Program-made: the position numbers and the translations under genes
In this document: positions 1 to 32,278 of the stretch, one piece after another
How positions within the stretch are numbered: the first letter of the stretch is position 1
Layout of the letters: each line of letters begins with the position of its first letter
Notes under the pieces: generated by a model
The model's database searches: none
What the model saw: the letters and a program-made list of their open reading frames with translations, nothing else
Told to the model about the DNA's origin: nothing
Source: an uncultured Bacilli bacterium
GTDB taxonomy: Bacteria > Bacillota_I > Bacilli_A > RF39 > UBA660
DNA: 32,278 nucleotides
Assembly (NCBI GenBank): GCA_947624955.1
Contig: CANQMM010000013.1
Location: 1-32,278 of the forward strand
Direction: 5' to 3'

Positions 1-1
1 T

Positions 2-1168
2 ATCGACCTAAAGTGTGTGATTAAAGAATTTGCTGTAATTTCAAGGAAAAATAAGAAAAAGATAACAAAATTTGCTTCCGGTGGTGGCGATGGTGCTGAA
101 GTAATTTATGCACTTCGTAATAGTGGTGCCTTATCTAGGAAGATCGCTAATGAATTAGAAACTGAAGGACAGAATGTAAGAAAGTTCTATCAAAGAAGAT
201 TACCTAGTGATCCTAGTAAAGATTATTATTTTATTATGAGAGATACTCCTAATACGGAAGCTATCATTGTAGAATATGGATTTTTAGATAGTACCGGGGA
301 CGATGTCAATCAACTAAAGAATAATTGGGAGAAATATGCTGAGGCAGTTGTAAGGGGACTTGCTAACTATTTAGGAGTAGTTTATGTACCACTTGAAGGT
401 AGTGGATATTACGTTGTTAAAAAAGGTGATTCTTTATGGAGTATTGCTAAAAAGTATGGAGTTACAGTAGCAGCATTAAAAGAATTAAATAATTTAACAA
501 GTAATTCTTTATCAATTGGGCAAACACTTAAAATACCTGGTAATGAAGAAGGAGAAACTCCTAGTGATGAATATATCAATTACCAAGTAAAAGTGGGAGA
601 TACTCTATATGGTATTGCTAATAAATATGGAGTAACTGTTAATGAATTATTAAATTATAATAATTTATCTTCAACTAATTTAAGTATTGGGCAAGTAATA
701 AAAATACCTAATACTATGGCAAATGTTTATATTGTTGTAGCTGGTGATAGTCTTTATAAGATAGCAAATAAGTTTGGAGTTACGGTCGATGAAATTAAGA
801 AAGCCAATAACTTGAATAGTAATTTATTAAATATTGGACAAAAGTTAATTATTCCTAGTAATGGTAATGATGATAGTAGTGGGTATACAGTAGTTGCTGG
901 AGATAGTCTATATTCAATAGCTAGAAAATATAACACGACAGTAGATGCAATTAAATCTTTAAATGGTCTTACTTCTAATACTTTAAGAATAGGCCAAGTG
1001 TTAAGGATACCTGGTAAGAGAGATTATATAACTTATACTGTTAAAGCCGGAGATAATCTTTATCGGATAGCTCAAACTTATAAAACTACGGTTAGTGAAA
1101 TAATTAAGTTAAATAATTTAACTACAAGTAATTTAGTAATAGGTCAAACTTTATTATTACCTGATTAA
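2..1168 (+). CDS. N-acetylmuramoyl-L-alanine amidase (Amidase_3), 5' end missing, with five LysM repeats
   Basis: Peptidoglycan amidase that cuts the bond between N-acetylmuramic acid and the stem peptide; the LysM repeats hold it to the wall. The frame is open to the left edge, so the N-terminus (signal peptide, first zinc ligands) lies outside the window; the GTG at 17 is not a credible start. Counting from the codon at 17, residues 1-120 are the C-terminal half of an Amidase_3 domain: a GAEV segment near 26-29, the RDTPNTEAIIVEYGF block at 75-89, and E86 at the position of the catalytic glutamate of this family. Five LysM repeats follow at about 131-174, 188-231, 237-280, 289-332 and 338-382, each with a GDSL/GDTL/GDNL start and an IGQxLxIP-type end. 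Repeats 1 and 2 are joined by an acidic linker. The stop is followed at once by a terminator. Family call is firm; the paralogue is undetermined. Confidence 0.9.
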   Translation: MDLKCVIKEFAVISRKNKKKITKFASGGGDGAEVIYALRNSGALSRKIANELETEGQNVRKFYQRRLPSDPSKDYYFIMRDTPNTEAIIVEYGFLDSTGDDVNQLKNNWEKYAEAVVRGLANYLGVVYVPLEGSGYYVVKKGDSLWSIAKKYGVTVAALKELNNLTSNSLSIGQTLKIPGNEEGETPSDEYINYQVKVGDTLYGIANKYGVTVNELLNYNNLSSTNLSIGQVIKIPNTMANVYIVVAGDSLYKIANKFGVTVDEIKKANNLNSNLLNIGQKLIIPSNGNDDSSGYTVVAGDSLYSIARKYNTTVDAIKSLNGLTSNTLRIGQVLRIPGKRDYITYTVKAGDNLYRIAQTYKTTVSEIIKLNNLTTSNLVIGQTLLLPD

Positions 1169-1196
1169 AGAAGTGTTTAAAGCATTTCTTTTTTTT
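1169..1196 (+). terminator. Rho-independent terminator of the amidase gene
   Basis: A 7-bp stem (AGAAGTG at 1169-1175 pairing with CATTTCT at 1183-1189, one G-U pair) is followed by an unbroken run of T to 1196. It starts on the base after the stop codon. Confidence 0.8.
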
Positions 1197-1220
1197 AGAT
1201 ACTAAAAGTTATTAATAATT

Positions 1221-1263
1221 CAAAGTGGGCTTTTAATATATGCTATTTGCATAGCAAACTTTG
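1221..1263. repeat. Imperfect inverted repeat between convergent genes
   Basis: Outer arms CAAAGT (1221-1226) and ACTTTG (1258-1263) enclose an inner perfect hairpin TGCTAT-TTGC-ATAGCA (1241-1256), with an unpaired bulge on one side. It lies between the convergent amidase and UPF0158 genes. Neither strand has a T-run directly after it, so it is not a classical terminator; it may mark the 3' end of the minus-strand transcript. The rest of 1197-1300 shows nothing I recognise. Confidence 0.4.
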
Positions 1264-1300
1264 TGTTAAATATACAATGAATATTGATAGATGTAAAAAT

Positions 1301-1708
1301 CTAAATATATTCTATATTATTTTCTTTACACCATTCTATGGCTATTTCTTTATACTTTTCATCTCTAAATTTATACCAATCATCAATAATATCAAAATTA
1401 ATACACGTGTCTTTAAATCTTCTAAATGCACCGCTTCCGTTTATTGCTATATATAATTGGTTGTAAAGTCTATTATCTTCTATTGTTTCAATAAAATCTT
1501 CCATCATACTGTATTCATTTATATAATATTTGGTAGGTAAGCCTATGTATTCATCATATATATTCTCTTTTTCTTCTTCTGAAATATCTGTAGTAAACTC
1601 ATCTATATAAACAATTTCATAAGTTTGGGGATTGAAATAAGCACTGGTATCCATTCCATCATTAGTAAATTCTAAAGCTTCTATAATCTCATCTAATTTT
1701 ACTTTCAT
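1301..1708 (-). CDS. UPF0158 family protein
   Basis: A 135-residue acidic cytoplasmic protein of a conserved family without an established function. The family signature is in the C-terminal half: GSGAFRRFKD around residues 91-100, then a DDWYKFRDEKY segment and an AIEWCKENNI end, matching the usual GAFRRFKD...WYxFRxExY...A.xWLxxNxI layout. There is no signal peptide or membrane segment, and the length is normal for the family. Its start is two bases downstream of the stop of the 463-aa gene, and no clear ribosome site stands directly before it beyond an AAAAGAG inside the upstream gene's end, which points to translational coupling. It is the last gene of a minus-strand unit led by a HipA-like kinase. 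Family recognition is firm; biochemical role unknown. Confidence 0.8.
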   Translation of the reverse strand: MKVKLDEIIEALEFTNDGMDTSAYFNPQTYEIVYIDEFTTDISEEEKENIYDEYIGLPTKYYINEYSMMEDFIETIEDNRLYNQLYIAINGSGAFRRFKDTCINFDIIDDWYKFRDEKYKEIAIEWCKENNIEYI

Positions 1709-1710
1709 AT

Positions 1711-3102
1711 CTATCTATACTCTTTTCTCATCTCTATAGGTGTCCATCCATTATTTATCCATATTCTAGAATTATTATATATTTCTATTAAATAATGTAA
1801 TATCTCAGGTGAATTTTTTTCTGTAATTTCTATTCCAAAATCTTGGAGCACTTCAATTGAAACACCTATATAAGTATTTCCTAACCTATACATATCAGAA
1901 ATTATTTTTATAATCATCTCAATAGTCTCTGTTGGTATATTTTTCTCTTTTAAATATTTTTTAAACATATTTTTAGCATCCGTTTCTTCATAATAATCAT
2001 AATTGGAATATTTAAGCAATTCTTCTAATTTAATTGGTCTTTTTTTAATTCTTTCTTGGCCTGAAATAATATCATGTAGTATATCTTCTAAATTTCGGCG
2101 CTGGAGAATTTTATGAACAAAATAGCAGTTATGATTTATATAAATTATATCTATATTATCAATTCTGTCGCAGAATAATAGGGCATTATTGGGAAAATCT
2201 AATTCATTACCATTTCCATAATATAGACTATAATAGTAATCCAAATAACTATATGGAATAACTCCATATAATTCAATCATTGATTTAATTAAATTATACG
2301 CCTTTGTATTTTCATCTACTATTTTTTGAATTTGTTTGAAATCTATCTTTTTAATAACATTATAAATATCATCAGTCATAGAAATATAAAATTTATTTTC
2401 TCTTTTGAATATAAAAACTAAACCGGTTACATATAAGAAATGGTATGTTTCCATACTTATGTTATTATCTTGAATTGTACCTTTATTTTGCATTAAATCT
2501 TTTAATAAATCAAATTCTTTATCTATAAATCTTTCTATTAAATCAGTTAATTTATCTTGATCAGTAAGAGCACTATATACAATTTCAACAAGTTCTTTTT
2601 TAGTTTTATGACTTAATCGATTAACATGTAGGAGCCCTCCTATATTTTTTAAATCCTTAACTATTAAAGTATCAAGTAACCACCTTAAATTCTTAATTAT
2701 TGGTGTATTTGCAGCATTTTCTAAATTAAATTCCTCTTCCGGCGTCATATTTTTTAATAATTTATTAATTATCTGTTTTATTTCAGTAGGTATATAATAA
2801 GAATAATGATTTCCATTGTTATAAACGAAAACAAAAAGAGATTTTACGTCTTGCTCATGAACATACATAACTTCAGAGTTTTCATAACTCATTAATTTGT
2901 CAAAATACGTTTTAGTAAAATTATCATCTTTAGATTCATTTAAACAAAATTCAAAATAATCTATAATATAATCTTTTAATTCATATATATTATTAACCCC
3001 AAATTCTTTTAACTTTTCATCAAGTAATTTTTTATCTAAAGCTTTTAATGAGGATAATAAATCTAGTTTACCTTTTTTTATTAAATATTTTTCGTACTTC
3101 AT
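1711..3102 (-). CDS. Hypothetical 463-aa protein with a Rho-N-like segment
   Basis: I do not recognise a functional family. The protein is soluble, rich in Asn, Ile, Lys and Tyr, without signal peptide or membrane segments. Around residues 160-180 there is an RLSHKTKKELVEIVYSAL stretch that resembles the short helix-extended-helix fold of Rho N-terminal domains (leucine-rich, K-K-E-L core). The C-terminus ends in NNSRIWINNGWTPIEM, resembling tails of Firmicute proteins that carry a SEC-C zinc motif, but no such cysteine motif is present here. The start is supported by AAGGAG six bases before the ATG. It lies 42 bases after the HipA-like gene and 2 bases before the UPF0158 gene, so the three are very likely one operon. 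A nucleic-acid-binding role would be only a guess from the Rho-N-like segment. Confidence 0.6.
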   Translation of the reverse strand: MKYEKYLIKKGKLDLLSSLKALDKKLLDEKLKEFGVNNIYELKDYIIDYFEFCLNESKDDNFTKTYFDKLMSYENSEVMYVHEQDVKSLFVFVYNNGNHYSYYIPTEIKQIINKLLKNMTPEEEFNLENAANTPIIKNLRWLLDTLIVKDLKNIGGLLHVNRLSHKTKKELVEIVYSALTDQDKLTDLIERFIDKEFDLLKDLMQNKGTIQDNNISMETYHFLYVTGLVFIFKRENKFYISMTDDIYNVIKKIDFKQIQKIVDENTKAYNLIKSMIELYGVIPYSYLDYYYSLYYGNGNELDFPNNALLFCDRIDNIDIIYINHNCYFVHKILQRRNLEDILHDIISGQERIKKRPIKLEELLKYSNYDYYEETDAKNMFKKYLKEKNIPTETIEMIIKIISDMYRLGNTYIGVSIEVLQDFGIEITEKNSPEILHYLIEIYNNSRIWINNGWTPIEMRKEYR

Positions 3103-3144
3103 ATTTTACTCCTTTTCATATTTGCAACTATTTTTTATATCATT

Positions 3145-4338
3145 TTAATCATTATTTAAAATTAGTTCTTTTAATTTATTAATTTGTCTATTTAATAAAA
3201 TACATAATTTATTAATTCGCGTATCAGAATAATTAGTTAAATGTTGATATTGATGTAATAAATCATCAAACCATTCTACTAGGCCATCTAATTTACTTAT
3301 ATCTATTCTTTTTATATTTTTAACTACTTTTATTATTTCATCGAAAGGTTTTACTTCATAGAATAATCTTCCACTACCGGAAATGTGTACTTCTTCTTCA
3401 TCATAATATTCAATATTTAAACTTTGACCATTATCAAATATAGGGGCTACATCTATCCATTCTAAAGTATTAACATCCCTTATTATACCAAAATTATTTA
3501 AATGTCTATCCTCATTCATAATTATATAATCTAAAATAAACATATTTTCAATCTTTTCACGAGCATTTTCTATATTATGTTCTTCTAATTTTTTAATATA
3601 TTCTTCATAATCTTCTATACTGTCATGTCGTTGCATATCATTTTTAATTTGATAGCAAGTAATAAGTTCTGTATCTTTAGTTATAAAACAAGGACATTTA
3701 GAAACGACAATATCTTTATAGGTATCAATTGTATATTCTACATGATTAAATCCCAATCTTTTACATATTTCACTTGCTAAAACTTCATTAAATGGTTGTA
3801 AAGTTTCATTCTTATAACCACCTTTTAATAAATATCTTATACCATTATCTATAATCCAAGCTTTTTTTAGCATTCCATCTGTCGTATTATTCGGGGTTTT
3901 TAAGGATGTTTCTTTAGTTATTTGATTACTATTAGTCGATAAAGAAGCTTCCATAAATTCTGCATAATCAAAATCATTATCAAAGAAATTGATATCGTCA
4001 TAGTAAAGGTTACTATCAATTGGTTTTAACCAATATTGATCTGATAAAGATAATCCAAAGGCTTTATCTAAAAGTTCATAAGGTGCTGTTATATTTAATC
4101 GATGTAATAATAAATCTAATTTATCACGCCATGAAGGGATACCTCTATTTTTAAACCACTCACTTAAATTAGTTCTAAAAGAAGAATCATTAATATCATT
4201 TTTAATATAAAAGTTTTTTAAAATATAGGGGGCATAATTAATATCATTAATTTCATATATTTCAGTAAAAACGCTTGTTGCAGGGTCATATTCAGCAATT
4301 AATACTTCTTTATTTTTATTCATAAGTATACATTTCAT
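3145..4338 (-). CDS. HipA-like serine/threonine kinase-fold protein
   Basis: A 397-residue member of the HipA-like kinases common in clostridia and relatives, a group distinct from the classical HipA that phosphorylates glutamyl-tRNA synthetase. An N-terminal region (about 1-106) carries the WFKNRGIPSWR and LSLSDQYW blocks typical of this subgroup. The kinase half starts near residue 157: K172 in YLLKGG fits the ATP-binding lysine, E185 a partner glutamate, N275-E-D-R-H279 with N282 the catalytic loop, and D302-N-G the metal-binding motif. All key kinase residues are thus present. No HipB-type antitoxin is adjacent; the nearest XRE gene is about 1.5 kb away and faces another gene set. A ribosome site AAGGCGGGTGA precedes the ATG and an extended -10 lies upstream. 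The substrate is unknown; I place it as first gene of a three-gene unit. Confidence 0.8.
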   Translation of the reverse strand: MKCILMNKNKEVLIAEYDPATSVFTEIYEINDINYAPYILKNFYIKNDINDSSFRTNLSEWFKNRGIPSWRDKLDLLLHRLNITAPYELLDKAFGLSLSDQYWLKPIDSNLYYDDINFFDNDFDYAEFMEASLSTNSNQITKETSLKTPNNTTDGMLKKAWIIDNGIRYLLKGGYKNETLQPFNEVLASEICKRLGFNHVEYTIDTYKDIVVSKCPCFITKDTELITCYQIKNDMQRHDSIEDYEEYIKKLEEHNIENAREKIENMFILDYIIMNEDRHLNNFGIIRDVNTLEWIDVAPIFDNGQSLNIEYYDEEEVHISGSGRLFYEVKPFDEIIKVVKNIKRIDISKLDGLVEWFDDLLHQYQHLTNYSDTRINKLCILLNRQINKLKELILNND

Positions 4339-4365
4339 AGAGTCACCCGCCTTTTTAATAGTGTT

Positions 4366-4374
4366 ATTATATCA
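4366..4374 (-). promoter_or_regulatory. Extended -10 promoter of the HipA-like operon
   Basis: On the minus strand this reads TGATATAAT, a perfect TG-N-TATAAT extended -10 element, 27 bases before the HipA-like start codon. No good -35 box is visible at 17 bp, as expected for extended -10 promoters. Confidence 0.6.
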
Positions 4375-4406
4375 TGTAAAATCTTATAAATAAACTTTAT
4401 TTAATT

Positions 4407-4426
4407 AAAAAAGGAGTTTTCCTCCT
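4407..4426 (-). terminator. Terminator of the CwlJ-like gene, overlapping its stop codon
   Basis: Read on the minus strand: AGGAG, a GAAAA loop, CTCCT, then a run of T. The first stem bases are part of the TAG stop. It separates the hydrolase gene from the HipA-like operon downstream. Confidence 0.75.
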
Positions 4427-4847
4427 AATATATTTCGGGACATTCCCCTTGGTCTGGTCTATAGAAACAATGATTTTTATAACTGCCAGCATAGCTTTGG
4501 GAGTACCACGTAGATTTACAAGATTGCCCACTACCTGGAGCATAGAACCATAGAGCATCAGTGGCGGGATGATAATATTCTCCTCTTAAAACTCTTTTAG
4601 CTAAGTTCTTTTCTGTAGAGGTTGGCGTAGAATTAAATAAGGAACTTTGCGTACCGACAAATTGATTGGGTTGGTATATAGCATCAGTTATTGAACGGAT
4701 ATTTTTAAATGTTAGGCAGTTAGCTAAAACCCGGTTAGTAACGACATTACCGACCATTAGCATTCCTAAGTTTCCTTCGTTTAAAGCTTCTGCTCGCATG
4801 ATCCGTGCAAGGAGTTCTAATTCTTTAGTTGTATATTGAATAATCAT
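4425..4847 (-). CDS. Cell wall hydrolase of the SleB/CwlJ family (Hydrolase_2)
   Basis: A 140-residue protein covering essentially one Hydrolase_2 domain, the fold of the spore-cortex lytic enzymes SleB and CwlJ. The family start is at residues 10-20 (LELLARIMRAE), with E20 of RAEA at the position of the catalytic glutamate; then GNVVTNRVL, a YQPNQFVG block, an ATDALWFYAP segment and a KNHCFY end. There is no signal peptide and no peptidoglycan-binding domain, so its architecture is that of CwlJ rather than of exported SleB. Cysteines are unusually many in the C-terminal third for a protein expected in the cytosol. AGGTGA eight bases before the ATG supports the start. It has its own terminator and faces away from the tRNA. 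Whether this organism makes spores cannot be told from the window, so calling it a germination enzyme would go beyond the evidence. Confidence 0.85.
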   Translation of the reverse strand: MIIQYTTKELELLARIMRAEALNEGNLGMLMVGNVVTNRVLANCLTFKNIRSITDAIYQPNQFVGTQSSLFNSTPTSTEKNLAKRVLRGEYYHPATDALWFYAPGSGQSCKSTWYSQSYAGSYKNHCFYRPDQGECPEIY

Positions 4848-4881
4848 AATAAAATCACCTATGATATTTTATGAATATTAC

Positions 4882-4910
4882 TTTACTTTAGCGAAATAAT
4901 TGTTTATAAT
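4882..4910 (+). promoter_or_regulatory. Promoter of tRNA-Trp
   Basis: A -35 box TTTACT (4882-4887), a 17-bp spacer and a perfect TATAAT (4905-4910). Transcription would begin near 4917, about 13 bases before the mature tRNA. The next gene lacks room for its own promoter, so this one may serve it too. Confidence 0.7.
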
Positions 4911-4929
4911 TAATGCGTAGCCGATTTTT

Positions 4930-5003
4930 AGGGGCGTAGTTAAATGGTATAATAATGGTCTCCAAAACCACTGTTGGGAGTTCGATTCTCTCCGCCCCTG
5001 CCA
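4930..5003 (+). tRNA. tRNA-Trp (anticodon CCA)
   Basis: Full cloverleaf. Acceptor stem AGGGGCG pairs perfectly with CGCCCCT, followed by discriminator G and an encoded CCA. The D arm is GTTA/TAAT. The anticodon arm is ATGGT/ACCAC with loop CTCCAAA, giving anticodon CCA for UGG codons; the outermost pair of this stem is an A-C mismatch. The T arm has a TTCGATT loop. A single-gene unit with its own promoter and a hairpin directly after it. The CCA anticodon agrees with TGG as the Trp codon in neighbouring genes and with TGA as a stop. Confidence 0.95.
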
Positions 5004-5012
5004 TTTGTGAAT

Positions 5013-5034
5013 AAACTCCCTTGTAGGAGTTTTT
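5013..5034 (+). terminator. Hairpin terminator or attenuator after tRNA-Trp
   Basis: AAACTCC (5013-5019), a six-base loop, GGAGTTT (5026-5032) and a short T-run. Only about ten bases lie between it and the ribosome site of the next gene, so read-through or attenuation probably feeds that gene. Confidence 0.75.
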
Positions 5035-5056
5035 ATAAATTGTAGAGGTGATTTGG

Positions 5057-5815
5057 ATGACTTTAGATTTTTCTAATGAAGTTAAATTGTTTATGATTTT
5101 TGATATTTTAGGTGATACTGAAAGAACTGGTCCTTTACTTTGGCATATAAATAGAAAACGATTAGAAGATATTAAAAATCATACTTTAGATTTAATAATT
5201 ATTTCTAGAATTTTAAGAAACTACTTACCATCTTATATTGATTTTGATAAGTTAACTGAATATATTATTTGTCATGATTTACCAGAAGCGATAACTGGGG
5301 ATATTACGATATTTGAAGGGGTTAGCAAAGAAGAAATAGCGCGAACAACAAATATTGCGGTTAAATTCTTACAGGAAAACTTTGGGGATATTATAAATTT
5401 TGAACATAATATTAATGCTTTTGAAAACGGTAGGGATATCGAAGCTAAAATTGCAAGAATGATTGATAAGATTCATTCGGCTACTACTTTTATAAAATAT
5501 CAAAGTGAAGCTAACGTTGATTTAAATAATCATTCTGTTATGCCAACTTTAAGAAATCACCCATTTGTTGTAGAGAAAGTATCGGAGGGGAAAGATTTGG
5601 CTGATATCTTTTACGAATTTCATTTAAGATCAGTTGATATTAGTGATGAAGAATGCGCAAAATATGGTATTAGTAGAACTGACGGTGATAAAATAGTAGA
5701 AGTTTTAAAGGAATTTGCTGCGGAAATGTATAAACAAAAATGTAATAAAACTTTATTTGATATCTATAATAAATTTCCATTAGATGCTATGAAATATAAT
5801 AGGAATAAAAATTAG
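5057..5815 (+). CDS. HD-domain phosphohydrolase (HD_3, YfbR-like nucleotidase group)
   Basis: A 252-residue metal-dependent phosphohydrolase of the HD superfamily. From the ATG at 5057 the metal-binding set is visible: H42 in KNHTLD, H73-D74 in ICHDLPEA, and D137 in MIDKIH. The CHDLPEAITGDI stretch is typical of the YfbR-type 5'-deoxynucleotidase/HD_3 branch; the exact substrate cannot be read from sequence. The C-terminal 110 residues go beyond the core domain. The ATG at 5057 is preferred over the GTG nine bases upstream because GAGGTG (5045-5050) is spaced correctly for it and overlaps the GTG. It sits close behind the tRNA hairpin with no space for a promoter. The nearby dCTP-deaminase-like genes suggest a shared theme of deoxynucleotide metabolism, an inference only. 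Confidence 0.75.
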   Translation: MTLDFSNEVKLFMIFDILGDTERTGPLLWHINRKRLEDIKNHTLDLIIISRILRNYLPSYIDFDKLTEYIICHDLPEAITGDITIFEGVSKEEIARTTNIAVKFLQENFGDIINFEHNINAFENGRDIEAKIARMIDKIHSATTFIKYQSEANVDLNNHSVMPTLRNHPFVVEKVSEGKDLADIFYEFHLRSVDISDEECAKYGISRTDGDKIVEVLKEFAAEMYKQKCNKTLFDIYNKFPLDAMKYNRNKN

Positions 5816-5843
5816 TAATAAATTGAAGTATTAAGAATTACAT

Positions 5844-5866
5844 AAGTTTTTGCTATTAAAAAACTT
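5844..5866. terminator. Stem-loop between convergent HD and XRE genes
   Basis: AAGTTTTT (5844-5851) pairs with AAAAACTT (5859-5866) across a short loop. It is AT-rich and lacks a T-tract after the stem on both strands, so it is a weak candidate for a bidirectional terminator. Confidence 0.4.
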
Positions 5867-5883
5867 AAATTGTATAGTTGTTT

Positions 5884-6141
5884 TTACTTTGTCTTTTTTA
5901 TAAGGTCATCTAAACTAACATCTAATGCTACGGATATTTTATATAATGTATCTACCGAAAAATTATAAGCAACCTTTTCACTTTCAATTTGTCTTATAAA
6001 TTCGTGGGATAAATCTACCATTTCGGATAACTCTTCTGATGTTATACCTCGTAATTTTCTATATTTTTTAATGTTTTTGCGAATGGTATTGTATATATCT
6101 GTATCATATTTTATTTTTTTGAGTGGTTTATCTAATCTCAT
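5884..6141 (-). CDS. XRE-family helix-turn-helix regulator
   Basis: An 85-residue protein consisting almost only of a Cro/C1-type HTH domain at about residues 18-80 (IRKNIKKYRKLRGIT, then SEELSEMVDLSHEFIRQIE, then LYKISVALDVSLDDLI). No second domain is present. GAGGCG precedes the ATG. It is transcribed away from the dCTP-deaminase-like genes; the 42 bases next to its start hold a possible -10 (TACAAT on the minus strand, 6160-6165) and a 25-bp palindrome begins at 6184. The simplest reading is a repressor that controls itself and the divergent genes. An antitoxin role is possible, but no toxin-like partner lies next to it. Confidence 0.8.
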   Translation of the reverse strand: MRLDKPLKKIKYDTDIYNTIRKNIKKYRKLRGITSEELSEMVDLSHEFIRQIESEKVAYNFSVDTLYKISVALDVSLDDLIKKTK

Positions 6142-6183
6142 ATCAACGCCTCTATATTTATTGTAGAGTATTACCTAACAAAG

Positions 6184-6208
6184 ATTTGTAAGGCATTGCC
6201 GTACAAAT
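6184..6208. promoter_or_regulatory. 25-bp palindromic operator candidate
   Basis: Arms ATTTGTA (6184-6190) and TACAAAT (6202-6208), inner arms GGCA (6192-6195) and TGCC (6197-6200), centre at 6196; only the 6191/6201 pair is broken. It covers the expected -35 region of the XRE gene and ends five bases before the -35 of the divergent genes, a position suited to joint control. The XRE protein is the obvious candidate ligand. Confidence 0.65.
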
Positions 6209-6212
6209 ATAT

Positions 6213-6241
6213 TTGCGATTTGTTAAAAATTATGTTACAAT
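6213..6241 (+). promoter_or_regulatory. Promoter of the dCTP-deaminase-like genes
   Basis: -35 TTGCGA (6213-6218), exact 17-bp spacer, -10 TACAAT (6236-6241). A start near 6248 would give a leader of about 165 bases before the ATG at 6412. Confidence 0.6.
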
Positions 6242-6247
6242 TTTATT

Positions 6248-6411
6248 GTCGATAAAAAGGGCACTGACATCAATATGTTATTAGATTGGCGGTTTACAGT
6301 AATAAAGTATAACTGACAATAGCAAGAGGAACACAAACAGTGTGGGAAGCCTTTTTATTTTTTAATAATAAGAATAATTTTATCCTTAATCAGGAAGGAT
6401 CAGGGAGTTTT
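6248..6411 (+). other. Long 5' leader with potential RNA structure
   Basis: The leader can form a closing helix GCACTG (6261-6266) with CAGTGT (6338-6343) around 71 bases, an inner TTATTA/TAATAA helix (6278-6283 with 6300-6305), or instead a local ACAC/GTGT hairpin (6331-6334 with 6340-6343) followed by a T-rich tract at 6352-6362. A further hairpin, ATCCTT/AAGGAT, sits just before the ribosome site. I do not recognise a known riboswitch class. The alternative pairings would suit an attenuator, but the helices are short and AT-rich. Confidence 0.35.
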
Positions 6412-6969
6412 ATGTTAAATAGTGAAGGATTAAAAAGAGAAATTAGGGAAAAGAATATATATGTGGATAATGCTGAGGATAAAATCGGGGAAAATTTTAT
6501 CTATGTAACATTAGGTGATACTTTAAAAGTATATGATACTCCGGTTTTAGATGTTAAAGAGCCGAGTGCTACTAAGCAAATAAAAATTCCGGAGGAAGGA
6601 TTAGTATTAGAACCGAATAAGTTATATTTAGGGAGAACTAATGAATATACGAAAACTTATGGTTATGTACCACTTTTATCAGGTTTACCGGAGTTAGCTA
6701 GTATCGGAATGGAAATTCACATAACCGCCGGGTTTGGTGATAATGGTTTTGAAGGAACGTGGACTTTGGAAATTATTTGTGCTAATCCGACGAGGGTATA
6801 TCCGAATATTCCTATTGGCAAAATTTATTATTATCCTTTAGTTGGTGATTCGAGTATTGAATATCGTGGTAAATACTTTGGACAAGTTGAACCAACGGAA
6901 TCGCGAATAGCTGCCGAATATAAATTAGCTTTAACACGAAAAGAGGGGGATAAAGATGTTAACAAATAG
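6412..6969 (+). CDS. dCTP deaminase / dUTPase-fold protein, single domain, altered GRSS motif
   Basis: A 185-residue protein of the dCTP deaminase branch of the trimeric dUTPase fold. Recognisable parts in order: an MLNSEGLKREI start like MILSDxDI of Dcd, the LEPNKLYLGRTNEY segment (66-79), HITAGFGDNGFEGTWTLEI (103-121), NIPIGKIYYYPL and a C-terminal KYFGQVEP. E120 lies at the position of the catalytic glutamate (E138 of E. coli Dcd). The GRSSLARLG motif, whose Ser and Arg also belong to the active site, is here SGLPELASIG (90-99), so the Arg and Ser are lost. ATG 6412 is chosen over a GTG at 6340 because the family N-terminus aligns there and GGGAG lies just before it. It overlaps the next gene by 14 bases. 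Alone it is unlikely to be a normal Dcd. Confidence 0.75.
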   Translation: MLNSEGLKREIREKNIYVDNAEDKIGENFIYVTLGDTLKVYDTPVLDVKEPSATKQIKIPEEGLVLEPNKLYLGRTNEYTKTYGYVPLLSGLPELASIGMEIHITAGFGDNGFEGTWTLEIICANPTRVYPNIPIGKIYYYPLVGDSSIEYRGKYFGQVEPTESRIAAEYKLALTRKEGDKDVNK

Positions 6970-7987
6970 TGAAATAAAAAGACAAATGGCATTAGGCAAT
7001 ATAAGTATTAGTGATTTAAAAAGTGGGGCTTTAGACAAACCAAACAGTTGTAAAGTCAGTTTAAGTGACGAATTATATTCTTTTGATTATTCTATTGTGG
7101 AAGCAAGGGGAAACGCCTTTTATAATAATGGTGATTTTAGTGACCAACCAACATTACGAAAAGTACGAATTCCTAAAACTGGTTTGTTATTAGAACCCCG
7201 TAAAGTATATTTAGCTAAAACTGCGGAGAGTATCAAAACCAATGGTTATATTCCGGTATTAAATGGGAGAACTTCATTGTCTTTGCTAGGAGTTAGTATT
7301 GAACTTACTAGTGGGTACGCGCAAGATAAATTTGATGGGCAATTTTTATTAAGTATTATTTGTACTAAACCGACAATTATTTATCCGGATATAGAAGTAG
7401 GAAATTTAACCTTTTTTAAGAGTTTAAGTGAAAAAGACGAAGATATAGGAATGCTAAGTGGTGAAGAAATTAAGAGAAGATTTACTACTGGCGAAATTGT
7501 AATTACTCCTCAAGATCATATCGTGATAAACCCTAATTCAGTAAATTTGAGTTTAAATAAGAATATGGGGTACTATGTAGATCCAGTATTAGATTTAAAT
7601 AAGAAAAATAAAGTGGAATATTTCACTATCGCGGAAAGTGGGACAATCTTGTATCCCGACAAAATTTATTTAGCGAGGTCCAATGAATGGACAGAAACTA
7701 GTAATCTCGTGCCAATGATGAGTGGCAGAAGTTCTCTTGGTAGGTTAGGATATCACGCCCATTGCTCAGCAGGTATGGGTTCGATTGGTTACAAAGGTTA
7801 TTGGCATATGGGAATTCGGCCAACAATGCCTATTAGAGTATATGAAAATATGAAAACTTGTCAAATATATTATTTTACGGTTGAAGGGGAGATAAGTGAT
7901 ACATATTCGGGCAGTATGCAAAACGTAGAAGAAAATGATTTAGGTAGTCAATATCATAAAACACTTTCAAAAAAGTATCCTAATTAA
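6956..7987 (+). CDS. Tandem double dCTP-deaminase-like protein
   Basis: A 343-residue protein with two copies of the Dcd/dUTPase fold. Copy one (about 1-160): LEPRKVYLAKTAES, GRTSLSLLG (104-112), SGYAQDKFDGQFLLSIIC; the catalytic glutamate position is S133. Copy two (about 166-343): an MLSGEEIKRRF start, the INPNSVNLSL strand (191-200), LARSNEWTET, an intact GRSSLGRLG (257-265) and HCSAGMGSIGYKGYW; the glutamate position is G286. Neither copy therefore has the catalytic glutamate, while the preceding gene's protein has it but lacks the GRSS motif. Fused double Dcd proteins are known in bacteria, so the fusion itself is not new. The ribosome site GAGGGGGA lies in the end of the upstream gene, with a 14-base overlap, indicating coupled translation and probably a joint complex. 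Confidence 0.75.
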   Translation: MLTNSEIKRQMALGNISISDLKSGALDKPNSCKVSLSDELYSFDYSIVEARGNAFYNNGDFSDQPTLRKVRIPKTGLLLEPRKVYLAKTAESIKTNGYIPVLNGRTSLSLLGVSIELTSGYAQDKFDGQFLLSIICTKPTIIYPDIEVGNLTFFKSLSEKDEDIGMLSGEEIKRRFTTGEIVITPQDHIVINPNSVNLSLNKNMGYYVDPVLDLNKKNKVEYFTIAESGTILYPDKIYLARSNEWTETSNLVPMMSGRSSLGRLGYHAHCSAGMGSIGYKGYWHMGIRPTMPIRVYENMKTCQIYYFTVEGEISDTYSGSMQNVEENDLGSQYHKTLSKKYPN

Positions 7988-7999
7988 AAAATAAAATAA

Positions 8000-8047
8000 G
8001 ACTCAGAAGGAAGAATTTGCAAAGTAATCTTTCTTTTGGGTTTTTTT
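8000..8047 (+). terminator. Strong terminator after the dCTP-deaminase-like genes
   Basis: A 15-bp stem (8000-8014 with 8028-8042, four G-U pairs) followed by T to 8047. Confidence 0.85.
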
Positions 8048-8088
8048 AAAATATATTTTCAAAAATCTCTTCTATAATAAGTTTGCTG

Positions 8089-8097
8089 TGATATAAT
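8089..8097 (+). promoter_or_regulatory. Extended -10 promoter
   Basis: TGATATAAT, a perfect TG-N-TATAAT element 25 bases before the ATG at 8123; no convincing -35 box. Confidence 0.6.
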
Positions 8098-8122
8098 TCT
8101 AATAGTAGAGGTGAACGTAAAG

Positions 8123-9847
8123 ATGAAAAAGAAAATATGGTTGGTTATAATTATTATCTTGATAATAGTGGGAGCTATTTTAGGATATGTTGTTTATGAT
8201 AAGGTATTTAAAGGTGATGATGACGATTATTCAGTTTATGACCACAGTAGTAAGAAAGAATCTTCTAAAAAGGAAGAAGAAATAGATAATGATTGGGAAA
8301 CTCCTAAAGGAGAATATAGTATAAATCTATATCAATGTGGAGGAGACTATATTAGTGCTACGCAAAGTCCTAATTGTTTGGATGTAACATTTACTATCAA
8401 GACGCAAGCAGAGGAAGCCAAAGTATTAAGCATTCCTTACGGTAGTAGTTTAGTTCTCTATGATGATAATGGTTTAAAAGTTTATGATACTAAAACTAAT
8501 AAGTATAAAGATCTAGAAATAGAAAATATATATGATTCATATGAATTAGGGGCCGATACCAGTGTTTATGGTTTTATTTATAAAAAGGATGAGGTTAAAG
8601 GTTATTACGATTTACAATCAGGCAAAAGTTTATATGAGGGGCAATATGAAGATATAAATACAGTCAATAAAAATGTTCTAGTTGCTTATAATTATGATGA
8701 TGATGAATATCCTACGACTTATGTTTTAAGCACTAATGAAGAAAAAGTATTAAATACCGCGAGTGATAATTGTTATTATTATTCAGGTCTCAATACTAGT
8801 AACGGTAGTTTTATTATCGAAAATTCCGGTTGTATTATGACGGAAAAGACTAGTATTTATACTGAAGACTTTCAAAAAATAAAAGAGGATATTCTTGGTT
8901 ATCAGTATGCAATGAGTGATGAAGGATATATGTATATATATGCTGATAATAAGATAAGTGCTTATCAACCTAATGGTAAGGTATATAAATCTTATGCGAT
9001 TGAAGGCGAAATCAAAGATGTATTTAAGGATATCTATTTAGTAGTAGTCGATAATAAATTAATGGTTAAGAGTTATGATGGAAAGATCAGTAAAGAGTTA
9101 GCGAAATGGGATGCGGATGATTATTATCATTACATGATTTCAGGTTATTACGATGCTAATCAACTAGAAAATGAGGAAGAAAAAGAAGCGGGTTATTACT
9201 TTATTGTCGGTAAATCTGCCTCATCAACGGAAGGAACCGAGTATTATTATAATCCGGAAACCCAAGAGGTAAGAAGTTGGTATCTAGAAGAAATTGGTGG
9301 TTATGCTAAACCGGTATTATATTTATATCCGGAAGAAGAAACGGAAGTAACTGTCGATTTTGAACACGAAGAAAATCTCACTACAACCTATCCTAAATTT
9401 AAAGATAGTTGGGTAGTGATGGCTCAACCTAATGGCGATTTATATGACAAAGATGGTAAATACTATTATGGTTTATATTGGGAAGAGAATAGTAACCATC
9501 GTGTTAATTTTGATACTGGGTTTTATGTAACTAGTGATGATGCTATAGAATTTTTGGAAGAAAAGCTAAGCATTATCGGCTTAAATGAGCGGGAACGTAA
9601 TGAATTTATTATGTATTGGTTACCGATATTAGAAAAGAATGGTCAAAGTTTAGTATATTTTGAATTGACAGAGGAAAGAGAAGCTTATAATAAATTAGTG
9701 ATAAATCCGGCACCGGACTCACTATTAAGAGTGGCTATTCACGTTAAGAGGGTTACGGAAAAAGTTGATATTAAAGAAGAGGAATTAACGCATTTCGAAC
9801 GCAAAGGATTTACAGCTGTTGAATGGGGCGGAGTCATTTATGATTAA
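8123..9847 (+). CDS. Membrane-anchored extracellular protein with KPVLYLYP...EWGG C-terminal domain
   Basis: A 574-residue protein of unknown function. Residues 1-25 are a Lys-rich start and a hydrophobic helix (IWLVIIIILIIVGAILGYVV), either a signal anchor or an uncleaved signal; no lipobox cysteine is seen. A charged Asp/Ser/Lys linker follows, then a long Tyr-rich, beta-rich region with several short repeats of the type tYDxxxxKyk, reminiscent of WG/propeller-like repeats. The last 180 residues start with AKPVLYLYPEEETEVTV and end with ERKGFTAVEWGG. I recall this block as a conserved but uncharacterised domain at the C-terminus of Firmicute surface proteins. ATG 8123 is chosen over the GTG at 8111 because the AGAGGTGA ribosome site overlaps the GTG. 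The next gene overlaps by eight bases. Location outside the membrane is inferred from the anchor. Confidence 0.65.
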   Translation: MKKKIWLVIIIILIIVGAILGYVVYDKVFKGDDDDYSVYDHSSKKESSKKEEEIDNDWETPKGEYSINLYQCGGDYISATQSPNCLDVTFTIKTQAEEAKVLSIPYGSSLVLYDDNGLKVYDTKTNKYKDLEIENIYDSYELGADTSVYGFIYKKDEVKGYYDLQSGKSLYEGQYEDINTVNKNVLVAYNYDDDEYPTTYVLSTNEEKVLNTASDNCYYYSGLNTSNGSFIIENSGCIMTEKTSIYTEDFQKIKEDILGYQYAMSDEGYMYIYADNKISAYQPNGKVYKSYAIEGEIKDVFKDIYLVVVDNKLMVKSYDGKISKELAKWDADDYYHYMISGYYDANQLENEEEKEAGYYFIVGKSASSTEGTEYYYNPETQEVRSWYLEEIGGYAKPVLYLYPEEETEVTVDFEHEENLTTTYPKFKDSWVVMAQPNGDLYDKDGKYYYGLYWEENSNHRVNFDTGFYVTSDDAIEFLEEKLSIIGLNERERNEFIMYWLPILEKNGQSLVYFELTEEREAYNKLVINPAPDSLLRVAIHVKRVTEKVDIKEEELTHFERKGFTAVEWGGVIYD

Positions 9848-10307
9848 GTATTTATTATGTTGTTTACTGGGAGCGTTAATTGGAGTAACTATTACTTATA
9901 TTATAATGAAAAGACGAGGACCGGGGATAGTCCAAAATATGGTTACTTCATTTGATAATATGGATGGTAAAGCGGTTAAAAAAATTACCCCAGAAGAAGA
10001 TAAAGTCGAGGTTTTAGATACAAGACTAGAAAAAAATCCAACAGGGATAGTAAATCCGGGAGTGCAAATTGAACCGGAAAAAGACGAAGTTTTTTCTCTT
10101 GCTGAAGACAATATGAACGAGGAAATGGCGACATATGAAAAACAATTACAAGATAGAAAAAATGAAAGCAGGGTATCAGTAGAAAGTATCTTTCCTACTG
10201 AAAGAGAAGCAAAACGTAATAATTCTCAAACAGCGGTAGATAATATGAATATGAAATCGGAAGAAAACAAAGAAGAAGATAATCATCAAAATAGATTTTT
10301 TAATTAA
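9840..10307 (+). CDS. Small single-pass membrane protein with acidic tail
   Basis: A 155-residue protein with one N-terminal membrane segment (about residues 4-24, LLCCLLGALIGVTITYIIM) followed by a KRRG stop-transfer and a long low-complexity tail rich in Glu, Asn, Lys and Asp, likely disordered. No family recognised. The charge pattern puts the tail in the cytoplasm. ATG 9840 is preferred to upstream TTG 9819: GGAG lies eight bases before it, and it overlaps the stop of the preceding gene by eight bases, so translation is coupled. The pair probably acts together at the envelope, the first domain outside and this tail inside, but that is inference from position. Confidence 0.6.
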   Translation: MIKYLLCCLLGALIGVTITYIIMKRRGPGIVQNMVTSFDNMDGKAVKKITPEEDKVEVLDTRLEKNPTGIVNPGVQIEPEKDEVFSLAEDNMNEEMATYEKQLQDRKNESRVSVESIFPTEREAKRNNSQTAVDNMNMKSEENKEEDNHQNRFFN

Positions 10308-10337
10308 ACTTAGGAAAAAATTCTTAAGTTTTTTTTG
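10308..10337 (+). terminator. Terminator after the small membrane protein gene
   Basis: A 10-bp stem (10308-10317 with 10322-10331, one G-U), AAAA loop, and T to 10337. Confidence 0.85.
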
Positions 10338-10385
10338 AGCAACTGTAAGTAGAAATGTTTATAGCAACCGAAAAGTGACAAAATA

Positions 10386-10413
10386 CAACTAAAAGTTGAT
10401 AGTTTGCAACTAT
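10386..10413. promoter_or_regulatory. Two adjoining palindromes, operator candidate for the XRE-membrane regulator
   Basis: CAACT-AAA-AGTTG (10386-10398) and ATAGTT-TGC-AACTAT (10399-10413) lie end to end with related half-sites. The second palindrome overlaps the -35 box and fills most of the promoter spacer, the classic place for a repressor. Binding by the downstream gene's own HTH domain is the natural guess. Confidence 0.6.
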
Positions 10414-10423
10414 GAAGTATAAT
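10396..10423 (+). promoter_or_regulatory. Promoter of the XRE-membrane regulator
   Basis: -35 TTGATA (10396-10401), 16-bp spacer, -10 TATAAT (10418-10423), 24 bases before the ATG. Confidence 0.75.
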
Positions 10424-10447
10424 AAGATTTTAGTGAGGTGAAAAAAA

Positions 10448-11950
10448 ATGGATTTAGCTAAAAAGCTGTATGAGTTAAGAAAACAGAATAATATGACACA
10501 AGAACAGCTAGCAGAAAAATTAAATGTTTCAAGACAGTCAGTTAGTAAGTGGGAGTCGGGTGTAGCATATCCGGAAATGGATAAGTTATTAGCAATATGT
10601 AAAATATTCAAATGTCCTTTAGATGTTTTAACTGGCGATAATGAATTAAGATGTGAAACGGAAGAAAAGAAAGGATATTTCAATAAATTTTTAACAACAG
10701 TCAATCAAATATTTACGATGTTTACGAAATTAAAATTTAGCGATTTATTAAAAATATTTTTAGAGTTTGTCTTATTGATTTCGTTAATGGCTTTATTTAG
10801 AGTTACTATATTAGAGATGTTGGTAGGATTAATTCGGAATTTATTTGGAGTTTTACCGGAAAATGGGCGGATGATTTGTAACAGTATCTTAACTTTTATC
10901 GTTAATTTTACTTATCTAATAATTTGCTTCATTATTATCGGTTATCTGTTTAATGAAAGATATTTAAAGAATTATGAAGAATTAGTTAGTAAGAATACAA
11001 ATACTGATACACCTTCAGAAAAAGATGAAGAAACTGATAGTGGTAAAGAAGAAAAAGAAAATATTCAATATGTTTATTTACCTAAAAGTAACTTTTCCAT
11101 AATCGATATAATCGCTAAAGGCGTAATATGGTTTGTGAAGTTTATCATTCTATGGTTTTTAATTGCCGATATCGGAGTAATATTCGGACTAGTGGTATTA
11201 CTAGTCGGTGATATATGGTTAATGACTGAAGGGGTCTTCTTAAGTAGTTTATTATTTGGGTTAATCGCCGGAACAATACTATGTATAGAATTTCTCATTA
11301 TTATGATCAATTTCTTATTTAATAAAAAAAGTAATTATAGATTATTACTTTGGGTATTTATTGGGGGACTTGTCGGAATTTCCATTAGTTTTGGTGTTGG
11401 TATATTAGAATTTACCGATTTTCGTTATTTGACGGAATTACCTGATAGATATAAAGGATCAGCTGAAAGTCTAGAAATACCAATGAACGATGAATTATAT
11501 ATCGATGATTGGGTAGAGTATCATATTGATGAAGCAAGAGACAATATCTTAATCGAATATGAAAATAATATTTTTTACGATTTAGAAATCATCAATGACG
11601 ATAATTATATTCGTACTTATACTAATGAAGTGGTGGACTTTAAAGAGATAAAAAACTTTGTCTTAGATTGTTTAAAAAGTAAAACTTTCTATGGTGTCGA
11701 TTATCCTGTAGTCAATGTATATGCTAACTCTAAAAATATTGAAACGTTAAAGGAGAATAATGTCATCGCTCGCGAAAATGAAAATCTTTATTACGATGAT
11801 GAAATGGATTATTTAAATAATGAAATAACAAGATTACAAGAAGAAATCGAGATATTAAAAGAAAATCATCAAGAAGAAATTCAAGAATATCAAAGGCAGA
11901 TAGATGAATATCAAGAAAAGATAAGAGACTTAGAAGAAATATTAAAATAA
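10448..11950 (+). CDS. XRE HTH domain fused to polytopic membrane and coiled-coil regions
   Basis: A 500-residue probable membrane-bound regulator. Residues 1-64 are a clear Cro/C1-type HTH of the group common in Firmicutes (LRKQNNMTQEQLAEKLNVSR, then VSKWESG, then LLAICKIFKCPLDVL). Membrane helices follow at about 100-125 and 143-168, a charged loop (180-206), then helices around 219-262, 265-292 and 297-321. A soluble segment (about 338-440) with an IEYENNIFYDLEI core and a heptad-rich coiled coil (about 450-500) complete it. GAGGTGA stands before the ATG. The DNA-binding part must be cytoplasmic, so the C-terminal sensor-like part lies on the side fixed by the helix count, which I cannot settle by eye. 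Likely autoregulated through the palindromes on its promoter. Ligand and other targets unknown. Confidence 0.8.
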   Translation: MDLAKKLYELRKQNNMTQEQLAEKLNVSRQSVSKWESGVAYPEMDKLLAICKIFKCPLDVLTGDNELRCETEEKKGYFNKFLTTVNQIFTMFTKLKFSDLLKIFLEFVLLISLMALFRVTILEMLVGLIRNLFGVLPENGRMICNSILTFIVNFTYLIICFIIIGYLFNERYLKNYEELVSKNTNTDTPSEKDEETDSGKEEKENIQYVYLPKSNFSIIDIIAKGVIWFVKFIILWFLIADIGVIFGLVVLLVGDIWLMTEGVFLSSLLFGLIAGTILCIEFLIIMINFLFNKKSNYRLLLWVFIGGLVGISISFGVGILEFTDFRYLTELPDRYKGSAESLEIPMNDELYIDDWVEYHIDEARDNILIEYENNIFYDLEIINDDNYIRTYTNEVVDFKEIKNFVLDCLKSKTFYGVDYPVVNVYANSKNIETLKENNVIARENENLYYDDEMDYLNNEITRLQEEIEILKENHQEEIQEYQRQIDEYQEKIRDLEEILK

Positions 11951-11981
11951 AAAGACATCACTTGTTTTTGGTGTCTTTTTT
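11950..11981. terminator. Bidirectional terminator between convergent genes
   Basis: An 11-bp stem (11950-11960 with 11969-11979, one wobble) with A-run on the left and T-run on the right, usable in both directions. For the minus-strand DUF308 gene the hairpin lies inside the last codons and stop. Confidence 0.85.
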
Positions 11982-12551
11982 GTTTGGAACAATAAGAGTT
12001 GTTTCCCCTTCTTTAGGTTCGTAAGTTTTAACTTCTCTTTTACCAATGATAAAGTCGACAATTTCGATAGCTGAGTAAATAATCATCACAATACCTATAC
12101 CTTTAAGTAGGAGATTTTCCGAAAAAATAACATAGAGACTTAGAGCTATCAATAAAACTGAAACGATTAATGATGAAATAAAGTGGGTATTTTTAGGAGA
12201 TAGAGATATAGCATTGATAAAGGTATTAACACCACTAAATAAGATCCAAGCTCCAAAGATATATCTGATAGATGTTTCAATAAAATTACTGAAAAAGATG
12301 AAGATAATCCCAAAGAAGACGAAAGCTACGGCGGCGATTAAACCAAGACTACCACCGGATTCGTATTTTTTCTTTCTTTGATAGTAAAGGAATACTTTGA
12401 TTACACCAACAATTAGCAGGGCACTACCAATAACTACGGAGATAAATTTTAAGACAGTATCGGCATTCGTAAGAAGGACAACACCGACAATCAAAAATAT
12501 AATGGAACTTAATAATGATTCATTTTTACTGAATGAAACTTCGATTTTCAT
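11958..12551 (-). CDS. DUF308 (HdeD-like) membrane protein
   Basis: A 197-residue inner-membrane protein with about six hydrophobic helices arranged in three pairs, the pattern of the DUF308/HdeD family: IIFLIVGVVLL and FISVVIGSALLIVGVIKVF, then AAVAFVFFGIIFIFF and IFGAWILFSGVNTFI, then SLIVSVLLIALSLYVIF and GIGIVMIIYSAIEIVDFII. The C-terminal 25 residues are charged and cytoplasmic. HdeD has been linked to acid resistance in enterobacteria, but in Firmicutes the role is unknown. A GAGGTCAT ribosome site lies before the ATG and a good promoter upstream. Its end runs into the shared terminator hairpin with the convergent regulator gene. Confidence 0.8.
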   Translation of the reverse strand: MKIEVSFSKNESLLSSIIFLIVGVVLLTNADTVLKFISVVIGSALLIVGVIKVFLYYQRKKKYESGGSLGLIAAVAFVFFGIIFIFFSNFIETSIRYIFGAWILFSGVNTFINAISLSPKNTHFISSLIVSVLLIALSLYVIFSENLLLKGIGIVMIIYSAIEIVDFIIGKREVKTYEPKEGETTLIVPNKKDTKNK

Positions 12552-12574
12552 ATTATGACCTCTTTTCTTTATTT

Positions 12575-12603
12575 ATTATATAATTTAATTTTAATTAATT
12601 CAA
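12575..12603 (-). promoter_or_regulatory. Promoter of the DUF308 gene
   Basis: On the minus strand: TTGAAT (12603-12598), 17-bp spacer, TATAAT (12580-12575). Confidence 0.7.
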
Positions 12604-12607
12604 TATA

Positions 12608-12616
12608 TGGTATAAT
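12608..12616 (+). promoter_or_regulatory. Extended -10 promoter of the 605-aa protein gene
   Basis: TGGTATAAT, a TG-N-TATAAT element whose transcript would start near 12622, about 20 bases before the ATG at 12642. It lies just outside the divergent DUF308 promoter. Confidence 0.6.
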
Positions 12617-12641
12617 ATTTTTAGACGGTGGTGAAGGAAAA

Positions 12642-14459
12642 ATGCTAGAATCTAGGAAAGCAATCGAAATTTTAAAAGAGGGTGGATTCGACTCTTTAAC
12701 TTCATATCCTTTAATATATCATCGTAAGAATAAAGTGGGACTTACTTATACTTTTAATAGTGTTAATTATGGTAATTTAGAGCGAGTAAAAATTTTTAAA
12801 AATGAAGATGACTTACGATATTTTGTCAAAGAGATAGCTTGGTATCGGAAAAATGGGGAAGAGAAAAACGTTCAAGTAGTATTAGATGATTATACGGCGA
12901 TGGATCCGGTAGTGGTATTTAAACACAATGGTCAAGAAATCGATTATGATAAAATGGTCAATATCGATAAGTATGAAGAAGAAACATTAAAAGAATTAGA
13001 AAGCTCCGATGTTAAAAGAATTATTTTTGAAATAGAAAGATTATTTGGTTATTATGATGAACGTCAAGAAGCAGTCATTAATTATATCGATGGAGTCAAC
13101 AAATCATTAGATGTTTTATATAATTCTTATAAATTATTACAAAAAAGAATCGACTTATATAATGGATTTAAGGAAGAAAGAGAATATACAGCAATCAAGT
13201 TAAATAAATTAAAATTTAATAAAGATAAAGATAAGTTAAATGCTATTAAAGATCAATTTAATTATATGAAAGTTAATGATACGCCTTATGAAGAATATCA
13301 AAAATTATTAAAAAATTTATGGTCTTTATGTATGGATATCGAATTAAATGACATCTATATCAAAGCAATGAAAAGACAAAATGAAATTGTCAATGAACAA
13401 AATGTCGTAAATAAAAAGTTAAACTTTATGGAAAGAGAACTCAACCGGAAAAAGTTTAAGTTTATTAAAAATATTCGGAAGAATTTTGCCAAGATTGAGA
13501 AGTCTTGCGAATACACGGAGTTAGATGAGCATTATGATGATGTTTACCGGAATCAGGTCATCGATAGATATAAGAAATTTCAGGAAATCAATATTTTTAA
13601 TGCGACAGCTTATCTTAAAGAAAGTTTAACTAATAATAGTGCGGGATTAATTACGAAATATAAAGAACGTTTAGAGATTTCTTTAGATAGTGAGCAAGTT
13701 ACGGAAAATATAATTATCGAAGATTTAGATAAAAAATTAAATGCTTTAAGTCAAGAAGATAAAGATAAATTAACTTTATTAAATTCCGAGTATCTAGAAT
13801 TATTTAAGATGTTACTGAACTTAGATGACTTTAGAGTTAAAAGTGGAGAAGAATTGTTACAAAGCCTTTCAAAAAATGAGGGATTTAATGCTTTAATGAC
13901 GAGGTGTTATACTTTAGTTAATGAGTTAATGCCGTTTAATGAAGATGAAAATGTTCTTAGAGTTTTAGGTAATTTAAATTTTGCTAGTCAGGGTATTTTT
14001 CTATATTCTTTAGCCAAAGTTTTAGATGATATATTGAATATCAATACTAAGTTGGATATCAAAGATAATATCGTTACTTATTATAGGACTTTAAATATCG
14101 ATAACCAAGATAAGTTAATCCAAGTTTATTTTAATAATGAGCGAGTTCTAAGTGACTATAAAAGTGAAAGTTTAAGATATGTTATAGCCACTTTGAAGAA
14201 GGGTTTAAAAGTATTTTATAGTAATAAGACTATAGTCATTCCAAAGAATGGGGAAACGGAGATTAAATATATTAATAATGAATATAATTCTTTGATATTA
14301 TTAAATAACGATATCGTAATCGATAAGAATTCTCAAGAAGCGGTAGTAACTAATTACCGGGGGAATATCGTCAGAGAAGCCAATTACAGTTTTGTCGATG
14401 AGTTAAAAAAAGAATTAGATTTTATCTTTGTCGAGTGGGAAATTACACCAAAAATGTAG
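12642..14459 (+). CDS. Hypothetical 605-aa helical protein
   Basis: I do not recognise a family. The protein is soluble, highly charged and strongly helical, with no signal or membrane segment. An N-terminal region (about 1-110) looks globular with mixed strands; residues about 120-330 are rich in Lys, Glu, Asn and Leu in heptad-like spacing, suggesting long helices or coiled coil; the last 120 residues (from about LIQVYFNNE) are beta-rich. ATG 12642 is chosen because the extended -10 and the GGTGGTGAAGG ribosome site lie directly before it; the longer frame from 12555 would start upstream of the promoter. TypA follows after 66 bases that include an ACTCTTTTAAGAGT hairpin. No role can be assigned. 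Confidence 0.6.
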   Translation: MLESRKAIEILKEGGFDSLTSYPLIYHRKNKVGLTYTFNSVNYGNLERVKIFKNEDDLRYFVKEIAWYRKNGEEKNVQVVLDDYTAMDPVVVFKHNGQEIDYDKMVNIDKYEEETLKELESSDVKRIIFEIERLFGYYDERQEAVINYIDGVNKSLDVLYNSYKLLQKRIDLYNGFKEEREYTAIKLNKLKFNKDKDKLNAIKDQFNYMKVNDTPYEEYQKLLKNLWSLCMDIELNDIYIKAMKRQNEIVNEQNVVNKKLNFMERELNRKKFKFIKNIRKNFAKIEKSCEYTELDEHYDDVYRNQVIDRYKKFQEINIFNATAYLKESLTNNSAGLITKYKERLEISLDSEQVTENIIIEDLDKKLNALSQEDKDKLTLLNSEYLELFKMLLNLDDFRVKSGEELLQSLSKNEGFNALMTRCYTLVNELMPFNEDENVLRVLGNLNFASQGIFLYSLAKVLDDILNINTKLDIKDNIVTYYRTLNIDNQDKLIQVYFNNERVLSDYKSESLRYVIATLKKGLKVFYSNKTIVIPKNGETEIKYINNEYNSLILLNNDIVIDKNSQEAVVTNYRGNIVREANYSFVDELKKELDFIFVEWEITPKM

Positions 14460-14525
14460 TTTTTAGTTGCAAAAGTGACAAATTTGTTGTACTCTTTTAA
14501 GAGTGTTTGAAAAAGGGTGATTTGG

Positions 14526-16328
14526 ATGGAAAAGATTATCAACATAGCAGTTGTTGCCCATGTCGATGCGGGTAAGAGTACATTAGTTGATGCTTTATTA
14601 AATCAAAATGGGGTATTTAGAGCTAATGAAGAAGTAGTCGATTGTGTAATGGATAGTAATGATATCGAAAGAGAAAGAGGAATTACTATTTATTCAAAGA
14701 ACTGTGCTATTAGATATAAGGATTATAAAATTAATATAGTAGATACGCCAGGACATGCAGATTTTAGTAGTGAAGTAGAAAGAATTATTAAGACGGTTGA
14801 TACAGTTATTTTAATTGTCGATAGTGCAGAAGGGCCAATGCCACAGACAAGATTTGTTTTGAAAAAAGCACTTGAACAAAATCTAAGACCAATTTTATTT
14901 ATTAATAAGATAGATAAAAAGGATGCGAGAGTTAAAGAAGTTGTCGATATGACTTTCGATTTATTTATGGAGTTAAATGCTACCGATGAACAATTAGATT
15001 TTCCAATTGTCTATGGTATAGCTAGAGATGGTATTGCTAAACTTTCTTTAGATGAGGAAAGTGACTCGATTGCTCCTTTACTCGATGTCGTATTAAAACA
15101 AGTTAAACCTTATGAAGGTAATGAAAATGATAATTTACAATTACAGATTAGTTCCTTAGATTATGATGATTATATCGGTAGATTAGGTATCGGGAGAATT
15201 ACTAAAGGAAAGATTAAAGATGGTGAGACCGTCTCTTTAGTAAAGAATGACGGTAAGGTAGAATCATTTAGAGTATCTAAGTTATTCGTCAATGAAGGAA
15301 TTAAAAGAGTTAGTAAAGATGTAGCTTATTATGGAGATATGGTTATTATTGCCGGATGTAGTGATATATCGATAGGTGATACGATTTGTACGAAGGATGT
15401 CATCGATCCATTACCACCAATTGTTATTGAAAAACCAACATTATCAATGAACTTTTTAGTAAATAATTCTCCATTTGCCGGGAAGAGTGGAAAATACTTA
15501 ACTAATCGGCATATTAAAGAAAGACTTGATAAAGAATTAGAAACTAATGTCGGTTTAGTAGTCGAAGAATTACCAGGAGTCGATGGTTATAAAGTATCCG
15601 GAAGAGGCGAGTTACACTTATCAATATTACTAGAGAATATGCGCCGGGAAGGTTACGAACTTAGTGTATCAAAACCGGAGGTTTTATTTAAAGAAATCGA
15701 TGGTGTAAAATGTGAACCTTTCGAAAGAGTAATCGTTAATTGTCCAAGTGATTATTCCGGTACGGTAATCAATGATTTACAAGAAAGAAAAGCCGTCTTG
15801 GAGGTCGTATCCAATAACGCCGATAGTTATACGCATTTAGAGTTTTCTGCACCAACAAGAGGATTAATCGGTTATCGTAGTGCCTTTATTACGAATACTA
15901 AGGGCGAAGGTATTATGGTGAGAAGCTTTGAAGATTATAAACCTTATGTGGGACCAATTAGCGGCCGAAAAAATGGAGTTCTCGTTTCGATGGAAAACGG
16001 AAAAACTCTAGGTTTCTCTTTATTCAATTTACAAGAACGAGGAACACTCATTGTTGGACCAGCGGTCGATGTATATGTCGGAATGATTGTAGGGATTAAT
16101 AACCGGGATAATGATTTAAATGTCAATCCTTGTAAGAATAAACAATTAACTAACACACGAGCAGCGGGTAGTGATGAAGCCATTGCGCTTGTTAAACCGA
16201 AGACATTTAGTTTAGAAGAAGCGTTAGAGTTTATCGAAGATGATGAATATGTCGAGGTAACCCCAACGGATATTCGTTTAAGAAAGAAAATTCTCGATCC
16301 TAACGAAAGATTTAGAAATAATAGATAA
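14526..16328 (+). CDS. typA: Ribosome-associated translational GTPase TypA/BipA
   Basis: A 600-residue GTPase of the EF-G family that binds the ribosome and aids assembly and stress or cold adaptation. G1 AHVDAGKST (11-19), G2 RGITI (51-55), G3 DTPGH (73-77) and G4 NKID (127-130) are all intact. Domain order is complete: GTPase, the beta-barrel (about 197-290), the EF-G III-like domain with SGRGELHLSILLENMRREGYE, domain V with a PTRGLIGYRSAF block, and the TypA-specific C-terminal domain ending in TPTDIRLRKKILDPNERFR. Length is normal. ATG 14526 is used rather than the GTG at 14517, since AAAGGGTGA before it overlaps the GTG. A possible -35 TTGCAA lies upstream but the -10 is poor. Confidence 0.97.
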   Translation: MEKIINIAVVAHVDAGKSTLVDALLNQNGVFRANEEVVDCVMDSNDIERERGITIYSKNCAIRYKDYKINIVDTPGHADFSSEVERIIKTVDTVILIVDSAEGPMPQTRFVLKKALEQNLRPILFINKIDKKDARVKEVVDMTFDLFMELNATDEQLDFPIVYGIARDGIAKLSLDEESDSIAPLLDVVLKQVKPYEGNENDNLQLQISSLDYDDYIGRLGIGRITKGKIKDGETVSLVKNDGKVESFRVSKLFVNEGIKRVSKDVAYYGDMVIIAGCSDISIGDTICTKDVIDPLPPIVIEKPTLSMNFLVNNSPFAGKSGKYLTNRHIKERLDKELETNVGLVVEELPGVDGYKVSGRGELHLSILLENMRREGYELSVSKPEVLFKEIDGVKCEPFERVIVNCPSDYSGTVINDLQERKAVLEVVSNNADSYTHLEFSAPTRGLIGYRSAFITNTKGEGIMVRSFEDYKPYVGPISGRKNGVLVSMENGKTLGFSLFNLQERGTLIVGPAVDVYVGMIVGINNRDNDLNVNPCKNKQLTNTRAAGSDEAIALVKPKTFSLEEALEFIEDDEYVEVTPTDIRLRKKILDPNERFRNNR

Positions 16329-16347
16329 AACTGTTATTTCTTTTTTA

Positions 16348-16376
16348 TTGTCTTTTAGGAAGAAATTATTTATAAT
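16348..16376 (+). promoter_or_regulatory. Promoter of the paralogous pair
   Basis: TTGTCT (16348-16353), 17-bp spacer, TATAAT (16371-16376), 24 bases before the ATG at 16400. Confidence 0.65.
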
Positions 16377-16399
16377 AGGGAGAAAAAGTTGGTGAGTTT

Positions 16400-17353
16400 A
16401 TGATTACCGTTAAAGAGTTAAATAATGATGATATCAAGCATTATCACGAGGCATTTCAAACTTGTTATGATTTATTTCAAGATGTATCGGGGATTTTTTA
16501 TAAAGTAGAGATTGATGGCCAAGAAAAAATTTTATATCATTTTGAAAATAGTTTTACGCTATTAACTTTAGAAGGTGATGGGGTAGCTTATGAAGTGTTT
16601 AGCGTCGATGAGAATAATCAACTTAATGCTGCCGGCTTAGATGATTATGATCTGTATTGGGATAATGGTCATATGGTATTTAAAGATTTAAAAACAGGAA
16701 ACTTGGGATTTTTAGATTGTCAAAAGCGGCAGAATGGGGAAGACTTTGATGGTTATAATGGCATAATTAGTTATGTACAGTATAGTGCTAAGAGTAATTT
16801 ATGGTCTTGTATATTGTATCAAAAGAATGTTCAAGGAAAGGTAGAGAGAATCTATCCTTACCATATCGAAAGTCCTTTCTTGATAAGAATCGAAAAACCG
16901 GGTAAGAGGTGGTATCCGTTTAAAGCGAAGTCCTATATAAGAACAACTTTCGATTATCACGAAGCCCCTTTCCTATATAAAGTAGCGACGATGAAAGAGT
17001 ATGGAACAGGAGCGCTAGTAGGTCACGAAGCCCTTAGCTTACAGGGGAGTGCTAAAATAGCACGATTTTATTGGATTTTATTTTCTCTACCAAATTATCA
17101 AGCAATATCTTTATTCCCTTTGGGTATGCAGTACAAGTTAGAAGACTTACTAAAGCATTTAGAAGAGTTAGGATTTAATTCTCAAGTACCACAAGTACTA
17201 ATAGATTATCACAATGGCGATTTAGAAGATATCAAACGTTATCAAGCAATTGCTAATTATATACAAGTATTAGAAAATAGTGAAGAATTAAGTAATGGGG
17301 TAATATTAAAATATGTAGTGAAGGATGGTGGTAATGATGGCGAAAATAGTTAG
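16400..17353 (+). CDS. Hypothetical protein, first of a tandem paralogous pair
   Basis: A 317-residue soluble protein with many Tyr, Asp and Phe residues and a beta-rich look; no signal peptide, membrane helix or known motif. It resembles the next gene's product along most of its length: matching blocks are the SYVQYSAKSN / CYTQYNRQND segment, the RIYPYHIESP / PIYPMHIKQM segment, the TMKEYGTGALVGHEALSLQ / AIKDYGLIESKQAYALQ segment and a C-terminal GFNSQVPQVLIDYHNGD / GFNAEIPQKLLDFYNGH block. GGTGAG supports the ATG. It has its own promoter and overlaps the next gene by about 17 bases. No function can be assigned. Confidence 0.65.
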   Translation: MITVKELNNDDIKHYHEAFQTCYDLFQDVSGIFYKVEIDGQEKILYHFENSFTLLTLEGDGVAYEVFSVDENNQLNAAGLDDYDLYWDNGHMVFKDLKTGNLGFLDCQKRQNGEDFDGYNGIISYVQYSAKSNLWSCILYQKNVQGKVERIYPYHIESPFLIRIEKPGKRWYPFKAKSYIRTTFDYHEAPFLYKVATMKEYGTGALVGHEALSLQGSAKIARFYWILFSLPNYQAISLFPLGMQYKLEDLLKHLEELGFNSQVPQVLIDYHNGDLEDIKRYQAIANYIQVLENSEELSNGVILKYVVKDGGNDGENS

Positions 17354-18308
17354 TTGTACCGAAGACACTGTAAATGCTGTTCAAGATATTATCGGTTATG
17401 TTGAACAGATTTTTAAAGATAAGCCAGTAATTATCTACTCCGTAATGGATGATAAAGGATTAGGGTTTATTGTTCGCGATGGCGATAACTGTGTCTATTT
17501 AAAACGGGAGGCCGAGGGTTATGGTTTAGCTCCTTTTAGACTAAGAAAAGATGGCAGTTTAGATATGCTGCTTCTTGGCGAAGATAAATTATATTTTCCG
17601 GAAGAAGACAGGGATATAGAAAAGGGAAAAGCCCCATTTTATATTATGGTCGATAAAAATGGTGTCGAACATCTTCTAGGAATAAACAAATACAGGGGTT
17701 TAGATGATGATGGTTATGATGCGGCGGTGTGTTATACCCAATATAATCGTCAAAATGATGTCATCTGTGATATGCGCTTTCAACAAATGTATCGCATTGT
17801 AGATGGTAGAGTACCAATCTATCCGATGCATATCAAACAGATGGATGTCATAGCTATCGATGAACATTATAGTAAAAGAGGCAATGACCATATCGGATTT
17901 CTAGGGCCATCATCAAAGTATTTCAAAAGATATACTTTTGGGATGGATGAGTTGGGTTATCGCGTGCTAGCAATTAAAGATTATGGACTTATAGAGTCCA
18001 AGCAAGCTTATGCTTTACAAAGATATAATAAGGAAACTAGGTATGTTAAATCATTTTTTGTGCGTAAGGACCGGAGTTTTGTTGACTTATGGCCATTTGT
18101 GGGCCAAAGGACATCAGAGGAAATTAAGCATTTAATAACTAGTTACGGTTTCAATGCGGAAATACCGCAAAAACTTTTAGATTTTTACAATGGCCATATT
18201 GATATTTGTAATAGTATTGAAGATTTAGTTAAGCAAATGGCTGAGCTAGATAAAAGCAATGAACAAGATAAATGTATGATAATGGAATTAACATTTCACG
18301 AAGATTAA
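17337..18308 (+). CDS. Hypothetical protein, second of a tandem paralogous pair
   Basis: A 323-residue relative of the preceding protein, diverged but collinear in at least four blocks, so the pair arose by duplication. It is soluble and without recognised motifs. Several ATG codons follow each other (17325, 17334, 17337); I take 17337 because AGGATGGTGG then stands at a usable distance, but 17334 is equally possible. The end overlaps by four bases the stop of the convergent ABC transporter gene, with no terminator in between, so the two transcripts probably run into each other. Confidence 0.65.
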   Translation: MAKIVSCTEDTVNAVQDIIGYVEQIFKDKPVIIYSVMDDKGLGFIVRDGDNCVYLKREAEGYGLAPFRLRKDGSLDMLLLGEDKLYFPEEDRDIEKGKAPFYIMVDKNGVEHLLGINKYRGLDDDGYDAAVCYTQYNRQNDVICDMRFQQMYRIVDGRVPIYPMHIKQMDVIAIDEHYSKRGNDHIGFLGPSSKYFKRYTFGMDELGYRVLAIKDYGLIESKQAYALQRYNKETRYVKSFFVRKDRSFVDLWPFVGQRTSEEIKHLITSYGFNAEIPQKLLDFYNGHIDICNSIEDLVKQMAELDKSNEQDKCMIMELTFHED

Positions 18309-20041
18309 TAATAGAGATGATAAAAGGTCGAATGATTATTTATGAGTTCTTCAAATGAACCAACTTCAACGATGTGACCGTCTTTTAAAACAATAATGCG
18401 GTCACATTTTTTGATGGTTTCTAAACGGTGAGCAATAATGATCGAGGTTTTATGTTGCATCAGTTCATTAAGAGCATTCGTAACCACTTGCTCTGTATAA
18501 GAATCGAGGTGAGATGTGGCTTCATCTAAAATTAAGATAGAAGCATTTTTGATATATGCCCGAGCGATGGTGATCAATTGTTTTTCACCGGCCGACAACT
18601 GATTATTTTCGGAGTTATATTGAGTGGTATCAGCAACAGTAATTAATTTTAAAGCTTGCTCGTAAGTCCGGGAGTTAACTTTTTGATAAAAAGTAATATT
18701 ATCTTTGATGGATGAAGAAAGTAAGAAAAAGTCTTGAGGAATATAAGCAATTTTAGCTCGTAAGTTATGCGGGTTAATGTTAGTAAGTGGGATGTTATCC
18801 ACAAAGATTGTTCCGGCATTAGGTTCATAAAACTTGAGGAGGAGTTTCACGATAGTTGATTTTCCTGAACCGGTCGGACCAACAATCGCAATCTTCTCGC
18901 CTTTTTTAATGGTAAAATTAATACGTTCTAAGACGATTTGAGTCTCATAAGCAAAGGATAAGTCTTTAAAAGTAATATTTCCCGCTAATTGATAATCGGT
19001 ATTACTTATTAATTTTTCATCCGGTAAGTCGAGAAAAGTAATAATTCGCGAAGAAGCGGCATTGATGGTTTCTAGTGTTGAGGTTAAACTCGTGAGGTTT
19101 AGCAAAGGGTCATTGATATTTTTGGCATAAGTAATGAAAGCTTCTAAAGTACCGAGTGTAATTTTACTTTGGATTAAGTAGATAGAACCTAAAAGACAAG
19201 TGATAACAAAGGTCAAATTACTGATTAAATTAGTTAAAGGATACATTAAGGAAGAAATAAACTGACTCATAACGGAGGATTTTTTTAATTGATTATTAAT
19301 AGTTTGATGTTTAGTAAGAAAAGCATTGGTAGCATTATGATGGGTAATGATGTTATGACCGGTATATGACTCTTCGATAAAGTTATTATAAGCAGCTAGA
19401 TTTTCTTGATAAGATTTAAAATATTTTTCCCCTTTACTGAGAATAAGCGCTAAAAGGATAAAGCAAATTGGTAAAGTGATAATAATCGTTAGAGATAGTT
19501 TAATACTGATAGTTAACATCGTGATAAAGATACCAATAAATAGGATGATTGAAGAGATAGCTTCCGATAGGTCACTAGCTAGGGAGGTATTGATAGCTTC
19601 GATATCGTTATTTACAAGCGAAAGGATTTCCCCATTAGTCGATTGGTTGTAAGTAATCATTGGTAATTTAAATATTTTGGCATTAACTTTCCGCCGTAGA
19701 TTGTAAGTGATATTTGTCGATAAACGATACATAAAGAGATTTTGGTAATAATCGATAATGGAACTGATAAGATAGATAATTAAGGCGATGATTAAATAAA
19801 TACTAACCGGTTTATAATCGGGAACCCTAATGGGTTCTAACTCACATAATCCAATAGGTTCACAAAGGAACGAATAATCCTGATGTTCGTGGATATTACT
19901 AACAGCATTATCGATACTTTTAGCAATCAATAAAGGGGTAGCAATCGAAAGCAAGCTGTTGAAGATACAGAAAATAATCCCAAGAATTAAATATTTTTTA
20001 GCTTTTGGCGAAAGGGATAGAAGCCATTTAATCTTGCTCAT
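18305..20041 (-). CDS. ABC exporter half-transporter with consensus catalytic site (heterodimer partner 2)
   Basis: A 578-residue half-transporter: six-helix membrane domain (about 15-330) and C-terminal ATPase. Walker A GPTGSGKS (388-395), Walker B ending in D506-E507 with the catalytic glutamate, and H538 of the switch are intact, but the signature is LSAGE (482-486) instead of LSGGQ. The loop between helices 1 and 2 is longer than usual and carries C60 and C66, a possible disulfide outside the cell. The start at 20041 has GGAGGTGG just before it; a longer frame to 20068 is less likely. It overlaps the upstream partner gene by 14 bases. It pairs with that partner as in BmrCD, LmrCD or TM287/288; the cargo (drug, peptide or lipid) is unknown. 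Confidence 0.88.
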   Translation of the reverse strand: MSKIKWLLSLSPKAKKYLILGIIFCIFNSLLSIATPLLIAKSIDNAVSNIHEHQDYSFLCEPIGLCELEPIRVPDYKPVSIYLIIALIIYLISSIIDYYQNLFMYRLSTNITYNLRRKVNAKIFKLPMITYNQSTNGEILSLVNNDIEAINTSLASDLSEAISSIILFIGIFITMLTISIKLSLTIIITLPICFILLALILSKGEKYFKSYQENLAAYNNFIEESYTGHNIITHHNATNAFLTKHQTINNQLKKSSVMSQFISSLMYPLTNLISNLTFVITCLLGSIYLIQSKITLGTLEAFITYAKNINDPLLNLTSLTSTLETINAASSRIITFLDLPDEKLISNTDYQLAGNITFKDLSFAYETQIVLERINFTIKKGEKIAIVGPTGSGKSTIVKLLLKFYEPNAGTIFVDNIPLTNINPHNLRAKIAYIPQDFFLLSSSIKDNITFYQKVNSRTYEQALKLITVADTTQYNSENNQLSAGEKQLITIARAYIKNASILILDEATSHLDSYTEQVVTNALNELMQHKTSIIIAHRLETIKKCDRIIVLKDGHIVEVGSFEELINNHSTFYHLYY

Positions 20042-21695
20042 AAGCCACCTCCGTATAAAAAGCATCACTATTTAGTAATTCTTGATGGGTACCCATATGC
20101 GTGATCTTACCTTTATTTAAAATAATAATTTTATTAAATCCGGTTAAACCTTGGGGATTGGTCGTCGTCGCAATAATGGTTTTATCTTGGTAAGTAGTTA
20201 AAAGTTGTCTACTGATTCTGTTAATAGTTTCATTATCTAAATTAGCAAAGATATCATCGATAATAATAAAATCTTTATTAGCTATTAAGCCACTAGCAAT
20301 AGCCAGCCGTTGTTTTTGTCCGCCGGAAAGGTTAGTTGCGCCGGGAGTAATTTTGTGAGTTGGTTTTAGCTCGGTAAGTGTTACATTTTTTAAAACTTTT
20401 TTCAGCTGATAATTATTCGCTTGGGGATTAGCAATTTGTAAATTAGATACAAGCGTCCCACTAAAGATATAAGGCTTTTGCGGCGTATAACTATAAATAG
20501 TTGTTAAATCTTGGAAAGATAAATTTTGATAGGGCTTATCATCCAAATAAATCTCGCCTTGGGTGGGAATTAAAGATTTAGTTAAGAGTTTAAGGAGAGT
20601 CGATTTACCACTACCAATCGGACCGATAATGGCGATTTTATCACCGGTATTAATAGTAAAGTTGATATTACTTAGAGTCGGTTTAGAATTTTGGGGATAA
20701 GTATATGTGACATTTTGCCAAGTTATTTTGCAAGGTGGATCAATAGAATGCAATTCTAAAGAGGAAGAAACATTCAAGACTTCTTGAAGACGAAGATAAG
20801 ACACTTTAGCTTTGGGAATTAAAATAAAGAGGAGAGCTAAAGTTAGGAAGGAACTAATAATTTGAAGAGCATACTGCGAAAGAGAAAGCATTGTTGCAAC
20901 GCTTTCACGACTAGTTAAATTCTGTAAATAAGTAAAAGTTATCAGGATAATTATGGCGTTTAGGATAAATGTCGTAAACGGATTTAAGAGGTTCATAATT
21001 TTATTAATTTGATAATCAGTACGGCTAGAGGAATGATTAATTTGTTGATATTTATTTTTAATTACTTTTTCATTATTAAAAGATTTAATCGTCATTAAAC
21101 CATTGAGTTCTTCTCTTAGTTCCCGGTTAAGTTCATCAGTAGTATTCTGTAAGGTGATAAATTTCGGAGTAGTATAGATGATTAAGAACAGGATAAAAGT
21201 AATGATTAAAAAGATACTGAGACCGATAGTTAAAAGTAGAAAAGAATTAGTGATATGAGCAAGTTTAAAGATTCCGAGGAAGCTGATTAGTAAAGCGGAA
21301 ATTAAATTTTTAAAACCGATATTAAAAGTGTTTTGAATATTAGTAATATCATTGGTAGAACGGGTGATTAAACTAGAAATAGTAAAGTTATGCAGATGGG
21401 TTTCGGAAAAAGAAAGAATTTTATCATAGATGGATAATCTTAAAGAAGAAGCGATATTGGCACTGCATAGGGAAGAGATATAACTGATGATAATTGATAG
21501 CAAAGTGATACCGATAATCGTTATAAACATCAATAAACCGGCGTGGTAAGTACTTTTTAAATCTTTACTAATGCCATATACGAGGATTTGGTTCATCAGT
21601 TCGGGAAGATAAAGTAAAAGGAGAGAGTTAATGATGATAAAAATAATGATAAGAATGAGTAATAATTTATTTTCTTTAATTATTTTTTTTATCAT
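20028..21695 (-). CDS. ABC exporter half-transporter with degenerate catalytic site (heterodimer partner 1)
   Basis: A 555-residue half-transporter with a six-helix membrane domain (about 10-300) and an ATPase domain. Walker A GPIGSGKS (358-365) and signature LSGGQ (456-460) are canonical. The Walker B ends in D480-D481, so the catalytic glutamate is aspartate, and the switch histidine is replaced by T510. Its ATP site is thus expected to be weak, while its LSGGQ completes the strong site of the partner. This matches well-studied asymmetric exporters. GGGTGGGAG lies before the ATG and a promoter upstream (21719-21747). No regulator gene is adjacent, unlike many drug-induced pairs. Confidence 0.88.
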   Translation of the reverse strand: MIKKIIKENKLLLILIIIFIIINSLLLLYLPELMNQILVYGISKDLKSTYHAGLLMFITIIGITLLSIIISYISSLCSANIASSLRLSIYDKILSFSETHLHNFTISSLITRSTNDITNIQNTFNIGFKNLISALLISFLGIFKLAHITNSFLLLTIGLSIFLIITFILFLIIYTTPKFITLQNTTDELNRELREELNGLMTIKSFNNEKVIKNKYQQINHSSSRTDYQINKIMNLLNPFTTFILNAIIILITFTYLQNLTSRESVATMLSLSQYALQIISSFLTLALLFILIPKAKVSYLRLQEVLNVSSSLELHSIDPPCKITWQNVTYTYPQNSKPTLSNINFTINTGDKIAIIGPIGSGKSTLLKLLTKSLIPTQGEIYLDDKPYQNLSFQDLTTIYSYTPQKPYIFSGTLVSNLQIANPQANNYQLKKVLKNVTLTELKPTHKITPGATNLSGGQKQRLAIASGLIANKDFIIIDDIFANLDNETINRISRQLLTTYQDKTIIATTTNPQGLTGFNKIIILNKGKITHMGTHQELLNSDAFYTEVAYEQD

Positions 21696-21718
21696 ATGAC
21701 TCCCACCCTGTTAGATTA

Positions 21719-21747
21719 ATTATATTATTTATTGGGCTTAAAAGCAA
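21719..21747 (-). promoter_or_regulatory. Promoter of the ABC exporter genes
   Basis: Minus strand: TTGCTT (21747-21742), 17-bp spacer, TATAAT (21724-21719). Confidence 0.6.
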
Positions 21748-21785
21748 ATTTTATCTTTCTTTTTCCTTTAAAATGCGTTATTCTA

Positions 21786-21794
21786 TGATATAAT
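21786..21794 (+). promoter_or_regulatory. Extended -10 promoter of lysS
   Basis: TGATATAAT, 21 bases before the ATG at 21815; the -35 region (TTTAAA) is poor. Confidence 0.6.
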
Positions 21795-21814
21795 CTTTTT
21801 AGGAGTTGAGAAAT

Positions 21815-23314
21815 ATGCGTGAATTAAGCGAACAAGAATTAGTCAGAAGAGAAAAAGCTAATAAATTAAGAGAGTTAGGATTAGATCCTTTCGGACATAA
21901 ATTTGTTAGAACGGGGTATGCAGCGGAGTTAAAAAATAAATACGCAGATGTTACTCACGATGAATTAGAAAATTTGAATGATACTACAACCGTAGCAGGT
22001 AGAATTATGTTTATTAGAAAAATGGGAAAAGCTTCTTTCTTTAGTATTAAAGATAAGACCGGGTCAATCCAAATATATATTTCTATCAATGATATTGGGG
22101 AAGATGCTTACAACCTCTTTAAGAGTGCCGATATTGGCGATATCGTCGGGGTTTATGGAAAGATTATGAAAACCCAAACAGGTGAGCTAACAGTTAAGTG
22201 TTTGGAATATACCCATTTAGTTAAGGCCTTAAGACCACTACCGGAGAAATTCCACGGACTTACTGATATCGAAGAAAGATACAGAAGAAGATATGTCGAT
22301 TTAATTATCAATGATGAGTCGAAGAGAATTGCTTTTTTAAGACCAAAGATTATTAGATGTATTCAAAATTATATGGATAACCAAGGATTTACGGAAGTCG
22401 AAACACCGATCTTATCGACATTACTAACCGGTGCTAGTGCGAGACCTTTTATTACCCATCATAATACCCAAGATTTAGATATGTATCTAAGAATAGCTTT
22501 AGAGTTACCTTTAAAGAGATTGCTTGTCGGAGGAATGGAAGCCGTTTATGAAATAGGTAGAGTATTTAGAAATGAAGGAATGGATCCAAAACATAATCCG
22601 GAATTTACCTTGATGGAAGCTTACTTAGCTTATAGTGATTTAGAGGGTATGATGAACTTAACCGAGGAAATGTTCCAAACGATAGCACGAGATGTCTTTG
22701 GCAAGATGACTTATAACTTTGGGGGACACGAAATAAATCTTGAGGAGCCTTGGAAAAGAATTAGTATGGTTGAGGCGATAAAAGAAGCTACCGGCATCGA
22801 CTTTAAAAAAGAAATGAGTGTGGAAGAAGCTTTAGAGTTAGCCAAAGAACACGATATCGAGGTAGCCGAACACGAAAAAAGTGTGGGCCATATCATCAAT
22901 TTATTCTTTGAAAAGTATGTCGAAGAAACTTTAATTCAACCAACTTTCTTATATGGTCATCCAATTGAGATATCACCACTTACAAAGAAGAATCCGGAAG
23001 ATGGAAGATTTGTCGACCGTTTCGAATTATTCATCGCCGGTAAGGAATTTGCGAATGCTTATACCGAACTTAATGACCCAATCGACCAACTTGAGAGATT
23101 TGAAGATCAATTAAAAGAAAGAGATTTAGGTAATGAGGAAGCTAATGATATCGATATGGATTTCGTCGAAGCTTTAGAGTATGGAATGCCTCCAGCTGGC
23201 GGAATTGGTTACGGAATTGACCGCTTATGTATGTTATTCTTAGAACAAGAATCAATTAGAGATGTTTTATTATTCCCAACAATGAAACCGGTTAATAATT
23301 CTAAACAAGATTAA
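21815..23314 (+). CDS. lysS: Lysyl-tRNA synthetase, class II
   Basis: A 499-residue enzyme that charges tRNA-Lys with lysine. The N-terminal OB-fold anticodon-binding domain (about 55-140, with [17 protein letters not shown]) is followed by the class II catalytic core: [11 protein letters not shown] (154-164), motif 2 [15 protein letters not shown] (from 251) and motif 3 GIGYGIDRL (463-471). The length is typical of bacterial LysS. ATG 21815 is chosen over a TTG at 21806 because AGGAG (21801-21805) precedes it at nine bases. Monocistronic: its own promoter and a strong terminator enclose it. Confidence 0.98.
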
Positions 23315-23320
23315 TTAAAG

Positions 23321-23359
23321 AAGAAAATTTCGTGAAAGATGAGGAAATTTTCTTTTTTT
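23321..23359 (+). terminator. Terminator of lysS
   Basis: A perfect 11-bp stem (23321-23331 with 23344-23354) and a T-run to 23359. Confidence 0.9.
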
Positions 23360-23370
23360 AGAGAAAATTG

Positions 23371-23379
23371 TGTTATAAT
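23371..23379 (+). promoter_or_regulatory. Extended -10 promoter of the transporter gene
   Basis: TGTTATAAT (TG-N-TATAAT), 21 bases before the ATG at 23400, immediately after the lysS terminator. Confidence 0.6.
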
Positions 23380-23399
23380 TTTTTAGAGGAGGTAGAGTT

Positions 23400-25034
23400 A
23401 TGAAAAATATCGAGAAAAAGGAAGAAACCAAGAAGAATTATACACCATTTAAGATTATTGCGGTTATGGCTTTAATATTTGTTGTAATGGCTTGCTTTGT
23501 GAAAAGTGCTTATTTCCAAGATGGACAATATCTAGAGTCATCATCTTCAACTTTGTTTGGGATTGGTGGTCTAGTAGGTTATGCGATACCTATGATGTTT
23601 TATCACTTTGGATTACAGACAGTATTCTTACTTAGTGTTGGTGGCTTATATGGAATATTGAGTAGAACTAGTGGTTATAAAGCAATAGTAGATAAAATTG
23701 GTAAATGGGTTGAGAAACATAAAGTTGTTGCGGTGCTTGTTATATCTTTAATATTTGCTTTATTAACGAGTATTATTAATGATGTAACTATTCTATTCTT
23801 ATTTATTCCTTTCGCAATTAGTGTTTTAACTAAAGGAAAAGTTGATAAGATAGTGGCATTTTGTACGACTTTTGGTTCTATATTTGTCGGAATGGTTGGA
23901 CCAACTATTGCCGGTTATGGCGTTGGGGATTTATATGAAGCGATGAACGTCGACTATGGCAGTAATAGATTAGTGCAAATACTCGTTCTAATGATAGCTT
24001 ATGCATTATTAAATTTATTCTCTATAATGCGGGTTAAAAACCAAGGCCGAAAAGCCGAATTAGTCGAAGATACTTATGAGGTAGAAGAAAAATCGAATAA
24101 GATTAGTGCGGTGCCAATAATGGTATTAGTACTAGCGATTCTTGCGACTTTTATCGGATTTGGATTATCAAAATATGTCTTTGATAAATCTAGTCCAATG
24201 TTAATATTAGGTTTAACATTTGTATTTACTTATTTAGTATTCTTTGTTCTCTATTTTTGGTTATCTAAAGCAGAAAATAAGAGAAAATGGCCTTTAATTG
24301 TCGGTTTAGTTTCTTTAGTATTCATTATTTTATTGGGATACGTCAATTGGTCACAAGTAACCGAATCGACGATATTTACTGATTATAATAATTGGTTAAC
24401 TAAAGAGGTAACCATTACGGTTGAAGAAACCAGTGATTTAGGTGTTACGACAGAAGTCCAAAAACCAATCCTCGGTTATTTAATCGGTAGTACATCGGAA
24501 TTTGGTAATTTAGGAATATATGTAGCCATAATCTACGTTGTTTTATTTGCCATCTTTATCGGTTTATCTTGTAAGTTTAACTTTAATGAGATATTGAGTT
24601 ATTTCTTCGATGGTGCGAAAAGGATTGCCGGACCGGTAGCTATATTCTTATTTGCCAAAATAATTACGGTATGTTCAAGTGGGGTACCAATAATCAATAA
24701 TATGGTTTATAAATTAACGAATATAACGAGTGAGTTCAATGTTTACATCTTGATATTGGTTGCTTTAGTGGGAATTATCTTGAGTGGTGATATCAGTTTC
24801 TTTGTGGCACACGTTGGAACTTATTTAGGAACGATATATGCCGGAAATGCAAGTACTGCCGCGTTAATTGTCAGTACGATATTTGGTTATGGACAATTTA
24901 TATTACCAACAGGTATATTATTGTTAGCAGGATTAAGTTATTGTAAAATCGGCTATGGCGAATGGTTTAAATACATATGGAAATATCTTCTAGGTCTCTT
25001 AGCTATTTTAGTAATTTTATTCTTAATATTCTAA
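23400..25034 (+). CDS. Polytopic membrane transporter, ion-transporter (YfcC/CitM-like) superfamily
   Basis: A 544-residue protein with about twelve membrane helices in two halves. After a charged N-terminus (1-17) the first half has an FALLTSIINDVTILFLFIP stretch, an Asn-Asp motif in a helix break as seen in ion-transporter-superfamily carriers. A cytoplasmic acidic linker lies around 215-240. The second half has an SSGVPIINN loop, LSGDISFFVAHVGTY and an FILPTGILLLAGLSYCKIGYGEW end, similar to the last helices of YfcC-type carriers of amino acids or dicarboxylates. The substrate cannot be read from the sequence. AGGAGG precedes the ATG. It is flanked by terminators on both sides, so it stands alone. 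General class fairly secure, exact family uncertain. Confidence 0.6.
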   Translation: MKNIEKKEETKKNYTPFKIIAVMALIFVVMACFVKSAYFQDGQYLESSSSTLFGIGGLVGYAIPMMFYHFGLQTVFLLSVGGLYGILSRTSGYKAIVDKIGKWVEKHKVVAVLVISLIFALLTSIINDVTILFLFIPFAISVLTKGKVDKIVAFCTTFGSIFVGMVGPTIAGYGVGDLYEAMNVDYGSNRLVQILVLMIAYALLNLFSIMRVKNQGRKAELVEDTYEVEEKSNKISAVPIMVLVLAILATFIGFGLSKYVFDKSSPMLILGLTFVFTYLVFFVLYFWLSKAENKRKWPLIVGLVSLVFIILLGYVNWSQVTESTIFTDYNNWLTKEVTITVEETSDLGVTTEVQKPILGYLIGSTSEFGNLGIYVAIIYVVLFAIFIGLSCKFNFNEILSYFFDGAKRIAGPVAIFLFAKIITVCSSGVPIINNMVYKLTNITSEFNVYILILVALVGIILSGDISFFVAHVGTYLGTIYAGNASTAALIVSTIFGYGQFILPTGILLLAGLSYCKIGYGEWFKYIWKYLLGLLAILVILFLIF

Positions 25035-25054
25035 GCACCGTATGGTGCTTTTTT
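25034..25054 (+). terminator. Terminator of the transporter gene
   Basis: AGCACC-GTAT-GGTGCT (25034-25049) followed by T; begins on the last base of the stop codon. Confidence 0.9.
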
Positions 25055-25095
25055 CTTGGTTCAATGACAATAGGATAAGGAAAAATCATCTTTTT

Positions 25096-25142
25096 TGATT
25101 AAAAAATAAAGTTAATCATCATAATATTAGTGAGGTGATTAA
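25096..25142 (+). promoter_or_regulatory. Alternating inverted repeats in the leader of the clp gene
   Basis: TGATTAA (25096-25102), TTAATCA (25112-25118) and TGATTAA (25136-25142) can pair in two exclusive ways. The second pairing would enclose the GAGG ribosome site and reach into the start codon. Neither a CIRCE element nor a CtsR-type heptad repeat is seen, and no clear promoter is visible. Confidence 0.35.
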
Positions 25143-27202
25143 TGATGTTTGAAAACTTTGGTAAAGAAGGATGTAATATTTTACAAGATGCGGAAAATGA
25201 AATGTTAGAATTATACCATCCGTATGTTGGGAGTGAACATTTATTATTAAGTTTATTAAAGAATGATGAGTACACAAGTCGAGTATTTGCTAAGTACGGA
25301 GTAAGTTATCAAAGTTTTAGAAATGAGTTAATTTCAGTAGTTGGTGGGGCGAGTAAGAAAAGTGAATACATTTTATATACCCCATTATTAAGAAGAATAA
25401 TCGATAGTGCTTTAAAGATGGCGGAAGAAGAAAACGAAGGAAGAGTTACCGGGGAATATCTAATTAGAGGACTAATCGAAGAAAGCGATGGAATAGCTAT
25501 TAGATTATTAAAGAATATGGATGTCAATTTAAAAGAAATTAAAGAGCAATTAAATATTACCAAAGAGATAACCGTTTTAAATGAATATGGGAATCTACTG
25601 ACCGGGGAGAACGAAAAACTAATTGGAAGAGATAAAGAAATAGAAGAAATATTCAATATTCTTTTAAAGAAAAATAAAGCTAATCCGTTATTAGTGGGTA
25701 AAGCTGGTGTTGGAAAAAGTGCTATTGCGATGGAAATAGCAAGAAGAATAACTATAGGAGAAGTACCAACTAAATTACTAGGTTATCAAGTATATAATTT
25801 AAGTTTAGCTTCTTTAGTAAGTGGGACAAAATACCGGGGAGATTTTGAAAACCGGATGGAAGATATTTTAAAAGAAATTGAAAATAATAAGATAATTTTA
25901 TTTATTGATGAAATTCACGGAATAATCAATGCTGGTAGTGCGGAGGGAGCAGTCAGTGCTGCTGAGATATTAAAACCCTATTTAGCTAAAGGAAAAATCA
26001 GAATTATTGGAGCAACAACGGAAAGAGAATATAATCAGTATTTAGTTAAAGATAAAGCTATTGCTAGAAGATTTGATGTCGTAAGATTAAGAGAACCAAG
26101 TATGAGTGAAACTTTGGAGATATTGAAGGGAATTAAAGATGAGTATGAAGAGTTTCACGGGGTCGAAATAAGTAATGCGGTATTAAATGAAATCGTTATT
26201 TTAAGTAATCAATATATGAAAGATAAAGCTAATCCGGACCGAGCGATCGAACTTTTAGATTTAACGTGTGCTTCCGTGCAAGATAAAGATATATTACGAA
26301 ATTTAAAGAGGGAGAAGGAAATAGCGGTAGTCAATAATGATTATGAACAAGCCCAAAGAATTACTAAGAAGATAATTAAATTAAGTAAAGTAAAGACGGA
26401 GATTAGGGTTGAAGATGTTTATAAAGTTTTAAATAATAAGTTAGGTATTAATGCTTTAGAGAGTAAAGATATAATGAAGAGAGTTAAAGAGAAGCTAGAA
26501 GCAATTATTGGTCAGGATGAGGTTAAAACACGGTTATATAATCTAGTAAATTATAAATTAAATCATCACGGAGTGTTGTCAGCATTACTAGTGGGACCAA
26601 CCGGGGTCGGCAAGACGGAGAGTGTAAAATTAATTGCGGAAGGATTGGGCGTTAATAATTTTTTACGATTAGATATGAGTGAGTACAATTTAGAAACATC
26701 TATTAATAAGTTAATCGGTGTAAGTTCAGGATATGTCGGATATAATGATGGTCATGAATTAGAAAAGATTAAATTAAAACCTTATTCAGTAATACTAGTC
26801 GATGAAGTCGAAAAAGCCCATCCTAAAGTCTTAAATTTATTCTTACAAATCCTAGATGAAGGATTTATTACCGATGCAATGGGAGATGTTATCGATTTTA
26901 GTAATACTTTAATATTTTTTACGAGTAATTTAGGAATTAAGAAGATGGTGGGATTTAAAGAAAGTTTTAATAATGATTTAGAAGAATTCTTTACGCCGGA
27001 ATTACTAGGAAGATTTGATGAAATATTAAGATTTAAAGAGGTAACTAAAGAGGATGTCTTAAAGTATATTGAAAAGTATGTACCTAATAAAAAGGATAAT
27101 TTAGAGGAGATATTAAAAAGAAGTAATTATGAAAAATATGGACTAAGAAATATTAAAAGAGTAATAAGGACACTAGAAATGGAAGAAATGGCATATAATT
27201 AA
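25142..27202 (+). CDS. ClpC-type AAA+ unfoldase, compact form
   Basis: A 686-residue Hsp100 ATPase, shorter than the roughly 810-850 residues of ClpC. N-domain 1-140 with the SEHLLLSLL repeat core. First AAA+ domain: IGRDKEIEEI, Walker A GKAGVGKS (186-193), Walker B ILFIDEIHG (252-260), ATTEREY sensor and ARRFD arginine finger. The middle domain (about 380-425) is reduced but keeps a short coiled coil. Second AAA+ domain: GPTGVGKT (485-492), VDEVEKAH (553-560), TSNLG, and VGF at 603-605, at the place of the ClpP-docking loop of ClpC. The C-terminal subdomain is short. It should unfold substrates for ClpP. Unlike Bacillus it is not in a ctsR-mcsA-mcsB operon. Two ATG codons (25142, 25145) are possible starts. 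Confidence 0.9.
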   Translation: MMFENFGKEGCNILQDAENEMLELYHPYVGSEHLLLSLLKNDEYTSRVFAKYGVSYQSFRNELISVVGGASKKSEYILYTPLLRRIIDSALKMAEEENEGRVTGEYLIRGLIEESDGIAIRLLKNMDVNLKEIKEQLNITKEITVLNEYGNLLTGENEKLIGRDKEIEEIFNILLKKNKANPLLVGKAGVGKSAIAMEIARRITIGEVPTKLLGYQVYNLSLASLVSGTKYRGDFENRMEDILKEIENNKIILFIDEIHGIINAGSAEGAVSAAEILKPYLAKGKIRIIGATTEREYNQYLVKDKAIARRFDVVRLREPSMSETLEILKGIKDEYEEFHGVEISNAVLNEIVILSNQYMKDKANPDRAIELLDLTCASVQDKDILRNLKREKEIAVVNNDYEQAQRITKKIIKLSKVKTEIRVEDVYKVLNNKLGINALESKDIMKRVKEKLEAIIGQDEVKTRLYNLVNYKLNHHGVLSALLVGPTGVGKTESVKLIAEGLGVNNFLRLDMSEYNLETSINKLIGVSSGYVGYNDGHELEKIKLKPYSVILVDEVEKAHPKVLNLFLQILDEGFITDAMGDVIDFSNTLIFFTSNLGIKKMVGFKESFNNDLEEFFTPELLGRFDEILRFKEVTKEDVLKYIEKYVPNKKDNLEEILKRSNYEKYGLRNIKRVIRTLEMEEMAYN

Positions 27203-27212
27203 ATATGTTTTT

Positions 27213-27241
27213 TTGCTTTTAGGAGAAATATTTGGTAAAAT
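27213..27241 (+). promoter_or_regulatory. Promoter of cysS
   Basis: TTGCTT (27213-27218), 17-bp spacer, TAAAAT (27236-27241); only about 19 bases before the ATG at 27260, so the leader is very short. Confidence 0.5.
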
Positions 27242-27259
27242 GTAGGGGTGGTGACATAT

Positions 27260-28570
27260 ATGAAAATATATAATAGTTTAACAGATAAAAAAGAAGAATT
27301 TGTGCCGATTAATCCGGGAAAAGTGACAATGTATGTTTGTGGACCAACGGTCTATAATTATGTTCATATTGGCAATATGCGGCCGGTGATTACGTTTGAT
27401 ATGGTCTATAACTATTTTAAATATTTAGGTTATGAGGTAACTTATGCGAGTAATTTTACGGATGTCAATCCGAAGATTATCGCAGCTGCTAAAGAGTTAG
27501 GCATTACCGAAAGAGAAGTAGCAGATAAATTTATTAAAGCTTATATGGATGATTTAAGTAGTTATAATTGTAGCAAGATTGATTACCGACCAAGAGTTAT
27601 TGAACATATGGAAGATATCTTTAATTTTATAAAAGCATTGATTGCTAAAGATATGGCTTATGTAGTCGATGGCGATGTCTATTTTAGAGTAAGTAAAATT
27701 AAAGATTATGGAATATTATCTAAGCAGAATGTCGAAGAATTAATTAGCGGAGCAAGAGTAGAAATCGATGATAAGAAAGAAGATCCTTTAGATTTTGCTT
27801 TATGGCGGAAGACGACGGAAGGTGAGCAGTTTGAATCTCCTTGGGGAGTAGGCATTCCCGGATGGCATACCGAGTGTGTCGTAATGATCAATAGTTTATT
27901 TGGGAGCAAGATCGATATTCACGGTGGGGGCGTCGATTTAAAATTTCCGCATCACGAAAATGAGATAGCCCAAAGTATGGCTTTAAATAATACCCATTTA
28001 GCTAATTATTGGCTGCACAATGGCCATATAAATGTCGATGGGGAAAAGATGAGTAAGAGTTTAGGAAACTTTATTCTAGCAAAGGATTTTATCAAAATGC
28101 ATAGTGCAAATGTCATAAAGATTGCTATGTTTAAGACCCATTACCGCTTACCACTTAATTTTACGGATGAGGTATTTAATGAAGCGCAAGTAATTGATGA
28201 AAAGATTGCTAATGTATTAAAGCAAGCGAATGTAGTTATTCAGTTAAATAATCTTGAGGTCGGTAAAGTTAAGACGGATGAGAAGATTAACGCAATAATG
28301 GATGAAGATTTTAATACTCCTAATTTAATTACTTATTTACTAGATTTAGTTAAAGACTTAAATAATGCTCTAAGAAAAAATGAGACAATAGAGGAATTAT
28401 ATGATAGAATAGTATTAATAAATCAAATACTTGGATTAAAGTATGATTTATTAGTGATGAGTGAAGAAGATAAAGAATTGTATAAGAAATGGTTAGAATA
28501 TCGTAGTAATAAAGATTTTATTAATGCGGATAAATTAAGAGAAATATTAATGAATAAAGGAATATTATAG
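27260..28570 (+). CDS. cysS: Cysteinyl-tRNA synthetase
   Basis: A 436-residue class I synthetase that charges tRNA-Cys with cysteine. Signature HIGN at 36-39 and KMSKS at 263-267. The zinc site that selects cysteine is complete: C27, C206 (GWHTEC), H231 and E235 (HHENE). The C-terminal anticodon-binding part is somewhat shorter than in E. coli (461 residues in total). Two small departures from the common family sequence: NFTDVNPKII where NITDVDDKII is usual. ATG 27260 is preferred over the GTG codons at 27248 and 27251, which fall within the AGGGGTGGTGA ribosome site. yugP follows after eight bases, suggesting one transcript. Confidence 0.97.
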   Translation: MKIYNSLTDKKEEFVPINPGKVTMYVCGPTVYNYVHIGNMRPVITFDMVYNYFKYLGYEVTYASNFTDVNPKIIAAAKELGITEREVADKFIKAYMDDLSSYNCSKIDYRPRVIEHMEDIFNFIKALIAKDMAYVVDGDVYFRVSKIKDYGILSKQNVEELISGARVEIDDKKEDPLDFALWRKTTEGEQFESPWGVGIPGWHTECVVMINSLFGSKIDIHGGGVDLKFPHHENEIAQSMALNNTHLANYWLHNGHINVDGEKMSKSLGNFILAKDFIKMHSANVIKIAMFKTHYRLPLNFTDEVFNEAQVIDEKIANVLKQANVVIQLNNLEVGKVKTDEKINAIMDEDFNTPNLITYLLDLVKDLNNALRKNETIEELYDRIVLINQILGLKYDLLVMSEEDKELYKKWLEYRSNKDFINADKLREILMNKGIL

Positions 28571-28578
28571 GAGGAAAA

Positions 28579-29250
28579 ATGGATTTAATTTTATTATTAA
28601 TTATTTTAATAGTTCCGGCAGTAGCACAGTTTAAAGTAACTAGTAGTTATAGTAAATATAAAGGAATTAAGAATAGTCAAAATATCAGTGGTTTTGAGGT
28701 AGCTAGAAAGATATTAGATGCCAATGGCTTAGAGAATATTCACGTTGTTGAGGTGCAAGGAGAACTTACAGACCATTATGATCCGAAAAGAAAAGTAGTA
28801 AGATTATCGACAGATATATTTCACGGAGAGACGGTAGCAGCGATGGCGGTGGCGGCACACGAATGTGGGCACGCGATTCAAGATAAAGAAGGATATAGTT
28901 ATATGCGTTTTAGAGCAATGATTTTTCCGGTAGTTAATGTGGCAACAACTTTTTCTTATATCGTCATCTTATTAGGATTATTATTTCAAGCCCTTAACTT
29001 AGTATGGTTAGGGATTGCGATGACAGGAACAGGTTTAATTTTTCAATTAGTGACTTTACCGGTAGAATTTGATGCTAGTAAGCGAGCTAAAGGCATAATT
29101 GCGACGATGGGTATGGCTTCTGATGGGGAAAACGTCGGAGTTGCTAATATGCTGCAAGCAGCAGCGATGACCTATGTTGCGGGAGTTATTGCTAGTGCTT
29201 TACAAATTCTCAGATTAGTATTGATATTTGGAGGAGATAGAAGGGACTAA
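28579..29250 (+). CDS. yugP: YugP-like membrane zinc metallopeptidase (Zn_peptidase_2)
   Basis: A 223-residue membrane protein of the YugP family, predicted zinc peptidases of unknown substrate. The N-terminal helix (2-17) is followed by the zinc motif HECGH at 94-98 in a VAAHECGHAIQ context, and by two to three hydrophobic helices (about 117-160 and 195-218). A further PVEFDASKRAKGI block is characteristic of the family and supplies a glutamate likely to be the third zinc ligand. The length is normal (about 225). AGGAGG precedes the ATG. It lies eight bases behind cysS; a hairpin with a T-tract follows it. Family assignment is strong, function not known from experiments that I can name. Confidence 0.88.
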   Translation: MDLILLLIILIVPAVAQFKVTSSYSKYKGIKNSQNISGFEVARKILDANGLENIHVVEVQGELTDHYDPKRKVVRLSTDIFHGETVAAMAVAAHECGHAIQDKEGYSYMRFRAMIFPVVNVATTFSYIVILLGLLFQALNLVWLGIAMTGTGLIFQLVTLPVEFDASKRAKGIIATMGMASDGENVGVANMLQAAAMTYVAGVIASALQILRLVLIFGGDRRD

Positions 29251-29262
29251 AGTCCTTTTTAT
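29241..29262 (+). terminator. Hairpin between yugP and the plsC-like gene
   Basis: AAGGGACT (29241-29248) with AGTCCTTT (29251-29258), a very tight two-base loop as drawn, then a T-rich tract. It overlaps the yugP stop; probably a leaky terminator. Confidence 0.55.
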
Positions 29263-29272
29263 TTATTAGGAT

Positions 29273-29866
29273 ATGAAAGTTAATAAAATGAAAGATCCGG
29301 TATTTTATCGAATAGTTAGGCCAATAATTACTTTTCTTTTTAAAATATTTTATTTACCAACGATTAGGGGTAAAGAAAATATTCCGAAGAGGGGTAGAGT
29401 TATCCTAGCAGGTAACCATACAAATAACTTGGATTGTTTATTACTGATAAGTTCAACGAAAAGATGTATTCATTTTCTAGCTAAAGATTCTTTATATAAA
29501 GGATGGAAAAAAGGAATATTTAAAAATATGGGAATTATTCCAGTGGACCGGAGTAAGAAAAATAAAGAAGCAATGGACTTAGCTAGAGAATGCTTAAATA
29601 ACGATTTAGTTATTGGGATATTTCCGGAAGGAACGATCAATAGAACTAATGAGGTAATAATGCCTTTTAAAATGGGGAGTGTAAAGATGGCGAGTGATAC
29701 GGATAGTATGATAGTTCCTTTTATTATTACGGGAAAGTATAAATTATTTAGAAAAAAAATCAATATAGAGTTTTTAAAACCAATCAAGATAAATAAAGTT
29801 AATTTAGAAGAAGAAAATGAGCGTCTGATGAATATTATTAAAGAAGGATTGGAAGGGAGAAAATAA
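29273..29866 (+). CDS. plsC: PlsC-like 1-acyl-sn-glycerol-3-phosphate acyltransferase (first copy)
   Basis: A 197-residue membrane-associated acyltransferase expected to add the second acyl chain to lysophosphatidic acid. Acyltransferase motif I NHTNNLD (H49, D54), motif II GIIPVDR (87-93) and motif III FPEGT (117-121) are all present. A single hydrophobic stretch near the N-terminus (17-30) anchors it. The start is uncertain: ATG 29273 has AGGA only two bases away, whereas ATG 29288 lacks a ribosome site at proper distance. It is followed after one base by the AMP-forming ligase gene, so the products likely act in the same pathway. Substrate preference cannot be told from the motifs. Confidence 0.85.
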   Translation: MKVNKMKDPVFYRIVRPIITFLFKIFYLPTIRGKENIPKRGRVILAGNHTNNLDCLLLISSTKRCIHFLAKDSLYKGWKKGIFKNMGIIPVDRSKKNKEAMDLARECLNNDLVIGIFPEGTINRTNEVIMPFKMGSVKMASDTDSMIVPFIITGKYKLFRKKINIEFLKPIKINKVNLEEENERLMNIIKEGLEGRK

Positions 29867-29867
29867 G

Positions 29868-31631
29868 ATGGGATTTATTAACCGTTTACTATTAAAAATA
29901 TTTAAGAAAAAAGGACCGGAAAGTCCGTGGTTAGCTTATTATTCCGAAGAAGATCGAAGTATTAAATTTACGGATAAATCGATTTATGATTATTTGGAAG
30001 ATTGTGTAGGTAAGGATTTAGATTTCTATGCCCTAAATTATTTTGGGACAAGAATTACTTATGGGGAAATGTTTAAAAGGATAGAATTAATTGGAAGAAG
30101 TTTAAGAAGTTTAGGAGTTAAAAAGGGTGATATTGTAACGATTTGTATGCCAAATACTCCGGAAGCGGTCGAAACCTTTTATGCGATTAATTATATTGGC
30201 GCCGTTGCCGATATGATTCATCCCTTATCAGGAGCTTTAGAGATAAAGCATTATTTACAAGAGTCGAAATCGCGGATTTTACTTTTATATGATGCTGATT
30301 ATGAAAAAGTAAAAGATCTATTAGAAGATACAGCAGTTTATAAGACGATTATTCTTTCCGTTAGTGAATCGATGCCAAGAATGTTAAGTATTGGTTATAA
30401 ATTAACGCAGGGATTAAAAATAAAGAAACCAAAAGTTAATGATAAAGACTTTATGAGTTGGGAAGAATTTTTAAATTTAGGTTATGGTTATAAAAAAGAT
30501 GTTAAAGTAAGTATGGCTAAAGAAGATTTAGCAATTATCTTACATAGTGGAGGAACAACAGGAACACCCAAGGGCATTATGATTAGTAATTATGCCTTTA
30601 ATGCTTTAGCTCAACAAAGTAGTATCAATGTTATTGAGGTAAGACCGCAAGATAAGATAATGACGATTTTACCAATTTTCCACGGTTTTGGGTTAGGAGT
30701 ATGTGTACATACGCCTTTATGCTTAAGAGTCGAGGTTATCTTAATTCCGGAATTTGAAGGAAAAAGATTTCATAAAACGATTCAGAAATATCGCCCAAAT
30801 ATTATCGCGGGAGTTCCAACATTATGGGAAGCAATGCTAAGTAATAAAAGATTTGAAGAGGTTAATCTATCTTGTTTAAAGTATGTGATTAGTGGTGGCG
30901 ATTTCTTAACTATCAATATGGAAGAAAGAATGAATAATTTTTTAAGAAGCCACGGAGCGAGCATTGCCATAACTAAGGGGTATGGAATGACGGAGAGCGT
31001 CGCCGCAACTGCTTATACCTTTGAGGGAACGAATGAACCGGGTTCAATTGGTATTCCGATGATCAATAATGATTTTTGTATATGTGCACCGGATAGTATC
31101 GAGCCTTTACCATATGGGGAAGAAGGAGAGATATGTGTCAATGGTCCAACACTAATGATGGGTTATTATAATAATGAAAAGGAAACTTTAAATGTTTTAA
31201 AGAAACATAAAGATGGCAAGATATGGTTACATACTGGCGATATTGGTTATATTGCTCCGAATGGGGTTATCTATTTTACGCAAAGATTAAAAAGAGTAAT
31301 TATTTCTAGTGGGTTTAATGTTTATCCGAGTGCAATTGAAGAGGTTATCAGTAAACATCCAATGGTTAAAGCTTGTTGTGTCATCGGTGTTCCGCATCCT
31401 TATAAAATGAATGTGGCGAAAGCTTTTGTCGTATTAAATGATGGGGTAGAACCTAGTGAGAAATTGAAAAAAGAAATTCGCGATTTATGTAAAAAGGAAT
31501 TAGCAGTTTATTCCGTACCTAAAGAGATTGAATTTAGGAGTAGTTTACCCCAAACTTTATATAAGAAAGTAGATTATAAAGCTTTGGAAAAAGAAGAAAA
31601 GGCATTGAAGAAAAATGAAGAAGTTAAATGA
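29868..31631 (+). CDS. AMP-forming acyl-CoA/acyl-ACP synthetase-like ligase
   Basis: A 587-residue member of the adenylate-forming superfamily, which activates carboxylic acids as AMP esters and transfers them to CoA or a carrier protein. Core motifs in order: HSGGTTGTPKG (226-236), GYGMTES (371-377), TGD (456-458), KRVIISSGFNVYP (475-487) and the C-terminal lysine K567 in a LPQTLYKKV context. Around K567 the usual Gly of the GK pair is Lys. An N-terminal basic amphipathic start (1-15) may touch the membrane. It is flanked at one-base and overlapping distance by two PlsC-like genes, the same pair of activities that are fused in the Aas protein of enterobacteria, so a fatty acid activating role in phospholipid acylation is plausible. 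The acceptor is not resolved. Confidence 0.85.
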   Translation: MGFINRLLLKIFKKKGPESPWLAYYSEEDRSIKFTDKSIYDYLEDCVGKDLDFYALNYFGTRITYGEMFKRIELIGRSLRSLGVKKGDIVTICMPNTPEAVETFYAINYIGAVADMIHPLSGALEIKHYLQESKSRILLLYDADYEKVKDLLEDTAVYKTIILSVSESMPRMLSIGYKLTQGLKIKKPKVNDKDFMSWEEFLNLGYGYKKDVKVSMAKEDLAIILHSGGTTGTPKGIMISNYAFNALAQQSSINVIEVRPQDKIMTILPIFHGFGLGVCVHTPLCLRVEVILIPEFEGKRFHKTIQKYRPNIIAGVPTLWEAMLSNKRFEEVNLSCLKYVISGGDFLTINMEERMNNFLRSHGASIAITKGYGMTESVAATAYTFEGTNEPGSIGIPMINNDFCICAPDSIEPLPYGEEGEICVNGPTLMMGYYNNEKETLNVLKKHKDGKIWLHTGDIGYIAPNGVIYFTQRLKRVIISSGFNVYPSAIEEVISKHPMVKACCVIGVPHPYKMNVAKAFVVLNDGVEPSEKLKKEIRDLCKKELAVYSVPKEIEFRSSLPQTLYKKVDYKALEKEEKALKKNEEVK

Positions 31632-32202
31632 ATGGGGTTATAAATTATTAAAACCGATATTAGGACCCATATATAAGTTATATTATCATCCGCAAATTAT
31701 CAATAAAGAGGTTATTCCGCAAAGGGGACCAATACTAATTGTAGGAAATCATAAACATTTAATGGACCAATGTTCTATTATTGTGGCAACTAAAAGAGTA
31801 GTTCATTATATGGCTAAAAAGGAATATTTTGAGGGTAAGTTTGCGTGGTTTTTTAAGATAACTGGTTGTATCAGTGTCGATAGAAGTACCCACGATGATG
31901 AAGCTAAATCACTGGCAATAGCGGTATTGAATAAGGGGGGTGCTGTTGGCTTGTTTCCGGAAGGAACGCGGAATAAGACGGAAGAATTCTTGTTACCTTT
32001 TAAATTTGGGACAGTAGCAATGGCCCAAAAGACCAATGCGACGATAGTACCATTTGGAGTAACAGGTGATTATAAGTTTAGAAGCAAAAACTTAAAAGTA
32101 AGATTTGGTACACCTTTTAAGGTTGGGGACATGAGTTTAGAAGAAGCTAATCAAAAACTATATGAAGAGGTTAGTAACTTAATGAAAGCTAATTTGCAAT
32201 AG
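31615..32202 (+). CDS. plsC: PlsC-like acyltransferase (second copy)
   Basis: A 195-residue relative of the acyltransferase encoded at 29273, with motif I NHKHLMD (H46, D51), an ISVDR motif II (86-90) and motif III FPEGTRN (114-120). The start overlaps the ligase gene's end by 17 bases; only a weak AAGG lies ahead, so coupling is likely. Differences between the two copies in the acceptor-side segment after motif II suggest different substrates or chain positions, as in organisms that have separate acyltransferases for lysophosphatidate and for other lysolipids. The transcript likely ends at the hairpin at the edge of the window. Confidence 0.87.
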   Translation: MKKLNEWGYKLLKPILGPIYKLYYHPQIINKEVIPQRGPILIVGNHKHLMDQCSIIVATKRVVHYMAKKEYFEGKFAWFFKITGCISVDRSTHDDEAKSLAIAVLNKGGAVGLFPEGTRNKTEEFLLPFKFGTVAMAQKTNATIVPFGVTGDYKFRSKNLKVRFGTPFKVGDMSLEEANQKLYEEVSNLMKANLQ

Positions 32203-32257
32203 ACTGAATTAAAATGTAAATTCTCTAAAATTAAAAAAAAACAAGTTATAGAATAAA

Positions 32258-32278
32258 ATTCCCGATTTTCTTGGGAAT
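32258..32278 (+). terminator. Hairpin at the right edge, probable terminator
   Basis: ATTCCC (32258-32263) pairs with GGGAAT (32273-32278) across a nine-base loop. The window stops here, so a following T-run cannot be seen. The stretch 32203-32257 shows no gene. Confidence 0.55.

What the first reader, a model, noticed from the sequence alone, without database searches (positions are those of the whole stretch)
1301..4338. HipA-like kinase in an operon with a 463-aa unknown protein and a UPF0158 protein
The kinase has all catalytic residues but no HipB-type antitoxin beside it. The two downstream genes are separated by 42 and 2 bases. A kinase without classic antitoxin followed by conserved unknowns may be a new toxin-antitoxin-like or defence module in which one of the two unknowns neutralises or is the target of the kinase.
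Basis: partly seen in the sequence, partly recalled or inferred. Interest (0 to 1): 0.52.

Follow-up and report, generated by a model that had tools for sequence, protein, structure and literature searches.

The report
Roaming HipA-like kinase with interchangeable neighbours
In small-genome gut bacteria a HipA-like protein kinase that has no obvious antitoxin sits in an operon with two unknown genes; the kinase is usually found without them, and the trio looks like one combination drawn from a pool of interchangeable unknown genes rather than a fixed three-gene toxin-antitoxin module.

Summary
In detail: three co-directional genes on the minus strand, UPF0158 (1301-1708), an unknown 463-aa protein (P463, 1711-3102) and a HipA/CtkA-like kinase (3145-4338), with gaps of 2 and 42 bases and no HipB-type gene beside the kinase. 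The fixed-module reading does not hold. Of 386 genomes of the family, 59 carry the kinase, 38 UPF0158 and 22 P463 or one of its domains; only 2 carry the adjacent trio (a third lies outside that sample). The kinase, with its own promoter-like site, stands beside 52 gene clusters in 64 loci with a co-directional downstream neighbour. P463 is the commonest (7), and 6 of 8 full-length P463 genes in the 386 genomes lie directly downstream of the kinase, so that pair is a real, recurrent association. UPF0158's usual partner is a SWIM zinc-finger protein (16 of 35 places). Pairings among kinase, P463, UPF0158, SWIM, PRiA4_ORF3, DUF6429 and other families form a combinatorial network. P463 is predicted, with modest support, to be winged-helix-rich. 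Best reading: a mobile, antitoxin-less HipA-type kinase that joins one of many interchangeable partners. Toxicity, defence and neutralisation remain untested.

The parts
3145..4338 (-). HipA/CtkA-like Ser/Thr kinase, 397 aa; N-terminal domain (about residues 1-148) with the family motif SLSDQYW, then the HipA_C kinase core
1711..3102 (-). P463: 463-aa protein of two separable domains (N residues 1-117; C residues 118-463), predicted winged-helix-rich; pairs with the kinase in 8 contigs
1301..1708 (-). UPF0158 family protein, 135 aa
4365..4371 (-). -10-like TATAATA, 33 bases before the kinase ATG; inferred own promoter of the kinase (and of the downstream genes)
   Evidence: TATAATA with at most 1 mismatch in 77 of 89 kinase upstream regions, mean 51.6 in shuffles
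4412..4426 (-). terminator-like hairpin separating the upstream hydrolase gene from the kinase
   Evidence: 2 found; shuffled mean 1.0, so weak on its own
4425..4847 (-). Hydrolase_2 cell-wall hydrolase, upstream neighbour; not judged part of the unit
   Evidence: the only HYD-KIN pairing in the set

Best explanation
The kinase is a stand-alone, horizontally mobile HipA/CtkA-fold Ser/Thr kinase with its own promoter. In this lineage it has lost, or never had, the DNA-binding antitoxin-type part that distant relatives carry as a fused HTH domain or an upstream HicB-type gene. P463 and UPF0158 are not dedicated parts. They belong to a pool of interchangeable small families (P463, UPF0158, SWIM zinc-finger protein, the 'C15' ~520-aa protein, PRiA4_ORF3, DUF6429, an integrase-SAM-like protein, the 'F240' ~240-aa protein) that assemble into short co-directional operons, and the kinase sometimes heads such an operon. 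Inferred, not shown: the kinase controls itself in cis through its N-terminal HipA-like domain and loop autophosphorylation; it slows growth by phosphorylating a cellular protein, as HipA and HipT do; and where P463, a predicted winged-helix-rich protein, is co-transcribed, P463 is a nucleic-acid-binding partner that tunes or redirects it. UPF0158 is a passenger in most genomes.
For: Neighbour diversity: 70 clusters upstream in 87 loci, 63 downstream in 85, 52 among the 64 with a co-directional downstream gene. Pairings of pool families counted: UPF-SWIM 14 and SWIM-UPF 2; KIN-P463 8; P463-UPF 3; UPF-P463 1; C15-P463 3; C15-UPF 3; UPF-C15 2; SAM142-P463 3; DUF6429-P463 2; KIN-C15 2; C15-KIN 1; KIN-SWIM 2; KIN-PRIA4 2; UPF-PRIA4 2; KIN-DUF6429 1; UPF-KIN 1. 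Horizontal spread: kinase 83% and 87% identical to G158 and G221 while the best full-length TypA match is 51% and 54%; G062, G054, G004 and G091 are alike (kinase 83, 78, 81, 78%; TypA 55, 53, 52, 53%). Own promoter. Family solutions elsewhere: fused HTH (L269, L272; L259) and an upstream HicB gene overlapping the kinase. Kinase fold: CtkA Z 17.5 over 212 residues, Shewanella HipA Z 14.7 over 284 residues spanning model residues 2-397.
Against: The kinase-P463 link is far above chance (6 of 8 full-length P463 genes in 386 genomes; genome co-occurrence 15 of 22 against 3.4 expected, and 9 of 16 where unlinked), so P463 may be more than one of many partners. In 3 of 8 pairs UPF0158 follows. The kinase model is mediocre (mean pLDDT 69, residues 66-157 largely under 50), so the cis-regulatory N-domain is weakly based. 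Kinase and P463 distances do not correlate over 8 pairs (Mantel r 0.18, p 0.26), which fits swapping but has little power. The loci were mostly chosen by kinase, P463 or UPF0158 similarity, so its counts are not unbiased frequencies. Toxicity and target are untested.
Confidence: 0.6

Rival explanations
1. A two-gene toxin-antitoxin or defence pair of kinase and P463 (UPF0158 a passenger): P463, a winged-helix DNA-binding-type protein, takes the place of HipB, binds and restrains the kinase and represses the promoter.
For: Same order and orientation, 14-97 bases apart, in 8 contigs whose outer neighbours differ; 6 of 8 full-length P463 genes in 386 genomes lie next to the kinase; winged-helix-like model with mean pLDDT 85; in one pair the kinase has an in-frame stop while P463 is intact (L087), as expected if the kinase is the harmful part.
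Against: Most kinase genes stand without P463 and are conserved all the same (P463 follows in 7 of 85 loci with a readable downstream gene). Kinases with P463 do not cluster on the kinase tree (8 changes, shuffled mean 7.8), although one clade is not rejected (p-AU 0.07). Two full-length P463 genes follow DUF6429 instead. No recurring operator-like palindrome clearly above shuffles (22 against 16.9).
Confidence: 0.2
2. A true tripartite module in which P463 or UPF0158 is the neutraliser or the substrate of the kinase.
For: Kinase-P463-UPF0158 in the same order in three contigs: window, L101 (G158) and L096.
Against: Two of 386 genomes; UPF0158 is far more often with a SWIM-domain protein (16 of 35 places). 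In L082 and L233 other genes follow P463, and in L087, L094 and L102 no UPF0158 is seen in the 132-222 bases left after P463.
Confidence: 0.07
3. A solitary kinase that is an ordinary signalling or housekeeping regulator, not a toxin; neighbours are chance cargo of variable regions.
For: The kinase stands alone in other families of the class too (22 of 295 phylum-level genomes at E 1e-25 or better; gene maps) and is under strong purifying selection (dN/dS 0.14).
Against: Patchy distribution (59 of 386 genomes) and horizontal spread do not suit housekeeping; chance cargo does not explain the P463 link.
Confidence: 0.13

Closest known systems
CtkA of Helicobacter pylori (PDB 3akj, 3akk, 3akl)
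   Same: Closest solved relative by sequence (E 1.4e-14 with the profile) and by fold (Z 17.5, 212 residues aligned, 24% identity); a HipA-fold kinase.
   Different: The match covers the kinase core only (model residues 158-397 in the best row); the window kinase has a further N-terminal domain. CtkA is reported as a pro-inflammatory kinase whose activity needs a type IV secretion system (seen in search listings only); nothing here suggests secretion.
HipA / HipT / HipL / HipH families of Gerdes et al. 2021 (PMC8262856, Results read)
   Same: HipA-fold kinase; HipH (YjjJ) and HipL are also encoded by single-gene operons.
   Different: No HTH (HipH) or HIRAN (HipL) domain was found in the window kinase by Pfam. 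Distant relatives of this kinase do carry a fused HTH. The HipS-like nature of its N-domain is suggested by the fold only.
PDC-M03A, a candidate defence protein of PADLOC-DB
   Same: Best hits of the kinase in PADLOC (E 2.1e-20, core residues 151-369).
   Different: The tool gives no curated cut-off. P463 and UPF0158 hit nothing in PADLOC, so the partner differs. One of 120 immediate neighbours of the other kinases matches PDC-M03B (which one was not identified).
HipA-like kinase + DUF3037 (PDC-M66, DS-6)
   Same: A two-gene system of a HipA-like kinase and a protein of unknown domain, described as functioning on its own in phage defence (passages of PMC12548924).
   Different: The partner there is DUF3037; P463 has no Pfam match above cut-off.

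Membership tests
HipA-like Ser/Thr kinase | HipA_C domain above the Pfam cut-off | tested here: met
   32.7 bits against 30.5
HipA-like Ser/Thr kinase | Conserved catalytic Asp, Mg-binding Asn/Asp and ATP Lys | tested here: met
   Invariant in 15 rows; at least 97% conserved in 92 rows
HipA-like Ser/Thr kinase | Kinase activity and growth inhibition | not testable with these tools
   bench only
hipBA toxin-antitoxin module | Adjacent HTH (HipB) antitoxin gene | tested here: not met
   Window neighbours are Hydrolase_2 and P463. At the other loci no small upstream gene recurs; those genes were clustered and read by eye, not each profiled.
hipBST / HipS-HipT | Short kinase lacking the N-terminal subdomain, with a separate HipS gene | tested here: not met
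   The kinase has a conserved N-terminal domain of about 148 residues; the upstream gene is a hydrolase
HipH (YjjJ) | Single-gene operon, N-terminal HTH fused to the kinase | tested here: not met
   No HTH in the window kinase; distant relatives L269, L272 and L259 have one
HipL | Kinase core followed by HipS-like and HIRAN domains | tested here: not met
   The kinase core is C-terminal and no HIRAN hit was found
HipA with N-subdomain-1 | N-terminal domain homologous to HipA N-subdomain-1 / HipS | tested here: inconclusive
   HipA structures align from model residue 2 (4pu4_B, Z 14.7), but part of the N-domain has pLDDT under 50 and no sequence match was found
PADLOC PDC-M03 | M03A kinase together with an M03B partner | tested here: inconclusive
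   M03A hits only; no M03B hit to P463 or UPF0158
UPF0158 | PF03682 above cut-off | tested here: met
   42.5 bits against 21.1

The most novel reading that the evidence does not exclude
A combinatorial operon system of gut Bacilli: a roaming antitoxin-less HipA-type kinase acts as a common effector, and a pool of interchangeable nucleic-acid-binding-type proteins (winged-helix P463, SWIM, integrase-SAM-like, PRiA4_ORF3, UPF0158 and others) supplies swappable sensors or neutralisers, analogous to the mix-and-match of toxins and antitoxins or of defence sensors and effectors, with P463 the kinase's most frequent partner.
Probability: 0.2. Interest if true: 0.72.

Novelty: new variant of a known kind. 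Interest (0 to 1): 0.42.

Why it matters
HipA-type kinases are mostly known next to an antitoxin. Here a large, mobile branch (at least 547 relatives by tblastn in one scan) does without one in most contexts looked at, so it must be controlled in another way. Fused-HTH, HicB-paired and bare forms within one family make the gain or loss of control directly testable. The combinatorial pool around UPF0158 also gives a first functional handle (co-operonic partners) on several conserved families of unknown function, and a concrete pair (kinase and P463) for a toxicity and rescue test.

Tried and rejected
Operator-like palindrome ATAAAGTTTAT upstream of the kinase: present in the window and some relatives, but 22 of 89 against 16.9 in shuffles; dropped.

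Defence-island test: immediate neighbours (120) and genes four or more places away (120) were both scanned against PADLOC at 1e-20. Both hold restriction, helicase and other defence-like hits; the tool lists families, not distinct proteins, so no enrichment can be claimed. Each list lost one of 121 entries when I handed it in (a fragment of the broken kinase of L087; one control gene of L084).

Kinase tree: P463-bearing kinases scattered (8 changes, shuffled mean 7.8; an earlier tree with fewer pair rows gave 5 changes), but the tree is poorly supported and one clade is not rejected (p-AU 0.07), so repeated independent joining is not shown. For the tree ten distant kinases were left out.

P463 fold: Foldseek found nothing at E 0.001 or better (PDB; BFVD). 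VIA-align best rows Z 6.5 (TFIIIC eWH, TFIIH p52 regions), within the range its notes call common, so 'winged helix' rests on the predicted secondary structure plus weak matches. The profile search against PDB sequences gave nothing below E 0.1. Plasmids and viral contigs gave no P463 relative.

CysRS as a yardstick showed two very different types (69-86% and 35-38%), so I rely on TypA, which may also hold two types (73-94% and 51-55% among full or near-full matches).

Co-occurrence P values ignore phylogeny. 'PDC-M03' was not found in the paper library. UPF0158 appears in one paper there, seen in the listing only. Searches for HipA with CtkA, HicB or gut Firmicutes gave no paper on this kinase-P463 pairing that I saw in the listings.
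Full report
OBSERVATION. The three genes are as described: UPF0158 1301-1708, a 463-aa protein 1711-3102 and a kinase 3145-4338, all on the minus strand, gaps 2 and 42. Pfam names the kinase HipA_C just above cut-off and the small protein UPF0158, and nothing above cut-off for the middle one; NCBIfam adds nothing above its cut-offs. PADLOC gives candidate-defence PDC-M03A hits for the kinase core only. The window belongs to a 1.17-Mb, 65-contig genome. Its kinase relatives come mostly from metagenome-assembled Bacilli, many from isolates named 'Lapin' (record titles).

THE KINASE. It is single-copy in its own genome. The catalytic set is invariant. AlphaFold2 on 15 sequences gave mean pLDDT 69 with a poor stretch at 66-157. 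Foldseek and VIA-align place it with CtkA (Z 17.5, core) and with HipA from residue 2 on (Z 14.7, 284 residues). The N-terminal domain with an SLSDQYW-like motif recurs in relatives across the class. In distant relatives control parts vary: HTH_17 fused in Collinsella (L269) and HTH_3 fused in Vescimonas (L272); HTH_3 fused in another genome of the class (L259); a HicB gene overlapping upstream on a Selenomonas plasmid. The window kinase has none of these.

IS THE TRIO A UNIT? I scanned the same 386 genomes of the family for each gene: P463 profile, 22 genomes; UPF0158, 38 genomes (down to E 0.001, weak hits included); kinase profile at E 1e-30, 59 genomes. Of the 22 P463 genomes, 8 have the full-length protein; 6 of these 8 lie directly downstream of the kinase and 2 do not. 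The other 14 hits are partial or weak: N-domain alone (8, of which G181 and G374 lie at contig ends) or C-domain alone (6), none with the kinase within the held flank. Genome co-occurrence of P463 and kinase is 15 of 22 against 3.4 expected, and still 9 of 16 where they are not linked; UPF0158 with either is only a little above expectation (5 against 2.2; 10 against 5.8) (no phylogenetic correction). Two more pairs come from the genome-contig scan that was seeded by the kinase (L096, L102), making 8 pairs in all: window, L082, L087, L094, L096, L101, L102, L233. Intergenic gaps are 14-97 bases and P463 carries an AGGAGT-like ribosome-binding site in most. UPF0158 follows P463 in 3 of the 8 (window, L096, L101). 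In L082 and L233 other genes follow, and in L087, L094 and L102 none is seen in the 132-222 bases left.

WHAT ELSE STANDS BESIDE THE KINASE? In the loci left after dropping six duplicates, four viral loci and short fragments, the upstream neighbour falls in 70 clusters over 87 loci, the downstream one in 63 over 85, and the co-directional downstream one in 52 over 64, P463 being the commonest (7). A serine-recombinase-type cluster is the commonest upstream (10 of 87; named by reading its sequence). The kinase has its own promoter-like -10 in most loci. Its sequence is far more alike between distant genomes than TypA is: G158 83% against 51%, G221 87% against 54%, G062 83% against 55%; for the closer G021 and G041 the values are 86/82 and 77/80. 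This indicates horizontal spread.

THE POOL. Mapping twelve families over the loci held, most of them chosen by similarity to one of the three genes, gives the pairings listed under Best explanation. UPF0158 (35 places) pairs with SWIM 16 times, LysM 7, C15 5, P463 4, PRIA4 2, SAM142 2, DUF4143 2, F240 1, the kinase 1. P463 (24 places) pairs with the kinase 8 times, UPF0158 4, C15 4, SAM142 3, DUF6429 2, F240 2, LysM 2. The kinase (97 places) pairs with pool members in 17 cases (P463 8, C15 3, SWIM 2, PRIA4 2, DUF6429 1, UPF0158 1). Pfam supports SWIM, PRiA4_ORF3, DUF6429, DUF3990, DUF4143 and integrase-SAM labels for sampled members; C15 and F240 are my own labels for families without a Pfam hit or not scanned.

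P463. AlphaFold2 on 19 sequences gave mean pLDDT 85, pTM 0.65, with repeated helix-wing elements. Best structural rows are winged-helix regions of TFIIIC and a region of TFIIH at Z 6.5, weak by the tool's own notes. A nucleic-acid-binding role is therefore a modest inference.

SELECTION AND LINKAGE. dN/dS medians: kinase 0.14, P463 0.27, UPF0158 0.41. One kinase (L087) has an in-frame stop beside an intact P463. Kinase and P463 distances do not correlate over the 8 pairs (r 0.18, p 0.26), and pair-bearing kinases scatter on a weak tree.

KNOWN KINDS. Single-gene HipA-type kinases (HipH, HipL) and many partner types are described in PMC8262856 (Results read); a HipA-like kinase with DUF3037 is described as a defence system of its own (passages of PMC12548924). 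The window kinase is thus a new variant in a known kind. What I did not see described in the searches is its pairing with P463 or the UPF0158-centred pool.

VERDICT. The module reading is too strong for the trio and open for the kinase-P463 pair. The broader pattern, a roaming antitoxin-less kinase in a pool of swappable partners, is the part worth a specialist's time.

Noticed in passing
window 5048-7987 (+): HD_3 (YfbR-like) protein followed, across a minus-strand XRE gene, by two genes with three dCTP-deaminase-like (PF22769) domains in all; nucleotide-depleting defence comes to mind, but PADLOC gave no hit.
   Followed up: partly
window 4930-5003 (+): tRNA-Trp (CCA) next to the operon; together with the LysM amidase and Hydrolase_2 genes that recur around P463 or UPF0158 in L069, L073 and L234 this may mark a variable site.
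   Followed up: partly
L070 6233-8348: Repeated short ORFs whose translations repeat units that look like a CRISPR array beside a UPF0158 gene (recognised by eye).
   Followed up: no
L122 1511-4732 (+): A 1073-aa protein that reads like a UvrD-family helicase starts 8 bases after a kinase of this family; a neighbour in the same set hits PDC-M03B, possibly this one.
   Followed up: no
L263, L264, L265: Relatives of the kinase in 0.7-0.8-Mb genomes contain in-frame TGA codons, suggesting TGA read as tryptophan.
   Followed up: no
L233 762-1286 (-): DUF3990 gene in the same orientation downstream of a kinase-P463 pair; a similar-looking gene lies beside the kinase of L250.
   Followed up: no
window 14517-16328 and 27248-28570: TypA and CysRS of this genome fall into two very different identity classes within the family, suggesting old transfer or paralogy.
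   Followed up: no

What the first reader, a model, noticed from the sequence alone, without database searches (positions are those of the whole stretch)
6412..7987. Three dCTP-deaminase-like domains in two coupled genes, with active-site motifs split among them
Seen: the single-domain protein keeps the catalytic glutamate (E120) but lost GRSS (SGLPELASIG). The double-domain protein has GRTSLSLLG with Ser at the glutamate position (S133) in copy one, and a perfect GRSSLGRLG with Gly at the glutamate position (G286) in copy two. Known: Dcd and dUTPase of this fold are trimers with active sites at subunit interfaces. Inference: one single plus one double protein could form a pseudo-trimer with one composite active site and two silent interfaces, free for binding nucleotides or other ligands. 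Alternatively, the whole set is a nucleotide sensor without catalysis. The 14-base gene overlap supports joint assembly.
Basis: partly seen in the sequence, partly recalled or inferred. Interest (0 to 1): 0.72.

Follow-up and report, generated by a model that had tools for sequence, protein, structure and literature searches.

The report
Three-part dCTP deaminase, one shared active site
In this uncultured gut Bacilli bacterium and its relatives, an enzyme that normally works as a ring of three identical subunits appears to have become a ring of three different domains made by two genes, with the two halves of a single active site carried by different proteins; in two relatives all three domains are fused into one chain.

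Summary
Genes 6412-6969 (S, 185 aa) and 6956-7987 (D1-D2, 343 aa) overlap by 14 bases and hold three dCTP-deaminase (PF22769) domains, the only ones in the genome. The S-D pair, in this order, occurs in 23 species-level genomes of one family of uncultured gut Bacilli. In two of them S, D1 and D2 are one open frame (553 and 592 aa), which fits a 1:1 pseudo-trimer. In the 19 systems counted site by site, S keeps the base-side residues (E. coli D128, E138, Y171, K178, Q182; 19/19) and has lost R110/S111/R115 (19/19). D2 keeps R110/S111/S112/R115 (19/19) and has lost D128/E138 (19/19; E138 is always Gly). D1 has neither half. This is the division between neighbouring subunits known for this superfamily. 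Relatives have intact lone enzymes and two-gene pairs with the same split. All three domains are under purifying selection. Most likely it is a dCTP deaminase, probably dUMP-forming, with one composite site and two dead ones. Precedents: herpesvirus dUTPase, and double-domain Agrobacterium 2R9Q, which I find has a related split. The complex and its activity are unproven.

The parts
6402..6407 (+). AGGGAG, likely ribosome-binding site of S (supports the ATG at 6412 over the GTG at 6340)
   Evidence: sequence; homologous S proteins start at the same ML..
6412..6969 (+). gene S: single DCD domain, donor of the base-side half of the active site
   Evidence: PF22769 83 bits; 77-56% identical S genes in relatives
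6682..6711 (+). degenerate GRSS position of S (SGLPELASIG)
   Evidence: R110, S111 and R115 absent in 19/19 S domains
6727..6771 (+). intact base-binding hairpin and catalytic Glu of S (AGFGDNGFEGTWTLE; E120 = E. coli E138, codon 6769-6771)
   Evidence: A124, D128, G130, G133, L137, E138 19/19
6868..6885 (+). C-terminal lid motif of S (GKYFGQ; K178 and Q182 of E. coli Dcd)
   Evidence: 19/19 in S, 0/19 in D1 and D2
6943..6949 (+). GAGGGGG, likely ribosome-binding site of D, inside S
   Evidence: sequence
6956..6969 (+). 14-base overlap of S and D
   Evidence: overlap or near-abutment in all unfused homologues
6956..7987 (+). gene D: double DCD protein D1-D2
   Evidence: PF22769 twice; AF2 pLDDT 84.7, pTM 0.82; Foldseek best hit 2R9Q over both domains
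6956..7450 (+). D1 domain: no half of the active site complete (structural filler)
   Evidence: R115->L 19/19, E138 lost 19/19, no lid; dN/dS 0.02-0.18
7265..7291 (+). GRTSLSLLG of D1 (degenerate)
7451..7984 (+). D2 domain: donor of the phosphate-side half of the active site
   Evidence: PF22769 103 bits
7724..7750 (+). GRSSLGRLG of D2
   Evidence: R110, S111, S112, R115 19/19
7811..7813 (+). Gly codon (G286) at the catalytic Glu position of D2
   Evidence: Gly 19/19

Best explanation
S and D form a 1:1 complex whose three jelly-roll domains (S, D1, D2) take the three places of the dCTP-deaminase trimer. One active site is left, at the D2/S boundary: D2 gives R-S-S-xx-R (phosphate side) and the PNS motif, S gives the base-binding hairpin, the catalytic Glu (E120) and the C-terminal lid. 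D1 fills the third place and closes two non-catalytic boundaries. The site deaminates dCTP, probably going on to dUMP as in the bifunctional Dcd-Dut enzymes, and so feeds the ThyX thymidylate synthase. It arose by duplication of a normal homotrimeric Dcd, loss of complementary halves in the two copies, addition of a third dead copy, and in some lineages fusion. Shown: the anatomy, invariant motif split, gene pairing, natural fusions, the series in relatives, purifying selection. Inferred: the complex, ring order, activity, product and the order of the evolutionary steps.
For: Exact complementarity of the two half-sites in 19 systems, seen by motif also in further systems. S is directly upstream of D in all unfused loci, usually overlapping. 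Natural three-domain fusions: G027/L031, 553 aa, and G336/L051, 592 aa. Intermediates in relatives: lone intact Dcd (G116, G146) and two adjacent one-domain genes with the same split: A keeps Glu and lid, B keeps GRSSxxR with Glu->Gly, Gly or Ala (G084, G362, G390). The division is the one described for the superfamily: motif III of one subunit with motifs I, II and IV of the neighbour (PMC12524310; PMC8961515); active sites of DCD lie at intersubunit clefts (PMC4827122). AF2 of D: pLDDT 84.7, pTM 0.82; aligned over both domains with 2R9Q at TM 0.68-0.71. dN/dS 0.02-0.22 in all three domains. Nearest solved relatives include the bifunctional enzymes 4XJC, 1OGH and 2QXX (E 1e-13 to 1e-10), well before E. 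coli Dcd (E 2e-3). ThyX and Tmk in the genome, no ThyA or Tdk found; a ThyX-like gene directly upstream of S-D in G392.
Against: No model of the S:D complex could be made. The fusion itself folded poorly (pLDDT 62.8, pTM 0.46), so the predicted meeting of E120 and GRSS is not shown directly. S falls below the TIGR02274 dCTP deaminase cut-off (63.9 against 92.8). dUTPase is present in 348 of 386 relatives, including most with the pair, so the system is accessory and need not be the cell's dUMP source; the genome also has a dCMP-deaminase-like gene (L066). The origin of D1 from the S side is only moderately supported (94/72), and D1+D2 as one clade is not rejected (p-AU 0.3).
Confidence: 0.77

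Rival explanations
1. The S-D complex forms but is a nucleotide sensor or regulator: the composite pocket binds dCTP or dTTP without chemistry and signals to a partner.
For: Two of three pockets are dead; dUTPase-fold proteins can act as signals (phage dUTPases and Stl, PMC5593958, listed). The system is accessory and scattered: 7 of 145 genomes matched the D query. No constant neighbour gene was found.
Against: E138, D128, Y171, K178 and Q182 are invariant in S, although an E138A mutant of E. coli Dcd has been crystallised with dCTP (1XS4), so Glu is not needed for binding alone. No constant partner gene that could receive a signal.
Confidence: 0.12
2. S and D are separate homo-oligomers with unrelated functions; the pairing is only operonic.
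For: No complex has been observed or modelled; D alone gives a confident two-domain model.
Against: Two natural fusions, invariable pairing, and each protein alone lacks half of a catalytic site in every system.
Confidence: 0.05
3. The complex is catalytic but with another ring order or stoichiometry (for example S's Glu facing D1's GRTS, or two S per D), or with another substrate such as dUTP only.
For: Ring order was not computed; substrate was not tested; the hairpin of S is of the TAG[FW]xD.GF type seen in the bifunctional Dcd-Dut enzymes.
Against: D1 lacks R115 in 19/19 and S111 in 19/19; fusions have exactly one S per D; D1-D2 matches 2R9Q over both domains, in which domain 1 has KSSTGR and domain 2 has lost it but keeps LE, which fits an order in which D2's GRSS faces S.
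Confidence: 0.15
4. Decaying duplicated genes without function.
For: Catalytic motifs are missing from each domain.
Against: dN/dS 0.02-0.22; the losses are complementary and identical in all systems rather than scattered.
Confidence: 0.01

Closest known systems
Homotrimeric dCTP deaminases, bifunctional Dcd-Dut (Bacillus halodurans 4XJC, Mycobacterium tuberculosis 2QXX/2QLP, Methanocaldococcus jannaschii 1OGH) and E. coli Dcd 1XS1
   Same: Fold of the matched domain (TM to target 0.66-0.86) and all the compared catalytic residues present if S and D2 are taken together.
   Different: Three different domains on two chains; one predicted active site instead of three.
Double-domain dCTP deaminase of Alphaproteobacteria (PRK07559/NF005734; Agrobacterium 2R9Q)
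   Same: Two DCD domains in one chain with the same mutual placement as the D model (TM 0.68-0.71 over both domains); motifs also divided: domain 1 has KSSTGR, domain 2 has lost it but keeps the FFDPGF hairpin, VLE and the tail.
   Different: A single gene; the GRSS-like motif is in the first domain, not the second; no separate Glu-bearing partner is known to me for that family; NF005734 score of the three-domain fusion 24 against a cut-off of 283. No paper that mentions 2R9Q was among the listed hits.
Monomeric dUTPase of herpesviruses (EBV 2BSY)
   Same: Duplication, then one composite site made of motif III of one domain and I, II, IV of the other (PMC12524310, PMC8961515).
   Different: dUTPase, one chain with two domains, eukaryotic viruses; overall similarity to the D model is weak (TMq 0.26).
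Drosophila virilis three-domain dUTPase and engineered linked human dUTPase trimers
   Same: Three domains of this fold fused in one chain as a pseudo-heterotrimer (PMC12524310; PMC4827122).
   Different: Domains nearly identical in D. virilis; not a split single-site enzyme.
Anti-phage dCTP deaminases
   Same: Would act on dCTP.
   Different: Another fold (zinc cytidine-deaminase type, own knowledge); no PADLOC model matches S or D.

Membership tests
dCTP deaminase superfamily (PF22769) | profile match of each domain | tested here: met
   103, 83 and 60 bits against a cut-off of 27
dCTP deaminase (TIGR02274 equivalog) | whole-protein score above 92.8 | tested here: inconclusive
   D 105.6 (sum of two domains) passes, S 63.9 fails; natural fusion 159
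dCTP deaminase | GRSSxxR and catalytic Glu in one polypeptide, so that a homotrimer has three sites | tested here: not met
   split between S and D2 in 19/19; both in one chain only in the two fusions
dCTP deaminase | trimeric jelly-roll assembly with sites at subunit boundaries | not testable with these tools
   fold of D confirmed; no complex prediction available
dCTP deaminase | deamination of dCTP (to dUTP or dUMP) | not testable with these tools
   needs an assay
bifunctional dCTP deaminase/dUTPase | closer to 4XJC/1OGH/2QXX than to monofunctional E. coli Dcd; TAG[FW]xD hairpin | tested here: met
   profile E 2e-13 to 5.5e-11 against 2e-3; S hairpin TAGFGDNGF in nearly all systems; activity itself not tested
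alphaproteobacterial double-domain Dcd (NF005734) | curated score above 283 | tested here: not met
   NF005734 absent from the list for S and D; 24 bits for the fusion
trimeric dUTPase (PF00692) | profile match | tested here: not met
   no PF00692 match anywhere in the genome, S and D included; Pfam scan gives DCD only
anti-phage defence deaminases | PADLOC model match | tested here: not met
   no hit for S or D

The most novel reading that the evidence does not exclude
A stepwise, still visible conversion of a homotrimeric enzyme into an obligate three-part enzyme with one catalytic and two non-catalytic boundaries. The two dead pockets may have been kept as dedicated regulatory sites (for dTTP or dCTP), which would separate regulation from catalysis that shares one pocket in ordinary dCTP deaminases.
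Probability: 0.2. Interest if true: 0.75.

Novelty: new variant of a known kind. Interest (0 to 1): 0.58.

Why it matters
It is a natural series (lone enzyme, two complementary genes, single plus double, three-domain fusion) in one bacterial family that shows how a symmetric homo-oligomer can become an obligate hetero-oligomer through complementary loss of half-sites. Each stage exists in living lineages and can be expressed and assayed. It would also give a dCTP deaminase with a single site, useful for testing the concerted dTTP inhibition proposed for the trimeric enzymes, and it warns that both proteins would look inactive if annotated or assayed alone.

Tried and rejected
Phage or mobile origin: no relative of D confirmed in 2.9 million viral contigs and only distant ordinary dCTP deaminases or dUTPases in phages. 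Defence system: no PADLOC match for S or D. Conserved gene neighbourhood: none; only ThyX-like next to S-D in G392 and Tmk nearby in L025 and L026, too few to prove a pathway link. Replacement of a missing dUTPase: G000 has none, but most relatives with the pair do. Mixed S and D alignments put S onto D2 and were not used. D1 as an internal duplicate of D2: not favoured, but not rejected. Two separate fusion events: suggested by the tree and the linkers, not proven (p-AU 0.11).

Full report
OBSERVATION. The window is one whole contig (C13) of a 1.17-Mb, 65-contig, 93% complete genome of an uncultured member of the Bacilli (named homologues come from MAGs called uncultured Bacilli, Tenericutes, Candidatus Onthousia and Candidatus Ventrenecus; taxonomy). 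S runs 6412-6969 (185 aa) and D 6956-7987 (343 aa), overlapping by 14 bases, each with a plausible ribosome-binding site. Both match Pfam DCD, S once and D twice, and these are the only DCD domains in the genome.

HOMOLOGUES. A whole-genome search of 145 family members found the pair in other genera and one fusion. A scan of 85,000 species genomes gave 18 loci, every one with S directly upstream of D or fused to it. Searches of the family and order added G336 (second fusion), G392, G422 and G423, so 23 species-level systems are known with the window; those found by the taxon-restricted searches all lie inside one family. S and D overlap or nearly abut in the unfused loci. In G027 (553 aa) and G336 (592 aa) S, D1 and D2 are one open frame, with linkers of different length and sequence.

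THE SPLIT. Domains were aligned with E. coli Dcd read from the MG1655 genome. Over 19 non-redundant systems (the window, 17 of the 18 loci, and G336) S has D128, E138, Y171, K178 and Q182 in 19/19 and none of R110, S111 or R115. D2 has R110, S111, S112 and R115 in 19/19, Gly for E138 in 19/19, keeps Y171, and has no D128, K178 or Q182. D1 has R115->L and no E138 in 19/19 and no lid motif. The remaining systems show the same motifs. In trimeric enzymes of this superfamily one subunit gives motif III and its neighbour gives motifs I, II and IV (PMC12524310; PMC8961515; [quoted passage not shown] GRSS corresponds to motif II and the Glu hairpin to motif III (own knowledge). The residues therefore separated along the line that divides neighbouring subunits, which is what a single D2/S site predicts. 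dN/dS of 0.02-0.22 for S, D1 and D2 excludes decay.

INTERMEDIATES. In the same family G116 and G146 have a lone Dcd with both halves. G084, G362 and G390 have two adjacent one-domain genes: A keeps TLE and lid with GRFSLAALG or GRLSLAALG, B keeps GRSSIGR with Glu replaced by Gly, Gly or Ala. A groups with S and D1, B and the lone enzymes with D2, with moderate support (G390 was not in the tree); D1+S 94/72; D1+D2 as a clade is not rejected. The simplest reading is lone enzyme, then A/B, then S+D1-D2, then fusion, but the order is an inference.

STRUCTURE. D folded with pLDDT 84.7 and pTM 0.82 (19-row alignment). Its best match is 2R9Q, the double-domain dCTP deaminase of Agrobacterium, over both domains (TM 0.68-0.71), so D1 and D2 are placed much as in that chain. 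2R9Q divides its motifs too: domain 1 KSSTGR, domain 2 without it but with hairpin, VLE and tail. If that site lies within the chain, motif II of the first place faces motif III of the second. Carried over to D this makes D1/D2 silent, D2/S active and S/D1 silent, the order the composite site needs. This step is inference. The fused three-domain protein folded only to pLDDT 62.8, pTM 0.46 (10-row alignment), so the D2/S contact was not seen.

FUNCTION. The nearest solved relatives include bifunctional dCTP deaminase/dUTPases, and S carries their TAGFxDxGF type of hairpin, so the likely product is dUMP. The genome has ThyX (two Thy1 domains), dTMP kinase and a dCMP-deaminase-like gene, and no ThyA, Tdk or either dUTPase type was found. 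In G392 a ThyX-like gene directly precedes S-D, and Tmk lies 2-3 kb downstream in L025 and L026. This fits dUMP supply, but dUTPase is present in most relatives, so the system is an accessory route. A pure sensor is less likely because the catalytic Glu is invariant.

VERDICT. The principle (split single site after duplication, pseudo-trimers) is known in herpesvirus dUTPase and, by my reading of its sequence, in Agrobacterium Dcd. The three-part form on two genes, its natural fusions and the graded series in one family were not found in the papers I could search.

Noticed in passing
L038, L039, L040, L043 (genomes G385, G337, G171, G205): A second kind of adjacent Dcd gene pair: one copy keeps GRSS and Glu but has His at D128 (TAPLGHVGC), the other keeps GRSS and D128 but has Gln at the catalytic Glu (LTLQ). 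It looks like a separate duplication with another split.
   Followed up: partly
L067 700-2124 (-) (G000 C10): The genome's ThyX is a 474-aa chain with two Thy1 domains next to dTMP kinase; only the second half has the RHRxxS stretch. ThyX, like Dcd, normally has sites at subunit boundaries, so this may be a parallel case.
   Followed up: partly
L083 3044-4303 (-): A ThyX-like gene directly upstream of the S-D pair in genome G392, operon-like.
   Followed up: partly
G000: No trimeric or dimeric dUTPase was found in this 93% complete genome, although 348 of 386 relatives have the trimeric one.
   Followed up: partly
window 5048-5815 (+): HD_3-domain protein (a family that includes YfbR-type nucleotidases) about 600 bases upstream of S, with a small HTH gene on the other strand between them.
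   Followed up: no
window 3145-4338 (-), 1711-3102 (-), 1301-1708 (-): HipA_C-like protein matching PADLOC candidate PDC-M03A, beside a 463-aa protein without any Pfam match and a UPF0158 protein: a possible small defence or toxin-antitoxin cluster.
   Followed up: no
window 17-1168 (+): N-acetylmuramoyl-L-alanine amidase-like stretch followed by five LysM repeats.
   Followed up: no
L049, L050, L054 (genomes G114, G160, G020); also G102, G368: A 270-290 aa DCD-type protein (GRTSFNRLG, altered Glu position, C-terminal extension in those read) in other members of the family; not examined.
   Followed up: no
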